NCBI GenBank assembly: GCA_013519935.1
Contig: JACDUA010000022.1
Coordinates: 1 to 58,651, forward strand
Reading direction: 5' to 3'
DNA length: 58,651 bases
Origin: Ectothiorhodospiraceae bacterium WFHF3C12
GTDB lineage: Bacteria > Pseudomonadota > Gammaproteobacteria > Nitrococcales > Nitrococcaceae
Position numbers and translations under genes: made by a program. Shown here piece by piece: positions 1-58,651 of the stretch. The notes under the pieces are model-generated. The model was not told the DNA's origin, searched no databases, and saw only the letters and a list, made by a program, of their open reading frames with translations. Every line of letters begins with the position of its first letter. Positions within the stretch are counted from its first letter, which is position 1.

Positions 1-1510
1 GCCCACGCGCGGCGGGCGCACGTGCGCGCTCCGCCCGGTAGAAGCGCAGGTCCGCATGGGTCACCGGCCCCTTCCTGAGCATCCTGACGTCGGTGTAATA
101 GTCCATGGCCATCAGCCACGGGGCACGATCGCCCTGTCTCGGCAGCTTGTGCATGGCGCGCTTGACGTAACCGGCGTCGAAGTCGAGCAGCGGCCGGGTC
201 GCCATGCCGGCCTCCGGCAGCTCGGGCCGGCAGTGGTCGTAGCCGTGGGCGTCCATGTGGGAGAGCAGGCGCATGAGATGGGCACAGACCAGGTCCACCT
301 TCAGCGTCCAGGACGAGTTGGTATAACCCACGGCGAAGGCGTAGTTGGGCACGCCGCTCAACATCATGCCCCGGAACGCTACGTGCTCCGGCAGATCCAC
401 CGGCTCGCCGTCGACCCTGAGCTCGATACCGCCGAACGGCAGCAGCTCCAGACCGGTCGCCGTGATGATGATGTCGGCCTCCAGCTCCTGGCCCGAGGCG
501 AGCCTCACGCCCCGCTCGGTAAAGGTCTCCACGTTGTCGGTGACCACCGACGCCCGACCGGCCTTAATGGCATGGTAAAGATCGCCGTCCGGGACCACGC
601 ACAGGCGCTGGTCCCAGGGGTCATAGGGCGGGTTGAAATGGGTGTTCACGGGATACCCTTCCGGCAGGGACTTCCTGTTCACGTAACGGATCAGCCACCG
701 GACCAGCCGTGGATAGCGCTGGGACAGCCGCCAGACCCAGCGCTGGCGGGCAATGTTCTTGCGCCGGGTCAAACGGTAGGCGAGACCGGCGGGCAGCAGC
801 CGCTTGAACCGCTCGGCCAGAGTGTCCACCGACGGCACCGGCAGGATGTAGGTGGGCGTGCGCTGGAGCATGGTCACGTGGGCCGCCTCACGCGCCATGG
901 CCGGCACCAGCGTGACCGCCGTCGCCCCGCTGCCGATCACGACGACGCGCTTGCCGGCATAATCCAGGTCCTCCGGCCACCGCTGCGGGTGGATGATCGG
1001 CCCCGGGAATCGCTCACGACCTTCGAAATGCGGCGTATACCCATGATCGTACCTATAGTAGCCGCCCGCGCAGAACAGCCAGTTACAGGCCAGACGGGTA
1101 TGCTCGCCGGTATCCGTGCACTCGATCTCCAGCACCCATCGAGCCTGGTCGCTGGACCACGCCGCGGACCGGAGCCGCCGGTGATAGCGGATTCGCCGAT
1201 CGATACCGTTCTCGGCCGCCGTCTCGCGCAGATAAGCCAGGATGCCGCCGGCGTCGGCAATCGCCTTCTCGTCGACCCAGGGCTTGAAGGCATAACCGAA
1301 GGTGTAGAGGTCCGAGTCGGAACGCACGCCGGGATACCGGAACAGATCCCAGGTCCCGCCGCTGGCGCCCCGGGCCTCCAGAATGGCGTAGCTGCGCCGG
1401 GGGTGCTCCCGCTGGAGGTAATAGGCGGCGCCGATGCCCGAGATCCCGGCACCGACGATGACCACGTCGAGATATTCGCAATCGGATGATGAGCGGGCCT
1501 CGCCCTGCAT
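1..1510 (-). CDS. AlmA-like flavin-containing monooxygenase (partial, 3' end beyond window)
   Basis: This is a class B flavoprotein monooxygenase of the FMO/Baeyer-Villiger group. About 503 residues are visible and the frame is still open at the window edge. The N-terminus has an FAD Rossmann motif (VIVGAGISGIG, about residues 17-27), then GGTWDLFRYPGVRSDSD. A BVMO-type fingerprint FPGPIIHPQRWP (FxGxxxHxxxWP, about 168-179) is followed by a second nucleotide-binding motif VVVIGSGATAV. The motif NPPYDPWDQRLCVVPDGDL and the overall pattern resemble AlmA, implicated in long-chain alkane oxidation, but these enzymes are promiscuous and the substrate is not proven. The usual length is about 490-510 residues, so only the tail is missing. 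The start MQGEARSS is the first ATG before the FAD motif. The gene is divergent from yqeC across 246 bp in which I see no clear regulatory site. Confidence 0.85.
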   Translation of the reverse strand, partial: MQGEARSSSDCEYLDVVIVGAGISGIGAAYYLQREHPRRSYAILEARGASGGTWDLFRYPGVRSDSDLYTFGYAFKPWVDEKAIADAGGILAYLRETAAENGIDRRIRYHRRLRSAAWSSDQARWVLEIECTDTGEHTRLACNWLFCAGGYYRYDHGYTPHFEGRERFPGPIIHPQRWPEDLDYAGKRVVVIGSGATAVTLVPAMAREAAHVTMLQRTPTYILPVPSVDTLAERFKRLLPAGLAYRLTRRKNIARQRWVWRLSQRYPRLVRWLIRYVNRKSLPEGYPVNTHFNPPYDPWDQRLCVVPDGDLYHAIKAGRASVVTDNVETFTERGVRLASGQELEADIIITATGLELLPFGGIELRVDGEPVDLPEHVAFRGMMLSGVPNYAFAVGYTNSSWTLKVDLVCAHLMRLLSHMDAHGYDHCRPELPEAGMATRPLLDFDAGYVKRAMHKLPRQGDRAPWLMAMDYYTDVRMLRKGPVTHADLRFYRAERARAPAARG

Positions 1511-1756
1511 GAAGCACCCCGTTTCTTACCGGTTCCCGCATCGCGCCGCCCTTCCATGATGCCTTGGCGAGCCGCTGAAGCAAGACACGCCATGCGGCGA
1601 AGGGTCCACGTGCCGAGCGCTTTGCGTCAGAATCCCGGACTGAGGCACTGAAGGAAGTCCCATGACAGACTGGAAGCTCCATTCCCGAGCCAACGGATCG
1701 GGCCTCGGCGACCACCATTTGCCCCTGGCCCCGGCCCGCAATACGCGGTGGCGGCC

Positions 1757-2518
1757 ATGAGCGAGCTGCTGGAGGCACTCGGTGTCGAGGGTGGGATCGT
1801 CTGCGCGGTCGGCGCCGGGGGGAAGAAGACCACGCTCTACCGGCTGGCCGCCGAGTGGAGCGGCCCTTTCGCATTGACCGCCACGGTGATGACCACGCCG
1901 CCACCGGATTCACTGGTGGACGCGCGCATCGTCGCGTCCGCCCGGTCGCTTCCCGAGGCGGTCCACGCCGCGCGCACTCAACGGCGCCTGGCCTATGCGG
2001 CGGAGTCCGACAAGCCGGGCCGTGTTGCCGGCGTCGCCGCGGATACCATCGCGTCCATCCACCGGCTGACCGGCCGCACGCTGACCCTGGTCAAGGCCGA
2101 CGGCGCGCGGATGCGCGGCATCAAGGCACCCCGGCCCGGGGAGCCCGTGATCCCGGACGGCACGGACCTCGTCGTGCATGTAACCTCGGCCGCCGTACTG
2201 GGACGCCCACTGGACGAGTCGATCGCCCACCGTCCGGAGCGGCTTTCGGCGGTGATGGACCTCGAGCCGGGCGCTCCCATCGAGCCGCGCCATCTGGCCC
2301 GCCTGCTCTGCGCCGCGGAGGGCGCACTGCAGAATACCGGCTCTGTCCGCGTCGTGGCGCTGATCAACCAGGTCGAAGGCGATGCGATCCGGGAACAGGC
2401 CCTGCAGGCCGCCCGCATGGCCCTTGCCGTTGGCGGTCCTGAGCGCGTGGTCCTCGGGACCATGCAGTCCGCCTCACCCATACTGGACGTGCTACGGCCC
2501 GGCGGGAGGGACCGGTAG
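1757..2518 (+). CDS. yqeC: YqeC family protein (molybdenum hydroxylase/selenium cofactor accessory)
   Basis: About 253 residues with a P-loop-like N-terminus (CAVGAGGKKTTLYRLA). Conserved YqeC blocks follow: TATVMTTPP, LVKADGARMRGIKAP and the VALINQVEGD region. YqeC proteins are associated with maturation of selenium-dependent molybdenum hydroxylases, although their biochemical activity is not settled. The gene ends 2 bp before mobA, so the two are almost certainly cotranscribed and both point to molybdenum cofactor handling. A GTG three codons upstream (1748) could also start the frame. I prefer the ATG at 1757 because GGTGG lies 5 nt before it. No molybdoenzyme structural gene is present in this window. 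Confidence 0.82.
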   Translation: MSELLEALGVEGGIVCAVGAGGKKTTLYRLAAEWSGPFALTATVMTTPPPDSLVDARIVASARSLPEAVHAARTQRRLAYAAESDKPGRVAGVAADTIASIHRLTGRTLTLVKADGARMRGIKAPRPGEPVIPDGTDLVVHVTSAAVLGRPLDESIAHRPERLSAVMDLEPGAPIEPRHLARLLCAAEGALQNTGSVRVVALINQVEGDAIREQALQAARMALAVGGPERVVLGTMQSASPILDVLRPGGRDR

Positions 2519-2520
2519 TC

Positions 2521-3138
2521 ATGGTCAGCGAAGACACCGGCCCCTCGGCGGTTACCGGCGTGATACTGGCCGGCGGCCGGGGCAGCCGTATGGGTGAGCA
2601 GGACAAGGGACTGATGTTGCTGGCCGGCCGTCCGCTGGTGGAGCACGTACTGGATGCGCTGCGCCCCCAGGTCGGGGCCATCATGATCAGCGCCAACCGC
2701 AACCTGGAGCGCTACCGGTCGCTGGGTTTCCACGTGGTTCGCGATGCGCAACCGGGCTTTCAGGGCCCATTGGCCGGCATTGCCTCGGCGCTGTCCGCGA
2801 TCGACACGCCATTGGCGGCGTTCGTGCCCTGTGACGGCCCGCTACTGCCGGACGACCTGGTGGCGAGACTGCGCCATGCGCTGGCGCAGGCACGAGCGGA
2901 GGTGGCATTGCCCCACGACGGCGAACGGATCCAACCCGCCTTCGCCCTGATGCGAAGCGACCTGCGTGAAGCACTGACGGAGGCGGTCCGCGGCGGCGAA
3001 CGCCGCCTGGGATACTGGCTCCAGTCCCGACGTGTAGTGGAAGTGGATTTCCGCGACCGGCCCGGTGCCTTCGCCAACGTCAATACGCCCACGGACCTGG
3101 ACCAGCTGGCCCGGACACTGGCCGCGCGTAAGCGATAG
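2521..3138 (+). CDS. mobA: molybdenum cofactor guanylyltransferase MobA
   Basis: 205 residues. MobA transfers GMP from GTP to molybdopterin to form the guanine dinucleotide cofactor used by DMSO reductase-family enzymes. The N-terminal nucleotidyltransferase signature is GVILAGGRGSRMGEQDKGL. Further blocks are PLVEHVLDALRPQVG, DAQPGFQGPLAGIASAL and VPCDGPLLPDDL, with a C-terminal VNTPTDLDQL as in MobA. The QDKGL signature favours MobA over the MocA (CTP) paralogue. It follows yqeC by 2 bp, with GGGAGGG just upstream as ribosome binding site. Length is normal for the family. Confidence 0.92.
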   Translation: MVSEDTGPSAVTGVILAGGRGSRMGEQDKGLMLLAGRPLVEHVLDALRPQVGAIMISANRNLERYRSLGFHVVRDAQPGFQGPLAGIASALSAIDTPLAAFVPCDGPLLPDDLVARLRHALAQARAEVALPHDGERIQPAFALMRSDLREALTEAVRGGERRLGYWLQSRRVVEVDFRDRPGAFANVNTPTDLDQLARTLAARKR

Positions 3139-3185
3139 GCGCATGACGGTGAACAGGGGAACGCCCAATACGGTGCATGGCGACT

Positions 3186-3252
3186 GGGGGAAACGCTGAC
3201 TAATTCGCGCCGGGCGGCCAGAGGCTCCCGGTAAGTATTCAGCGTTTCCCTA
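3186..3252. repeat. MITE-like inverted-repeat element
   Basis: A 67-bp unit bounded by 12-bp perfect terminal inverted repeats, GGGAAACGCTGA at 3188-3199 and TCAGCGTTTCCC at 3239-3250. The match continues imperfectly inward (left ...CTAATT, right arm read inward ...ATACTT). The right end finishes in CTAG, and this CTAG supplies the stop codon of the DUF2231 gene. The unit sits between the convergent mobA and DUF2231 genes, so it could also act as a bidirectional terminator. It encodes nothing. A degenerate relative may lie at 35182-35235. Confidence 0.6.
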
Positions 3253-3864
3253 GTGTTCGTGATCCCCGTGATCATGGGGGGTGCCGGCGTCATCACCTTC
3301 GTCAGGGGCAACTGACCCGCCGTCGTCCGTGCTGCCCATGGCCCCGGTGCTCTTCTCGTGGACATCCGTCGTCTGGTGATCGTGTTCACCCGCGGCGTGA
3401 CCATGATCCCCGGTCGCGGGTAGAGACATGACGCCAACGCCGTGGCGGTAGACTACCTCGCCCCCTTTGTAGCCGGTCACCACCAGCAGCAAGGCGGCGA
3501 TCAGCAACGCCGCGCCCACTCGCCCGGAGGCCTTGAGCCCGGAGCGCGCGCGCATCGCCTCCCACACTATCAGCACGGCGAAAATTGCCGCGGTGACCAG
3601 AGCCCAGTTGCGATGCCCGGTCATGGCCGCGTGCGCGGCGTCGTCGTGAGCGACGCTGTTATACGCATACCAGCCCGCGATCAAGGTGGCGACGGTGATC
3701 GCACCCCCCGCGATCAGGACCCAGCGTGCCGCCAGCACGGCTTCCAGGGAAAGCCGCTCGGTGGGCAGAACCAGCGCCAGCAGGTAGAACAGGGTACCGG
3801 TTAGCAACAGGCCGATGGTGAAGTGCACCAGTACGGGATGCCAGTTCGGAATGATCTCGGGCAA
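3250..3864 (-). CDS. DUF2231 membrane protein with histidine-rich tail
   Basis: About 204 residues. The N-terminus PEIIPNWHPVLVHFTIGLLL is typical of DUF2231 membrane proteins, and four hydrophobic segments follow to about residue 145. The C-terminal 55 residues are hydrophilic, acidic and rich in His (GDHGHAAGEHDH, then TPHDHGDHEH at the end), a plausible metal-binding tail. The gene lies 87 bp downstream of a CsoR/RcnR-type regulator and near a copper ATPase, so a role in metal homeostasis is likely but unproven. I chose the TTG at 3864 because GGGAAGGGAGAG lies just before it and the family N-terminus begins there. Another TTG at 3930 adds 22 atypical residues. The stop codon lies inside the inverted-repeat element at 3186-3252. 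Confidence 0.78.
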   Translation of the reverse strand: MPEIIPNWHPVLVHFTIGLLLTGTLFYLLALVLPTERLSLEAVLAARWVLIAGGAITVATLIAGWYAYNSVAHDDAAHAAMTGHRNWALVTAAIFAVLIVWEAMRARSGLKASGRVGAALLIAALLLVVTGYKGGEVVYRHGVGVMSLPATGDHGHAAGEHDHQTTDVHEKSTGAMGSTDDGGSVAPDEGDDAGTPHDHGDHEH

Positions 3865-3951
3865 GAGCGCTCTCCCTTCCCGCGGCCAGGCCGCCCATGG
3901 ACGTTGACGGCGTGCCGCATCCGTGCCCAACGCCTCAGCACGTGACGCGAG

Positions 3952-4248
3952 CTACTTGCGGTACTTAAGCACCTCCATGAGCTCGGCGACGATGGCGTCC
4001 GTATCGCCCCGCTCGTGCGCCGTGACCACGTGGTTCCTGAGATGGCTTCGCAGGACCAGGTCGCCGACCTTGCGCAGTGCGCCCTCGATGGCGCTGACCT
4101 GCTTGAGCACGTCCACGCAGTAGACCTCGTCGCGCTCGAGCATCCTCGCCACCCCGTCGACGTGGCCCTTTACCGACAGCAGGCGCCGGCGGGCATCCTC
4201 CTTGATCTGGGGGTCTAGGTTCAGGCCGCAGTCAGTATGGTCGGACAT
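3952..4248 (-). CDS. CsoR/RcnR-family metal-sensing repressor
   Basis: 98 residues forming the all-helical DUF156 fold (RRRLLSVKGHVDGVARML, then DVLKQVSAIEGALRKVGDLVL). Members bind Cu(I), Ni/Co, or formaldehyde/persulfide and release GC-rich operators on ligand binding. The ligand positions read C44, H69 and H73. This C-H-H pattern resembles RcnR (Ni/Co) more than the C-H-C of copper CsoR, although the neighbouring pump has copper-type signatures. The ATG at 4248 is preceded by AGGGAG; an upstream ATG at 4281 is poorly placed and would lie in the operator. The palindrome at 4272-4296 is immediately upstream, implying autoregulation. DUF2231 probably shares the transcript. Confidence 0.88.
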   Translation of the reverse strand: MSDHTDCGLNLDPQIKEDARRRLLSVKGHVDGVARMLERDEVYCVDVLKQVSAIEGALRKVGDLVLRSHLRNHVVTAHERGDTDAIVAELMEVLKYRK

Positions 4249-4271
4249 CGGGCGCTCCCTGGGGTTATGCC

Positions 4272-4296
4272 GGCACCCCACCCCGGGTGGGATGCC
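4272..4296. promoter_or_regulatory. putative operator of the CsoR/RcnR-type regulator (site 1)
   Basis: A 25-bp dyad centred on C4284, with 12-bp arms and one mismatched pair (4276/4292). The core CCCCACCCCGGGTGGG (4276-4291) is identical to the core at 6697-6712 upstream of the copper ATPase. It lies 24 bp before the regulator's start codon. GC-tract dyads are typical operators of this repressor family. Binding is inferred. Confidence 0.65.
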
Positions 4297-4382
4297 GATT
4301 GTCGCGACAAGGATGAATCGGCGCCGATAGCCTTGTCAAACGCGGCGGGCAGCCGCGTGCGACGGCGCCACCGCCGGTCCCG

Positions 4383-6680
4383 TCAGATCGCCTGCCGCCG
4401 TAAACGCAGGGCATTTCCCACCACCGACACGGAGCTGAAGGACATCGCCGCCGCGGCGATCATCGGCGAGAGCAGAATACCGACGAACGGGTAAAGGATA
4501 CCCGCGGCCACCGGCACGCCCAGGCTGTTGTAGACGAAGGCGAAGAACAGGTTCTGCTTGATGTTGCGCATGGTCGCGCGGCTGAGCTTGAGGGCCCTGA
4601 CGATCCCGTTGAGATCGCCCCTGACCAGCGTGACGCCGGCGCTTTCCATGGCGACGTCGGTGCCCGTGCCCATCGCGATCCCCACCTGGGCCTGGGCAAG
4701 CGCCGGGGCGTCGTTGATGCCGTCACCGGCCATGGCCACGAAGCGTCCTTCCCGCTGCAGCGCCTTGACCTTCTCCGCCTTCTGTTCCGGCAGCACCTCG
4801 GCGATGACCTCGTCAATGCCCAGCTTCCCCGCCACCGCCCGGGCAGTAGTCTCACTGTCGCCCGTCAGCATGGCGATGCGGATGCCCTCGGCGTGCAGGG
4901 CCTTGATCGCCTCCGGGGTGGTCTCCTTCACCGGGTCCGCCACGGTCACCAGGCCGGCCGGCTTGCCGTCGATCGCCACGAACATGACGGTCTTGCCCTC
5001 TGCCCGGAAGGCCTCCGCCCGCTCGCCCAGCTCGCCGGCATCAACGCTCAGATGGTCCATGAGCGCGCGGTTGCCGAGCGCCACGTGCCGCTCGCCGATT
5101 CGGCCTTCGACACCCTTGCCGGTCACCGACTGAAAGTCGGTATAGCGCTCCAGCGCCACGCCCCGCTCTTCTGCCCCCTGCACGATGGCGGCCGCCAGCG
5201 GATGTTCGCTGCCGCGCTCCAGGGTGGCGGCCAGGCTCAGCACCGCGCTCTCGTCGAAGCCCTCCAGAGCGACAACGTCCTGGAGGCGCGGCCGGCCCTC
5301 GGTGAGCGTGCCCGTCTTGTCGATGATCAGGGTGTCCACCTGGCGCAGGGTCTGGATGGCCTCGGCATTCTTGAACAGCACGCCGACGGAGGCGCCCTTG
5401 CCGCTGGCGACCATGATGGACATGGGCGTGGCGAGGCCCAGCGCGCAGGGGCAGGCGATGATCAGCACCGCCACTGCGTTGATAAGGGCGTAGGCCATGG
5501 CCGGCTCCGGCCCCCAGATGCCCCAGACAACGAACGTGATCACCGCCGTGACCACCACCGCCGGGACGAAGTAGGCCGCCACCACGTCCACCAGGTTCTG
5601 GATGGGCGCGCGGCTGCGGCTCGCCTCCGCGACCATCTGCACGATCTGGGACAGCAGCGTGTCGCTGCCCACCCGCTCGGCCTCGATCACCAGGGAACCG
5701 GTGCCGTTGACGGTGGCGCCGATGACCTTTCCGCCTTCCCCCTTCTCCACCGGGATGGGCTCGCCGGTGATCATGGACTCGTCCACGGACGAGCTGCCCT
5801 CCACGACCGTGCCGTCCACGGGTACCTTCTCACCGGGCCGCACCCGCAGCCGATCACCAATCTGGACATCCTCCAGGGGAACATCCGCTTCGCTGCCGTC
5901 GTCGTTGACGCGACGTGCGGTGTTAGGCGCCAGTCCCAGCAGGGACTTGATGGCGGCGTTGGTGGAACTGCGGGCCCGCAGCTCCATCACCTGTCCGAGC
6001 AGGACCAGCGTTACGATCACCGCGGCGGCCTCGAAGTACACGCCCACCTGGCCGCTCTCGCCGCGGAACGATGCGGGGAAGATATCCGGAAACACGGCGG
6101 CGACCACGCTGTACACGTAGGCAACGCCGGTGCCCAGGCCGATCAGGGTAAACATGTTCAGGTTCCACCCCACCACCGAGCGCCAGGCGCGCTGGAAGAA
6201 CGGCCAGCCGCTGTAGAGCACCACCGGGGTGGCCAGGCCCAGCTCCAGCCACACGCGCAGGTCATGAGGGACCAGCGCCTGGACGCCGAGGCCGGGCACC
6301 ATGCTGCCCATGGCCAGGATGAACACCGGCACCGTGAGCACCAGCCCCACCCAGAACCGACGCGTCATGTCGCGAAGCTCGGGATTGTCCGCTTCCTCCG
6401 CGGTCACCTGCATGGGCTCCAGCGCCATGCCGCAGATGGGACACTCACCCGGCTCGTCGCGGACGATCTGGGGGTGCATCGGACAGGTCCACTGGGTTCG
6501 GGTCGCCGGCGCGGTCGGCGCGCTCGGCTCCAGGGCCATGCCGCATTTCGGGCACTGGCCCGGCTCGGGCGACTCAACGCCGGGACACATGGGGCAGACG
6601 TATTTCGCGGTTTCGCCCTTACTGGCTGCCCGCGTCGGAGGTTCGCCGCCGGGATGAGGGGCGTGCTGATGCTCAGTCAT
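4383..6680 (-). CDS. copA: copper-translocating P1B-type ATPase (CopA-like, HMBD type)
   Basis: 765 residues. It exports Cu(I) from the cytoplasm using ATP. The N-terminus has two Cys-rich heavy-metal-binding modules ([16 protein letters not shown] near 28-50 and [16 protein letters not shown] near 65-88) in place of the usual CxxC ferredoxin-like domains. Next come the [12 protein letters not shown] actuator loop, the intramembrane [12 protein letters not shown], the phosphorylation site DKTGTLTEG and [14 protein letters not shown]. The last two membrane segments carry [13 protein letters not shown] and [17 protein letters not shown], the YN and MxxSS signatures of Cu(I) pumps. The start has an excellent AGGGAGGTG site. 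A promoter and an operator identical in core to the regulator's lie upstream. The gene is divergent from degQ. Confidence 0.93.
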
Positions 6681-6695
6681 GTAACACCTCCCTTT

Positions 6696-6716
6696 GCCCC
6701 ACCCCGGGTGGGGTGC
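6696..6716. promoter_or_regulatory. putative operator upstream of copA (site 2)
   Basis: Dyad with CCCCACCC (6697-6704), a central C, and GGGTGGGG (6706-6713). The 16-bp core is identical to the site at 4276-4291. It lies just downstream of the predicted copA -10 element and about 16 bp before the start codon, a position suited to repression by roadblock or promoter occlusion. Confidence 0.65.
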
Positions 6717-6727
6717 ATTAGCCCGGA

Positions 6728-6756
6728 ATTCAAGTCGATCGTTCGAGTTGCGTCAA
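6728..6756 (-). promoter_or_regulatory. putative copA promoter
   Basis: On the minus strand TTGACG (6756-6751) and TTGAAT (6733-6728) are separated by 17 nt. The operator at 6696-6716 starts 11 bp downstream of the -10, about where transcription would initiate. The -10 is imperfect (4 of 6). Confidence 0.45.
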
Positions 6757-6901
6757 GCGCAACCGGGCGTCGGCGAGCCCACCGCGCCCCAAGGGCGGGA
6801 ACATTCACGCGCCGCTGCCTGTCGGGACAGGCGATGCGCATCCATTCGCGCACCCCGAATTCAGCATGAACACGAAAACCGGACTCAGGAGAGGTCAATC
6901 G

Positions 6902-8290
6902 ATGCAGACTGTGCTCAAACGCATATTACCCGTAGCGGCGCTGCTGCTGGCACTCGCCGGTCACGGCGCCACCGCGGCACTGCCCGACGCGGCCGTAGGC
7001 GAAGACGGCAACGTTCCCAGCCTGGCGCCGCTGGTTGAGAGGGTCTCGCCGGCCGTGGTGAACATCGCCACCAAGGGCACGGTGGAAATGGAGCAGCATC
7101 CGCTGATGCAGCATCCGTTCTTCCGCAAGTTCTTCGACGCCCCCGAGCAGCCGCGCGAGCGGCAGGTGCAGTCCCTGGGCTCCGGCGTGATCATCGACGC
7201 CGAGGAAGGCTACATCGTCACCAACCACCACGTGATCGCCAAGGCGGACGAGATCCGCGTCGGCCTCAATGACGACCGGGAGTTCGACGCCGAGGTCATC
7301 GGCTCGGACCCGGAAACGGACCTGGCGGTCATACGGATCGACGCGGACAACCTCTCGTCCGTGGAGATCGGCGACTCCGACACGCTTCGGGCCGGCGACT
7401 ACGTGGTCGCCCTGGGCAATCCATTCGGCCTGGAGCACACCGTCACCAGCGGCATCGTCAGCGGCAAGGGGCGCAGCCTCTCCGGGCGGATGTCCGAGGT
7501 GCGCATCCAGGATTTCATCCAGACCGACGCCTCCATCAACCCCGGCAACTCCGGCGGCGCACTGGTCAACCTGCACGGCGAGCTGGTGGGGATCAACACC
7601 GCCATACTCTCCCGCAGCGGGGGCAACATCGGCATCGGCTTCGCCGTGCCGGTGAACATGGCCACCACCGTGGTGGATCAGCTCATCGAGCACGGCGAGG
7701 TCCGGCGCGGCCTGCTCGGCGTGCGGGTGCAGGACCTCACGTCCGAAATCGCCGAGGCCATGGAGCTGGAGGCCAAGGACGGCGCGCTGATCGCGCAGGT
7801 GACCCCGGACTCGGCGGCCGACAAGGCCGGTCTCAGGGAAGGCGACGTGGTGGTTACCGCCAATGGCGAGCCGGTGGAGGACGGCAGCGAGCTGGCGAAG
7901 ATTGTCGGCCTCATGCAGATCGGCGACACCGTGGAGCTGGAGATCATCCGCGACGGCGAGCGCAAGACCGTGACCGCGACGGTCGCCGAGTCCGATGCCC
8001 GGACCGTTTCCGGTTCCGGCGTGATTCAACAGGGCCCGGTGCAGGGTGCGAAGATCTCGCAGCTCGACGAACGCTCCCCGCTGCACGGCAAGGTCGAGGG
8101 CGTACTGGTGGTCGGCGTGAAGTCGAACTCCCCCGCTGCCCAGTACCTGCAGCCGGGCGACGTGATTACCTCCGTCAACCGCCAGCCCGTGGATTCGCCG
8201 ACCACCTTCCAGCAGGCGGCCGAGGGCCATGATCGACTGCTGCTTCACATCCGGCGCGGCAACGCGGCGCTATTCGTGGTTGCGAAGTAG
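6902..8290 (+). CDS. degQ: DegQ/MucD-type periplasmic serine protease (HtrA family)
   Basis: About 462 residues. An HtrA endopeptidase/chaperone that clears misfolded envelope proteins. A Sec signal peptide (VLKRILPVAALLLALAGHGATA) is followed by the trypsin-like domain with His in VTNHHVIAKAD, Asp in DPETDLAVIRI and Ser in NPGNSGGALVN, then two PDZ domains (about residues 260-350 and 370-455). The ATG at 6902 is chosen because AGGAGAGG sits upstream and the signal peptide begins there. It is divergent from copA across about 220 bp. A weak sigmaE-like pair (GGAACAT at 6798-6804 and TCGGG at 6822-6826, 17 nt apart) could drive it, which would fit envelope stress control, but the match is imperfect. 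Confidence 0.92.
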   Translation: MQTVLKRILPVAALLLALAGHGATAALPDAAVGEDGNVPSLAPLVERVSPAVVNIATKGTVEMEQHPLMQHPFFRKFFDAPEQPRERQVQSLGSGVIIDAEEGYIVTNHHVIAKADEIRVGLNDDREFDAEVIGSDPETDLAVIRIDADNLSSVEIGDSDTLRAGDYVVALGNPFGLEHTVTSGIVSGKGRSLSGRMSEVRIQDFIQTDASINPGNSGGALVNLHGELVGINTAILSRSGGNIGIGFAVPVNMATTVVDQLIEHGEVRRGLLGVRVQDLTSEIAEAMELEAKDGALIAQVTPDSAADKAGLREGDVVVTANGEPVEDGSELAKIVGLMQIGDTVELEIIRDGERKTVTATVAESDARTVSGSGVIQQGPVQGAKISQLDERSPLHGKVEGVLVVGVKSNSPAAQYLQPGDVITSVNRQPVDSPTTFQQAAEGHDRLLLHIRRGNAALFVVAK

Positions 8291-8298
8291 CGCCGCCA

Positions 8299-8330
8299 GG
8301 ATCCGCCCTCCACTGCCGGAGGGTGGATCC
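8299..8330 (+). terminator. hairpin downstream of degQ
   Basis: A 13-bp stem made of GGATCC, a G/T wobble and CCCTCC, paired with GGAGGG, T and GGATCC around a 6-nt loop, starting 8 bp after the degQ stop. There is no T tract, so termination efficiency is uncertain. Confidence 0.6.
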
Positions 8331-8446
8331 CCGGCCGCCGCCGTCCTAAAGGCTAGCGGCTCCGCGGAGCGATTTGGCACTACGACCATTGGGTCGGAAG
8401 GCCCGATCGGTTAGGTTCGGGTATCGAACCGGCGACGATCCATGCC

Positions 8447-8941
8447 ATGAGCCTGCTGACTCTGCTCGCATTTCTGGGTGCCTGTGCCGCGGCAGCGGCG
8501 ACGGGTGCGCTGTTCTCGCCCGGCAGCTGGTATCGCGGGCTGGACAAGCCGGCATGGACCCCGCCCGACTGGCTATTCCCGGTGGCGTGGACATTGCTCT
8601 ATCTCGCCATCGCGGTCGCCGCCTGGCGGGTGGCCTACTCCGGGGCGGCCGTGGTACCGCTGGCGCTGGCGGTCTGGGCCTGTCAGATCGCACTGAACGC
8701 GATCTGGACGCCGGTATTCTTCGGCCTGCGCCGGCTCAGGGGGGCGCTGGTTATCCTGGCCTTTCTCTGGCTCGCGGTGCTGGCGACCCTGGTGTGCTTC
8801 CTCGCGGCCGACGTGCTGGCGGGGCTGCTGATCGTGCCCTACCTGGCCTGGTTGAGCTACGCCGCGGCCCTGAACCTGTCGGTATGGCGGCGCAATCCGG
8901 ATGAACGGGCGATCCAGCCCTCGGAACAGGTGCTGGACTGA
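8447..8941 (+). CDS. tspO: TspO/MBR family tryptophan-rich sensory protein
   Basis: 164 residues with five predicted membrane helices. The family hallmark PGSWYRGLDKPAWTPPDWLF is followed by PVAWTLLYLAIAVAAWRV, then AVWACQIALNAIWTPVFFGL and PYLAWLSYAAALNLSVWRRN. TspO proteins bind porphyrins and affect tetrapyrrole, stress or oxygen responses. Bacterial functions vary and the ligand here is unknown. It stands alone between degQ and the convergent HDOD-GGDEF gene, with only 28 bp to the latter's stop. A mild ribosome site (ACGATCC) makes the start less certain, but the length is normal. Confidence 0.9.
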   Translation: MSLLTLLAFLGACAAAAATGALFSPGSWYRGLDKPAWTPPDWLFPVAWTLLYLAIAVAAWRVAYSGAAVVPLALAVWACQIALNAIWTPVFFGLRRLRGALVILAFLWLAVLATLVCFLAADVLAGLLIVPYLAWLSYAAALNLSVWRRNPDERAIQPSEQVLD

Positions 8942-8969
8942 ACCGCCGCCAGGCGCGCTCAACGCGGCC

Positions 8970-10466
8970 TTACCCGGCGACCTCCACCCGGTCGCGCCCT
9001 GATCGCTTGGCAAGATAGAGCGCGCGGTCGGCGGCACGCAACAGATGGTCGGTGTCCTCGAAGCCCGTGCCGTCGGCACCCAGGCCCGCAACCCCGATGG
9101 AGACCGTCACGGTCATGCCCGTCCCATCCGGCAGGGCAAATGTCTGCGCGCCCATGGCCCGGCGGATTCGCTCGAAGACCTGAACGCCGTCGGTTGGCGG
9201 CGTGCCCGGCAACAGGATGACGAATTCCTCGCCGCCGTAGCGCACCACGATGTCCTCGCCACGCACCTGGCGCCGAAGCAACGTCCCCACCTCCACCAGT
9301 ATGGCGTCGCCCGCCTGGTGGCCGTGTCGGTCGTTGACGACCTTGAAGTGATCCAGATCCAGAAAGCCGATGGAAAGCGGCCAGCCCTCGGCGAGGGCAT
9401 GCCGGAACTCCTCTTCCAGGCAGGCATCCAGATGACCGCGGTTGTACAGGCCGGTGAGCGGGTCCCGGCCGACCTGCTCCTGCAGCTCGCTGTGCAAACG
9501 CTTGTACTCGGCGGCCTCCCGGCGGTATTCGGTCGCCTCCTGCAGCAGCTGGAGATTGCGGGTCGCCAGCACCTCGCGGGCCTGATCCTTGAGGGCCGCG
9601 GCCTGGTGCGGTTCCAGTATGCTGAACTCGAACAGGGACTCGATCTCGGGAACGGTCTCCGCAAGGCCTTCCACCAACGCCACGGCGGCATCGTCGTCCA
9701 TGTCGAGCCAAGCGCCGGCCTGCCGGACCAGGGTATCCATGGCCGTCTCCTCGGGCTGGAGCGCATAGTCCGCGACCGGCCCGGAGACAGCGACGCAGGC
9801 GACGAAACGACTCAGCTCGGCCGGCGCCCGGCCCGCCTCCGGGCGATGGCTTCCACGGGCCGCGAGCGGCAGGTAATCCGGCAACCCCCATTTCTGCATC
9901 AGCCACGCGCCCGCCTCGGCATGATCGCAACCCAGTGCCTCGTACTCCATCGTCACCAGGGCATCATGATCGCTCGCCTTGCCAAGCAGCGCGTCGTATT
10001 GCTCGGGTAGCGCGGCGCGCAACGCCAGAATACCGATATCCTGCAGCAGGCCGGCGAGGAATAGCTCCTCCACCGATTCCAGACCCCGCGCATGCCCCGC
10101 CAGACGCGCCGCCGTCGCGGCCAGCAGCGAACGCCGCCAGACCCGGCCGACCATCGCCGTCCCGCCCGTCGCCCCACGCAGGCTGTCCGCCAGTGAAAAG
10201 CTCAGCGCCAGGGTCAGCGTGGCGTTCAGCCCCAGCAGCATCACGGCCTGCCGGAGGTTCTCGCAGCGGCGGCGCTGGCTGTAGAGGGGCGAATTGGCGA
10301 CCCGCAGGATCTTCGAGGTCAGGGCCGGGTCGTGGGCCAGCGTGCTCGCCAGGGCCCCCACGTCGACATCGGGATCGCGGCCCATCTCCACGATCTGCAG
10401 CGCCACGCCGGAAAGGCTGGGCAGGTCGGGACAAAGGCGCAGCGCGCGCTCGATTTCAGGCGTCAT
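8970..10466 (-). CDS. HDOD domain-GGDEF diguanylate cyclase
   Basis: 498 residues. The HDOD domain spans about residues 15-215 (DPALTSKILRVANSPLYSQR, AVMLLGLNATLTLALSFSL, FLAGLLQDIGILAL). A coiled-coil-rich linker (about 290-330, LLQEATEYRREAAEYKRLH) leads to a C-terminal GGDEF domain. The active-site loop is GGEEF and the inhibitory RxxD site (RGED) lies five residues before it, so an active, product-inhibited diguanylate cyclase is likely. GLYNRGHLDACLEEEF and DLDHFKVVNDRHGHQAGD are intact. HDOD is a protein-interaction module with degenerate HD phosphohydrolase residues. It is monocistronic. The 5' region shows no recognisable c-di-GMP riboswitch. Confidence 0.9.
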   Translation of the reverse strand: MTPEIERALRLCPDLPSLSGVALQIVEMGRDPDVDVGALASTLAHDPALTSKILRVANSPLYSQRRRCENLRQAVMLLGLNATLTLALSFSLADSLRGATGGTAMVGRVWRRSLLAATAARLAGHARGLESVEELFLAGLLQDIGILALRAALPEQYDALLGKASDHDALVTMEYEALGCDHAEAGAWLMQKWGLPDYLPLAARGSHRPEAGRAPAELSRFVACVAVSGPVADYALQPEETAMDTLVRQAGAWLDMDDDAAVALVEGLAETVPEIESLFEFSILEPHQAAALKDQAREVLATRNLQLLQEATEYRREAAEYKRLHSELQEQVGRDPLTGLYNRGHLDACLEEEFRHALAEGWPLSIGFLDLDHFKVVNDRHGHQAGDAILVEVGTLLRRQVRGEDIVVRYGGEEFVILLPGTPPTDGVQVFERIRRAMGAQTFALPDGTGMTVTVSIGVAGLGADGTGFEDTDHLLRAADRALYLAKRSGRDRVEVAG

Positions 10467-10797
10467 AAGGCTCGGAACGGATCTTTGTGAATCCGGAGAG
10501 TCGCGGTGGCCCCGGGGACCGCACCACTGGCTCCCTGCTTGGCATTCGTGAGGCCGAAGGCAATTTTAACGTTTCGGCACTTTTATGGGTGGAGGATAGC
10601 GTGTCTGCGCCATCGGTGCATGATGGTTATCAAGAATGCACAGCTGGCCCGGCGCCCGCGGCGCTCTGGGAAGCGGCTCGACCCGCGTCCAGTGGTCACG
10701 GAAACCGCGTTGCCGCGCGGGTGACGGCAATGCCCCGCCCCGCCGTGTTTGCTTTCCCTGGCCGGTCTAGCGCCGCGCTGGCGCGGCGCGGCGGGCT
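10467..10797. other. 331-bp intergenic region, no gene seen
   Basis: It lies downstream of livF and upstream of the HDOD-GGDEF gene, both on the minus strand. It is less GC-biased near 10560-10640, where promoter elements for the HDOD-GGDEF gene would be expected, but I cannot pick a convincing -35/-10 pair. Short open frames here lack ribosome sites or recognisable products. The only clear structure is the hairpin at 10770-10789. Confidence 0.5.
10770..10789 (-). terminator. hairpin after livF, possible operon terminator
   Basis: GCGCCGCGC and GCGCGGCGC pair with a minimal loop, 9 bp beyond the livF stop. There is no T tract on the minus strand. It is plausibly the 3' end of the long uptake operon. 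Confidence 0.4.
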
Positions 10798-11460
10798 TCA
10801 GGCAACCGTCAGGTCGCGCTCCTCCACGACGCCACGCTCTATGACGAAGAGGCGGTTCAGCAACCCCACCGAGTGGGTATAGTCCGACTCGGACAGAACC
10901 ACCGTCACGCCCTCGCTCTGCAGGTCGGCAATGACCTCGGCAAGCCGGCGGGCCAGGGCCGGGGCGACGCCCTCGAAGGGCTCGTCGAGGAGCAGCAGGC
11001 GCTTGCCGCAGATGAGCGCCCGCCCCAGGGCGACGAGCTTCTGCTGCCCGCCGCTTAGGGTCACCGCCTTGCGCTCGGCCGAGCCGGCGATCTCCGGCAT
11101 GAGCTCGAAGACCCAGTCCAGCCTGTTCTGGTCCGGCCCGCGACCCGTGGCCCACAACGGCAGCAGGATGTTCTCCTTCACCGTGAAGTTGGGCACCAGC
11201 CGGCGATCCTCCGGCATGTATCCCACGGCGATGCCGGCCCGCTGATGCGGCGGCATGCGGGTGAGCTCATGATCGTCGAGTCGGATCTCGCCACGGCTGA
11301 TGGCCAGCAGCCCCATGATCGCGCGCATCAAGGTCGTCTTGCCCGCGCCGTTGCGGCCGACCAGACCCGCCGTCTGGCCGCCCGCCACGTCCAGGCTGAC
11401 GCCGTTGAGAATGGTGGTTCGAGCGATGGACGCCGTGACATCCCTGAGACTGAGCATCAT
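10798..11460 (-). CDS. livF: branched-chain/LIV-type ABC transporter ATP-binding protein LivF
   Basis: 220 residues. Cytoplasmic ATPase of a HAAT/LIV-type importer. Walker A is GRNGAGKTTLM, the Q-loop region is GIAVGYMPEDRRLVPNFTVKEN, the ABC signature is LSGGQQKLVALGRAL and Walker B is LLLLDEPFEGVAP. The switch His is replaced: the usual D-loop/H-loop stretch reads VVLSESDYTHSV. It is the last gene of the operon and overlaps livG by 4 bp (ATGA), indicating translational coupling. The substrate of this subclass need not be an amino acid; amides, urea and aromatic acids are also carried. Confidence 0.9.
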   Translation of the reverse strand: MMLSLRDVTASIARTTILNGVSLDVAGGQTAGLVGRNGAGKTTLMRAIMGLLAISRGEIRLDDHELTRMPPHQRAGIAVGYMPEDRRLVPNFTVKENILLPLWATGRGPDQNRLDWVFELMPEIAGSAERKAVTLSGGQQKLVALGRALICGKRLLLLDEPFEGVAPALARRLAEVIADLQSEGVTVVLSESDYTHSVGLLNRLFVIERGVVEERDLTVA

Positions 11461-12236
11461 TCACCTCCTCCCTGTCCGCCGCGCCGGTGCAGCTCGCCAC
11501 CGACGACGTACTGCCGCACGTCCGGATCCACCAGCACCTCGGCGGCGTCGCCGTCGGCGATGATGCGTCCGTCGTAGAAGGCCGCCACGCGCCGGGCGTA
11601 GCGCTCGACGATCTCCATGTCGTGCTCGACGAACAGCACCGTCACGCCACGCTGCCGGAGCGCGGACATCAACGTGTCCATCACCGCGAACTTCTCGTCC
11701 ACGCTAATGCCGCTGGTGGGCTCGTCGAGCATCATCAGCCGTGGCGAGGCCACGGTGGCCATGGCGATGTCCAGCAGCTTGCGTACGCCCTGGGCCAGCG
11801 TGCCGGCCGTGGCGTCGCGGTGCTCGGCGAGCTGAAACTGCTCGAGGACCTCCTCCGAGGCCGAGATCCATTCCGGCCGGCTCAGGCCGCGCCAGCCGCT
11901 GGACGCCCCGCCCCGGGCGATAGCCAGGGCGATGAGCACGTTCTCCAGCACCGTCAGCTCGCCGAATATCTGCGCCACCTGGAATGAACGGCAGATGCCC
12001 GCCCGGGTGACCTGGCGCGGCTTCATTCCCACCAGGTCGGTCTCCCCGAGGCGGATGCGGCCGGCGTCCGGCCGCAGGTAGCCCGTGACCATGTTCACGT
12101 AGCTAGTCTTGCCCGCGCCGTTGGCGCCGATCAGGGCCACGATCTCGCCCTCCTCGACGCTGAGGTTGACGTCGGTGGCGGCGCTGACGGCGCCGAACCG
12201 CTTGTGCAGGCCCTCGCTGCGGAGGATCGCTGTCAT
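11457..12236 (-). CDS. livG: branched-chain/LIV-type ABC transporter ATP-binding protein LivG
   Basis: 259 residues. Partner ATPase to LivF. It shows Walker A GANGAGKTSYVNMVTG, the Q-loop area RAGICRSFQVAQIFGELTV, a somewhat divergent signature (LAQGVRKLLDIAMATV), Walker B LMMLDEPTSGIS, and FVEHDMEIVERYARRV with an intact switch His. The start MTAILRSEG overlaps the livM stop by 4 bp (ATGA). A longer in-frame extension upstream lies inside livM and is rejected. Confidence 0.92.
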   Translation of the reverse strand: MTAILRSEGLHKRFGAVSAATDVNLSVEEGEIVALIGANGAGKTSYVNMVTGYLRPDAGRIRLGETDLVGMKPRQVTRAGICRSFQVAQIFGELTVLENVLIALAIARGGASSGWRGLSRPEWISASEEVLEQFQLAEHRDATAGTLAQGVRKLLDIAMATVASPRLMMLDEPTSGISVDEKFAVMDTLMSALRQRGVTVLFVEHDMEIVERYARRVAAFYDGRIIADGDAAEVLVDPDVRQYVVGGELHRRGGQGGGE

Positions 12237-13183
12237 GTCAGGCCCCCCTTCTTCCGCAGCCGCGTCAGCGACCACAGGCCGCCGGGCAGGAACATGATGA
12301 TGAGCAGCATCACGCCGCCCAGGATCATCTGCCACGTGTAGGGCGAGTACTCCACCGCGTAGACGCGGATCATCACCAGCAGGAAGGCGCCGATCAGCGG
12401 CGCGGCGACGTTACCGGTGCCGCTGAGCAGGGCGATGAAGACGAACTGGCCCGACGTTGTCCAGTAGGCCAGGTTGGGATCCACGTGCCCCACGGATATC
12501 CCGGCCAGTACGCCGCCGATGCCGGCGATGGCCGCCGCCATGACGTAGATCAGGTGCACCACGTACCGCGGCGAGGCCCCGAGGTATTCCACCCGCAGCT
12601 CGTTCTCGCGCACGGCCTCGCCGATGGCGCCCAGCGGCGAGCGCAGATAGCGGTGCACCGCGGCGGCGATGGCCAGCGCCACGATGCACGTGAACACGTA
12701 GCCGGCCTCCCGCAGCGCCTGGCCCTCCGGCGCATAGCCGAGGAACGTGGTGGAGGGCAGGTTGAAGCCGTCGGTGCTGCCCAGGGCCTCGGCGCGCACC
12801 AGAAGGCCGTAGAGGATCATCGACAGCGCCAGCGACAGCATGGCGTAGAAGATCTCCCGGTAGCGGGCCACCAGGAAGCCGACGATGAAGGACACGGCCA
12901 CGCTCAGCACCACGGCTAGCAGGAGCAGCACCAGCGCATCCGTAATGCCGAGGAAATGGCCGCTCATGCCTCCGGCGTAAGCACCGAGGCAGTAGTACAG
13001 GCCCTGCCCGAAGTTCACCAGGCCCGCGCGCATCTGCAGCATCACCGCCAGCGCGGCCAGGCCGCTGGCCAGGGACACCTGCAGATAGAAGGTCAGCCAG
13101 TCGGGCAGGGCATAACCCAGCACGAGCAGCACGGGCAACGCGGCCGCCAGGGAGACCAGTGTGGGATCCATTCGTCTGTTCAT
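12233..13183 (-). CDS. livM: branched-chain/LIV-type ABC transporter permease LivM
   Basis: 316 residues with about eight to ten hydrophobic segments. Inner-membrane permease of the importer. The family motif MRAGLVNFGQGLYYCLGAYAG (starting near residue 52) and the conserved loop SPLGAIGEAVRENELRVEYLG (the EAA-like cytoplasmic contact for the ATPases) are clear. The start MNRRMDPT overlaps the livH stop by 4 bp (ATGA); the longer open frame upstream is inside livH. Confidence 0.92.
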   Translation of the reverse strand: MNRRMDPTLVSLAAALPVLLVLGYALPDWLTFYLQVSLASGLAALAVMLQMRAGLVNFGQGLYYCLGAYAGGMSGHFLGITDALVLLLLAVVLSVAVSFIVGFLVARYREIFYAMLSLALSMILYGLLVRAEALGSTDGFNLPSTTFLGYAPEGQALREAGYVFTCIVALAIAAAVHRYLRSPLGAIGEAVRENELRVEYLGASPRYVVHLIYVMAAAIAGIGGVLAGISVGHVDPNLAYWTTSGQFVFIALLSGTGNVAAPLIGAFLLVMIRVYAVEYSPYTWQMILGGVMLLIIMFLPGGLWSLTRLRKKGGLT

Positions 13184-14076
13184 ATCTTTCGGGCCTCCGG
13201 CGCGGCGAACAGCCCATAGGGCCGGAAGGCGAGCACCAGCGCCATGACGGCGTAGATGACGAACAGCTCCACTTCCGGGAGCAGATGCACCGCCGCGGCC
13301 CGCAGGATGCCCACCAGCAATGCGCCGATCATGGCGCCGCCGATGCTGCCCAGACCGCCGATGACCACCACGGCGAAGGCCAGGACGATGACCTCCACGC
13401 CAATGCCCGGCGTCACCGAGATCTTCGGCGCGGTGAACGCGCCGCCCAGGGCCGCCAGCGTCGCGCCGATGACGAAGGTCACGGTGTACACCCGCTTGAC
13501 GTTCACGCCCATGGCGGTGCTCATCTCGCGGTCGTGGATGACGGCGGTGAGCAGGTGGCCCGTCCGGGTGCGGTTGATGGACCACCAGACTCCGAGACCG
13601 GTGAGGCCGGCCAGGCCCATGAGCAGGAAGTCATAGCCGGCATAGGGCAGGCCCATGACGTCGAAGTTGCCCAGCATCCCGTAGGGCTGGAAGGCGAAGT
13701 ACGGGCTCACCCCCCAGAACACCTTGATCAGGTCCTCCAGGATGAGGAATATCGCGTACGTGACCAGGATCATCAGCACCTCGTCCTGGCCGTACATGAA
13801 TCGCAGCACGCCCCGCTCGATGACCAGCCCGCAGACCAGCCCGGCGGCCAGGGCCGCGCCCACCAGCACGGCGAAGCTGAGCACGGGCACGTACCCGGCG
13901 GAGAAGTACGCGCCCACGAGCGACGCCGCGGTGTAGGCGCCAATGGCATAGAGGCTGCCGTGGGCAATGTTGAGGATCTTCATGACGCCGTAGATCAGCG
14001 TCAGACCCACCGACACCATGAACAGCCAGGACGCGTAGACCAGGCCGTCCAGCACGATCGCAACGTATGTGAGCAT
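13180..14076 (-). CDS. livH: branched-chain/LIV-type ABC transporter permease LivH
   Basis: 298 residues, polytopic. The N-terminus LDGLVYASWLFMVSVGLTLI and YGVMKILNIAHGSLYAIGAY are the family signature. The cytoplasmic loop around TRTGHLLTAVIHDREMSTAMG is the ATPase-coupling region. The first membrane gene of the livHMGF block, it lies 86 bp downstream of the binding-protein gene, from which it is separated by a strong hairpin. Confidence 0.92.
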   Translation of the reverse strand: MLTYVAIVLDGLVYASWLFMVSVGLTLIYGVMKILNIAHGSLYAIGAYTAASLVGAYFSAGYVPVLSFAVLVGAALAAGLVCGLVIERGVLRFMYGQDEVLMILVTYAIFLILEDLIKVFWGVSPYFAFQPYGMLGNFDVMGLPYAGYDFLLMGLAGLTGLGVWWSINRTRTGHLLTAVIHDREMSTAMGVNVKRVYTVTFVIGATLAALGGAFTAPKISVTPGIGVEVIVLAFAVVVIGGLGSIGGAMIGALLVGILRAAAVHLLPEVELFVIYAVMALVLAFRPYGLFAAPEARKI

Positions 14077-14104
14077 GACGGTTTCCCGTTAGCGGATTGA
14101 GTCC

Positions 14105-14139
14105 GCGCTCCGCCGGGGAACCCGGCCCCGACGGAGCGC
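14105..14139 (-). terminator. intercistronic hairpin between binding-protein gene and livH
   Basis: GCGCTCCG (14105-14112) pairs with CGGAGCGC (14132-14139). Inside, CGGGG pairs with CCCCG after one mismatch, around a 7-nt loop. There is no T run. Such structures often protect the 3' end of binding-protein mRNA or attenuate read-through into permease genes, giving excess binding protein. Confidence 0.5.
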
Positions 14140-14162
14140 CACGGGGACTGCCGGGGACCGCC

Positions 14163-15470
14163 TCAGCAGTCTTCCGCGCCCTTGAAGCCGGACTCGATCC
14201 ACTCCAGGCCGTCCATGCCATCCGGCGGCATGACGCACTCGGCGTCGAAGCGCGTCATGTCCACCACCGTGGCCTCACCGTTGCTGTACTTGAACCGGCC
14301 GTAGGCCGTGCCCTGAACGGCCTGGTGGCCATTGGCGATACCCATGCGCACGGTGCCGGACGGCGTCTCCCATTCCAGCCCTTCGAGCGCGTCGATCACC
14401 GACTCCTGATCGGGCATGCCCATGCTGTCGCCCGCCGCCATCTCGATGGCCGACTTGGCGGCGAGAATGGCCTGGGTGATCTTGTAGGTGGGATAGGTGG
14501 CGCGCACCCCGTAACGGTCCATGTAGGCCTTCTCCAGCCAGGCTTTCATGGGCCCTTCCGGGGCGAACACGCCATGGGGCCCGCGGGCGCCGATGACCGT
14601 GCCCTCCGGCATCTGGTTGGCCAGCCGGTGCATGGCCGACTCGCCGGTGGTCAGGATGACGTCCGTTCGGGCGAACAGGCCCCGAGCCGCGCCCTGCAGC
14701 ACGAACGCCTCCAGGTCGCCACCCCAGAAGCTCGAGTGCACGGCATCGGCCGGGTTGGTCAGCAGCGCCGAGATCTCGGAGCCGTACTGGCCGGCGAAGA
14801 TCTTGGGGAACTGCTCGGTGGTGATCTCCACGCCCGGTTTCAGGGCCTCCACGGCGGCCGTGAAGTCCCGCCAGGAGTCCTGCCCCCAGGCGTAGTTCTG
14901 GTTGATGCCGGCGATGGAGCCGGTGTCGGGCTTGTCCGCCAGCAGGTAGCGCGCCGCCCCGACGCTGTCCAGCGTGGCGTGGGCGCCGGTGCGGAACAGG
15001 TAGTGGGGATCGGTCACCACGTCCTCGAATACCTGCGGCGTGCCGCAGTCGAAGAACAGGGTCAGGCGCTCAACCTCTTCGGCCACCGGCGCGATGGCCT
15101 TGCAGTTGCCGCTGGAAATGTAACCGATGACCAGATCAACCTCGTCCTTCTGCACCATCTTGCGGTAGTCGGCCACCACCTCACCGCTGGCCTCGTCGAC
15201 GAACACCGTGGTGATCTTCGCCCCGTTGATGCCCTTCTTGCCGTCGTAGGGGGCCGGGAACTCGCCCTTGTTGAGCGCCTCCACGACCAGCTCGGCACCA
15301 TTGCGCGCCGGCACGCCGAAGGGGCCGGCGGCGGCGCCGGAGAGGAACATGGCGAAGCCGATCTTGATCTCCTCGTCCTGGGCGTGAGCCGTGCCCGTCT
15401 GGCTCAGCCCCGCCGCGGTCAGCAGGCCGAGTGCGAGCGTCCAGAATGTCGTCATGGTTTTCTTGTGCAT
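14163..15470 (-). CDS. LIV-type ABC transporter periplasmic substrate-binding protein (proximal to livH)
   Basis: 435 residues. The signal peptide runs MHKKTMTTFWTLALGLLTAAG...AHA, then mature EEIKIGFAMFLSGAAAGPFG. This is a Peripla_BP_6-type two-lobe binding protein (PARNGAELVVEALN, VFVDEASGEVVADYRKMVQKD, VDLVIGYISSGNCKAIAPVAEE). Residues FFDCGTPQVFED and INQNYAWGQDSWRDF line the predicted cleft. The mature chain has five Cys, including C-terminal ECVMPP and GAEDC, which may form disulfides. The start is chosen by GGAGGAG upstream; an upstream ATG adds 14 non-signal residues. It belongs with livHMGF. The ligand is unknown; similarity to leucine binders is only at fold level. Confidence 0.88.
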   Translation of the reverse strand: MHKKTMTTFWTLALGLLTAAGLSQTGTAHAQDEEIKIGFAMFLSGAAAGPFGVPARNGAELVVEALNKGEFPAPYDGKKGINGAKITTVFVDEASGEVVADYRKMVQKDEVDLVIGYISSGNCKAIAPVAEEVERLTLFFDCGTPQVFEDVVTDPHYLFRTGAHATLDSVGAARYLLADKPDTGSIAGINQNYAWGQDSWRDFTAAVEALKPGVEITTEQFPKIFAGQYGSEISALLTNPADAVHSSFWGGDLEAFVLQGAARGLFARTDVILTTGESAMHRLANQMPEGTVIGARGPHGVFAPEGPMKAWLEKAYMDRYGVRATYPTYKITQAILAAKSAIEMAAGDSMGMPDQESVIDALEGLEWETPSGTVRMGIANGHQAVQGTAYGRFKYSNGEATVVDMTRFDAECVMPPDGMDGLEWIESGFKGAEDC

Positions 15471-15489
15471 GGTCTTGCTCCTCCGGATG

Positions 15490-15510
15490 GCCGGCGGCGC
15501 ATCCGCCGGC
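15490..15510 (-). promoter_or_regulatory. intercistronic hairpin before the binding-protein gene
   Basis: GCCGGCGG (15490-15497) and CCGCCGGC (15503-15510) form a perfect 8-bp stem with a 5-nt loop, just upstream of the ribosome site of the 14163-15470 gene. It may stabilise the downstream mRNA after processing. On the plus strand it is followed by ACGTTTTC, but no plus-strand gene needs it. Confidence 0.45.
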
Positions 15511-15531
15511 ACGTTTTCTCGTGAGTCGGTT

Positions 15532-16590
15532 CTACTTCACCACCACGGGGTTCACCGGCGCGCCGGTACCCTGTTCCATCTTCAGCGGCGCGGCCACGAA
15601 CAGGAAGCTGTACTGACCGTCCTCGGCGCTGTCATCGGCCAGCGCTTCCAGCCAGTGGATCTCGGTGAGAACGACGCCCATGTCGCGCATCAGCGCACCA
15701 TGGAGCGGGATGATGACGGTGTCGCCGTCGATCTGCTGGACGACCTTCTCCACGGCCAGGTTGTCCGCGGCGATGGCCGGGATCTCCATTTCGTCGATCC
15801 ATTCCACCAGCGCCTGGCTGTAGCAAAGGCCGGGCTCACTCATGGCATCCCATGCCGCGTCGGGCTCTTCCTCGTAGAAGCGGGGTATCGAGCCGGTGCG
15901 CAGCAGCAGGATGTCGCGCTTCTCGACGGTAACCCCCTGGGCCTCGGCGGTCGCCTTGAGGTCGTCGAGCGTGACGCAGGTATTGGGGGCGAGACGGTCA
16001 CTGTCGTTGCCCATGTGACGCCCGACGTCCAGCAGTACGCCCCGGCCGACGATACCGCGCTCGCCCAGGGCGGCCACGTCGGCCTGGGTATGGCCGTGGA
16101 TCGTGGAGTCCGCCGACACCCCGCCGTAAACCTCGTCGCCGTACCAGGCGTGAGCGAGGGCGTCCACGTGGGTGGTGCCCTGCAGGTACATGAACGCCAC
16201 GTCGTCGGAGAACTTCACACCGCCGGCCAGAACGTCGCTCTTGCCCGAGGCATAGATGCCTTCGTCCTGGGCCATGTAGTGCATGGTCGGCACGCGGCCC
16301 GGGAAAACCGGCCCCTTGCCGTGAGTCATCGGGATCTGCAGCGTGAAGGTCTCGCCGCTGCGCACCGCCTTGGTGCCCCGCATCACCTGATCCGCGTCCA
16401 GGTAGTTCAGGGCGCCGACCTCGTCGCCGTCACCCCACTTGCCCCAGTTGTTGGGGGCGTCCGCCTGCATGCGCTCCATGGCGGAGTCGGCCGCCAAGGC
16501 CGCACCGGCAACGCCAAGCATGGTGCCGGTTATCAGACCGAGCGCGAGCCGCCGGCCTCCCGTATGTCCTTTCAACCGCTTCGTGAGCAT
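15532..16590 (-). CDS. exported cyclase-family (kynurenine formamidase-like) metal-dependent hydrolase
   Basis: 352 residues. A cleavable N-terminal signal (LTKRLKGHTGGRRLALGLIT...GAALAADS) carries a twin-Arg pair, so Tat or Sec export to the periplasm is likely. The catalytic domain is PF04199-like: NNWGKWGDGDEVGALNYLD, then the metal-binding GTTHVDALAHAWYGD (the HxGTHxDxxxH-type motif, here with T before HVD), RGVLLDVGRHMG, and LLLRTGSI. Known members hydrolyse N-formylkynurenine, cyclic amides or isatin. The substrate here is unknown, but a periplasmic location between two binding-protein genes suggests it releases a ligand for import. The start is chosen for GGAGG 5 nt upstream; MEDD at 16602 is an alternative. 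Confidence 0.83.
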   Translation of the reverse strand: MLTKRLKGHTGGRRLALGLITGTMLGVAGAALAADSAMERMQADAPNNWGKWGDGDEVGALNYLDADQVMRGTKAVRSGETFTLQIPMTHGKGPVFPGRVPTMHYMAQDEGIYASGKSDVLAGGVKFSDDVAFMYLQGTTHVDALAHAWYGDEVYGGVSADSTIHGHTQADVAALGERGIVGRGVLLDVGRHMGNDSDRLAPNTCVTLDDLKATAEAQGVTVEKRDILLLRTGSIPRFYEEEPDAAWDAMSEPGLCYSQALVEWIDEMEIPAIAADNLAVEKVVQQIDGDTVIIPLHGALMRDMGVVLTEIHWLEALADDSAEDGQYSFLFVAAPLKMEQGTGAPVNPVVVK

Positions 16591-16627
16591 GTCGTCCTCC
16601 ATCCTCTGCTTGTTATGGGTATTGCCG

Positions 16628-17917
16628 TTACTGCGTTGGCGAGGCGGTTTCGCGATGCACCACGTCGCCGGACCCGCTGAGCTGCTCGGCGTCGTAGACG
16701 CGCCAGTTGCCCAGCATGGTGGTAGCGGGCGGATACGCCCGGTTCGGAACGACTTCGCCGATGGCCTGCATCTGCACGATCTGATGGGTCTCGGGGTCCA
16801 TGTAGGAGGTGAAACCCTCGGGATCTTCGGGGAGCTTGAGCCGGAGCTGCTCCAGCGCCGCGATCAGCTCGTCGGTGTCACGGGGATCGCCGACCTCCCC
16901 CACTACCTGGGCAATGGCCTTGATGCCCGCGTAAGCGCCTTCGGCGGCATAGCTGGGATAGCGCCCGGCATGCTCGTAGAAGCGGTTGACGAAGCGCCGG
17001 TTGGCCTCGGTATCCGGCCAGTTGTTGTGGTGCCGGGCGGAGAGCACCACGCCCAGCGGCATCTCGTCGCCCAGAGCGGCCATGACCTCGTAATTGCCGC
17101 CGGCGTCGAAATTGAAGAAGCGCATGCGCTCGAAGAGCTCCAGATTCCCGGCCTGACGGATGAACTGGACGGCATCGCCGCCCCAGTGTCCGTTGACCAG
17201 GATCTGCGGCGCCGCATCCAGGATCGCGTCTATGTAAGGCGTAAAGTCCGGCTCATAGAGCTTCGGCCAGAGCTCGACGACGATCTCGTAATCCACACCG
17301 AGGGCATCGAGCTGCTCGCGCATGTCCCGCCACATGACATGGCCGTAATCGTAGTCGGGGCCGATGAAGCCGATGCGCCGCCAGCCCGTGCGCGCCTGAA
17401 GCTCGGCCAGGTAGCGCGCGCCCGCCGCCATGGACTGCCGGGTATTGTTGGAGACCCGGAAATAGTACGGATGCCGGCTCTCGCCCGTGAGCCGCGAAGA
17501 GGCGTGGTCCGTGCCGACGAAAATGGTCTGCCGGCGACGGGCTACGTCGCTGACCGCCAGCCCCACCGCCGAGCTCACCGCGCCGCAGAGGAAATGCACG
17601 TTCTCGCGGCGTATGAACCGCTCCGCGATCTGCACCGCGTAGGCCGGTTTGGACTTGCTGTCCTCCACCAGCACCCGCAGGCGCCGTCCGGCGACACCGC
17701 CGTCGGCATTGACCTCGGCCACGGCCATCTCGATGGCGGCCACGCTATCCCGGCCGTAAAGGCCGCCGCGTCCGGTCATGGGGAACAGGCAACCGACGAG
17801 TAGCTCGTCACCGCTGGCCGCGGCGGTCACCCCGGGCGGCGCCTGGAACAGCAGTACGGCACCAAACAGCAGGGCCACCACGCGCCTGACCTGGCGTCGG
17901 GTTCTCCTCACTCCCAT
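16628..17917 (-). CDS. LIV/AmiC-type periplasmic substrate-binding protein, first gene of the sigma54 operon
   Basis: 429 residues. A basic N-terminus and hydrophobic segment (VRRVVALLFGAVLLFQAPPG) form a signal peptide. The mature protein starts near DELLVGCLFPMTGRGGLYG and follows the Peripla_BP_6/AmiC-FmdD pattern (AIEMAVAEVNADGGVAGRRL, VHFLCGAVSSAVGLAVSDVA, FIGPDYDYGHVMWRDM, ILVNGHWGGDAVQFIRQAG). Relatives bind short-chain amides, urea or amino acids. It is a second binding protein for a single livHMGF set and is quite different from the one at 14163-15470. The leader carries an enhancer-type sigma54 promoter. The ATG at 17917 is chosen because the signal peptide begins there, although the ribosome site (AAGAGAA) is weak. 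Confidence 0.85.
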   Translation of the reverse strand: MGVRRTRRQVRRVVALLFGAVLLFQAPPGVTAAASGDELLVGCLFPMTGRGGLYGRDSVAAIEMAVAEVNADGGVAGRRLRVLVEDSKSKPAYAVQIAERFIRRENVHFLCGAVSSAVGLAVSDVARRRQTIFVGTDHASSRLTGESRHPYYFRVSNNTRQSMAAGARYLAELQARTGWRRIGFIGPDYDYGHVMWRDMREQLDALGVDYEIVVELWPKLYEPDFTPYIDAILDAAPQILVNGHWGGDAVQFIRQAGNLELFERMRFFNFDAGGNYEVMAALGDEMPLGVVLSARHHNNWPDTEANRRFVNRFYEHAGRYPSYAAEGAYAGIKAIAQVVGEVGDPRDTDELIAALEQLRLKLPEDPEGFTSYMDPETHQIVQMQAIGEVVPNRAYPPATTMLGNWRVYDAEQLSGSGDVVHRETASPTQ

Positions 17918-17969
17918 AAGGCAGTTCTCTTTCTTGTTTCTACGGCGCGAAACCGTGCGGATGGAACGG

Positions 17970-17986
17970 TGCAAGGGCTGCACCAG
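17970..17986 (-). promoter_or_regulatory. sigma54 (-24/-12) promoter of the uptake operon
   Basis: Minus strand 17986-17970 reads CTGGTGCAGCCCTTGCA. The invariant GG and GC are separated by exactly 10 nt and the -12 box TTGCA is perfect. Predicted transcription starts near 17959, about 42 nt before the start codon of the binding-protein gene at 16628-17917. The neighbouring upstream gene encodes a sigma54 activator. Confidence 0.8.
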
Positions 17987-18005
17987 AATGGTTCCAGATC
18001 AGAGA

Positions 18006-18018
18006 AATCAAAGTGTTG
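18006..18018 (+). promoter_or_regulatory. IHF binding site consensus
   Basis: AATCAAAGTGTTG matches WATCAA-N4-TTR at every fixed position. It lies about 53 bp upstream of the predicted start, between the sigma54 promoter and the two dyads, where IHF usually bends DNA to bring activator and polymerase together. Confidence 0.65.
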
Positions 18019-18036
18019 GGCTTTCTCGTGCCCATA

Positions 18037-18081
18037 AACCCTTGCCCCGATGAGCGCCTGGCGCTCATCGGGGCAAGGGTT
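18037..18081. promoter_or_regulatory. 45-bp perfect palindrome containing activator site UAS2
   Basis: Arms of 22 bp (18037-18058 and 18060-18081) are fully complementary around T18059. The central part contains the half-sites GATGAGCGCC and GGCGCTCATC, which share ATGAGCG/CGCTCAT with the dyad at 18082-18100. The centre is about 100 bp upstream of the predicted start, ideal for an NtrC-type enhancer. As RNA the outer arms would make a very stable hairpin 46 bp beyond the response regulator stop, so it may double as its terminator. Confidence 0.7.
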
Positions 18082-18100
18082 ATGAGCGGTAACCGCTCAT
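18082..18100. promoter_or_regulatory. activator site UAS1
   Basis: The perfect 19-bp dyad ATGAGCGGTAACCGCTCAT is centred at 18091, 32 bp from the centre of UAS2, so the two sites lie on the same DNA face (about three turns). It lies about 132 bp upstream of the predicted start. The likely binder is the Fis-type helix-turn-helix of the adjacent response regulator. Confidence 0.7.
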
Positions 18101-18126
18101 CACGCGCTTCGCGAACCGCCGGAAGA

Positions 18127-19467
18127 CTATTGCAGCCCGAGTCGCTGAAGGCGCCGTTTCAGCGCGTGACGGGAGATGCCCAGAGCCGCGGCGGCGCGCC
18201 CCTTCTGACCGCCGGCCTGGGAAAGGGCACGCAGGAGGATGTCGCGTTCGGTGGAGGCCAGACGGGCGTCCAGGAGTCCCGCTTCACCGGACTGCTCGGC
18301 GGCACCGAACTCCGCCGGCAGATGGCCGGGCTGGATATCGGCACCGGGATACAGAATGGTCAGCCGTTCCACCAGGTTCTTGAGCTCGCGGACGTTGCCC
18401 GGCCAGCCGTAACCCTCGAGCATGGCCGTGGCCTCGGGGCTGAACGTCACGGGCTGGCAGTTCTCCGCCCCAGCGATCTGCTCGGCGAAGTGCAACGCGA
18501 GGATGCCGATGTCGCCGCCGCGCTCGGCCAGCCGCGGCACCACCAGGGGCACCACGTTGAGCCGGTAGAACAGATCGGCGCGGAACCGCCCATCCCGGGC
18601 CTCCGCCTCGATATCGCGGTTGGTGGCGGCCACGACACGCACGTCGGTAACGCGCTCCCGGGCGGCACCCACCGGCCGGAAGGAGCGGTTCTCGATGAAG
18701 TGCAACAGCTTGGCCTGAAGGTGCAGCGGCAATTCGCCGATCTCGTCCAGCAGCAGCGTGCCGCCGTCGGCGAGCTGCGCCAGCCCGGGCCGGCGGTGAT
18801 CCGCGCCCGTGTAGGCGCCCTTCTCGGCGCCGAACAGCTCCGCCTCCAGCAGGCTCTCGGGTAGCGCGGCGCAGTTGATCTCGACGAACGGCCCGTCGGC
18901 GACCGTGCTCTGGTTATGGATCGCCCTCGCGACCAGTGCCTTGCCGGTGCCGGACTCGCCCAGAAGCAGCACCGTGCGCGTGTTGCTGCGGGCGACCGTG
19001 GCGATGCGCTCGCGCAGCGTTGCCACGGCGTCGGACGCGCCCAACAGGCCGTCCTGGTCCACGGACTGGCGCCGGTGATAGCGCACCTCCTGGGACAGGC
19101 GGCCGTGCTCCGTGGCGCGGCGAATGAGATGGACCAGCTCGTCCAGATCGAAGGGCTTGGTCAGGAAGTCCTCGGCCCCCTTCTTCACCGCCTCCACCGC
19201 CACCCGGGTCTCGCCGTAGGCGGAGATCATCACCACCGGCATGTCCGGGAGCCGCTCGCGCAGCTTGCCGAGCACCTCGATGCCGGATTCGTCCGGCAGG
19301 CGCAGGTCGATCAGCACGAGATCCGGCTCCAGCCGCAGCGCCGCCGTTAGGCCGGAGGCACCGTCGTAGGCGCCCTCGGCGCGGATGGCGTGGGCACGCA
19401 GCCCATAGACCAGCGAGTTCACGAGATTCCGTTCATCGTCGACGATGAGCACCTGCGGCGAGCGCAT
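18127..19467 (-). CDS. NtrC-family sigma54-dependent response regulator
   Basis: 446 residues in three domains. The receiver (1-120) has DD10-11, phospho-acceptor D54 (LVLIDLRLPDESG), S82 and K104. The AAA+ domain has Walker A GESGTGKALVARA, the sigma54-contact loop GAYTGA (Tyr in place of the usual Phe of GAFTGA, a known variant), Walker B GGTLLLDEIGELP and arginine-finger region DLFYRLNVVPL. The C-terminal Fis-type helix-turn-helix is GRAAAALGISRHALKRRLQR. An AGGAG ribosome site precedes the ATG. The kinase gene ends 57 bp upstream, so the pair is cotranscribed. Immediately downstream are two dyads, an IHF site and a sigma54 promoter driving the uptake operon, which is the predicted target. 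Confidence 0.93.
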   Translation of the reverse strand: MRSPQVLIVDDERNLVNSLVYGLRAHAIRAEGAYDGASGLTAALRLEPDLVLIDLRLPDESGIEVLGKLRERLPDMPVVMISAYGETRVAVEAVKKGAEDFLTKPFDLDELVHLIRRATEHGRLSQEVRYHRRQSVDQDGLLGASDAVATLRERIATVARSNTRTVLLLGESGTGKALVARAIHNQSTVADGPFVEINCAALPESLLEAELFGAEKGAYTGADHRRPGLAQLADGGTLLLDEIGELPLHLQAKLLHFIENRSFRPVGAARERVTDVRVVAATNRDIEAEARDGRFRADLFYRLNVVPLVVPRLAERGGDIGILALHFAEQIAGAENCQPVTFSPEATAMLEGYGWPGNVRELKNLVERLTILYPGADIQPGHLPAEFGAAEQSGEAGLLDARLASTERDILLRALSQAGGQKGRAAAALGISRHALKRRLQRLGLQ

Positions 19468-19524
19468 GGCAACTCCTCCCTGCTCATTCCTTTTTGATGG
19501 CGGGCGGCGCCGCGGACCCGCTGA

Positions 19525-21240
19525 CTAGTGCCCGCGGCCCTGCCCGGCTCCCTCGGCACCGCCGGCCCGCGGCAGCGTGATGGTAACCGTGGTCCCCTGT
19601 CCCGGTGCGCTGGCAAAACTCAGCTCACCGCGATTAAGTTCCACGAGCTGACGGGTGATGGCAAGCCCGAGACCCGTGCCGTCGGCCCGCGTGGTGTAGA
19701 ACGGATCGGTAATCCGCCCCAGCGCGTCCGCCGGAATGCCGACGCCAGTGTCCCTGACCTCGATTTCGATATTGTCGCCTGCGGCCGCCGCCCGCAGCGT
19801 GAGCTGGCCGCCCTCCGGCATGGCCTGCATCGCGTTGAGCACCAGGTTCATCATGATCTGTTGAAGATGGAACGGATCGGCCTGCACGTGGGCGTCGCGA
19901 AGGCCGGCGGCCACGGTGCTGACGCCCGCGTCCCGCGCCTGCTTGTCCACCATGCCCAGCAGACGCCGGAAAAGGTCGCGAACTGAAACGGTCTCGAACT
20001 GGGGCTCGTGGGGCCGCGCGAAGTTCAGGACCTCCTCCAGGGTCTCGTCCAGGCGGTCGATCTCGTCGCCCAGCACGTTGAGAATCTGCCGTCGCTCCGT
20101 GTCGGCCTCCCCCACCGCCAGCCCCTGGACGCTGGTTTTCACGGTCGCCAGGGGGTTGCGTATCTCATGGGCGATGCCGGCCGCGAACTGGCCCAGCAGC
20201 GCCATCTTCTCCATTTCCACCGTGGAGCGCACCACCCTTTGCAGTCGCTCCGCCATGCCGTTGAACGCGCGGGCCAGAATGGCGACTTCGTCCCGGCCGA
20301 CGGGCCGGATACGCCAGGACAGGTTGCCGGAGGCCACCTCCTCGGCACCGTCCACCAGCTGGCCGATGCGGCCACGGGTGCGCCGCAGGAAGACGAAGTA
20401 GACCAGGGGTAGCAGCAGCACGATGCCGGCCACGGCCACGACCATGGCGTAACGCACCCGCTGCAGGGGCATGACCAGCTCTTCGCCCTCGACCACCAGC
20501 GCGGGACGCCAGCCGGGTATCAGCGACGCCCCCTTGATGACGCGACCGTCCGGCTGAGTGGGCAGGCCGACGTTGGAAAACGCACGGCCGTCGTCGGCCA
20601 TCAGCACGGGATAGAACAGGCCGGTCTCATCCTCGTTGCCCAGCAGCTCGGTGACCGAGGACAGGCGTACATGCAGCGCAATGGTGCCGAGGCGCTCGTC
20701 GCCCGGGGTGCGACCCGGCAGGTCGCGGGCCATGAGGAAGAAACCGGGATGCCCGGTGCGCGGCGCCACGGGGCCGAATATCCGCCCTTCGGGCGTGTCG
20801 ATCCGGTTGAGACCTTCCAGAGAGAAGGTGCCCTCGCCCCAGTAGGGCGGCCCGGAGGCAGCCCGGCCGGGGATGGCACGCACCAGCTGCCCCCAGCGGT
20901 CGAAGAGCAACACGCCGTAGAGATCGGGCTGATCCGCCTCGAACTCCACCACGGCCTTGAGCCCCTGCTCGAGGTTCAGCTCCGCGTCCGCGCGCAGCAG
21001 CGTGTGCACCGCGGGATAGCCGGCCAGGTTCTCCAGGGCGTACCAGCGCGCGTCCATGAATGCACGGAGGCGGCCGGATACCGCCGCCAGCCGCCGCTCC
21101 ATGCGCTCACCGGTCAGGGAATCGATCAGATTGACGCTGTAGCGGTCGTACAGCGCCGACACGATCAGCAGCGGCACCAATGCCGCCAGCAGCGAAAACG
21201 CGAAGAACTTGCCTGCGAGGCTCTTGCGCCAGGATACCAT
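19525..21240 (-). CDS. membrane sensor histidine kinase (Cache-like sensor-HAMP-HisKA-HATPase)
   Basis: 571 residues. A first membrane helix (about 13-35) and a second (about 270-292, AMVVAVAGIVLLLPLVYFVF) bracket a periplasmic domain of about 235 residues with a Cache-like pattern (MDARWYALENLAGYPAV, GVLLFDRWGQLVRAIPG, GFFLMARDLPG). HAMP (RGRIGQLVDGAEEVASGNLS) is followed by the phospho-acceptor box AAGIAHEIRNPLATVK and the ATPase boxes MMNLVLNAMQAMPEGG, DTGVGIP and GTGLGLAI. The architecture is close to NtrB/ZraS-like kinases that partner sigma54 activators. It probably senses a small extracellular ligand, perhaps the one imported by the operon. The ATG at 21240 is chosen; an upstream GTG (21279) is possible. 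Confidence 0.9.
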   Translation of the reverse strand: MVSWRKSLAGKFFAFSLLAALVPLLIVSALYDRYSVNLIDSLTGERMERRLAAVSGRLRAFMDARWYALENLAGYPAVHTLLRADAELNLEQGLKAVVEFEADQPDLYGVLLFDRWGQLVRAIPGRAASGPPYWGEGTFSLEGLNRIDTPEGRIFGPVAPRTGHPGFFLMARDLPGRTPGDERLGTIALHVRLSSVTELLGNEDETGLFYPVLMADDGRAFSNVGLPTQPDGRVIKGASLIPGWRPALVVEGEELVMPLQRVRYAMVVAVAGIVLLLPLVYFVFLRRTRGRIGQLVDGAEEVASGNLSWRIRPVGRDEVAILARAFNGMAERLQRVVRSTVEMEKMALLGQFAAGIAHEIRNPLATVKTSVQGLAVGEADTERRQILNVLGDEIDRLDETLEEVLNFARPHEPQFETVSVRDLFRRLLGMVDKQARDAGVSTVAAGLRDAHVQADPFHLQQIMMNLVLNAMQAMPEGGQLTLRAAAAGDNIEIEVRDTGVGIPADALGRITDPFYTTRADGTGLGLAITRQLVELNRGELSFASAPGQGTTVTITLPRAGGAEGAGQGRGH

Positions 21241-21344
21241 TGGGGCTTCTGATAGCTGCGGCGGCGCGGCAACCCGCACACGCGGCCACTGTGATTACCC
21301 CCTCCAGGGGACGCCGACCCGCTCGATGGCGGGATACCAGCCGT

Positions 21345-22973
21345 TCAGACGGCCTCCGCCCGGGCCTGTCCCTGCGGTACCGCCGAACGGCCCAGAATCA
21401 TGTCCGCGGCCTTCTCGCCAATCATTATCGCCGGGGCGTTGGTGTTGCCGCCCATGACCGTGGGCATGACGGAGGCGTCCACCACGCGCAGGCCCTCGAG
21501 GCCGTGAACGCGCAGCTCCTCGTCGACCACCGCCATGTCGTCCTGGCCCATCTTGCAGGTGCCCACCGGGTGGTAGACGGTATCCGCCCGCTGCCGGATG
21601 GCCTCGGCGATATCCGCATCGGTGCGCGCATTCGCCGTATAGATGTCGCGGCCCGCGTACTTGCGCAGGGGCGCGGCATCCAGGATCTCCCGCATGAGCC
21701 CGTATCCCCGGACCATGTCCTGCATGTCCCGTTCATCCCCGAGGAAGTTGGGGTCGATACGCGGCGGGCTCTTCCAGTCGGCGTCGCGCAGGCGAACGCT
21801 GCCGCGGCTGCGCGGCCGCAACAGGCAGACGTGGCAGCTGTAACCGTGCCCGAGATGCAGTTTGCGGCTGTGGTCGTCGACGATGCCGACGACGAAATGC
21901 AGCTGGAACTCGGGCGCCTCGCTGTCAGCGTGCGCCTTGAGGAAGCCGCCGGCCTCGGCGAAGTTCGTGGTGAGCATGCCGGTGTGGTCCCGCCGGTACT
22001 CGCCGACGGCCCGCAGCATGCGCATGCCGCCTCGGGCGGAGAAACCGAAAAGCTCCCGCGCGGCGGGCGCCTTCGACTTGAAGCAGGCCACGTAGTCAAT
22101 GTGGTCGTGCAGGTTCTCGCCCACGCCCGGCAGCACGCGCACCGGGCTGATGCCATGACGCTTGAGCTCCGCCTCGGGTCCGACCCCGGAGAGCAGCAGG
22201 ATCTGCGGGCTCTGCAGCGCGCCGGCACTGAGAATCACCTCCGAGCTGGCGCGCACCTGGTGCTCGGCGCCGCGCCGGCTGTACGCCACGCCCACGGCCC
22301 GCTCGCCCTCGAACAGCACCCGCGTGACATGGGCCTGCGTGATAACCGTGAGATTGGGCCGGTCCAGAACCGGGGTCAGAAACGCTTTGGCGGCGCTGCA
22401 GCGCTCGCCATCCTTCTGCGTGACCTGGTACAGGCCCACGCCGGCCTGCTCGGCGGCGTTGAAATCCCGGTTGTGGCCGTGTCCGGCGGCCTCCCCCGCC
22501 TCCACGAATACCTCGTCGATGGGATTGGGCGAGCGCAGATCGGCAACGTTCAGGGGACCGCCGACACCGTGCCAGGCGTCGGCGCCGCGCTCCTGGTTCT
22601 CCGAGCGCTTGAAATAGGGCAGCACCTCTTCGTAGGACCAGCCCCGGTTTCCGAGGGCCGCCCAGTGGTCGTAGTCGATCCGGTGGCCACGCATGTAGAT
22701 CATGGCGTTGATGGAGCTGCTGCCGCCCAGGGTCTTGCCGCGAGGCTGATAACCGCGACGGTTGTTCAGGCCGGGCTGCGGCTCGGTCTGGAAGGCCCAG
22801 TTGCAGTGCTTCGTCGGCAGAATCGCGGCGGTGCCGGCGGGCACGTGGATGAACAGGCTACGGTCGGGTTTGCCGGCCTCCAGCAGGCAGACGCTGACAT
22901 CGGGATCCGCCGACAGGCGGTTCGCCAGCACGCATCCGGCGGACCCGCCACCAACGATGATGTAATCGTACAT
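21345..22973 (-). CDS. GMC-family FAD dehydrogenase, AlkJ/choline dehydrogenase-like
   Basis: 542 residues. FAD motif YIIVGGGSAGCVLANRLSAD at the N-terminus, then the GMC signatures RGKTLGGSSSINAMIYMRGH and GALQSPQILLLSGVG. The C-terminal catalytic region has YHPVGTCKMG (catalytic His) and DASVMPTVMGGNTNAPAIMI. The pattern over the full length resembles AlkJ, a membrane-associated alcohol dehydrogenase feeding electrons to quinone, and choline dehydrogenases; the substrate is not determined. It has a strong GAGGAGGAG ribosome site and lies 104 bp upstream of the kinase gene, so it may be the first gene of a dehydrogenase-kinase-regulator unit. This suggests that the signal sensed relates to an alcohol. 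Confidence 0.88.
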   Translation of the reverse strand: MYDYIIVGGGSAGCVLANRLSADPDVSVCLLEAGKPDRSLFIHVPAGTAAILPTKHCNWAFQTEPQPGLNNRRGYQPRGKTLGGSSSINAMIYMRGHRIDYDHWAALGNRGWSYEEVLPYFKRSENQERGADAWHGVGGPLNVADLRSPNPIDEVFVEAGEAAGHGHNRDFNAAEQAGVGLYQVTQKDGERCSAAKAFLTPVLDRPNLTVITQAHVTRVLFEGERAVGVAYSRRGAEHQVRASSEVILSAGALQSPQILLLSGVGPEAELKRHGISPVRVLPGVGENLHDHIDYVACFKSKAPAARELFGFSARGGMRMLRAVGEYRRDHTGMLTTNFAEAGGFLKAHADSEAPEFQLHFVVGIVDDHSRKLHLGHGYSCHVCLLRPRSRGSVRLRDADWKSPPRIDPNFLGDERDMQDMVRGYGLMREILDAAPLRKYAGRDIYTANARTDADIAEAIRQRADTVYHPVGTCKMGQDDMAVVDEELRVHGLEGLRVVDASVMPTVMGGNTNAPAIMIGEKAADMILGRSAVPQGQARAEAV

Positions 22974-23092
22974 AGCTCCTCCTCGCGCTCACGCCCCTTG
23001 ATTCTTGTTTGCGGGGGCGTCGATGCCGCCTGGGCCGGGCGCTGACCGCGACCCGGGCTGCGGACAACGGACCACCATGCCCTGGAGCTTCA

Positions 23093-23119
23093 GCATAGTG
23101 CACAACCGTACACATATGC
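23093..23119. promoter_or_regulatory. imperfect dyad upstream of the GMC dehydrogenase
   Basis: GCATAGTGCAC, a 4-nt spacer, and GTACACATATGC form an inverted repeat with one bulge and one mismatch, about 120 bp upstream of the dehydrogenase start. It is AT-richer than its surroundings. It could be an operator for an unlinked repressor. No promoter hexamers are convincing nearby. Confidence 0.35.
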
Positions 23120-23250
23120 CACGCCCGCGACGACGCATCGACCGCTGCCGGCGCCAGCGCCGGCGGGAAATTCGCTGGAGTCGCGGCTGCGCGGGACGGA
23201 TCGCCCATTCGCGCCGCGGCATTAACCGTCCAGCCAGGGCGGAACCGGCC

Positions 23251-24027
23251 CTAGTCCGGCCCGGCGGGCCGCCATGGGAAACCAAGGGCCTCGACTTCCG
23301 TGCGGAGCTCATCCATGGCGGCGGCCACGGCCCGGGACGGGCCTCGCAGCCCAAGCTCCAGCTGAAATCCGTCGGTCTGGGTGGAGGGCAGGCAGGACAG
23401 GCGCAGGTCGGGATAGCGGTCGACGAAGCCTTCCATCATGGGGATGACGTCACTCTCCCGCGCGCCGGGCACGATTATGGCCAGCTCGGTACGCGTGCCC
23501 GGGGCGTGCAGATGGGGATATCGCTTGTCGAGCACCCACTCGATCATGGGCCAGGCCATGTTCGGGAAGCCGGGCACGAAATGATGGTCGCGGATGGAGA
23601 ACCCCGGTACCCGGTTGACCGGGTTGGGGATGATGTCGGCTCCCTCCGGGAAATCCACCAGCCGGTAACGCCGGTCAGTGATCTCGCGCTCGCCGAAACG
23701 CGCCCGCAGCTCGGCCACCCCGTCTGGATGCCGTGCCAGAGACAGGCCCAGGGCTTCGGCGGCACACTGGCGGGTGCGGTCGTCCGGCGTCGCCCCGATG
23801 CCGCCGCAGCTGAAAACCACGTCGCCGGAGGCAAAGGTCTGGCGCAGGTTCTCGGTCAGCAGATCCGCCTCGTCGCCGAGGATGCGCGCCCAGGAGAGCT
23901 CCATGCCCCGGGCGTCGAGCAGCTCGATCATCCGCGAGAAATGCTTGTCGCGGCGTTTTCCCGACAGCAGCTCGTCGCCGATGATGATCAGCCCGAAACG
24001 CGATGCGGTGGCGGATGACGGACTCAA
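23251..24027 (-). CDS. CinA N-terminal/MoaB-like molybdopterin-binding domain protein
   Basis: 258 residues, COG1058. It consists only of the MoCF/CinA-N domain: FGLIIIGDELLSGKRRDKHF at the start, VVFSCGGIGATPDDRTRQCA in the middle, and VPGFPNMAWPMIEWVL. The C-terminal nicotinamide-nucleotide deamidase domain of full CinA is absent. Members with this architecture are annotated as competence/damage-inducible protein A. Pyrophosphatase activity towards nucleotides (ADP-ribose, FAD) has been described for relatives; a role here is unproven. The TTG start at 24027 is supported by GAGGAG 9 nt upstream. It follows the RND gene by 19 bp on the same strand and probably ends that operon. Confidence 0.83.
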   Translation of the reverse strand: MSPSSATASRFGLIIIGDELLSGKRRDKHFSRMIELLDARGMELSWARILGDEADLLTENLRQTFASGDVVFSCGGIGATPDDRTRQCAAEALGLSLARHPDGVAELRARFGEREITDRRYRLVDFPEGADIIPNPVNRVPGFSIRDHHFVPGFPNMAWPMIEWVLDKRYPHLHAPGTRTELAIIVPGARESDVIPMMEGFVDRYPDLRLSCLPSTQTDGFQLELGLRGPSRAVAAAMDELRTEVEALGFPWRPAGPD

Positions 24028-24046
24028 GACTCGACTCCTCGTTGAC

Positions 24047-27000
24047 TCAGCTGACCGCGCCTTCCCGCGTGCCGGGGCCGCCTCGGAGCCGCGCGCGCAG
24101 CCAGTGGCGCAGATCCTCGTGGATGGACAGCAGCACGGGCACCAGGAACAGCACCAGCAACGTTACCACGGCCAGGCCGCAGGTGATGGACACGGCCATG
24201 GGGATCAGGAACTGGGCCTGCAGGGAGGTCTCGAACAGCAGCGGCAGCAGACCGCCTATGGTACTCAGTGAGGTCAGCAACACCGCCCGCAGCCGCAGCC
24301 GCGCCGCCTCGACCAGGGCCTGGCGCAGAGCCATGCCGCGTTCCCGGGCCTGGCGGAAGAATGTCACCAGGATAATGGAGTCATTGACCACGATGCCGGT
24401 GAGGCCGAACAGGCCGAACAGCGACAGCACCGTCAGGTCCAGGCCCATGAGCCAGTGCCCCAGGAAGGCGCCGATGATGCCGAAGGGGATCACCGCCATG
24501 ACGATCAGCGGCCAGCCGTAGGAGCTGAAAACCCAGGCGAGGATGATGTAGATCATGACCAGCGCCAGCACCAGCCCGCGCTTCATGTCGTCCAGGGTCT
24601 CCGCCTGGTCGGCCAGCCGCCCGGCGTACTCCGTGGAGACGCCATAGCGCTGGCGCAGGTCCGGGATGAATTCCTCCTCCAGGGCCGCCAGCACGTCGTT
24701 GGCGTTGTTCAGGCGCGGATCCACGTCGGCGGTAACCTCCACCGCCATCTGCCCGTCCACGTGCCGCAGGGTCTCGAAGCCGCGGCGGCTGTCCAGGGCG
24801 GCGACGGTGGCCAGGGGCGCCTTCGTACCGGACGGCAGCTCCACCTGAAAGTCGTAGAGCAGGCCAAGCTGGCGGGTTTCCGATTCCGGCAGTCCGACCC
24901 GCACCTCGATTTCGTCCCGGCCCCGGTAATAGATCTGGGTGAGATAACCGCTGAACGCCGCGCGCAGCTGCCGGCCCAGGTCCGCCGTCGTAAGCCCCAG
25001 GTACTCCGCCTCGGGCCTGAGGCGGTAGATCCACTGCTCCTGGCCGTAGGGCAGATCGTCTTCCACCGCGAACACGCCGGGATAACGACGCAGGGCCGAC
25101 TTGAGCTCCTCCGCTGCATCCTTCAGCCGCTGCGCGTCCGCGCCGGCGATCTCGACGGCGATCGGGCTGCCGGGCGGGCCCTGTTCCGGCGCCTTGAACA
25201 CCAGGTTCTCCAGCCCGGGCGGGCGTTCCACACGGGACTGCCACTCGCGCAGAAACGACTCGTTGCGAACCGCCCGCCGGTCCGGCGACACCAGCTCGAC
25301 GAAAATGGACCCGTAGTGCTCGCCCACCTGGGCGAGCCGCGGATCCGCGGAGAACGTGCGGCCGATGCGGCTGGTGCGGGCGACGATCAGGTCACCGCCG
25401 AAATGGGCCTCCGTCTCCAGTAACGCCTCGTCCACGGACTCCAGGTACGCCTCCACCCGTTCCCGGGGCGTGCCGGCCACGAAATGCGCGTTGCTGACCA
25501 CCAGCGGCCCTTCGGCCCCCTCGAAGAAGGTGAACGGCAGCCGCCCCGTCTCCAGCAGCGCGACGGCGAATATCAGCAACCCGGCGGCACCGGCCAGTGT
25601 GGCCCAGCGGTAGGCCACCGACCACTGTACGGCCCGCACGAAAGGCCCGTCGCGGAAGCGGTTGAACTGCCGGTCCAGGGTGGCGCGAAGCCGGCTGGGC
25701 CCGGCGTGGTGCATACGCGTGAAGGACGCCCGCAGGTGACCCGGCAACACCAGAAAGGCCTCCACCAGCGAGGCCAGGATCACGCAGATGACCACGAACG
25801 GGATATCGAACAGGATCTGCCCGAATATGCCGCTGATCAGCATCAGCGGCAGGAACGCGGCGATGGTGGTCAACGACGAGGACATCACCGGCGCCAGCAT
25901 GCGCCGGGCACCGCCCTCGGCGGCGCCCAGGGCGTCCTCGCCGGACTCGTAGTGGGCGAGGGCGTCCTCGCCGACCACGATGGCATCGTCCACGATGATG
26001 CCGATGGTCATGATCAACGCGAACAGGCTGATCATGTTGATGCTGCCCCCCAGCAGCCAGAGCACGGCCAGGGCGGCCAGGAACGAGGCCGGGATGCCCA
26101 TGGCCACCCAGAACGCCACGCGGCCGCTGAGGAACAGGAACAGCACGCCGAGCACCAGGATGAGCCCGCCAATGCCGTTTTTCACCAGCAGCTGGATGCG
26201 ATCCTCGATGTACACCCAGCGCTCGTCGAAGACGCGCAAATCCACCGTGGGTGGCAGCGTCGCCCGGGTCTCCTCGGCCCAGGCATGCAGTGTCCGCGCC
26301 GCTGCCAGGGCGCTTTCCTCGGCGCCGCGCTGCAGCAGCAGCTCGATGGCGGGCTGGCCGCCGGATTTCAGCAATGCCTCGTTGGCGGCCGGCCGCAGCT
26401 CCACCTCGGCGACATCGCCCAGTCGCACCATCCGGCCCTGGGCGTCGCCGGCGACCCGCAGGTCCTGAAAGCCGGGAACGTCGTAACGCTGCCCCAGCCC
26501 CCGCAGCTGGCGCTCGACATCGCCCGCGCCGAGCTCACCGGCGGGCACGTCGGCGCTCTGGGCGGCGATACGCTGACCCAGCGTCTGCAGGGAAATGCCG
26601 AGCTCGTTGAGGCGGGCGTTCGGCACCTCGACGGCCATGACCTGTTGCGGCATGCCGATGAGATCCACCTTGGAGACGCCGCGATCCAGCAGCTCGGTCT
26701 TGAAGCGATGGGCCAGGTCGCGCAGCTCCAGACGGGAGAGATCGCCGGTAACCAGAACCCGCGCCACCGGCGTGTAGTCCACGAGCCGCACCACCCTGGG
26801 ATCCTCGGCATTGTCGGGCAGGTTGCGCACCCGTGAGACGCGCTCTTTCGTGTCGTTCAGCGCGCCCCCCATGTCCGTGGCCTCGGTGAACTCCAGCGTG
26901 ATCGTGGTCCCGCCCTCCCGGGCCACGGATCGCAGCTTCTTCAGCCCCTCCAGATCGCGGAACTCATCCTCCAGGGGCGTCATCACGCTCTCTTCCACGT

Positions 27001-27184
27001 CCTCGGCGCTGGCCCCCGGCCAGGTCACCGAGACCAGGATGCTGCGGACGTCGAAGGTGGGGAAGAACTGAACGTTGAGCTGCATCAGCGCGTACGCGCC
27101 CACCAGGAACATGATGGCCATCAGCAGGTTGCTGGCAACACGGTGGCGCGCGAAGACGCCGATGGGATCCCCGGGCCCGGCCAC
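24047..27184 (-). CDS. RND-family efflux transporter, inner-membrane pump (HAE1/AcrB-like)
   Basis: 1045 residues with the duplicated RND fold: TM1 near 14-34, TM2-6 near 330-480, and TM7-12 in the C-terminal half. TM4 has the proton-relay Asp pair in GIIVDDAIVVGEDALAHYE. In TM10 the usual Lys of AcrB is replaced in GLTGIVVNDSIILVTFF, as in many AcrB relatives of this branch. Large periplasmic loops follow TM1 and TM7. It forms a tripartite pump with the adaptor encoded just upstream. GTG start overlapping the adaptor stop by one base (TAGTG) indicates translational coupling. No outer-membrane TolC-like gene is present here. The substrate is unknown. Confidence 0.92.
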   Translation of the reverse strand: MAGPGDPIGVFARHRVASNLLMAIMFLVGAYALMQLNVQFFPTFDVRSILVSVTWPGASAEDVEESVMTPLEDEFRDLEGLKKLRSVAREGGTTITLEFTEATDMGGALNDTKERVSRVRNLPDNAEDPRVVRLVDYTPVARVLVTGDLSRLELRDLAHRFKTELLDRGVSKVDLIGMPQQVMAVEVPNARLNELGISLQTLGQRIAAQSADVPAGELGAGDVERQLRGLGQRYDVPGFQDLRVAGDAQGRMVRLGDVAEVELRPAANEALLKSGGQPAIELLLQRGAEESALAAARTLHAWAEETRATLPPTVDLRVFDERWVYIEDRIQLLVKNGIGGLILVLGVLFLFLSGRVAFWVAMGIPASFLAALAVLWLLGGSINMISLFALIMTIGIIVDDAIVVGEDALAHYESGEDALGAAEGGARRMLAPVMSSSLTTIAAFLPLMLISGIFGQILFDIPFVVICVILASLVEAFLVLPGHLRASFTRMHHAGPSRLRATLDRQFNRFRDGPFVRAVQWSVAYRWATLAGAAGLLIFAVALLETGRLPFTFFEGAEGPLVVSNAHFVAGTPRERVEAYLESVDEALLETEAHFGGDLIVARTSRIGRTFSADPRLAQVGEHYGSIFVELVSPDRRAVRNESFLREWQSRVERPPGLENLVFKAPEQGPPGSPIAVEIAGADAQRLKDAAEELKSALRRYPGVFAVEDDLPYGQEQWIYRLRPEAEYLGLTTADLGRQLRAAFSGYLTQIYYRGRDEIEVRVGLPESETRQLGLLYDFQVELPSGTKAPLATVAALDSRRGFETLRHVDGQMAVEVTADVDPRLNNANDVLAALEEEFIPDLRQRYGVSTEYAGRLADQAETLDDMKRGLVLALVMIYIILAWVFSSYGWPLIVMAVIPFGIIGAFLGHWLMGLDLTVLSLFGLFGLTGIVVNDSIILVTFFRQARERGMALRQALVEAARLRLRAVLLTSLSTIGGLLPLLFETSLQAQFLIPMAVSITCGLAVVTLLVLFLVPVLLSIHEDLRHWLRARLRGGPGTREGAVS

Positions 27185-28443
27185 TACTGCGTCCCGAGCT
27201 CACGGATGCGCAGGCCGTTGGTGGCCCGCGGTATCTGGGTGGCGACGATGCGCATGCCGCGCTCGAGGGCATCGCCCCTGACCAGCGCGGCCCGGCGGCC
27301 GTCGGGCAGCACGGTGTCGCCGATGCGACGGATATCCACGGACTGCATCCGTCCGTCCGCTACGCGGTAGAGGCGGTTGTTGCCGTAGATGGCCTCGTAG
27401 GGGACCGCCACGGCCCGGGGCTCCGGCGGGAGCCGCAGCTCCACCGAGACGAACTGACCCAGCGGCGCCTGGGGCTGGTCCTCCATCACGTCGAAAATCA
27501 CGTCCCCGCCCGCCTGACCCTGCTGGGCCTCACCGGCCAGCCGGTGCAGCCGCAACGGCATGCACAGCCCATCCGCAATCCCGGTGGCCTCGAGCGTCTC
27601 GCCGGCGCGCAGCGCTTCGCGCACGCGGCCCAGCTGGACGCTCGGCAGCGGCGCGCGCACCTGCAACGCCGCGGTGTCGTAGAGGCGCACCAGGGGGGTA
27701 CCCGGCGAGACCCGCGTTCCAGCGGCCACGTCCACGGCGGCCACTCGCCCGTCGAACGGGGCACGCACCACCGTTCGCGCTACGTCCCGCCGGGCCTGGG
27801 CCAGCGCCGCCTCGGCCTGTTCAATGCGCGCGCGCAGCTGGCTGATGCGCTGCTCGTAGGAGTCCACCGCCAGCTCGCGCTGATTCACCGCCAACCGGCG
27901 TTGCCGCAGCTCGCGCTCCGCGGCATCCACCTGGGAATCCGAGGCGGAGCCGCCCTGGGCCAGCCGCCGGATGCGCGTGAGCTCGCGATCCGCCAGGGTC
28001 AGCAACTCGCGCTCGGTCTGCAGGGCATTGCGGTCCGCCTCGCGTTCACGCCGCTGCAGAGCGAGCTGCGCCTCGAGCTCGGCCACCTGGGCCTGGCGCT
28101 GTCGCTGGACGAGCAGCAGGTCTGCCTCGTCCAGACGCAGCAGGACCTGGCCTTCGCTCACCCGCTCCCCCTCGCGAATGGCTACGGTGAGCACGTCGGC
28201 CTGCACGGCGGTCCGAATGCTGGCAGCGCGCGCCGACTCGACACGGCCGTACAGCATGACCACGGGCTGTTTGGGTCCCGGAGAGACGGTCACCGTGCGC
28301 ACCGGCCAGACCTGCTCCTGCGGCGGTCTGGCGTCGGTCTCGGCGCGGGTCAGCCACAGTGCCAGCACCGCGCCGACCGCCAGCGCCAGCAGAACCAGCG
28401 GCAGGAGCGTCCGGGCGAGCTTGCTGGGGGCTGCGGGCGGCAC
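27184..28443 (-). CDS. RND efflux periplasmic adaptor (membrane fusion protein)
   Basis: 419 residues. One N-terminal anchor helix (LLPLVLLALAVGAVLALWL), a lipoyl half-motif (VREGERVSEGQVLLRLDEAD-like region near 93-110), a long coiled-coil hairpin (about 112-215, rich in Arg, Gln and Glu), the second lipoyl half (VVRAPFDGRVAAVDVAAGTR), then beta-barrel and membrane-proximal domains. No lipobox is seen. It links the RND pump to an outer-membrane channel. The GTG start shares its first base with the stop of the DUF523-DUF1722 gene (TAGTG), the same arrangement as at its own 3' end. Confidence 0.9.
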   Translation of the reverse strand: MPPAAPSKLARTLLPLVLLALAVGAVLALWLTRAETDARPPQEQVWPVRTVTVSPGPKQPVVMLYGRVESARAASIRTAVQADVLTVAIREGERVSEGQVLLRLDEADLLLVQRQRQAQVAELEAQLALQRREREADRNALQTERELLTLADRELTRIRRLAQGGSASDSQVDAAERELRQRRLAVNQRELAVDSYEQRISQLRARIEQAEAALAQARRDVARTVVRAPFDGRVAAVDVAAGTRVSPGTPLVRLYDTAALQVRAPLPSVQLGRVREALRAGETLEATGIADGLCMPLRLHRLAGEAQQGQAGGDVIFDVMEDQPQAPLGQFVSVELRLPPEPRAVAVPYEAIYGNNRLYRVADGRMQSVDIRRIGDTVLPDGRRAALVRGDALERGMRIVATQIPRATNGLRIRELGTQ

Positions 28444-29447
28444 TAGATGTTGTTCCAGAGGCTCAGGCCGGCCGGCTGCCAGGTCAGGTAAAGCTGCTTG
28501 TCCACGTAGGGCTCGGGGTGGCGGCGGAAATGGTGACGCAGCAGAGTCACCGGCACGATAAGTGGCAGCAGGCCCTGGCGGTACTGATGAATGAGCTCCA
28601 CCAGCTCCGCCTTGTCACCGCTGTCCAGGGTCCGCTTGAGATAGCCCATCAGGTGGAAGAGCACGTCGGTATGCCGGCGGCGAGTGGCCCGGTAGCTCAA
28701 CGCGTGCATGAACAGCGCCCCGTATTCATCGGCCAGCTCGCGGATGGGCCGCTTGCCGGCATCGGCCACCAGCCGTCCCAGCGCCGTGAGATGCTGCTTG
28801 CCATGGGCCATGAGGATGAGCTTGTGCCGGGTGTGAAACTCCACCAGCTTCTCGGCCGTCACCCCGTCCGCGATCAACTCCTGCCAACGCCGGTAGCAGT
28901 ACACCCGCTCGATGAAGTTCTCCCGCAGCACCGGGTCGTTCAGGCGTCCCTCCTCCTCCATGGGCAACAGGGGCTTTTGCCGCATGAGCTCCCGGGCGTA
29001 AATGCCGACGCCTTTCTTGTTCGGCGGGCCACCCTTGGCGCTGTAGACCTTCACGCGCTCCATGCCGCAACTCGGCGACTTGCTCTTGAGGATGTAACCG
29101 CTGATATCGCCCAGCGCCTCGGCCTGCTCCCGGCCGAACGCCGCCAGCGCCCCGGTGACGTCCAGGTCCGGGTTCTTCGTGCCCACCGCCCGTGGCGCTT
29201 CGGGATCCCCTTCCAGGCGGATGGGTTCCCGGGGGGTACCCAGCCCGATGGCCACCTCCGGACATACCGGCACGAGGGTGAAGTACTCGCGCAGGGTGTC
29301 GTCGACGAACCGGTCCCGCTTGTGACCGCTATCGAAGCGCACCGGCTCGCCCAGTAGACAGGAGCTCACGCCGATGCGGATGGAATCGCTGACCAGCGGC
29401 GGCTGGTTGCTGGCCATGGCATTGGGATTGGGATTCGGGGCGCTCAC
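28443..29447 (-). CDS. DUF523-DUF1722 protein (YbgA type, TudS-like N-terminus)
   Basis: 334 residues in two domains. The DUF523 domain (about 20-160) has three conserved Cys contexts: GVSSCLLGEPVRFDSGHK, VPVCPEVAIGLG and LKSKSPSCGMERVKVY. These are the cluster ligands in TudS-type thiouracil desulfurases. The DUF1722 domain (about 190-315) is alpha-helical (FHTRHKLILMAHGKQHLTALG, LFHLMGYLKRTLD). In many gammaproteobacteria this fusion lies beside photolyase genes; here it heads an efflux operon and overlaps the adaptor start by 1 nt. The GTG start follows GAGGAA by 2 nt and an internal ATG at 29417 is possible. Its biochemical function is not established. Confidence 0.85.
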   Translation of the reverse strand: MSAPNPNPNAMASNQPPLVSDSIRIGVSSCLLGEPVRFDSGHKRDRFVDDTLREYFTLVPVCPEVAIGLGTPREPIRLEGDPEAPRAVGTKNPDLDVTGALAAFGREQAEALGDISGYILKSKSPSCGMERVKVYSAKGGPPNKKGVGIYARELMRQKPLLPMEEEGRLNDPVLRENFIERVYCYRRWQELIADGVTAEKLVEFHTRHKLILMAHGKQHLTALGRLVADAGKRPIRELADEYGALFMHALSYRATRRRHTDVLFHLMGYLKRTLDSGDKAELVELIHQYRQGLLPLIVPVTLLRHHFRRHPEPYVDKQLYLTWQPAGLSLWNNI

Positions 29448-29745
29448 TGTTCCTCGAAGTCTGGTTTGCGGGCTTACAGCCCGTGGGGTTACAAGGATGC
29501 TGCCATGTCAGTGTATGGGGTCGGCTCGCCGCTATGCCACATCCCGCGAGCGGAATCGCGGCCCGGGCGCATTGAACCCGGTTTGATCTGGCTCACAAAG
29601 GTCTCGTCGCGGAGAATTATGCTGTGAGCGGTGGGGAAGTGCCGCAATCCTTCCCCGACGGTACGTCCAACAGCGCCAGGCGCAGTAACCAACATCAAGC
29701 GCTCCCCCGGAAGCCCGCGCTGCCGGCAAGACGCAGGAGAACGAA

Positions 29746-31359
29746 ATGCCCTTGAGATCCCGGACATCCACCTCGTCACCGTTTCACCGCCATTTCGCCG
29801 GCCTGCTGCTGGCCGCCATGGCCACGGCGCTCGCCGGCTGCGCAATGGCGCCCGACTCGAAGCCGGAGGCACGCCCCGTCCCGACGGTCGCCGCCGGCGA
29901 TCCCGCGCTGAGCTTCTGGCGCGACCAGGTCGAGTACGCCTATCCGGTCGACTACGCCACCACCACCGACAGTCGCGGCGTCGCCTGGGAGATCGCCTAC
30001 ATGGATGTCTATCGGGGGCGCGGCGACAAGGCCGAGGCGCAGACCCTGGTGCTCGTCCACGGCAAGGGGGCCAACGCCGGCTATTTCTCGCAGCTGATGG
30101 GCGACGCCCTGGCCGCCGGCCTGCGCGTGGTCGCCTTCGATCTGCCCAACTACGGCAAATCCATTCCCGGCAACCTGGACAAGCCCGTGGCCCGCACCCT
30201 GGACGATACCCGCGAGGCCGCCCACGAGCTGCTCGTGGAGCGGCTGGGCATCGAGCAGGCCGCCTATCTCGGCCATTCCCAGGGCGGTCAGTGGGTGATC
30301 GGCTACGCCCTGCGATACCCGGAGGCCGTGTCGAAGGTCATTCTCGAGGCGCCCTCCGGGCTGGAGGAGTATCCGACGGCCATCCGCCTGCCGAGCGGCG
30401 TCGACTGGCCGGTGTTCGATCCGTCGTACCGATACGACTATGAGCGCTGGAACCAGGTCTGGGGCCCTCTGGGGCATCTGAAGAACGAGTTCGCGAAAAC
30501 CGAGCACGACATTCGTGCCTTCTATTACTTCAGGCAGGTGAACAAGGAGACCGGCGAGGTCGAGCCGTCCGAGGTCGGATACTTCCGCAACGACAGCGTC
30601 GACGCCCGATTCCTCACGGAGACCCGCGTGCAGATGATCCGCGGCAACGACCGTGAATACGACCGCTACATCAAGACCTACGTGCGCGATGTCTATTCCC
30701 TGGGCATCGAAGTGCGTCAGGAAGATCCCGAGAGCCTGTACAAGCGCCTGCCCGAGATCGACGTGCCGGTGCTGATCGTCTTCGGCGACGGCGACCCGTT
30801 CATCCCGACCACGGTGCTGAGCGGCCTGACCGACCTGCGTACCCAGATCATCAAGCCGGCCTACGAGATGCTCGCCGAGCGTGGTCCCGAGCCGATGGCG
30901 GCGGTCTACGAGGGGGCCGGCCATTTCGTTCACACCGACTACCCGGACCGCTTCGCCGCCGATGTCATCGGTTTCGTCCGCGACGGCCGGATCGAGAGCG
31001 AACCCGAGGATCCGGAGGCGTACAGTGCCGAGCAGGCGCTGCCCGAGGGGGTGCAGGCCTTCATCGAGCGCGACGAGCAGGCGTTCGCCAGCGGGGATAT
31101 CGAGGCCATCATGGCCAACTACCACACCGATTACCGCGACGGCGGGCGCGACAAGGCCGCGCAGCGGGCGGTCATGCAGCAGTTCCTGGGCATGACCCGC
31201 ACCTACGAGGTCATCACCGACGGCATCGAGCCGGTGGGCGAGAACAAGGCCGTCATCCGGGGCGGCATCCGCTCCGACCTCGGCACCCTGCCCTTTCCCA
31301 AGCGGGCCATGATCATCAAGGACGACGGGCGCTGGTACTGGTACGGGGATCAGCAGTAG
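29746..31359 (+). CDS. lipoprotein alpha/beta hydrolase with C-terminal NTF2-like domain
   Basis: 537 residues. A signal peptide ends in the lipobox ALAGC (lipid-anchored Cys near 32), predicting an envelope location. The alpha/beta hydrolase domain has the oxyanion loop LVLVHGKGANAGYFSQL, nucleophile GHSQGG, acid in VLIVFGDGDPFIP and His in EGAGHFVHTDY. After about residue 425 a separate domain of 110 residues (ALPEGVQAFIERDEQAFASG, YHTDYRDGGRDKAAQR, MIIKDDGRWYWYGDQ) has the look of a SnoaL/DUF4440 NTF2-like fold. The fusion is unusual for a lipoprotein hydrolase. AGGAGA precedes the ATG. The gene stands alone, 298 bp from its divergent neighbour; that gap shows nothing clear. Substrate unknown. 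Confidence 0.82.
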   Translation: MPLRSRTSTSSPFHRHFAGLLLAAMATALAGCAMAPDSKPEARPVPTVAAGDPALSFWRDQVEYAYPVDYATTTDSRGVAWEIAYMDVYRGRGDKAEAQTLVLVHGKGANAGYFSQLMGDALAAGLRVVAFDLPNYGKSIPGNLDKPVARTLDDTREAAHELLVERLGIEQAAYLGHSQGGQWVIGYALRYPEAVSKVILEAPSGLEEYPTAIRLPSGVDWPVFDPSYRYDYERWNQVWGPLGHLKNEFAKTEHDIRAFYYFRQVNKETGEVEPSEVGYFRNDSVDARFLTETRVQMIRGNDREYDRYIKTYVRDVYSLGIEVRQEDPESLYKRLPEIDVPVLIVFGDGDPFIPTTVLSGLTDLRTQIIKPAYEMLAERGPEPMAAVYEGAGHFVHTDYPDRFAADVIGFVRDGRIESEPEDPEAYSAEQALPEGVQAFIERDEQAFASGDIEAIMANYHTDYRDGGRDKAAQRAVMQQFLGMTRTYEVITDGIEPVGENKAVIRGGIRSDLGTLPFPKRAMIIKDDGRWYWYGDQQ

Positions 31360-31578
31360 GGGGGACCGAATGGCCTCACTGCGCCCGTTCGCGAGCGCGC
31401 CTGAGGCCCGGTGTCTCCGGGGTGTGGGCGAACGCGGTGGCCGTTGGAGCGCCGCGAGGCGCGATCCGGCTGTCCGGTGACCCCCGCCCCCGTCGCGCCT
31501 TGCGGCGCTTCTACGGGTGGCGCGGGTCGGCGTCCCGTGGGTGCAGCGACCCCAACGAGCAACGCCGGAATGCGGGCG

Positions 31579-32292
31579 CTAACCCTGAACCAGCTCCACG
31601 ACCTCGTCGAGGCTGCGGACTTGCACGTGGGGCACCGCCTCGACGTGCTCCGGCCAGAGCTCGCCGCTGCGATTGAGCCAGACCGCTACCATGCCGTAAC
31701 GCGCGGCGCCGATGACATCGCTTTCCGGCTCGTCGCCGACATGCAGCATCTGGTGAGGCGCGACGCCGGCGCGGTGGCAGGCGGCCTCGAAGACCAGACG
31801 GTCGGGCTTGGCCGCGCCCACGTCGATGGCCGAGACACGGAAGTCGAAAAAGCCCTGCAGGCCGATACGGTCGATGTCGGCGTTGCCGTTGGTCACCGCG
31901 CCGACCGCGACCTGGCCGCGCAGACGCTTCAGCGTGGGCACGGCGTCGTCGTACATATGCACCCGGTGCCGGCCCTCGAGGAATACGTCGAAGGCCGCCT
32001 CCACGAGGGACTCGTCGCGGTACCCGACGCTCTCCAGCGCCCGCCGCATGCAGGCCTTGCGCAGCTCCGTCAGGTTGTGACGCAACCCGGGCTGCTCGGC
32101 CATGACCACGTCGCGCAGCTCGCGCATGGCCGCCGCGTCGTAGCGCGCGGCGACCTCCGGCGCGCGCTCCGCCAGGAAGGCCATGGTGCGCTCCTCGGCG
32201 GCGGGAATGACATTGGTGAGATCCCAGAGCGTGAAGTCCAGATCGAAGGACACGGCCCGGACCGTGCCCGGGGGCAGGATCAGCTCCGCCAT
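31579..32292 (-). CDS. HAD-superfamily hydrolase (subfamily IA)
   Basis: 237 residues. Motif I is SFDLDFTLWDL (DxDxT), motif II is AVGAVTNGNADI, the motif III Lys is in AAKPDRLVFEAA, and motif IV is LHVGDEPESDVIGAA. The cap domain lies between motif I and about residue 110. It resembles YjjG/phosphoglycolate-phosphatase-type small-molecule phosphatases; substrate unknown. It starts 3 bp after the dnaQ stop, so it is cotranscribed with dnaQ and rnhA. Confidence 0.88.
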   Translation of the reverse strand: MAELILPPGTVRAVSFDLDFTLWDLTNVIPAAEERTMAFLAERAPEVAARYDAAAMRELRDVVMAEQPGLRHNLTELRKACMRRALESVGYRDESLVEAAFDVFLEGRHRVHMYDDAVPTLKRLRGQVAVGAVTNGNADIDRIGLQGFFDFRVSAIDVGAAKPDRLVFEAACHRAGVAPHQMLHVGDEPESDVIGAARYGMVAVWLNRSGELWPEHVEAVPHVQVRSLDEVVELVQG

Positions 32293-32295
32293 GGT

Positions 32296-33012
32296 TCACC
32301 CATCCGGCAGCCGCCGCCACAGGCAGCCGTCCGCGCCGGCCTCGTCGAGCCGGTTCAGAAAGGCCTCGTGCGCCGCCATCTCCTCGTCGCTGGCCCGCAA
32401 TACCCGCAAGGGCTGCTTTGCCTCCACCGCCCGCACGGTGCTGCGTACCAGCCCGTCGCCGTCCTCGCCGGTCTCGCCCAGCGAGAGGGCTGCCTGGCCG
32501 CCGGTCATGGCGAGATAGACGTCGGCCAGGATCTGGGCGTCCAGCAGTGCGCCATGGAGCTCGCGCTGGGCGTTGTCGATGCCGTAGCGCTTGCACAGCG
32601 CATCCAGGCTGTTGCGCTGTCCGGGGTGCATGGTCCGCGCCATCACCAGGGTGTCCACCACGCTGCAGTAGCCGTCCAGCCGGGCCCAGGCCTCCCCCAG
32701 CCGTTTCAGCTCCGCGTTGATGAAGCCGACATCGAAAGGCGCGTTGTGGATGATCAGCTCGGCCCCGTCGACGAAGGCCACGAAATCCTGGGCGATATCA
32801 CCGAAGCGCGGCTTGTCGGCGAGGAACTCGTTGGTGATGCCGTGAACCTCGATAGCGCCGGCATCCACCTCCCGGTCCGGCTGCAGGTAGTGATGGAACG
32901 TCCGCCCCGTCGGGCGGCGGTGATCCAGCTCCAGGCAGCCGATCTCGATGATCCGGTGACCCTGTTCCGGCTCAAGACCCGTGGTTTCGGTATCGAGGAC
33001 GATCTGCCGCAT
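32296..33012 (-). CDS. dnaQ: DNA polymerase III epsilon subunit (3'-5' proofreading exonuclease)
   Basis: 238 residues. DEDDh exonuclease: ExoI QIVLDTETTGLEP, ExoII IIHNAPFDVGFINAEL, ExoIII HGALLDAQILADVYLAM with the catalytic His. The C-terminal 45 residues are the variable alpha-subunit-binding tail. It edits replication errors as part of the Pol III core. It is 21 bp downstream of rnhA on the same strand; in E. coli the same two genes are adjacent but divergent. Confidence 0.95.
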   Translation of the reverse strand: MRQIVLDTETTGLEPEQGHRIIEIGCLELDHRRPTGRTFHHYLQPDREVDAGAIEVHGITNEFLADKPRFGDIAQDFVAFVDGAELIIHNAPFDVGFINAELKRLGEAWARLDGYCSVVDTLVMARTMHPGQRNSLDALCKRYGIDNAQRELHGALLDAQILADVYLAMTGGQAALSLGETGEDGDGLVRSTVRAVEAKQPLRVLRASDEEMAAHEAFLNRLDEAGADGCLWRRLPDG

Positions 33013-33033
33013 CTGGTGTGCCCCTTGCTGGTT

Positions 33034-33480
33034 TCAGGATTGCCCGGCGAGGACCTCGTCGACCCCCCGGTTGGCGAGGGCGTCGGCGCGCTCGTTCTCC
33101 GCGTGCCCGGAGTGGCCGCGCACCCAGCGCCAGTCGATGTCGTGGCGCTGGGCCAGCTCGTCGAGCCGCTGCCAGAGCTCGACGTTTTTCACAGGTTTCT
33201 TGTCCGCGGTGCGCCAGCCCCGGCGCTTCCAGTTCGGCATCCACTCGGTGATGCCCTTGCGCACGTACTGGGAATCGGTGGTCAGCACCACGCGGCAGGG
33301 GCGGCTGAGGCTCTCCAGGGCCTTGATGGCGGCCATGAGCTCCATGCGGTTGTTGGTGGTCCGCGCCTCGCCGCCGTGGATGTCCTTTTCGCGGCCGTTG
33401 TAGCGCAGAACGGCACCCCAGCCGCCGGGGCCCGGGTTGCCACGGCAGGCACCATCGGTGAAGACTTCAACGATCGACAT
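33034..33480 (-). CDS. rnhA: ribonuclease HI
   Basis: 148 residues. It degrades the RNA strand of RNA-DNA hybrids. Catalytic carboxylates are in [41 protein letters not shown] and [12 protein letters not shown]; the basic protrusion ([17 protein letters not shown]) typical of the E. coli type is present. The start [10 protein letters not shown] matches the family; the open frame extends 24 codons upstream into the methyltransferase gene, which it overlaps by 14 bp. Confidence 0.96.
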
Positions 33481-34201
33481 GCAGTCGGCTCCGCGTCGTG
33501 GGCTGGGCGAGGCCGTTGGGCACGGCCGCTCGGCGAGGGCGGACGATATCACGCATCTGCAGCGGCTTCACGACGTGCTTGCGGGCAACGGTCAGGTGCA
33601 CCGCGCCCAGCCAGGGCACCGCCGAGCCCAGCAGCGATTCCCAGCGCCGCAACCGGCCGTGCAGCCGGTGCCCGCCCCAGGGCGGACGATGAAACAGGTA
33701 ACGCCTGGAGGCCGTGCGCAACCCCAGCAGCCGGCACCAGTCCTCGATGCGAGACTGTGCTATGTATCGTCCGGACCAGGGCTCGCCCCCGGCAGGGCGC
33801 CGCCAGAGATGGCGCAGCCCCCAGCTGCTGAAGGGATTGAACCCCACGACCAGCAGCCGCCCTTCCGGCGCCAGGACACGTTCAGCTTCGCGCAGGACCT
33901 GATGCGGCTCGGCACTGAACTCCAGCCGGTGGATGAGCACGACCACGTCGAAGCTGTCGGAAGCGAAGGGCAGATCCTCGGCGCGGGTGGCGATGTCCAC
34001 CGGGCCGTCGGGCCAGTTGTCGGCGAGATACTGCCGCATGCTCCCGAACAGCGCGATGCGGCGATCGTCGCCAAAGGCGCCGAGCTGCAGCAGAGTCGAG
34101 GCCGGGGAATGGCGCAACTGCATTGCCAGCGCCGCGCGCTCCGCCTCGGCAAGCTCGCGCCCCAGGGGCGTACGGAACCACTCTCGCAGACTACGCTCCA
34201 T
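33467..34201 (-). CDS. class I SAM-dependent methyltransferase (YafS-like)
   Basis: About 244 residues. SAM-binding features are less canonical in motif I ([17 protein letters not shown]), but [25 protein letters not shown] (motifs II/III) and [27 protein letters not shown] are typical. The protein is the positional and sequence counterpart of E. coli YafS, which lies between gloB and rnhA; its substrate is not known. The start at ATG 34201 is preceded by GGAG at about 11 nt; GTG 34213 is an in-frame alternative. It overlaps rnhA by 14 bp and is divergent from gloB across about 145 bp. Confidence 0.85.
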
Positions 34202-34345
34202 AGCGGTGTTCACTCCGCGCCAGCGGCAGCAGGGGTGGGCCGGGTTCGTCGATCGTCGCCCCGGCCCTCGTACAGTTTACTGTTACATCGCCCCCGCGTC
34301 AGGATGCCCGGAAAGGTTAGCCAGCAGCGACGCATTGGGGTTAGC

Positions 34346-35122
34346 ATGCCGGTCATGATGAATATCGCACCCGTTCGCGCCTTCAAGGACAACTACATCT
34401 GGGTCCTCCAGGACGACGCCGGCCAGGCGGCCGTGGTCGATCCCGGCGAGGCCCAGCCCGTGATCGACTACCTGCGGGAAAAGGGCCTGACCCTGACCGC
34501 GATTCTCATCACCCATCACCACCCGGATCATGTCGGCGGGGTGCCGCGTCTGCTCGAGACCCACGATGTACCGGTCTTCGGACCGGGCAGTGAACGCGTT
34601 CCCGGGATGACGGCGCCCCTCGGGCAGGGGGACCGGGCCGAGCTCGAGGCGATGGGACTGTCTTTCGAGGTGCTGGACATCCCCGGCCATACGGCCGGTC
34701 ACATCGCCTACGTGGGTCATGGCGTACTGTTCAGCGGCGACACCCTGTTCGCCGCCGGCTGCGGCAAGGTCTTCGAGGGCACGCCGGCTCAGATGCATGA
34801 CTCGTTGTCGAAGCTGGCCGCGCTGCCGCCGGAGACGCAGATCTACTGCGGCCACGAATACACCGAGGCCAATCTGCGCTTCGCCGCCCAGGTGGAACCG
34901 GACAACCAGGCTATCCAGCAGCGGCTGGAGACGGTGGCGGCCCAGCGCCGCAACGACGAGGTGACCTTGCCCAGCACCATCGCGCTGGAGCTGGAAACCA
35001 ACGTCTTCCTGCGCGGCGGATCGGAATCCGTGAAACAGCACGCAGAACAACACGCCGGGCGCCGCCTAGACTCGCCAGTGGACGTATTCGGCACGGTCCG
35101 CGCCTGGAAGGACGGGCGCTGA
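34346..35122 (+). CDS. gloB: hydroxyacylglutathione hydrolase (glyoxalase II)
   Basis: 258 residues. It hydrolyses S-D-lactoylglutathione to D-lactate and glutathione in methylglyoxal detoxification. The metallo-beta-lactamase motif THHHPDHVGG, then GHTAGHIAY, FSGDTLFAAGCGKVFEG and IYCGHEYTEANLRFA give the dinuclear metal site; the C-terminal helical domain ends with KQHAEQ-type glutathione contacts. The start is among three ATGs (34346, 34355, 34358); the first follows a GGGG stretch. Synteny with mltD and the methyltransferase-rnhA-dnaQ set is conserved. Confidence 0.95.
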   Translation: MPVMMNIAPVRAFKDNYIWVLQDDAGQAAVVDPGEAQPVIDYLREKGLTLTAILITHHHPDHVGGVPRLLETHDVPVFGPGSERVPGMTAPLGQGDRAELEAMGLSFEVLDIPGHTAGHIAYVGHGVLFSGDTLFAAGCGKVFEGTPAQMHDSLSKLAALPPETQIYCGHEYTEANLRFAAQVEPDNQAIQQRLETVAAQRRNDEVTLPSTIALELETNVFLRGGSESVKQHAEQHAGRRLDSPVDVFGTVRAWKDGR

Positions 35123-35181
35123 GGGATCCGCCGACCGGAAAGCACGGCATCGGAGCCCGTCGCGCTTTCGGCCGACCGCCG

Positions 35182-35235
35182 CTAGGGAAGACGCTGGACG
35201 ATTCACCCGCTTGGCGGAACCTGTCCAGCCTTACC
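35182..35235. repeat. degenerate inverted-repeat element, possible second copy
   Basis: It begins CTAGGGAAGACGCTGGACG, which resembles the CTAGGGAAACGCTGA end of the element at 3186-3252. GCTGGAC (35193-35199) is inverted as GTCCAGC (35223-35229). It lies between gloB and mltD. The relationship is by eye only. Confidence 0.35.
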
Positions 35236-35263
35236 TCAACAAGAACAGCAACGGAGGCGCGCC

Positions 35264-36889
35264 GTGCGGGTCATCCCCACACTAGTCATCCCGGTCCTGG
35301 CCGCCGGCCTCATCGGCTGCGCCGGGCTGCAGAAAATCCGCCTGGACCAGGCCGGCGACACCGCAACCACCCATCCGGACCACCACCCGGCGCTGCGCTC
35401 GCCGGAGGTCCGCCGGGCGGCGCCACCACCCACACCCGATGAAGCGTTGGCCGCCGCGGCCGTGTCGCCGCCGCCGCTGACCGTCTGGGAGCGGCTGCGC
35501 GAGGGCTTCGCCATGCCGCGGCCGCAGCACGAGCGCATCGACGAAAACCTGGACTACTTCGCCTCGCGCCCGAGCTATATCGCCCGGGTGGCGGAGCGCG
35601 CGGAGCCGCTGCTGCACTACATCGTGGAAGCGGTGGAAGCCCGGGGCATGCCCATGGAGATCGCCCTGCTGCCGGTGGTGGAGAGCGCCTACCGCCCGTT
35701 TGCCTACTCGCCGGGACGTGCCGCCGGGCTCTGGCAGTTCATACCGGCCACCGGCCGCCACTACGGCCTGGACCAGAACTGGTGGTACGACGGCCGGCGC
35801 GATATCGTTGCCTCCACCGACGCGGCGCTGACGTATCTGCAACGCCTGCACGACATGTTCGATGACTGGCTGCTGGCCCTGGCCGCCTACAACGCGGGCG
35901 AGGGCACGGTGCTCCGCGCGATCCGCGCCAACGAGCGCCGCGGCGAGCCCACCGATTACTGGAACCTGGATCTGCCCCGCGAGACCCGGGGCTATGTGCC
36001 ACGCCTGCTGGCCATCCGGGCCATCTTCGAATCGCCGGCGACCTACGGTGCCGATCTGCCCCACGTGCCGGACGAGCCCTACCTGGACGTCGTCGAGCTG
36101 GAAGGCCAGATCGATCTCGCCCTGGCCGCCGAGCTGGCGGGTATGAGCATCGACGAACTGTACCGCCTCAACCCGGGATACAACCGCTGGGCGACGGCCC
36201 CCGAAGGCCCCCACCGCCTGGTGCTGCCGGTGGCCAACGCCGAGCATCTGCGCAGGGGCCTCGCGGACGTGCCCGACGACGAGCGCATGCGCTGGCAGCG
36301 CCATCGCGTGGCTCGCGGTGAGAGCCTGATCAGCATCGCGCGGCGATACCGGACCACCGTCTCCGTGCTCAAGGACGTGAACGATCTTCGCGGGCATATC
36401 ATCCGCGCCGGCGACCATCTCATCATCCCCATCGCCAGCCGGCCATCCAGCCACTACGCGCTGAGCGAATCCCAGCGGCGGGAGGCGCTACAGAACCGGG
36501 ACCGCCCCGGCAGCAAGCAGATCTATCGGGTCCGGTCCGGCGACACCTTCTGGGAGATCGCCCGCCGCTTCGGGGTCAGCGTCGCCGAGCTCACGCGCTG
36601 GAACGGTTTGGCGCCCGGTGACACGCTGCGCCCGGGTCAGGAGCTCGCCGTATGGACCGCCAGTTCGGGCGGCATCACGACCGCCGCCCTGCGTACTGCC
36701 CCGGCAAACCGCAAGCAGGCCGTGCACTACACCGTGCGCCAGGGCGACTCGCTCTACCGCATCGCCCAGCGGTTCAACGTCTCCGTCGCGGCCCTGCGCC
36801 GCTGGAACGGCCTGGCCAAGGGCGGCTATCTCCAGCCGGGTCAGCGGCTGCGCATGGAGGTGGACGTGACCGAGCAGGCCGGCATCTGA
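35264..36889 (+). CDS. mltD: membrane-bound lytic murein transglycosylase D
   Basis: 541 residues. It cleaves peptidoglycan glycan strands to give 1,6-anhydro ends. The lipobox-like LIGCAG near residue 20 predicts an outer-membrane lipoprotein. The SLT catalytic domain (about 110-235) has the catalytic Glu in VVESAYRPFAYSPGRAAG and the motif GLWQFIPATGRHYGL. Three LysM repeats follow (about 345-395, 420-465 and 485-535; for example YRVRSGDTFWEIARRFGVSV), one more than in E. coli MltD. The GTG start is preceded by GGAGG. It is convergent with minE, with a palindrome across its stop codon. Confidence 0.94.
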   Translation: MRVIPTLVIPVLAAGLIGCAGLQKIRLDQAGDTATTHPDHHPALRSPEVRRAAPPPTPDEALAAAAVSPPPLTVWERLREGFAMPRPQHERIDENLDYFASRPSYIARVAERAEPLLHYIVEAVEARGMPMEIALLPVVESAYRPFAYSPGRAAGLWQFIPATGRHYGLDQNWWYDGRRDIVASTDAALTYLQRLHDMFDDWLLALAAYNAGEGTVLRAIRANERRGEPTDYWNLDLPRETRGYVPRLLAIRAIFESPATYGADLPHVPDEPYLDVVELEGQIDLALAAELAGMSIDELYRLNPGYNRWATAPEGPHRLVLPVANAEHLRRGLADVPDDERMRWQRHRVARGESLISIARRYRTTVSVLKDVNDLRGHIIRAGDHLIIPIASRPSSHYALSESQRREALQNRDRPGSKQIYRVRSGDTFWEIARRFGVSVAELTRWNGLAPGDTLRPGQELAVWTASSGGITTAALRTAPANRKQAVHYTVRQGDSLYRIAQRFNVSVAALRRWNGLAKGGYLQPGQRLRMEVDVTEQAGI

Positions 36890-36896
36890 TGCCGGC
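36878..36896. terminator. palindrome at the mltD/minE convergence
   Basis: The 19-bp perfect dyad GCCGGCATCTGATGCCGGC overlaps the mltD stop codon (TGA at 36887-36889) and lies 14 bp before the minE stop. It could terminate both genes, though no T tract follows on either strand. Confidence 0.5.
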
Positions 36897-36910
36897 GGCC
36901 CGGTCAGCGT

Positions 36911-37189
36911 TCAGGAGCGATTCGCGGCCCGGTCGCTACCCCGTTCCGGCAGCGTGACATTGAGCTCCAGCACCTCGCAGTCGCCCTCGGACTCCACTTC
37001 CATGTGCACTGCGTCCTGGTCCACCGGAATGTATTTGCGGATCACCTCCAGGATCTCCTCGCGCATGGCCGGCAGGTAGTCCGGCCCGTCGCGCTGGGCG
37101 CGCTCCCGGGCGACGATGATCTGCAGCCGCTCCTTGGCGACGGAGGCGCTGTTGCGCTTCTGTGAGCGGAAGTAGCGCAGGAAGCTCAT
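36911..37189 (-). CDS. minE: cell division topological specificity factor MinE
   Basis: 92 residues. The N-terminal MinD-contact and membrane-targeting region (MSFLRYFRSQKRNSASVAKE, RLQIIVARERAQRDGPDY) is followed by the dimerisation domain (LPAMREEILEVIRKYIPVD). MinE stimulates MinD ATPase and drives pole-to-pole oscillation so that division occurs at mid-cell. It starts 3 bp after minD stops. Confidence 0.96.
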   Translation of the reverse strand: MSFLRYFRSQKRNSASVAKERLQIIVARERAQRDGPDYLPAMREEILEVIRKYIPVDQDAVHMEVESEGDCEVLELNVTLPERGSDRAANRS

Positions 37190-37192
37190 AAC

Positions 37193-37999
37193 CTATCCAC
37201 CAAAGAGGCGGCCGAGGAAGCCGCGCTTTTCGACCAGGAAACGGTGCTCGCGCTCCTCGCCGAGGAACCGGGCCACCGCGTCGTCATAGGCCTGACCGGC
37301 ATCCGTGCTCTCCTCGAGGACCACCGGTACGCCGGCGTTGGAGGCCTGCAGCACCGCCTGGGACTCGGGGATGACACCCAGCAGCTCGATGGCGAGGATC
37401 TCCCGGACGTCGTCGACGCTGAGCATCTCCCCCTTGTCCACGCGCTGGGGCGAGTAGCGGGTCAGCAGCAGGTGCTCCCGGATCGGTTCCTCGCCCCGCT
37501 CCGCGCGGCGGGTCTTGCTGGCCAGCAGCCCCAGCATGCGGTCAGAATCCCGCACCGAGGACACCTCCGGATTCGTCACGACGACGGCCTCGTCGCAGTA
37601 GTAGGCCGCCAGCATGGCCCCCCGCTCGATACCCGCCGGGGAGTCGCAGACCACGTAGTCGAAGCTCTCCCGGAGCTCGTCCAGCACCTTCTCCACGCCT
37701 TCCTGCGTGAGGGCATCCTTGTCGCGGGTCTGGGACGCCGGGAGGATGCACAGGTTGTCCAGGCGCTTGTCCTTGATCAGCGCCTGGTTGAGGTTGGCGT
37801 CACCGTTGATGACATTGACGAAGTCGTAGACCACCCGGCGCTCGCAACCCATGATCAGGTCCAGGTTGCGCAGACCCACGTCGAAATCCACCACCACCGT
37901 CCGGAAGCCCCGTTTCGCCAGCCCGGCGGCGAAGGCCGCGCTGGTGGTGGTCTTGCCGACACCTCCCTTGCCGGAGGTGACTACCACGATTTTTGACAC
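37193..37999 (-). CDS. minD: septum site-determining ATPase MinD
   Basis: 268 residues. The deviant Walker A is VTSGKGGVGKTTTSAAF; the switch motifs are VVDFDVGLRNLDLIMG and YVVCDSPAGIERG. The C-terminal amphipathic membrane-targeting helix is VEKRGFLGRLFGG. MinD binds membrane as an ATP dimer and recruits MinC. The GTG start has GGGAGG 8-9 nt upstream. It lies 74 bp after minC. Confidence 0.97.
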   Translation of the reverse strand: MSKIVVVTSGKGGVGKTTTSAAFAAGLAKRGFRTVVVDFDVGLRNLDLIMGCERRVVYDFVNVINGDANLNQALIKDKRLDNLCILPASQTRDKDALTQEGVEKVLDELRESFDYVVCDSPAGIERGAMLAAYYCDEAVVVTNPEVSSVRDSDRMLGLLASKTRRAERGEEPIREHLLLTRYSPQRVDKGEMLSVDDVREILAIELLGVIPESQAVLQASNAGVPVVLEESTDAGQAYDDAVARFLGEEREHRFLVEKRGFLGRLFGG

Positions 38000-38073
38000 T
38001 CTGTCTTCCTCCCACCGTTGGGGAACCCCGGCCCGATTCCCTGCCGGCCGGGTACGAATCGAAAATGGCCCTG

Positions 38074-38799
38074 CTATGCCTCAAGCGGGACGATGCAAAG
38101 CGCCTCGTCCTCCAGATAGACCTGAACCGGGCCTTCCGCGCCGTCGCCGCCCAGGTGTTCGCTGAGCTGATACTGGCCGGCGATGGAGACCAGCTCCGCG
38201 CGCAGGCTGCGGCAGAAGATTCGCGCCTCGCGGTTGCCCTGCACGCCGGCCAGGGCGCGGCCGCGCAGGGTGCCGTAGACGTGAATGTTGCCGTCCGCCA
38301 GCACCTCGGCACCGGGACTGACCGAGGCCAGCACCACCAGGTCACCGCCGCGGGCATAGACCTGCTGGCCGGAACGCACCGGCTGGTCGATGACGCGACC
38401 CGGCAAGACCTCCGGCTCCGCCGACCGCCGGGAGGAGCCGGGCTTCGGGCTCTGGCGTTCGCCGCCGAAAAGCTCGGGGAACACGCCGATGCCCCGCTCC
38501 CTCGCCGCGGTCGCCACATCTTCACCGGCACCGGAGATACCGACGGGCACCAGCCCCTGGCCGCGCACGGTCTCCAGCCAGAGCGCCAGCTGATCCGCCG
38601 ACGCCCCGGCCACGGCGCTGAGCTCCAGAACCACGGGCAGGCCGCGCAGCATGGACGGCGCCTCGGCCACCTTGGCCTCCAGCTGGCGGTTCAGTGTGTC
38701 ATTATCGGGGGTTAACAGACGCAGGACAGTCAGGGTTGCCATGCGACCCTTGAGCTCAAAGGCCGCTGCTTGCTCCACGGAGCCGACGGTAGACGCCAT
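38074..38799 (-). CDS. minC: septum site-determining protein MinC
   Basis: 241 residues. The N-terminal FtsZ-inhibiting domain (about 1-110) is joined by a linker to the C-terminal beta-helix domain ([53 protein letters not shown]), which binds MinD. It blocks Z-ring assembly away from mid-cell. I chose the ATG at 38799, with AAGGGTGG just upstream, over a GTG two codons earlier. It is the first gene of minCDE. Confidence 0.95.
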
Positions 38800-38843
38800 T
38801 CCCACCCTTCTGCGCGCGGACCGGGGTCCGATTCCAATACGAC

Positions 38844-38878
38844 GGGTCCCCCAGCGGCCGGCGGCCGGTGGGGGACCC
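38844..38878 (-). terminator. strong hairpin downstream of minC start/htpG stop region (1)
   Basis: GGGTCCCCCA (38844-38853) pairs with TGGGGGACCC (38869-38878). Inside, CGGCC pairs with GGCCG after one G-G mismatch. It lies between the htpG stop (38982) and the minC start (38799), so it probably ends htpG transcripts. There is no T tract. Confidence 0.5.
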
Positions 38879-38886
38879 CCTGGACG

Positions 38887-38910
38887 AAGGCGCCGCGGTC
38901 ACGGCGCCTT
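38887..38910 (-). terminator. hairpin downstream of htpG (2)
   Basis: AAGGCGCCG (38887-38895) and CGGCGCCTT (38902-38910) form a perfect 9-bp stem with a 6-nt loop, 8 bp from the previous hairpin. Reading from htpG this one comes first. Together they form a tandem insulator between htpG and minCDE. Confidence 0.5.
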
Positions 38911-38981
38911 CACATTGCCGCCCTTTATATCGCGCCGAACCGCGTCTATCAAGGGATTGCGGCGGATCGGCGTACCACCGG

Positions 38982-40862
38982 TCAGCGGGTGAGCAGGCTG
39001 TTCAGGCGTTTGGCGAAGGCTGCCGGGTCGTCCAGCTGGCCCCCCTCCGTGAGCAGCGCCTGCTCGAACAACACCTGGGCCCAGTCGTCGAAGCGCCCAT
39101 CCTCTTCTCCGGCGTTCAGCCGCTGGATGATCGGATGCTCCGGATTGATTTCCAGCGCGGGTTTGCTGGCCATGGTGGGATGCCCCGCGGCCTTGAGCAT
39201 GCGCTGCATGCTCATGCCGAATTCGTACTCCCCCACCACCAGGCAGGCCGGAGAGTCCGTGAGCCGGTGGCTGACACGAACATCGTCAACCCGCTCCGCG
39301 AGGGTCTCCCTGAGGCGCTCCAGCAGCGGTTTGACCGCCTCCTCGGCGGCTTCCAGCTCCGCCTTGTCCGCCTCCTCGCCGAGCTCGCCGAGATCCAGCT
39401 CACCCTTGGCCACGGACTGCAACCGCTTGCCCTGGTACTCGCCGAGATGGGCTACCAGCCACTCGTCCACCGGCTCGTGGAGCAGCAGCACTTCCACGCC
39501 CTTCTTGCGGAAGACCTCCAGGTGCGGGCTGTGCCGGGCGGCGTTGAAGCTGTCGGCGTGAACGTAGTAGATGGCCTGCTGGCCGTCCTTCATCCGGGCG
39601 ATGTAGTCGTCCAGTGACACCGACGGCGCCCCCTCCTCCTCGGCGGTGCTGGAGAAGCGCAGCAGCGCGGCGATGCGCTCGCGGTTGGCGAAGTCCTCGG
39701 CCGGGCCCTCCTTGAGCACCGTGCCGAACTGCTCCCAGAACGTGGCGTACTGCTCCGGCTCGTTCTTTGCCATCCGTTCGAGCAGGTCAAGCACGCGCTT
39801 GACGTTGGCGCCGCGGATCCTGTCCACCAGCTCGTTGTGCTGCAGCAACTCCCGGGAGACGTTCAGGGGCAGGTCATCGGAATCGACTACGCCGCGCACG
39901 AATCGCAGATACCGCGGCACCAGCCGGTGCTCGGTATCATCCAGGATGAACACCCGGCGTACGTAGAGCTTCACGCCATGGGCGGACTCCCGGTCGAACA
40001 GGTCGAAGGGCTGGCGCTGCGGGATGAACAGCAGCGAGGTGTAGGACTGCTTGCCCTCGACCTTGTTGTGGATCCAGGTCAGCGGCGCCTCGAAGTCGTG
40101 GGCGACATGCTTGTAGAACTCCTGGTACTCCTCGTCGGCGATCTCCGATTTCGACCGCATCCACAGGGCCGAGGCGCGGTTGACCGTCTCGTCACCGCCG
40201 TCGGCCTCGTCGCCTTCCCTGGGCATGACGATGGGCAGCGAGATGTGGTCCGAGTACCGGCGGATGATCTCCCGGAGCCGGTAACCGTTGAGGAACTCGT
40301 CTTCGCCGTCCGCCAGATGCAGGGTCACTTCAGTGCCGCGCTCCGGCCGCTCCGCCCAGGCGATGTCGTAGGCACCCTGGCCGTCCGAGGCCCAGAGAAT
40401 GCCGCGCTCCGACGGCTCACCCGCGCGGCGCGATCGCACTTCGACCTTCTTCGACACGATGAACGCCGAATAGAACCCGACGCCGAACTGGCCAATGAGC
40501 TTGGCGTCGTTCGCCTGATCGCCGGTCAGGGCGTCCAGGAACTGCCGCGTGCCCGATTTGGCGATGGTGCCCAGGTTGTCGACCGCGTCGTCCCGGGTCA
40601 TGCCAATGCCGTTGTCGGTCACCGTTACCGTTCGGGCCTCCGGGTCGAACGTCACCCGGATCTTCAGCTCCGGATCGTCCTCCAGCAGCGACTGATCCTT
40701 CAGAGCCTCGAAGCGCAGCTTGTCCGCGGCGTCCGAGGCGTTGGAGATCAACTCCCGAAGAAAGATCTCCTTGTTGCTGTACAGGGAGTGGATCATGAGG
40801 TTCAGCAACTGCTGCACCTCGGTCTGAAAGCTCAGGGTTTCCTGCTCCGCGTTGACGGTCAT
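38982..40862 (-). CDS. htpG: Hsp90-family chaperone HtpG
   Basis: 626 residues, normal for bacterial Hsp90. The N-terminal GHKL ATPase has [35 protein letters not shown] and [18 protein letters not shown]; the middle domain includes [12 protein letters not shown]; a helical dimerisation domain follows. It assists folding and remodelling of client proteins under stress. GAGGT lies 8 nt before the ATG. The upstream promoter overlaps sigma70 and sigma32-like sequences. It is divergent from a coiled-coil membrane protein gene. Confidence 0.97.
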
Positions 40863-40948
40863 GGGGCTACCTCGAAATACCTTTAAAAATCAGAGCTTGC
40901 CGGCGCTTGAGCGCGATGCACGCCGGTACCCGTGTTCGGATGGAGTGC

Positions 40949-40977
40949 TTTATAGGCACATTGAAGCCGGCTTTCAA
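40949..40977 (-). promoter_or_regulatory. htpG promoter (sigma70, with sigma32-like -35)
   Basis: On the minus strand TTGAAA (40977-40972) and TATAAA (40954-40949) are spaced by exactly 17 nt. With the preceding C the -35 reads CTTGAAA, the heat-shock sigma32 -35 consensus; the -10 region (CCTATAAAG) is only a partial sigma32 match. The predicted leader is about 80 nt. Confidence 0.65.
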
Positions 40978-41101
40978 GAGCCGCCGGCACCCCCGGCGCC
41001 GCCGGGTTGGCGGCTGGTGAGGCCGTCCAGGGGATACTATAAGCTTACGGAAACGCTCATTGTTTCCTTCAGCGCGGACCTCCGCGGCCGATAACCAGAA
41101 T

Positions 41102-42223
41102 ATGATCCAGCTCAACGCGGTCTTTTTCATCCTGCTCATCGAGGCGGCGGTGCTGCTGCTGGCACTGAGCGTCTTTCTTGCCTGGCGGCTGCTGCGCCGG
41201 CGGCCGGTCGCGCTGAGCACGCCGGAGGACCTGATGGCTCAGGCGCGGCGCTTCCTCGAGAGCGAGCTGATGCGCACCGAGGCCCTGCTGGACGAGGCAT
41301 CCACCCTGGAGGAAGGCCGGGCGCCCCGCCTGGAACGGCGCCGCGACGCCATTGAGGCGGAACTGGCGGCCCTGGACCTGACGGATTCCGACGCCGCGTA
41401 CTGGGAGCGCGTGGAATCCGGCTACGAGGTACCGTCCACCGAGGCGCATCCGGAAGCGGAGGTGGAGCCGGCCGACACCGAGGCGCAGGCGGCGCCGGAG
41501 GACAACGAACCCCAGGACGCCGATGCCGCGCTGGAGGCGTTGAAGGCGGACTACCAGGCACTGCTGGAGACGCTGAACCGGGCCGAGCTCGACGACGACA
41601 CCCGGCTGGAGGTGGACGCCGCCACGGACCGCTGGCACGAGCGCCTCAAGGTCATCGAACGGCAGCTGCACAACACGCCGGTCGGGGTGGGCGGCGAGCG
41701 CCGCAATACCGACGTAACGGTCCTCGAGAGCGGCGACCGGGACCGGCTGCGGCAGATCATCGACCAGCAGGACGAGCTCATCTGGGATCTGAAAAAGGAC
41801 ATGGCATCGGCCATCAGCGACGCGGAGAAGCTCAAGTACCTGGAGGAGCGCATTGACAACATCATGCGCCAGGCACGTGAGCTGCAGGCCTGTGTCAACG
41901 TCCTGGAAGACGAGAACAACTTCCTCTTCCAGCAGCTGCGCGAACGCGATGGCGAGACCCAGGGTCCAGCCGCCGCCGGAGAGGCCGCAGGGCTCGACCG
42001 CGCCCATGTCGGGTTCCTGCTCGCCAGCCAGCAGGAGGCGCTGGAGGCCCTGGATGCCGCCGTCGAAGGACTACAGGCCTCCGACCTCGCCGCCGAGGAC
42101 GTTATGCGCGCGCGCGGCGCGCTCACGGAGCTGCTGACCTGCGCCGAATCACTGCAGTCCGCGGTGCAGGGGGCGCCCGCCCGGAACGACTCGGATACCG
42201 CGGCCGGAAACACGGATTCCTGA
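41102..42223 (+). CDS. single-pass membrane coiled-coil protein, unknown function
   Basis: About 373 residues. One N-terminal membrane helix (AVFFILLIEAAVLLLALSVFLA, near 5-26) and a basic patch (WRLLRRRP) predict an N-out/C-in inner-membrane protein. The rest is cytoplasmic, highly charged and helical: a first coiled coil (about 40-100), an acidic low-complexity linker (about 115-150, rich in Glu, Ala and Pro), a second coiled coil (about 215-290, DQQDELIWDLKKDMASAISD, QARELQACVNVLEDENN) and a helical tail. I do not recognise a named family. It may scaffold an envelope complex. The start is the ATG before the membrane segment; the ribosome site is weak. It is followed by the hydroxylase gene on the same strand after 112 bp. 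Confidence 0.72.
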   Translation: MIQLNAVFFILLIEAAVLLLALSVFLAWRLLRRRPVALSTPEDLMAQARRFLESELMRTEALLDEASTLEEGRAPRLERRRDAIEAELAALDLTDSDAAYWERVESGYEVPSTEAHPEAEVEPADTEAQAAPEDNEPQDADAALEALKADYQALLETLNRAELDDDTRLEVDAATDRWHERLKVIERQLHNTPVGVGGERRNTDVTVLESGDRDRLRQIIDQQDELIWDLKKDMASAISDAEKLKYLEERIDNIMRQARELQACVNVLEDENNFLFQQLRERDGETQGPAAAGEAAGLDRAHVGFLLASQQEALEALDAAVEGLQASDLAAEDVMRARGALTELLTCAESLQSAVQGAPARNDSDTAAGNTDS

Positions 42224-42335
42224 CCCCGCCGCTGCGTTGAATCCGGCCGTCATCGCCACTATCCGTAGGCTCATGGAGGACGACACTGGGACACCGGTGC
42301 GTGCCGGTTGTCGACGAGACAGGAGCTTGAACCCC

Positions 42336-43097
42336 ATGACCGAAGCAACCCGCGAGAGCACTCTGAAACGCCCCGAGAACCTGACGGAGCGCCTCGGCGC
42401 CTGGTTCATGGAGCGTCTTGAGGCGCTGATCGCGAGTCACTCCCGGGTCGGCGACCAGCCGGTCTTCGACCGGGCGCAGTTCCCGTGGGCGGCTGACGTC
42501 GAGCGGGACTGGCAGATAATCCGCGGGGAGCTCGACACGGTACTGGAACGCACCAACGAGCTGCCGAACTTCCACGACGTGGTCAGTGACGTGGAGACCA
42601 TCACCGCCGACGACAACTGGAAGACGTTCTTTCTGTACGCCTTCGGCATTCCCAGCAAACGCAACTGCGAGATGTGCCCGGAGACGGCGCGCATCCTGCG
42701 GCGGATTCCGGGGCTCAAGACAGCTTTCTTCTCGATTCTCGCCCCGGGCAAACGCATCCCGGTCCACCGCGGTCCCTACAACGGTGTGCTGCGCTATCAC
42801 CTGGGGCTCAAGGTCCCGGCGGCAGGGGAGCAGTGCTGGATACGCATCGGCGACCGGGTCTGCAAGTGGGCCGAGGGGGAGGGCCTGATCTTCGACGACT
42901 CCTACAACCACGAGGTGCATAACGACACGGACGAGTACCGCGTGGTGCTGTTCGTGGACTTCGTCCGCCCGACCCGGCAGCCGGTGGACCTGCTGAACCG
43001 GTTCCTGCTGAAGGTGACCACGCTGATACCGGCGATCCGCCACGGCATGAAACAGCATGCCCGTTGGGAGGAGCGCTTCCACGGCAAGACGCGTTAA
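42336..43097 (+). CDS. aspartyl/asparaginyl beta-hydroxylase-family dioxygenase
   Basis: 253 residues. A Fe(II)/2-oxoglutarate-dependent cupin of the PF05118 type. The first metal His and 2-oxoglutarate contacts lie in PVHRGPYNGVLRYHLGLKV, the second His and conserved Arg in SYNHEVHNDTDEYRVVLFVD. WIRIGDRVCKWAEGEGLIFDD fits the beta-strand between. Bacterial relatives include LpxO-like lipid A hydroxylases and peptide hydroxylases; the exact substrate is uncertain. A C-terminal hydrophobic stretch (LLNRFLLKVTTLIPAIRHGM) could associate with the membrane, as in LpxO. The ATG 42336 follows AGGAG by 10 nt; an upstream ATG in frame is unlikely. Confidence 0.83.
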   Translation: MTEATRESTLKRPENLTERLGAWFMERLEALIASHSRVGDQPVFDRAQFPWAADVERDWQIIRGELDTVLERTNELPNFHDVVSDVETITADDNWKTFFLYAFGIPSKRNCEMCPETARILRRIPGLKTAFFSILAPGKRIPVHRGPYNGVLRYHLGLKVPAAGEQCWIRIGDRVCKWAEGEGLIFDDSYNHEVHNDTDEYRVVLFVDFVRPTRQPVDLLNRFLLKVTTLIPAIRHGMKQHARWEERFHGKTR

Positions 43098-43102
43098 GAA
43101 AG

Positions 43103-43130
43103 GCCGGGGCAACTCGCGATTTGCCCCGGC
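43103..43130 (+). terminator. hairpin downstream of the hydroxylase
   Basis: GCCGGGGCAA and TTGCCCCGGC form a perfect 10-bp stem with an 8-nt loop, 5 bp after the stop codon. There is no T run after the stem, so termination efficiency is uncertain. Confidence 0.65.
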
Positions 43131-43138
43131 CCGGCGCG

Positions 43139-43194
43139 TTAGTTGGTTAGCTGGTTAGTTGGGTAACCAGGTAACCAGGTAACCAGGTAACCAA
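43139..43194. repeat. short tandem repeats forming a long imperfect inverted repeat
   Basis: Three copies of TTAGYTGG (43139-43162) are followed by four copies of GGTAACCA (43162-43193). The two repeat units are near reverse complements, so 43143-43157 pairs with 43180-43194 over 15 bp with one mismatch. It lies between convergent genes. It is simple-repeat DNA with slippage potential and may reinforce termination of ilvB from the other side. Confidence 0.7.
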
Positions 43195-43236
43195 AGCGAG
43201 ACTGCGGCATTTCACAACCAATGGCGCAGCCTTTTC

Positions 43237-45084
43237 CTAGAACATCTCCGACGGGTCCAGGTTATCGTCCGTGGGCCGGTCGTAGTCGCGGCTGGGGATG
43301 AAATCGCCGGTGACCATCTGCTTGTAGCCCAGTCCCGGTCCCACCATGGGGTAGACACCGGCATCCGGGTCGATCATCACCTCCAGGAACGCCGGCCCCT
43401 CGAACTCGACGAAGGCCTTGAGGGCTTCGGCCACCTCGTCCGGGTGGCTGATCCGCCGCGCGAACTCGAAGCCGTCGGATTCCGCCGCCTTGATAAAGTC
43501 CTTGCGGTGCAAGGACTTGTCGGAGCCCGAGAAGCGGTCCTCGAAGTACAGCCGCTGCCACTGGCGGACCATGCCGTCGCCATTGTTGTTGAGCAGCAGG
43601 ATCTTCACGGGGAGGTTGTAGGTGGTAACCGTCTCCATTTCCCCCAGGTTCATGCGGATGCTGCCGTCACCGTCCACGTCGATGACCAGCCGGTCCGGGT
43701 TGGCGAACTGCGCGCCCACCGCGGCCGGCAGGCCGAAGCCCATGGTGCCCATGCTGCCGGAGGTCATCCACAGTCGCGGCTCGCGGAAATGCAGGTACTG
43801 TGCGGCCCACATCTGGTGCTGGCCGACGCCCGTGCTGACGATGGCGCGGCCGTCGGTGAGCTCGTTGAGCCGCTCCATGACGTAGTGCGGCTGGATCAGC
43901 TCACTGTCGCGCTCGTAGTTGAGGGCGTACTTCTCCTTCAGAGCGCGGACGTGCTCCAGCCACGGCCCGTTGTCCCTGTTGATGCCCGCCGAGCGGCCAT
44001 GGTCGATGAGCTGGCGCAGGCACTTCCCCGCCTCCCCCACGTGAGCCCAGTCCACCAGCTTCACCTTGCCGATCTCGGCGGCGTCGATGTCGATATGGGC
44101 CACGTGCTCGGCCAGCGGGGCGAACAGCTCCGCCTTGGCGGCGACCCGGTCGTCGAACCGGGCACCGACCGCGATGATGAAATCGCAGTCCTCGACCGCG
44201 TAGTTGGCGTAGGCCGTGCCGTGCATGCCAAGCATGTGCAGGGATAGATCGTCGTGGGTGTCCACCGCGCCGAGCCCCATCACCGTGGTCACCACGGGGA
44301 TGTTGAAGGCCTCGGCGAACTCGCGGAGCTCACCGGCGGCATCACTGTTGATGACACCACCGCCGGCGTAGATCAGGGGCCGGCTGGAATGCTCCAGCAT
44401 CTCGAAGAACTGCTTGCACTTGCGCTCCGAGAGCTTGGCCGCGCGCAGGGATTCCATGCGCTGGCGGTAGCCGCGGATATCCAGCAGCCCCTCGCCCTGG
44501 AACTCGCCAACCCAGTTCTGGACGTCCTTGGGCAGATCCACGACCACCGGACCCGGTCGTCCGGATCGCGCCACCTCGAAGGCCGTCCGGATGGTGGATT
44601 CCAGCTGCTCGGGCTTGGTCACCAGGAAGACGTGCTTGGCGCAGTTGCCCATGATGTTGACGATGGGCGCCTCCTGGAAGGCATCGGTCCCCATGGCGCC
44701 GGTGGCCACCTGGCCGGTGATCAGCACCACCGGAATGGAATCGGCCATGCAGTCGCGGATGGGCGTGACCGTGTTGGTGGCGCCGGGGCCGGACGTCACC
44801 AGGAAGACGCCGACCTTGCCGCTGCTGCGGGCGTAGCCGGCGGCCATGAACCCCGCGCCCTGCTCGTTGGCCGGCACGATCAACGGCATGGGCTCGCCGC
44901 CCTCGGCGCCCCGGTGCTGCTCGTTGTAGCGGAAGATGGCGTCGTAGGTTGGCAGGATGGCACCGCCGCTGTAGCCGAATACGACATCCACCCCCTCGTC
45001 GGCGAGGACCTGTACGACCATGTCGGCCCCGCTCATCTGCTGTCCGGCCAAGGGGTGTGTCTGGGGCTTCAGCTTAGCGCTCAT
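43237..45084 (-). CDS. ilvB: acetolactate synthase, large catalytic subunit
   Basis: 615 residues. A ThDP-dependent enzyme condensing two pyruvates (or pyruvate and 2-ketobutyrate) in branched-chain amino acid synthesis. The activating Glu lies in VPANEQGAGFMAAGYAR; the N-domain has FLVTSGPGATNTVTPIRDCM; the central FAD/regulatory domain has GVINSDAAGELREFAEAF; the ThDP/Mg motif is DVDGDGSIRMNLGE...LLNNNGDGMV. The length is slightly above average. The start MSAKLKP follows GAGAG; the open frame extends 38 codons upstream with no support. No small regulatory subunit (ilvN/ilvH) or ilvC is adjacent, in contrast to the usual operon. Confidence 0.92.
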   Translation of the reverse strand: MSAKLKPQTHPLAGQQMSGADMVVQVLADEGVDVVFGYSGGAILPTYDAIFRYNEQHRGAEGGEPMPLIVPANEQGAGFMAAGYARSSGKVGVFLVTSGPGATNTVTPIRDCMADSIPVVLITGQVATGAMGTDAFQEAPIVNIMGNCAKHVFLVTKPEQLESTIRTAFEVARSGRPGPVVVDLPKDVQNWVGEFQGEGLLDIRGYRQRMESLRAAKLSERKCKQFFEMLEHSSRPLIYAGGGVINSDAAGELREFAEAFNIPVVTTVMGLGAVDTHDDLSLHMLGMHGTAYANYAVEDCDFIIAVGARFDDRVAAKAELFAPLAEHVAHIDIDAAEIGKVKLVDWAHVGEAGKCLRQLIDHGRSAGINRDNGPWLEHVRALKEKYALNYERDSELIQPHYVMERLNELTDGRAIVSTGVGQHQMWAAQYLHFREPRLWMTSGSMGTMGFGLPAAVGAQFANPDRLVIDVDGDGSIRMNLGEMETVTTYNLPVKILLLNNNGDGMVRQWQRLYFEDRFSGSDKSLHRKDFIKAAESDGFEFARRISHPDEVAEALKAFVEFEGPAFLEVMIDPDAGVYPMVGPGLGYKQMVTGDFIPSRDYDRPTDDNLDPSEMF

Positions 45085-45215
45085 CGTATCTCTCGAATTC
45101 GGCTCTCGGTCTCTTGGGATGGGTCCAACGCGCCGGACAGTCCGACCGCGATGGTAACCGTCAATGATACTCACGCGGAGACCGGTTTTGCCACCCATAC
45201 CGCCGAAACAGCCGC

Positions 45216-45953
45216 TTACCCGCTTTCAAGGTAATTCACGAGCTCGGGCAGCACCTCGCCGGCCCGGCCGCGAAGGCTGAAGCTCACTCGTTCCGACAAC
45301 GACGTTGCCTCGGGGTTGATCTCGGCCACCGGCACGCCGTTGCCCAGCGCCTCGTATGGCAGGGAAGCTGCCGGCTGGACGAGGCTCGACGTCCCCACGC
45401 TGAGCACCAGATCAGCACCGCGCACGGCCTGCACCGCGGCCTCCAGGGCGGCCATGGGCAGGCTTTCACCGAACCAGACCACGTCCGGCCGCAGATAGGC
45501 CCCGCACGCCGGACAGGTTGGCGCGGCGCCGGCTGCCGGGGCCGCCCAGTCGGCGACCTCCCTGCGTTCGCGCGAGCACAGGGTCCGCGTAATGTTGCCG
45601 TGGAGCTCGATGACCTCACGGCTACCCGCTCTGGCGTGAAGGCCATCGACGTTCTGGGTGACGATGCGCACGCCGTCGCGCTGCCGCTGCCAGCGCGCCA
45701 GGGCCTGGTGGGCGGCATTGGGCCGGGCACCGGCGATCAGCTCCCGGCGCCACTCGTACCAGGACCAGACGAGCCCCGGGTCCCGTTCGAAGGCCTCGGG
45801 CGTCGCCAGATCCTGGGGATCGTACCGGGCCCAGAGCCCGGTCTGGGCGTCGCGGAAGGTGGGCACGCCACTTTCGGCGGAAATGCCGGCGCCCGTGAGC
45901 ACGACGACGTGCCGGGCGGCAAGGGCGCTGCGAATGAAATCCTGTGGAATCAT
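45216..45953 (-). CDS. cobB: NAD-dependent protein deacylase, sirtuin (CobB type)
   Basis: 245 residues. NAD-binding GAGISAESGVPTFRDAQTGLW, IVTQNVDGLHARAG with catalytic His in VIELHGNITRTLC, and SVGTSSLVQPAASLPYEA. The YxxR pair (SWYEWRREL) that defines desuccinylase/demalonylase class III sirtuins is present. The zinc region has only three Cys in view (LCSRE and CPACG), as in CobB proteins with an incomplete first pair. It removes acyl groups from lysines. It lies 131 bp upstream of ilvB on the same strand and is divergent from serB. Confidence 0.92.
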   Translation of the reverse strand: MIPQDFIRSALAARHVVVLTGAGISAESGVPTFRDAQTGLWARYDPQDLATPEAFERDPGLVWSWYEWRRELIAGARPNAAHQALARWQRQRDGVRIVTQNVDGLHARAGSREVIELHGNITRTLCSRERREVADWAAPAAGAAPTCPACGAYLRPDVVWFGESLPMAALEAAVQAVRGADLVLSVGTSSLVQPAASLPYEALGNGVPVAEINPEATSLSERVSFSLRGRAGEVLPELVNYLESG

Positions 45954-46167
45954 GGGCGACTCGAATGCAACTGCGGCGTCAGCGGGTCAAGGTACCGAAC
46001 ACTGGCCGGCTGGAGCCAGAGCGCGTACGATTGCGCCAACCATGCTGCAGCGCCACAGCGGCTGCACGCTTTTCCCGCATACGGTCGCGCCCGCAACGTC
46101 CCCGGGCAGCCGACCGGCAGGAATACCATCGCAACCGTCGAGATACAGTCAGGAACGCCGATCGCCT

Positions 46168-47382
46168 ATGAGTGAGATCATACTTATCAATGTCTCGGGC
46201 CAGGACAAGCCCGGCCTGACCTCCTCCATCATGGGCATACTCGCCGAATACGACGTTCTGGTCCTGGACATCGGCCAGGCCATGATCCACGACACCCTCT
46301 CTCTGGGCATCCTCGTCAAGCTCCCCGACACGGAGAGCACTTCGCCGGTGCTCAAGGACGTGCTGTTCCACCTCCACCAGCTGGACATGAAGGTGCGCTT
46401 CTCCCCGGTTTCGGAGGCGGAATACGAGAGCTGGGTCCGCGGCGAGGACCAGCCGCGCTACGTCGTGACCATGGTCGGACGCAGCCTGACCGCGACCCAT
46501 ATCTCGCGCATCACCCGCGTCATCACCGACAACGACCTGAATATCGAGGACATCGTGCGGCTCTCCGGGCGCGCGCCCCTGCACGACGGCGGCGAGCACA
46601 ACCGGGCCTGCATCGAGCTGGTACTGCGCGGCCAGCCCATCGACCTGGACGCCATGAAGAAGTCCTTCCTGGACATCGCCCAGGAGCTGGGCATCGACAT
46701 CAGCTTTCAGGAGGACAACCTGTTCCGCCGCAACCGGCGGCTGGTGGTGTTCGACATGGATTCCACGCTCATCCAGCAGGAGGTCATCGACGAGATGGCA
46801 AAGGCGGCCGGGGCCGGCGAGGAGGTCAGCAAGGTCACCGAGGCGGCCATGCGCGGGGAAATCGACTTTCGCCAGAGCCTGCGTCGCCGGGTGGAGGCCC
46901 TGGCCGGCCTGGATGCCGCGGTGCTTGAGGACATCGCCGGGAGGCTGACCCTGACGGAGGGCGCCGAACGGCTGCTGCGTACGCTCAAGACGCTGGGCTA
47001 CCGAACCGCGGTGATCTCCGGCGGGTTCACCTATTTCGGGCGCTACCTCCAGCAAAAGCTGGACCTGGACTATGTCTACGCCAATGAGCTGGAGATCCGC
47101 GACGGCAAGGTGACCGGCGCGGTGGTGGGCGAGATCGTCGACGGCCAGATGAAGGCGCAGCTGCTGCGGCAGATCGCCGAGGAGGAACAGATCACGCTGG
47201 AGCAGGTGATCGCCGTGGGCGACGGCGCCAACGATCTGCCCATGCTGCGCGAGGCGGGTCTGGGCATCGCCTTCCATGCCAAGCCGGTGGTCCAGGAAAG
47301 CGCCCGGCAGGCGATCTCGACCGTAGGGCTGGACGGCATTCTCTACCTGATGGGCCTGAAGGACACGGACACCGCGCATTGA
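46168..47382 (+). CDS. serB: phosphoserine phosphatase with tandem ACT domains
   Basis: 404 residues. It dephosphorylates phosphoserine in serine biosynthesis. Two N-terminal ACT domains (about 1-80 and 90-180; SEIILINVSGQDKPGLTSSI, YVVTMVGRSLTATHISRITR) precede the HAD catalytic domain: motif I VVFDMDSTLIQQEVIDEM, motif II AVISGGFTYF, Lys in the DGQMKAQLL region, motif IV AVGDGANDLPML. The ACT pair suggests amino acid feedback control. The ATG at 46168 is supported by AGGA 13 nt upstream and by the family N-terminus. Confidence 0.95.
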   Translation: MSEIILINVSGQDKPGLTSSIMGILAEYDVLVLDIGQAMIHDTLSLGILVKLPDTESTSPVLKDVLFHLHQLDMKVRFSPVSEAEYESWVRGEDQPRYVVTMVGRSLTATHISRITRVITDNDLNIEDIVRLSGRAPLHDGGEHNRACIELVLRGQPIDLDAMKKSFLDIAQELGIDISFQEDNLFRRNRRLVVFDMDSTLIQQEVIDEMAKAAGAGEEVSKVTEAAMRGEIDFRQSLRRRVEALAGLDAAVLEDIAGRLTLTEGAERLLRTLKTLGYRTAVISGGFTYFGRYLQQKLDLDYVYANELEIRDGKVTGAVVGEIVDGQMKAQLLRQIAEEEQITLEQVIAVGDGANDLPMLREAGLGIAFHAKPVVQESARQAISTVGLDGILYLMGLKDTDTAH

Positions 47383-47527
47383 GGAGGCACGGTGGCAGCG
47401 GTCCCCGGCCGCACCCGATTCCCGCCGCAGGGCGGAATACCGAAGCCTGATCCACCTTCTCCGCCGGGGAGATCCGCACTGGCCCCACCCGGAGCGAGAC
47501 CCGACCGCCCGGGCGCCGCTCCGGGTT

Positions 47528-48331
47528 TCAGGCCACGCCCTGTTCCCGCAGCCAGCTCACGACACGATCGGCCACCCGCTCCCAGCCCGGTTCCAGCATC
47601 GGCAGGTGCGCATGCCCTTCCAGCGCCATGCACTGCGCGCCCTGGACCGCCGCGATTTCGCGAACCATCTCCAGGGGCGAGGTGTGATCGTCGGTGCCGC
47701 CCAGGGCCAGTTTGGGCACGTTGAGCCGGCTCAGATCCGCGACGACGCTGCCGCGCAGGATCTCCACGCCCGCCGCAGCGGACTCCGGCACGAAGCGTTG
47801 CAGAAGCGCCTCCCGGCGCTCCGGCTCCACCCGGTTGAGCACGGCGTCCCGCAACACCCGCCGGCCCGGCTTCAGCGGCTTCTTGCGAATGAGCGCCGGA
47901 ATCGACTTCACCCCGTGCAGCGCCACCCAGATATTGAAGCCAGCGGTCTGATACTTCACGCCGCCCAGCGGCGCCGGACAGATCAGCGCCAGCGCGGCGA
48001 CGTCCCGGCGGGCGGCCACGAGCTGGGCAATGGCGCCGCCCATGGAGTGCCCCATGAGCACGGGCGGGCGATCTAGGTTCTCGATGATTCCTTCCACGTC
48101 GGCGGCGTAGTCAGCCAGGCTGAGCCGGCCGAGATCCAGCTCAGCGGGGCTTGGCGGGTGACCGCGCAGGTTGAGCGCATGGACGTCGTAGCCGGCACCG
48201 GCGAAATGCGGCCCCCATTGCTCCCAGCACCAGGCCCCCGCGCTGGCACCGTGGATCATGACCAGGGGCTGGCCCTCGGCAGCGTACCGGTCCACGACCA
48301 GGCCATTGATCGTTATCTGTTCGCTGGCCAA
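47528..48331 (-). CDS. alpha/beta-fold hydrolase
   Basis: 267 residues. Oxyanion loop PLVMIHGASAGAWCWEQWG, nucleophile GHSMGGAIAQLVAA, acid in LALGGTDDHTSP and His in ALEGHAHLPMLEPGW. It has no signal peptide, so it is cytoplasmic. The general class includes esterases, lipases and dehalogenase-like enzymes; substrate not determinable. The TTG start is preceded by GGGAGGAGGA, a strong ribosome site, which favours it over the longer frame upstream. It lies between serB (convergent, 145 bp gap with nothing seen) and rplS. Confidence 0.85.
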   Translation of the reverse strand: MASEQITINGLVVDRYAAEGQPLVMIHGASAGAWCWEQWGPHFAGAGYDVHALNLRGHPPSPAELDLGRLSLADYAADVEGIIENLDRPPVLMGHSMGGAIAQLVAARRDVAALALICPAPLGGVKYQTAGFNIWVALHGVKSIPALIRKKPLKPGRRVLRDAVLNRVEPERREALLQRFVPESAAAGVEILRGSVVADLSRLNVPKLALGGTDDHTSPLEMVREIAAVQGAQCMALEGHAHLPMLEPGWERVADRVVSWLREQGVA

Positions 48332-48498
48332 TTGTCCTCCTCCCCTTCCAGGATGGGCCCGCTTCGGGCGGGGTCCCGGGGATGATGGGCCGGCGCCCGG
48401 CCTCAGTCCAGTCCGCAAGACGCCGGTTCGGCGACCCGGCCCCGACGATCGGTCCTTCACGCCCTACACCGGGTGCAAGCGGCGTCGCGGGACCGGAC

Positions 48499-48525
48499 AA
48501 AAAAACAGCCGGCATTGCCGGCTGT
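48499..48525 (-). terminator. Rho-independent terminator of the rpsP-rimM-trmD-rplS operon
   Basis: On the minus strand ACAGCCGGC, loop AAT, and GCCGGCTGT are followed directly by a run of seven T residues (48505-48499, the first pairing at the base of the stem). It begins 27 bp after the rplS stop. A textbook intrinsic terminator. Confidence 0.93.
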
Positions 48526-48551
48526 CTTCGGGATATGCAATGGACTGGCGG

Positions 48552-48947
48552 TCAGCCGGCCTTCTCGGCGTTGGCCGCCTTGCGGGCCTTGCTGCTGACC
48601 TTCTCCTTGATGCGCGCGGCCTTGCCCTGACGCTCGCGCAGGAAGTAGAGCTTGGCGCGGCGCACGTCGCCGCGGCGCTTGACCTTCACGCTCTCGATCA
48701 CGGGGCTGTAGAGCTGAAACACGCGCTCGACGCCCTCGCCGTGAGAAACCTTCCGCACCGTGAAGGAGGAGTTCAGGCCACGGTTGCGCTTGGCGATCAC
48801 CACACCCTCGAAGGCCTGGATACGCTCGCGGTTGCCCTCCTTGACCCAGACGTTCACGGTCACCGTGTCACCCGGGGCGAAGTCGTTCGGGCCGCGGTTC
48901 GCGCCCTCCATCTGCTCTCTTTCGATCTGGTCGATGATGTTGCTCAT
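48552..48947 (-). CDS. rplS: 50S ribosomal protein bL19
   Basis: 131 residues. [60 protein letters not shown] and [20 protein letters not shown] identify L19, which sits at the 30S-50S interface. The C-terminus has a short extra tail ([14 protein letters not shown]). It is the last gene of rpsP-rimM-trmD-rplS and begins 12 bp after trmD ends. Confidence 0.97.
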
Positions 48948-48959
48948 GGCCTTGTTCCC

Positions 48960-49712
48960 CTACGCTTCCGGTTCGCCTCGATGCTCCCGGATGAATTCGT
49001 CCAACAATCGGCGCTGCAATTCGTCCAGCCGGCGGCCTTCCAGCAGGTCCGGCCGGCGTAACCAGGTACGCCCCAATGCCTGCTTGAGCCGCCAGTGTTC
49101 CACGGCCTGGTGGTTGCCGCCCAGTAAAACCTCGGGCACCGACAGGCCCTCGTATTCCTCCGGCCGCGTGTAGTGCGGACAGTCCAGCAGTCCCGCCGCG
49201 AAGGAATCGCAGGCCGCGGACTGGGCATGTCCCAGCGCGCCGGGAATCAACCGCGTGATGGCGTCCACCAGGATCATGGCGGGCAGCTCACCACCGCTGA
49301 GGACGTAGTCCCCGATCGACCACTCCTCGTCCACCTCGAGGTTCAGCAGCCGCTCGTCGACGCCCTCGTATCGCCCGCAGAGCAGTATCAGCCGCTCCCT
49401 GCCGGCCAGCGCCTCGACACCGTCCTGGTCCAGCTTCCTGCCCTGAGGGCTGAGATAGACCACCGATGCCGGCGTCCGGTGTGCCGATCGCGCCGCCTGA
49501 ATGGCTTCGCGCACCGGCTGCACCTTCATTACCATGCCGGGTCCGCCGCCATACGGCCGGTCGTCCACCGACTGATGCCGGTCGTGGGTGTAGTCCCTGG
49601 GGTTCCAGGTTTCCAGCTCCACCAGACCGGCCTCGTGGGCCCGCCGCGTGACGCCATAGCCCACGACGTCGGCCACCAGCTCCGGGAACAGCGTTACGAC
49701 GTCGAAACGCAT
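48960..49712 (-). CDS. trmD: tRNA (guanine-N1-)-methyltransferase TrmD
   Basis: 250 residues. It methylates G37 of tRNAs with G at 36 and prevents frameshifting. SPOUT-type trefoil knot signatures are [34 protein letters not shown] and [20 protein letters not shown]. The C-terminal helical domain ([20 protein letters not shown]) is present. It follows rimM by 5 bp. Confidence 0.97.
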
Positions 49713-49717
49713 GCGGG

Positions 49718-50230
49718 CTAAAAGTCCGCGTCCCAGTCGACGCGTATCAGGCCGCCATTGATATCCACCTCGGCCACCACGTCGTCCAGAACGAACGGAA
49801 TCAGCCTTTGCCGCTCACCGCGCACGACCATTACGTCGTTCGCGCCGGTGGCGAACAGGTGGTCGACCGTGCCCAGATCCCGGCCTTCCACCGTCTCGAC
49901 CCGGAGACCTTCCAGGTCGATCCAGTAATACTCGCCCTCACCGGGCGGCGGCAGGGCCGATCGCGGCACGGCGATTGCCGCGCCCATCAGGGCCCGTGCC
50001 TGCTCCCGGTCGGTCACCCCGTCCAGGGCGGCGACCAGGCCCTTGCCCTGCCGGCGGCCGGAGACGACCTCATAGCGCTCCCAGCCACCGTCGCGCTGCA
50101 GATGCCAGCGCGGATAATCCAGAATGTTCTCGATCGGGTCGGTGTGCGAATGCACCCGCACCCAGCCGTGCACACCGTAGACGCCGGCCACCGCGCCAAC
50201 GGTCACCAGGCTCTCCGGTGCTTCGGCCAT
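49718..50230 (-). CDS. rimM: ribosome maturation factor RimM
   Basis: 170 residues. The N-terminal RimM barrel ([20 protein letters not shown]) is followed by a PRC-like barrel ([40 protein letters not shown]). It binds S19 and assists 30S assembly. It lies 23 bp after rpsP. Confidence 0.96.
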
Positions 50231-50253
50231 GGCGTCGTCCGGACTACGCTACC

Positions 50254-50538
50254 TCAGGCTTCCGCGGCAGCCTGATCAGCGCCAGCCTGATCACCGGCCT
50301 TGCGGGCCGTCTTGATCAGCTTGGCGGCGCTCTCGGACGGCTTGGCGCCGTGGCTGATCCAGTAGTCCACGCGCTCGAGATCCAGCTTCATGGGCACTTC
50401 CTGGCCGCGCGCGACCGGGTTGTAGAAGCCCAGCCGCTCGATGAAACGGCCGTCGCGCGGACTCAGGCGGTCCGTTACGACCACGTGGTAGAACGGGCGC
50501 TTCTTGGCGCCGCCTCTTGCCAGACGAATGGTTACCAT
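50254..50538 (-). CDS. rpsP: 30S ribosomal protein bS16
   Basis: 94 residues. [40 protein letters not shown] and [20 protein letters not shown] are diagnostic. The C-terminal tail is Ala-rich. Start at ATG 50538; the longer open frame is the leader. First gene of its operon, with a promoter about 55 bp upstream. Confidence 0.97.
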
Positions 50539-50588
50539 TGCGTCGTCTAACCCCTTGGTTTTCGGTACTGCCCGATATGAAACGCGGC

Positions 50589-50616
50589 ATTGTACCTGAA
50601 AATGCGCGTAAGTGAA
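50589..50616 (-). promoter_or_regulatory. putative promoter of the rpsP operon
   Basis: On the minus strand TTCACT (50616-50611), 16-nt spacer, and TACAAT (50594-50589). The -10 matches 5 of 6; the -35 matches 4 of 6. Start about 45 nt before rpsP. Confidence 0.5.
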
Positions 50617-50678
50617 GACGTTGGCGCCCATCGGATCGCACGGGCACCTGCGGTCCCGCGGCGCCGGCAGGCGATGCC

Positions 50679-52055
50679 TTACATGCCCATGCCGGGCGGC
50701 ATGCCGCCGCCGGGGGGCATCTGGCCGCCGAACTGGCGCATGAGCTTCTTCATGCCGCCCTTCTTGAACTGCTTCATCATCTTCTGCATCTGCTTGTGCT
50801 GTTTCAGCAGCCGGTTGACGTCCTGGACCTGGACGCCGGAGCCCTGAGCGATACGGCGCTTGCGTGAGCCGTTGATCACGTCCGGTTTGCGCCGCTCCAC
50901 GGCGGTCATCGAGTTGATGATGGCGATCTGCCGGCGCACCGACTTCTCATCCATCTGGCCCTTGGCCTGCTCGGCCATCTGGCCCATACCCGGGAGCTTG
51001 TCCATGAGCCCGCCCATGCCGCCGAGCTTGGTGATCTGCTGCATCTGCTCGCGCAGATCGTCCAGATCGAAGCCCTTGCCCTTCTTGAACTTGTCCGCAA
51101 GCTTCTCGGCCTGGTCCTTGTCGACGCTGCGCTCGACCTCCTCGACCAGGCTGAGCACGTCGCCCATGCCGAGTATGCGCGAGGCCACCCGATCGGGATG
51201 GAACGGCTCCAGGGCGTCCGTCTTCTCACCCACACCGAGGAACTTGATCGGCTTGCCGGTAATGTGGCGGATGGACAGCGCGGCGCCGCCCCGGGCGTCG
51301 CCGTCGGTCTTGGTGAGCACGACGCCGGTCAACGGCAGGGCGTCGTTGAAGGCCTTGGCCGTGTTGGCGGCGTCCTGGCCGGTCATGGAATCCACGACGA
51401 ACAGGGTTTCGACGGGCTCGACGGCGGCGTTGAGGCGGCTGACCTCGTCCATCATCGCCTCGTCGACGTGCAGCCGGCCGGCGGTGTCCACCAGCAGCAC
51501 GTCGAAGTGATGGGTCCGGGCGTGATTGACCGCGTTCTCGGCGATCTTCACGGGATCCTCGCCGGAATGGCTGGGGATGAAGGTCACGCCAACCTCTCCG
51601 GCGAGGCGCTCCAGCTGGTCGATGGCCGCGGGCCGATAGACGTCGCAGCTCACGACGGCCACCTTGCGGCTGTCCCGCTCGCGCAGGTAACGGCCGAGCT
51701 TGGCGACACTGGTGGTCTTGCCGGAGCCCTGCAGGCCGGCGACCATGACCACGGCCGGCGGCCGCACCTTCAGGTTCAGACCGTCGTTCTCCTCGCCCAT
51801 GGTGCGGACGAGCTCGTCCTTGACGATTTTCACGAAGGCCTGCCCGGGTGTGAGGCTCTTCATGACCTCCGCGCCCATGGCCCGCTGCTTGACGTCCTCC
51901 ACGAAGGCCTTGACCACGGGCAGCGCCACGTCGGCCTCCAGCAGCGCCATGCGCACCTCGCGCAGGGTGTCCCGGATATTGTCCTCGGTCAGTCGCCCCT
52001 GGCCACGCAGGCGCTTGGCGATGCCCTGTAAACGGTCGTTGAGATTGTCGAACAT
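50679..52055 (-). CDS. ffh: signal recognition particle protein Ffh (SRP54)
   Basis: 458 residues. N domain ([20 protein letters not shown]), G domain with [52 protein letters not shown] and [16 protein letters not shown], then a Met-rich M domain ([35 protein letters not shown]). It binds 4.5S RNA and signal peptides for cotranslational targeting. The open frame extends 58 codons upstream; MFDNL is the family start. Divergent from ypjD, as seen in other gammaproteobacteria. Confidence 0.97.
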
Positions 52056-52203
52056 GCTTCGTCCGCCATCGGTACCTTTCGCAATGACACAGAGGATACC
52101 ATCTACGCCCACCTCACCGGCACGGTCCGCGGTCAGCGGGACTCGAACGGCCCCGCCGTGTATGCGATGATCCGGTGATTCCCCTGACCGACGCTTATTC
52201 CGG

Positions 52204-53007
52204 ATGATCGAAACGACGTTCACCGTCACCGCTGTCGCGCTCTACCTGCTGGCGGGAACGGGCCTGGCGCTGCGGCTTGCCAGGGTCGGCCCGGCCATGG
52301 CCGCGCGAAACCTGTTCCTGGGCCTTGGGGGCCTGGGCGTCCTGGCGCACGCGGTGGTGGTCTACCAGGCAACGTTCAGCGGCGAGCACCTCGATCTGAG
52401 TTTCTTCAATGCCGCGTCACTGATCGCGTGGCTGATGGTGGCGCTCATGCTGCTGACCACGCTGCGCCGGCCGGTGGAGAACCTGGGCATCGCGCTGCTG
52501 CCCATCGCCGCCGTCTGCGTGCTGCTCAGCCGGATCTTCCATGCCGCGCCCGGCGCGCAGCCGGGCTACGCGCCGGGCGTCGACGCCCACATCGTGCTCT
52601 CTATAATCGCCTACAGCATTCTCGGCATCGCCGCCGTACAGGCGGTATTGCTGGCGGTTCAGGACTATCACCTGCGCCATCGCCACCCGGGCGGGTTCAT
52701 ACGGATGCTGCCGCCGCTGCAGACCATGGAGGACCTGCTTTTCCAGATGCTGTGGTGCGGCTTCGCCGCCCTGACGCTGGCATTGCTGACGGGGTTCGTG
52801 TTCCTCGAAGACCTCTTCGCCCAGCACCTGGTCCACAAGACCGTGCTGTCCATCGTGGCGTGGCTCGTCTTCGGTACCCTGCTGTGGGGTCACCGGCAGT
52901 TCGGCTGGCGCGGCCCCAAGGCGATACAGCTGACCCTGGCCGGCTTCGCCTTCCTGATGCTGGCCTACTTCGGCAGCAAGCTGGTCCTGGAGATCATCCT
53001 CCGCTGA
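52204..53007 (+). CDS. ypjD: YpjD/CcsA-like inner membrane protein (cytochrome c assembly family)
   Basis: 267 residues with eight predicted membrane helices. The conserved His in VDAHIVLSIIAYSILGIAAV and TVLSIVAWLVFGTLLWGHRQ are typical of the HemX/CcsA-like group. E. coli YpjD occupies the same position beside ffh and yfjD. The tryptophan-rich WWD heme loop of true CcmF/CcmC proteins is absent, so a heme-transport role is only suggested. The TM5-TM6 loop (LRHRHPGGFIRMLPPLQTME) is conserved-looking. Confidence 0.9.
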   Translation: MIETTFTVTAVALYLLAGTGLALRLARVGPAMAARNLFLGLGGLGVLAHAVVVYQATFSGEHLDLSFFNAASLIAWLMVALMLLTTLRRPVENLGIALLPIAAVCVLLSRIFHAAPGAQPGYAPGVDAHIVLSIIAYSILGIAAVQAVLLAVQDYHLRHRHPGGFIRMLPPLQTMEDLLFQMLWCGFAALTLALLTGFVFLEDLFAQHLVHKTVLSIVAWLVFGTLLWGHRQFGWRGPKAIQLTLAGFAFLMLAYFGSKLVLEIILR

Positions 53008-53130
53008 TGAAGCGACAGCCGGCGCCGACCCCGTCGGCGGGCCAACCACGCCCCGCCGTCTCCGTCGAATCCCATTGCACGGCCGCGTCCGCACGGCAGC
53101 GGATGCCGGCCCGTTCCGGGGGCCCTGGTC

Positions 53131-54414
53131 ATGAGTGAGGTACCTTTGAGCGTCCTGTTCGGTGCCCTGGCGGTGCTGATCGTGCTCTCCGGCTGCTTTT
53201 CCGGCTCCGAGACCGGGTTGATGACCCTCAACCGCTACCGCCTGCGGCATCTGGCCAAGACCGGTCACCGCGGGGCAAGACTGGCGGACCGGCTGCTCGC
53301 CCGGCCCGACCGGTTGATCGGCGTCATCCTGCTCGGCAACAACCTGATCAACATCTCGGCGGCGTCCCTGACCACGGTGATCGCCCTGCGCCTCGGCGGC
53401 GAGGGCGCCATCGGCTGGGCGACGCTGATGCTGACCGCGGCCATCCTGATTTTCTCCGAGGTGGCCCCGAAAACGGTGGCGGCGATCCACCCGGAACGCG
53501 TGGCCTTCCCGGCCTCTTTCGCCCTGGCACCGCTGTTGCGCGTTCTCTATCCGGCCGTATGGGCGGTCAACATGCTGGCCAATGGCTTACTGCGGCTGTT
53601 CGGCGTCAGCCTCAGCGAGGCCGAGAACCAGCACATTACCCAGGAAGAGCTGCGAACGGTGGTGAACGAGGCGGGCGCCATGATCCCGCGCCGGCATCAG
53701 CGCATGCTGCTGAACATCCTCGACCTGGAGCGCGCCGAGGTCGAGGACATCATGGTCCCGCGCAACGATATTTTCGGCATCGACCTGGACGACGACTGGG
53801 AAACCATACTGGGGCAGATCACCAATACCCAGTACACGCGCATGCCGGTCTATCGGGAGAGCATCGACAATATCGAGGGGGTGATCCACGTCCGCCGGCT
53901 GATCACCAGCCTGCTCAAGGGCACGCTGAGCTTCGAAGACCTTGTCGCCAACATGCGCGAGCCCTACTTCGTCCCGGAGGGCACCCCGCTGCACACCCAG
54001 CTGCTGAACTTCCAGGCGCGCCGGCGGCGCATCGGACTGGTAGTGGACGAGTACGGCGACATCATGGGGCTGATCACCCTGGAGGACATTCTCGAGGAGA
54101 TCGTCGGCGAGTTCACCACCGACCCTTCCGCGGCCATCCAGGATATCTACGCCCAGGATGACGGCAGCTACCTGGTGGAAGGCGGGGCCAGCGTGCGCGA
54201 CCTCAACCGCATCCTCAACTGGAGCCTCCCCACCGACGGGCCCAAGACCCTCAACGGTTTGATCCTGGAGCACCTGGAGACCATACCCGAACCGGGCACT
54301 AGCCTGGTCCTGGAAGGCATGCCCGTGACCATCGTCCAGGTACAGGAGAACCGGGTGAAGATGGCGCGGCTCCAGCCCCGCCGCCGCCGGGCCATCCGGC
54401 ACAGCACCGACTGA
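53131..54414 (+). CDS. corB: CNNM/CorB-type HlyC/CorC family transporter (YfjD-like)
   Basis: 427 residues. An N-terminal DUF21 membrane domain (LSGCFSGSETGLMTLNRYRL, IGVILLGNNLINISAASL, FSEVAPKTVAAIHPERVAF) is followed by a CBS pair (about 205-330, EVEDIMVPRNDIFGIDLDDD, IGLVVDEYGDIMGLITLEDI) and a C-terminal CorC/HlyC domain (TLNGLILEHLETIPEPGTSL). It is linked to Mg2+/Co2+ efflux or resistance. It is 123 bp after ypjD and convergent with cysS. Confidence 0.93.
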   Translation: MSEVPLSVLFGALAVLIVLSGCFSGSETGLMTLNRYRLRHLAKTGHRGARLADRLLARPDRLIGVILLGNNLINISAASLTTVIALRLGGEGAIGWATLMLTAAILIFSEVAPKTVAAIHPERVAFPASFALAPLLRVLYPAVWAVNMLANGLLRLFGVSLSEAENQHITQEELRTVVNEAGAMIPRRHQRMLLNILDLERAEVEDIMVPRNDIFGIDLDDDWETILGQITNTQYTRMPVYRESIDNIEGVIHVRRLITSLLKGTLSFEDLVANMREPYFVPEGTPLHTQLLNFQARRRRIGLVVDEYGDIMGLITLEDILEEIVGEFTTDPSAAIQDIYAQDDGSYLVEGGASVRDLNRILNWSLPTDGPKTLNGLILEHLETIPEPGTSLVLEGMPVTIVQVQENRVKMARLQPRRRRAIRHSTD

Positions 54415-54432
54415 CGCGGCCGCGGTCGCCAG

Positions 54433-54448
54433 GGCGGGCCAGCCCGCC
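54433..54448. terminator. hairpin at the corB/cysS convergence
   Basis: GGCGGGC and GCCCGCC pair across 2 nt (54433-54439 and 54442-54448), between the two stop codons. No T tract. Confidence 0.4.
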
Positions 54449-54468
54449 GGCGGCCGGCAATGGGTCGA

Positions 54469-55860
54469 TCATTCCCGGCGCCAGATGGTGCCCTCCGGCG
54501 TGTCCTCCAGCTGGACGCCGGCCTCCGCGAGCTCATCCCGGATGCGGTCGGCGGTCGCGAAGTCGCGGTCCTGCCTCGCGCGCTGGCGCTGCGCCACCAG
54601 CTCGTCAATGCGCTCGGCGCTCGGCCCGCCGTGCTCGCCGGCCTTGAGGAAGGCGTCCGGCTCCAGCTGCAGCAGCCCCAGCACGCCTCCGAGCGTCTTG
54701 AGGCTGGCGCCCAGGGTAACGGCCGCCTCCGGCTCATCGGTCCGCCGGCGGTTGATCTCCCGGGCCAGGTCGAACAGCACCGCCAGCCCCTCGGGGGTGT
54801 TGAAGTCGTCGTCCATGGCCGCGTGGAAGCGATCGCGGAAATCGGCGCCCTCGTCCCCGGGCACCGGCTCGCCGCCCTGGGGCAGCCCGCGCAGGGCCGT
54901 GTAAAGACGGGTGACGGCGTTGCGGGCGTTATCCAGGGCCTGGGCCGTGTAATTCAGCGGGCTGCGGTAATGGCTCGACAGCAGCAGGTAGCGCACGGCC
55001 TCGGGATGATGGACGGCCAGGATGTCCCGCACGGTGAAGAAATTGCCCAGGGACTTGGACATCTTCTCGTCCTCGATGCGCACGTGGCCGTTGTGCATCC
55101 AGTAGTTGACGTAGCGGTGGCCGGTGGCCGCCTCGCTCTGGGCGATCTCGTTCTCGTGATGGGGGAACTTCAGGTCCAGACCGCCGCCGTGGATATCGAA
55201 ATGCTCACCGAGGCTGCTCATGGACATGGCCGAGCACTCGATATGCCAGCCGGGCCGCCCCTCGCCCCACGGCGACGGCCAGCTGGGCTCGCCGGGCTTG
55301 GCCCGCTTCCACAGGACGAAGTCTTCCGCCTCCTCCTTGTCCTCGGTGACGGCGATGCGCGCGCCGGCCTGCTGCTCCTCCAGCCGCCGGCCCGAGAGCC
55401 TGCCGTAGGCGGGAAAGCGGCTGACGTCGTAATAGACGTCGCCATTGTCCGCCGTGTACGTGAACCCGGCCGCCTCAAGCCGGCGAATCAGGGCAATGAT
55501 GGCTTCCAGGGACTCGGTGGCCCGCGGCTCGTGGTCCGGTGGCAGCACGCCGAGCGCGGCGGCGTCCTCGTGCATGGCGTCGATGAAGCGCGACACCACG
55601 GCCGCGGTCTGTTCGCCGGTTTCCGCGGCGCGACGGATAATCTTGTCGTCGATGTCGGTGATGTTGCGGACGTAGGTCACCTGGTAGCCCACGTAACGCA
55701 GGTAGCGAACGACCATGTCGAAAACCACCATGGCCCGGGCGTGCCCGAGATGGCAGTAGTCGTAGACCGTCATGCCGCAGACGTAGATACCGACCCGCCC
55801 CGGAACCCGGGGCTCGAAGGGCTCTTTATCGTTGGTGAGACTGTTGTAGATCTTCAGCAT
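54469..55860 (-). CDS. cysS: cysteinyl-tRNA synthetase
   Basis: 463 residues, class I synthetase charging tRNA-Cys. Zinc/HIGH region [20 protein letters not shown], the zinc-binding [36 protein letters not shown], and KMSKS as [14 protein letters not shown]. The C-terminal helical anticodon domain runs from about residue 310. The start MLKIYNSLT fits the family; the open frame runs 24 codons further upstream with no ribosome site. It lies 46 bp after gltX, probably one unit. Confidence 0.97.
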
Positions 55861-55906
55861 GGGTATCCGTGTCCGGTCTGGGCCCGGGATGGCCGGGTTA
55901 TTGGCG

Positions 55907-57349
55907 TCATTGGCCGCCCGCCGCGGCGGCATTCTCGGCCAGGGTGCGGCAGGTTGCCAGCCGCTGGCGCACGCGCGCGGCGGACATCAACGGCATGACC
56001 GCCCCCAGCTCCGGGCCGCGGGTGAGCCCGGTCAGGGCCACGCGCACCGGCAGAAACAGGGCCTTGCCCTTGGCGGCACTGTCCCGCTTGAGCGCGGCGA
56101 TGAATGCGCCATAGTCGGTGCCCGCCTCGTCGAGCGCCCGCTCGGCATGCTCGAAAAAGCCGACGCCGGCCGCCTCCACCACCGCACGCGCGTCATCATC
56201 CAGCGGCGGCAGGTCGTCGAGCAGCCGCCGGGACCATTCCGCCAGCTCGCCGGGGAAGCCGACATTGGCCCGCACCGCGGCGATGAACGCCCGCGCGCCC
56301 TCTGGACCCAGGCGCTCGCGGTATTCAGCGGGCATCCACGCTTCCAATACCGACGCGTCGCTGGCGGCCACCGCCTCCCGCTGCCAGTGACGCAGCTGCT
56401 GCTCGTCGTAGCGCGCCGGCGCCGAACCGAGCTGAGCGAGCTCGAACCGCGCCGCCAGCGTATCCAGGTCCATCAGGCTGTTGTCCGCGTAGTAGTGTCC
56501 GAGCCGGGCGAGGTAGTTGTTGATGGCCAAAGGCAAGTAGCCACTCTCGCGAAGCTCGGCGACGGAGCGGCTGCCGTGGCGCTTGGACAACGGCGCGCCG
56601 TCGTCGCCGACGATCATGGCGATGTGCCCGTAAACGGGTGACGCCAGATCCAGGGCCTCCAGGAGCAGCAACTGTCGTGGCGTATTGGTCAGGTGATCCT
56701 CGCCGCGCAGCACATGGGTCACGCCCATGGCGGCGTCGTCGACGGCGTTGCTGAAGAAGAACGCCGCGGAGCCATCGGCGCGGCGGATGATGAAATCGCC
56801 GATCTCGTCGGTGCGGAACCGCTGGGTGCCCTTCACGGCATCGTCGAAGGTGACCACACGGCCTGGCTCGACCCGGAAGCGCAGTGTCGGCGTCCGCCCT
56901 TCGTCCAGGCGGCGCTGCACCGCCTCCGAGTCAAGATGCGCGCAGGTGCCCGGGTACCTTGGGGGCTGACCGGCCGCGAGTTGTGTTTTCCGGCTCAGGG
57001 CCAGCTCGCGTTCGGTGCAGAAGCAGGGATAGGCCAGGCCGCGATCGCGCAGCGTCTCGTACAGCGTTTCGTAGCGCTGCGTGCGCTGGCTCTGGAAATA
57101 GGGCCCCGCGGCGCCCTCAACGCCCGGCCCTTCCTGCCAGTCCAGACCCAGCCAGCGCAGGTCCTCTTCCAGGGCCCGGACGTGCGCCTCGGCGGAGCGC
57201 TCGCGGTCCGTGTCCTCGATGCGCAGCAGGAAATGGCCGCCCAGCCGGCGCGCGAGCAATGCGTTGAACAGGGCAGTGCGTACATTACCCAGGTGGAGCC
57301 TGCCCGTAGGGCTCGGGGCGAAGCGCGTCTTGGCAGCGGGGGCATTCAT
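55907..57349 (-). CDS. gltX: glutamyl-tRNA synthetase
   Basis: 480 residues. Class I motif [20 protein letters not shown] (HIGH variant), zinc-like Cys set around [13 protein letters not shown] and [28 protein letters not shown], and the KMSKS variant [11 protein letters not shown]. The C-terminal anticodon-binding domain starts near residue 320. It charges tRNA-Glu, with discriminating or nondiscriminating status not readable here. It has an unusually close promoter: the TATAAT lies only 11 bp before the ATG. Confidence 0.96.
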
Positions 57350-57360
57350 AGGCGCTGGAT

Positions 57361-57388
57361 ATTATACGATTGGCGATTGGCTGACCAA
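57361..57388 (-). promoter_or_regulatory. gltX promoter, predicted near-leaderless transcript
   Basis: On the minus strand TTGGTC (57388-57383), 16-nt spacer, and a perfect TATAAT (57366-57361). Only 11 bp separate the -10 from the start codon, so initiation would give a leader of about 5 nt. Confidence 0.55.
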
Positions 57389-57471
57389 GTAAGCACGCTT
57401 CGCGGGCATCCAACGATTCCCTGGCATCAGCCGAGCTAGTAAAGTTCCGGTTTTTCCGGCGCAAACGACCA

Positions 57472-58233
57472 ATGGAACCGACCACCATGGAACACCGCTA
57501 CGACGACGGGCTCGTCCTGTTCATTTCGGATCTGCATCTCGACCCCGCCCGCCCTGCCATCGTCCAGCTGTTCCTGCAATTTCTCCGCAGCCGGGCACCG
57601 CAGGCCCGGGCACTGTACATCCTCGGCGATCTCTTCGAGGCCTGGATCGGCGACGACGCAATGGATCCGGATCAGCCGGTACTGGCGGGCATGCGGGCCC
57701 TTGCCCAGGCCGGCGTGCCGCTTTACGTAATGCGCGGCAACCGCGACTTCCTGCTGGGCGAAGGCTTCGAAGCCATGACCGGGGCGCAGCTGCTGCCGGA
57801 TCCGACAACGATTCAGCTCCACGGCCACAAGACCTTGCTCATGCACGGCGACAGCCTGTGCATCGATGACGTGGAGTACCAGCAGTTCCGCGAGATGGTC
57901 CGCCAGCCGGCCTGGCAGCAGGCGTTCCTCAGCAAGTCGGTGGAGGAACGCAAGGCCTACGCCGAGCAGGCGCGGTCCGAGAGCCAGGGCCGCAACCAGT
58001 CCATCGACGACTACCTGATGGACGTCAACCAGGGGGCGGTGGAGTCGACCATGCGCGAGCACGGCGTACGCCGCCTGATCCACGGCCACACCCATCGCCC
58101 GGCGATTCACGAGTTGGAAATCGACGGTGAGCCGGCGCGGCGCATCGTGCTGGGCGACTGGTTCGACCAGGGCAGCGTGCTGGTCTGCCGCGACGGCCAC
58201 TGGGACCTCGAGGGCCTGTCGCCGCCCGGATGA
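57472..58233 (+). CDS. lpxH: UDP-2,3-diacylglucosamine diphosphatase LpxH
   Basis: 253 residues. It hydrolyses UDP-2,3-diacylglucosamine to lipid X and UMP in lipid A biosynthesis, at the inner membrane face. Calcineurin-like metal motifs are FISDLHLDPARP, YILGDLFEAWIGDD, VMRGNRDFLLGEGF, LMHGDSLCIDD and LIHGHTHRPAIHE. The family ESQ region SESQGRNQSIDDYLMDVNQG is present. ATG at 57472 or 57487; both have weak ribosome sites. Transcribed divergently from gltX across 122 bp. Confidence 0.94.
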   Translation: MEPTTMEHRYDDGLVLFISDLHLDPARPAIVQLFLQFLRSRAPQARALYILGDLFEAWIGDDAMDPDQPVLAGMRALAQAGVPLYVMRGNRDFLLGEGFEAMTGAQLLPDPTTIQLHGHKTLLMHGDSLCIDDVEYQQFREMVRQPAWQQAFLSKSVEERKAYAEQARSESQGRNQSIDDYLMDVNQGAVESTMREHGVRRLIHGHTHRPAIHELEIDGEPARRIVLGDWFDQGSVLVCRDGHWDLEGLSPPG

Positions 58234-58274
58234 AGCCGCGCCAGCCATCCACCGGCGCGATCGAAGCGCCATGC

Positions 58275-58297
58275 TCGCCGGCAATGCCGGCCGGCGA
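58275..58297. terminator. hairpin between lpxH and the DUF349 gene
   Basis: TCGCCGG and CCGGCGA (58275-58281, 58291-58297), with an alternative inner stem GCCGGC-AAT-GCCGGC, between convergent genes. No T tract. Confidence 0.4.
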
Positions 58298-58302
58298 CCA
58301 TC

Positions 58303-58651
58303 TCAGGCCGCGCTGACTTCCCTGAGCGCGGCTTCGCGCGCCGAGCTGAAGCGTTCCTCGAGATCCGGGCGCGCCCCGGCCGGCATCGGCCCGTTGGCCA
58401 GCCATTCCAGCTCCAGGGCCCGGACAGCCTCGGCCGGCGCGGCCGCGTCGGCCTCACCAGCGGCCAGCCCGCGATGCAGCCGCTCCACCTGGACCTCCAT
58501 CCGCAGGGCGGCCTCATCCGGCGGCGACTCCACGCCGGCCAGGATTTCCATGCCGACACACAGCCGCCGTGCCCGGTCCAGGGCCCGCGCCTGCGCTGCC
58601 TCGTCGAATCCGCCGTCGCGGGCGGCCTCCAGCGCCCGCTGCCAGCGCTCG
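58303..58651 (-). CDS. DUF349 domain protein, C-terminal part (5' end beyond window)
   Basis: About 116 residues of a longer reading frame are visible and it stays open to the window edge (last codons ERWQRALEAARDGGFDEAAQ). The block RARRLCVGMEILAGVESP, MEVQVERLHRGLAAGEA and LELEWLANGPMP is typical of the C-terminus of large helical DUF349 proteins of gammaproteobacteria. Their function is poorly understood; some are stress or antimicrobial-tolerance linked. Shorter starts within the visible part are not real starts. Confidence 0.75.
   Translation of the reverse strand, partial: ERWQRALEAARDGGFDEAAQARALDRARRLCVGMEILAGVESPPDEAALRMEVQVERLHRGLAAGEADAAAPAEAVRALELEWLANGPMPAGARPDLEERFSSAREAALREVSAA

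Follow-up and report, generated by a model that had tools for sequence, protein, structure and literature searches.

Tandem dyads and a sigma54 promoter before a Liv/Urt-type uptake operon: a predicted enhancer for the adjacent NtrC-type two-component system

In the DctB-DctD and AauS-AauR systems, a histidine kinase and an NtrC-family response regulator control uptake genes with sigma54. MifS-MifR is another system of this type with an uptake-gene target, as described in the available text of PMC4482717. The locus described here has in common with these systems a membrane kinase, an NtrC-type regulator, sigma54 and a transport-gene target. It differs from them in that the target is an ABC importer of the Liv/Urt type that has two binding proteins, and loci of its kind have an alcohol dehydrogenase or a cyclase as partners. 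Its operator sequence, too, appears to be its own. The permease, ATPase and binding-protein families of the operon are those of the UrtABCDE and LivJHMGF importers; however, its genes fell below the curated UrtA-E and Liv cut-offs among the matches listed, and the substrate may therefore differ from those of Urt and Liv. Likewise, the regulator reached none of the NCBIfam equivalog cut-offs (AtoC, NtrC, NtrX, ZraR and others) among the matches listed. In that comparison, for which four proteins were judged on their best 25 matches each, a cut-off was reached by the GMC protein only and by no transport, kinase or regulator gene among the matches listed. No description of the operator was found in the available text of the literature searched (preprints not covered); the four occurrences of tgagcg in that of PMC4482717 are all in primers, and the alcohol regulators named in that of PMC12997753 are other than the one considered here.

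The window, by which is meant the whole 58,651-nucleotide stretch of Ectothiorhodospiraceae bacterium WFHF3C12 that was analysed, carries the locus on its minus strand in the order GMC oxidoreductase, histidine kinase (HK), NtrC-type regulator, control region, SBP1, cyclase-family enzyme, SBP2, LivH, LivM, LivG and LivF. The features are as follows.

21345-22973, minus strand: GMC oxidoreductase, directly upstream of the kinase and above the choline dehydrogenase subfamily cut-off
19525-21279, minus strand: sensor histidine kinase (HAMP, HisKA and HATPase_c by Pfam)
18127-19467, minus strand: NtrC-family response regulator (REC, AAA+ with GAYTGA, Fis-type HTH)
18082-18100, strand not applicable: distal dyad (putative enhancer half 1), ATGAGCGgtaacCGCTCAT, centre 18091
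18050-18068, strand not applicable: proximal dyad (putative enhancer half 2), ATGAGCGcctggCGCTCAT, centre 18059
18037-18081, strand not applicable: perfect 45-bp palindrome with 22-bp arms and a 1-nt centre, the proximal dyad forming its core
18006-18018, plus strand: exact IHF-type consensus match, AATCAAAGTGTTG, not kept in relatives
17985-17970, minus strand: sigma54 -24/-12 promoter, TGGTGCAGCCCTTGCA, GG-N10-GC, 9/12 consensus positions
16628-17917, minus strand: SBP1, periplasmic binding protein (Peripla_BP_6), first operon gene
15532-16602, minus strand: cyclase-family enzyme (PF04199), its N-terminus resembling a signal peptide by eye
14163-15512, minus strand: SBP2, second periplasmic binding protein
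13180-14076, minus strand: LivH/UrtB-type permease
12233-13153, minus strand: LivM/UrtC-type permease
11457-12227, minus strand: LivG/UrtD-type ATPase
10798-11460, minus strand: LivF/UrtE-type ATPase

The start of SBP1 was set, as a matter of judgement, at the ATG at 17917 rather than at that of a longer GTG open reading frame. The Pfam domains of the regulator are Response_reg, Sigma54_activat and Fis-type HTH_8; it combines the REC domain, an AAA+ domain with a GAFTGA-type loop (here GAYTGA) and the Fis-type HTH that define the NtrC family, and its Walker A lysine and D54 are conserved. In the model of the kinase, residues ~100-263 form a mixed helix/strand domain that is taken as a putative extracytoplasmic sensor; a fold search with this model (pTM 0.44) returned 50 listed matches, mostly kinase cores and some photoreceptor kinases, and did not identify the sensor fold. 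In this genome the GMC oxidoreductase may be a partner that oxidises alcohols. Immediately after the operon, on the same strand, 8970-10466 encodes a signalling protein with a GGDEF-like C-terminal sequence, as read from its translation.

The control region lies behind the HK and NtrC genes. Both dyads are perfect copies of ATGAGCG-N5-CGCTCAT with 5-bp spacers, lie 32 bp apart and precede the sigma54 promoter and the SBP1-cyclase-SBP2-LivH-M-G-F operon. The -24 element is the weaker part of the promoter match (TGGTGC for TGGCAC), and a sigma54 gene is present in the genome. The initial annotation, made from the letters alone, had reported two perfect dyads with a common half-site 32 bp apart, a -24/-12 promoter with correct GG-N10-GC spacing and, upstream, an NtrC-family activator with a Fis-type HTH preceded by its kinase; the dyads and the promoter were found where it had placed them, and Pfam confirmed the activator and the kinase.

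The best account of this arrangement, to which a probability of about 0.9 is given from the sequence comparisons below, is that the region serves as enhancer and promoter for an uptake operon that is induced by its substrate and run by the adjacent kinase-regulator pair. The membrane kinase would sense a solute, either by itself or together with a periplasmic binding protein, and would phosphorylate D54 of the NtrC-type regulator. Dimers of the regulator, two in number, would bind the tandem dyads on one helix face, about three turns apart, and would assemble into an AAA+ oligomer. The DNA from the proximal dyad to the -24/-12 promoter would then loop and bring the oligomer into contact with the sigma54 form of RNA polymerase, the open complex would form under its action, and the SBP1-cyclase-SBP2-LivHMGF genes would be transcribed. 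Binding, phosphorylation, looping, the solute and any help from IHF in this genome are the parts of this scheme arrived at by inference.

The dyad is specific to this place. Genome-wide scoring had been proposed in the initial annotation as a check, and it was found that the 4.6-Mb, 168-contig assembly holds perfect copies nowhere but here. The next best is a single site with 1 mismatch (contig C35, locus L050), within 300 bp of which no sigma54 site of at least 9/12 was found. Across 30 whole genomes, TGAGCG-N5-CGCTCA occurred 51 times (in 26 genomes), compared with 5 times for the reversed control. By hand count from the listing, 34 of the 51 belong to this locus or to the operon detached from it; the other 17 include 5 in genome G422 and 6 in G445. 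In G422, a Rhodomicrobium, extra perfect dyads (L134 and L135) lack a sigma54 site of 9/12 within 300 bp.

The same arrangement was then sought in other organisms. Of 54 genomes searched, four of the same taxonomic order had regulator orthologues (57-61% identical), and in each of these the corresponding gap held a sigma54 site of 10/12 and two dyads, each with 0-3 mismatches of 14. In a class sample of 369 genomes, the regulator at E 1e-115 and SBP1 at E 1e-90 each recovered the genome of the window only (1/369), and SBP1 at E 1e-90 recovered 8 of 398 genomes in a phylum sample. A larger set was obtained by an SBP1-alignment scan, which gave 108 candidates, the best 80 of which were kept (L051-L130); as these loci were gathered through SBP1 similarity, with many from Pseudomonas and Thalassospira, they are related by descent. 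A regulator match was present in 77 of the 80 (all except L086, L087 and L111), mostly in the order HK-NtrC-SBP1-SBP2-LivHMGF. L087 and L111, which may be regulated in trans, have tandem operators before SBP1 and no regulator match in the flanks retrieved.

A strict pair was defined as two dyads of at most 2 mismatches of 12 each, one or both with at most 1, at most 3 in total, and a start distance of 29-43. Such pairs were found in 71/80 loci, and in 0/80 for each of 13 control half-sites (permuted or reversed). The loci with pairs include Alpha-, Beta- and Gammaproteobacteria and one Anaeromyxobacteraceae record. Among the nine loci that lack a strict pair, L077 and L089 each retain one perfect dyad, L068, L092 and L129 have weaker pairs before SBP2, L079 and L081 are described below, L086 is cut at the contig end and L056 has no operator in view. 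Together with L131, L132 and the window, the set yielded 75 strict pairs from 74 sources, the 42-bp pair of L126 probably being a chance second one. The dyads are 30-34 bp apart in 69 pairs and 41-42 bp apart in 6, which corresponds to about 3 or 4 helical turns and suggests tandem activator sites on one helix face. The gene next after the pair is SBP1 in 68 cases, SBP2 in 5 and HK in 2; in L053 and L128 the assignment to SBP2 is a cross-match, and these were counted as SBP1.

Behind 67 of the 75 pairs lies a sigma54 site of at least 9/12; the reverse strand gives 1/75, and mononucleotide shuffles average 1.8. Four of the eight pairs without such a site are moved operators (see below). The best scores among the eight were 8 for L054, L105 and L115, 7 for the pair before HK in L124 and 6 for L116, and no site of 6/12 or more followed the pairs of L053, L117 and L130. 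Seven further loci (L140-L146) were also inspected, and five of them (L142-L146) have a strict pair; L140, L141, L143 and L145 are not independent, because they contain 200-bp stretches identical to L079, L081, L064 and L078, respectively. In L144 the pair lies behind SBP1 and is followed by no sigma54 site of 9/12, and in L146, with a 43% SBP1 relative, a sigma54 site of 9/12 lies 212 bp from the pair. Judged by these comparisons, the operator and its sigma54 promoter look to be conserved across classes, and to be real, widespread and ordinary in kind.

The proximal dyad and the promoter are separated by distances that group near 57, 68, 80, 91, 102, 114 and 138 bp; 122, 128 and 158 fall off the clusters, and the 82 of the window is slightly off. 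When each group contributed one state per distance (n = 27 to 32), the best period was 11.2-11.5 bp and 0 of 20000 draws of either null reached it. With one value per group (20 groups) the mean R was 0.63, against a null 95% point of 0.51, and with each distinct distance taken once (10-15 values) p was 0.017-0.043 with best periods of 11.15-11.55. At exactly 10.5 bp, R was low (0.23-0.36). The first of these tests are weakened by shared descent, and the distance from dyad to promoter is likely, though not proven, to be helically phased. At the Vibrio qrr promoters the regulator is LuxO and the targets are small RNAs. The loop lengths of these sigma54 enhancers cluster in ~11-bp steps according to the available text of PMC4740811; the family of the window resembles them in this respect and differs in regulator and targets.

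The other element between dyads and promoter is the IHF match. The IHF consensus is WATCAANNNNTTR, and an IHF site between enhancer and promoter is common, not obligatory, at sigma54 enhancer-type promoters. The initial annotation had included an exact site in the design. That site is present in the window, but it is the only exact one in 67 dyad-promoter intervals. One mismatch was found in 3/67 (shuffle mean 1.1, maximum 5) and two in 13/67 (shuffle mean 12.4), so that looser matches were not clearly enriched, and IHF does not appear to be a general feature. The genome has three IHF/HU-type genes, and help from IHF in this genome is possible, outside the conserved design.

The place of the operator changes with the arrangement of the genes. 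Where regulator and SBP1 are separated by at least 100 bp, the pair lies before SBP1 in 64 of 65 loci, the exception being L077. The gap is below 100 bp in 10 of the 77 loci that have a regulator match, and L056 and L080 have the regulator on the opposite strand. By a looser criterion, a pair precedes SBP2 in 7 of the ten abutting loci: those of L099, L116 and L117 are good, that of L130 has 3+1 mismatches and those of L068, L092 and L129 are weak. In L124 the pair lies before HK, and a single perfect dyad lies before SBP2. In Marinobacter changyiensis, the HK-NtrC-SBP1 locus (L079) has no dyads, and the detached SBP2-Liv operon (L132) has a pair and a sigma54 site; L081 and L131 are arranged similarly, with the pair before SBP2 of the separate operon. 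Sigma54 sites of at least 9/12 accompany the moved operators of L068, L092, L099, L131 and L132 and the L124 dyad before SBP2, and none was found at those of L116, L117, L129 and L130. About half of the moved operators have no recognisable sigma54 site, several of these being in Alphaproteobacteria. Dyads also occur before the kinase gene, singly in L117 (2032) and L129 (2872) and as pairs in L124 (2797) and L130 (2787), which suggests autoregulation; none of these four sites is followed by a recognised sigma54 site of 9/12.

The initial annotation had read the region as an enhancer and sigma54 promoter with a cognate regulator. The 71/80 tandem pairs against 0/80 in controls, the sigma54 sites after 67/75 pairs and the relocation of the operator upon gene rearrangement support this reading, as does the regulator itself. 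Across 78 orthologues its recognition helix, SRHALKRR, hardly varies: every one has S432 and R433, 77 have H434 and A435, and 74 have K437 (3 not aligned). S, R and A are also frequent in the 25 paralogues, of which 24 carry R or K at 434 and 24 carry Y, R or W at 437. Of the orthologues, 77/78 keep D54 and K104 (1 not aligned), and H371 of the kinase is kept in 77/77.

It is improbable that the dyads bind another regulator, such as a repressor or a different NtrC-type protein, with the adjacent one acting elsewhere. Binding by the adjacent protein is predicted from sequence, the genome encodes 10 NtrC-type matches at E 1e-60 or better, 9 of them apart from the regulator gene, and several moved operators have no recognised sigma54 site, all of which would suit such a regulator. 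However, the regulator match accompanies 77 of the 80 loci with its near-invariant helix, no perfect ATGAGCG or TGAGCG dyad was listed for the 25 paralogue loci (L006-L030), and most pairs stand at enhancer distance from a sigma54 site (67/75).

The palindrome around the proximal dyad had been overlooked in the initial annotation. The RNA fold of 18030-18085 is -46.9 kcal/mol (z about -10), and only TTT comes after the palindrome on the minus strand. Among the other 149 dyads examined the longest arm is 10, and none matches the palindrome of the window. A repeat family was rejected, as the 22-nt arm was found nowhere else in the genome at up to 3 mismatches, and a known RNA family was rejected on 0 Rfam matches at gathering score in 17500-18600. 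That the dyads are intrinsic terminators or RNA hairpins ending the kinase-regulator transcript, rather than protein sites, would fit their position past the regulator stop codon in most loci and the stable fold of the palindrome in the window, but this is the least probable account and was rejected as a sole explanation, since most of the 5-nt spacers lack self-complementarity (91/150 dyads already fail at the innermost pair), a scan of 17500-18600 found no terminator-like site, the pairs of several loci stand before SBP2 or HK instead of behind the regulator as the operator shifts with the genes, and tandem spacing in helical steps is unexpected of terminators. Only in the window might the palindrome combine both roles, doubling as a terminator-like hairpin of the regulator transcript.

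Within the preferred reading of an enhancer served by the adjacent pair, a more specific proposal is advanced tentatively, and is rather doubtful: SBP1 might act as a periplasmic co-sensor and not mainly in transport, HK-NtrC-SBP1 might form a portable cassette for an alcohol or related solute, and the enhancer might be held by helical phase (~11.2-11.5 bp steps) and not by a conserved IHF bend. The idea of a co-sensor comes from SBP1 remaining with kinase and regulator when the transporter departs, a view biased by the loci having been found via SBP1.

The neighbouring enzymes bear on the solute. Matches to iron-type alcohol dehydrogenases occur in 52/80 loci and to zinc-type in 17/80, almost always directly after LivF; six more loci, which partly repeat the same places, bring the counts to 52/86 and 21/86. 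The two types alternate at one operon position after LivF (L051-L130). The cyclase was matched in 9/86 loci, two of them weak (24-25% identity). In the window, the cyclase and the GMC oxidoreductase are present and no such alcohol dehydrogenase lies beside the operon; a 68% relative is encoded elsewhere in the genome. Among binding proteins of solved structure, 3i45 and 4ey3 come closest in sequence; their ligands are aromatic acids. As a guess, the solute may be an alcohol, perhaps an aromatic one.

For a two-component system without a named counterpart among the matches listed, an operator, a promoter and a target operon can thereby be predicted, together with a likely class of substrate. 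These predictions are testable in culturable Pseudomonas, Marinobacter or Thalassospira. Phased loop lengths would add a second natural family, beside Vibrio qrr, in which to study the constraint that sigma54 enhancers place on the evolution of spacer length.
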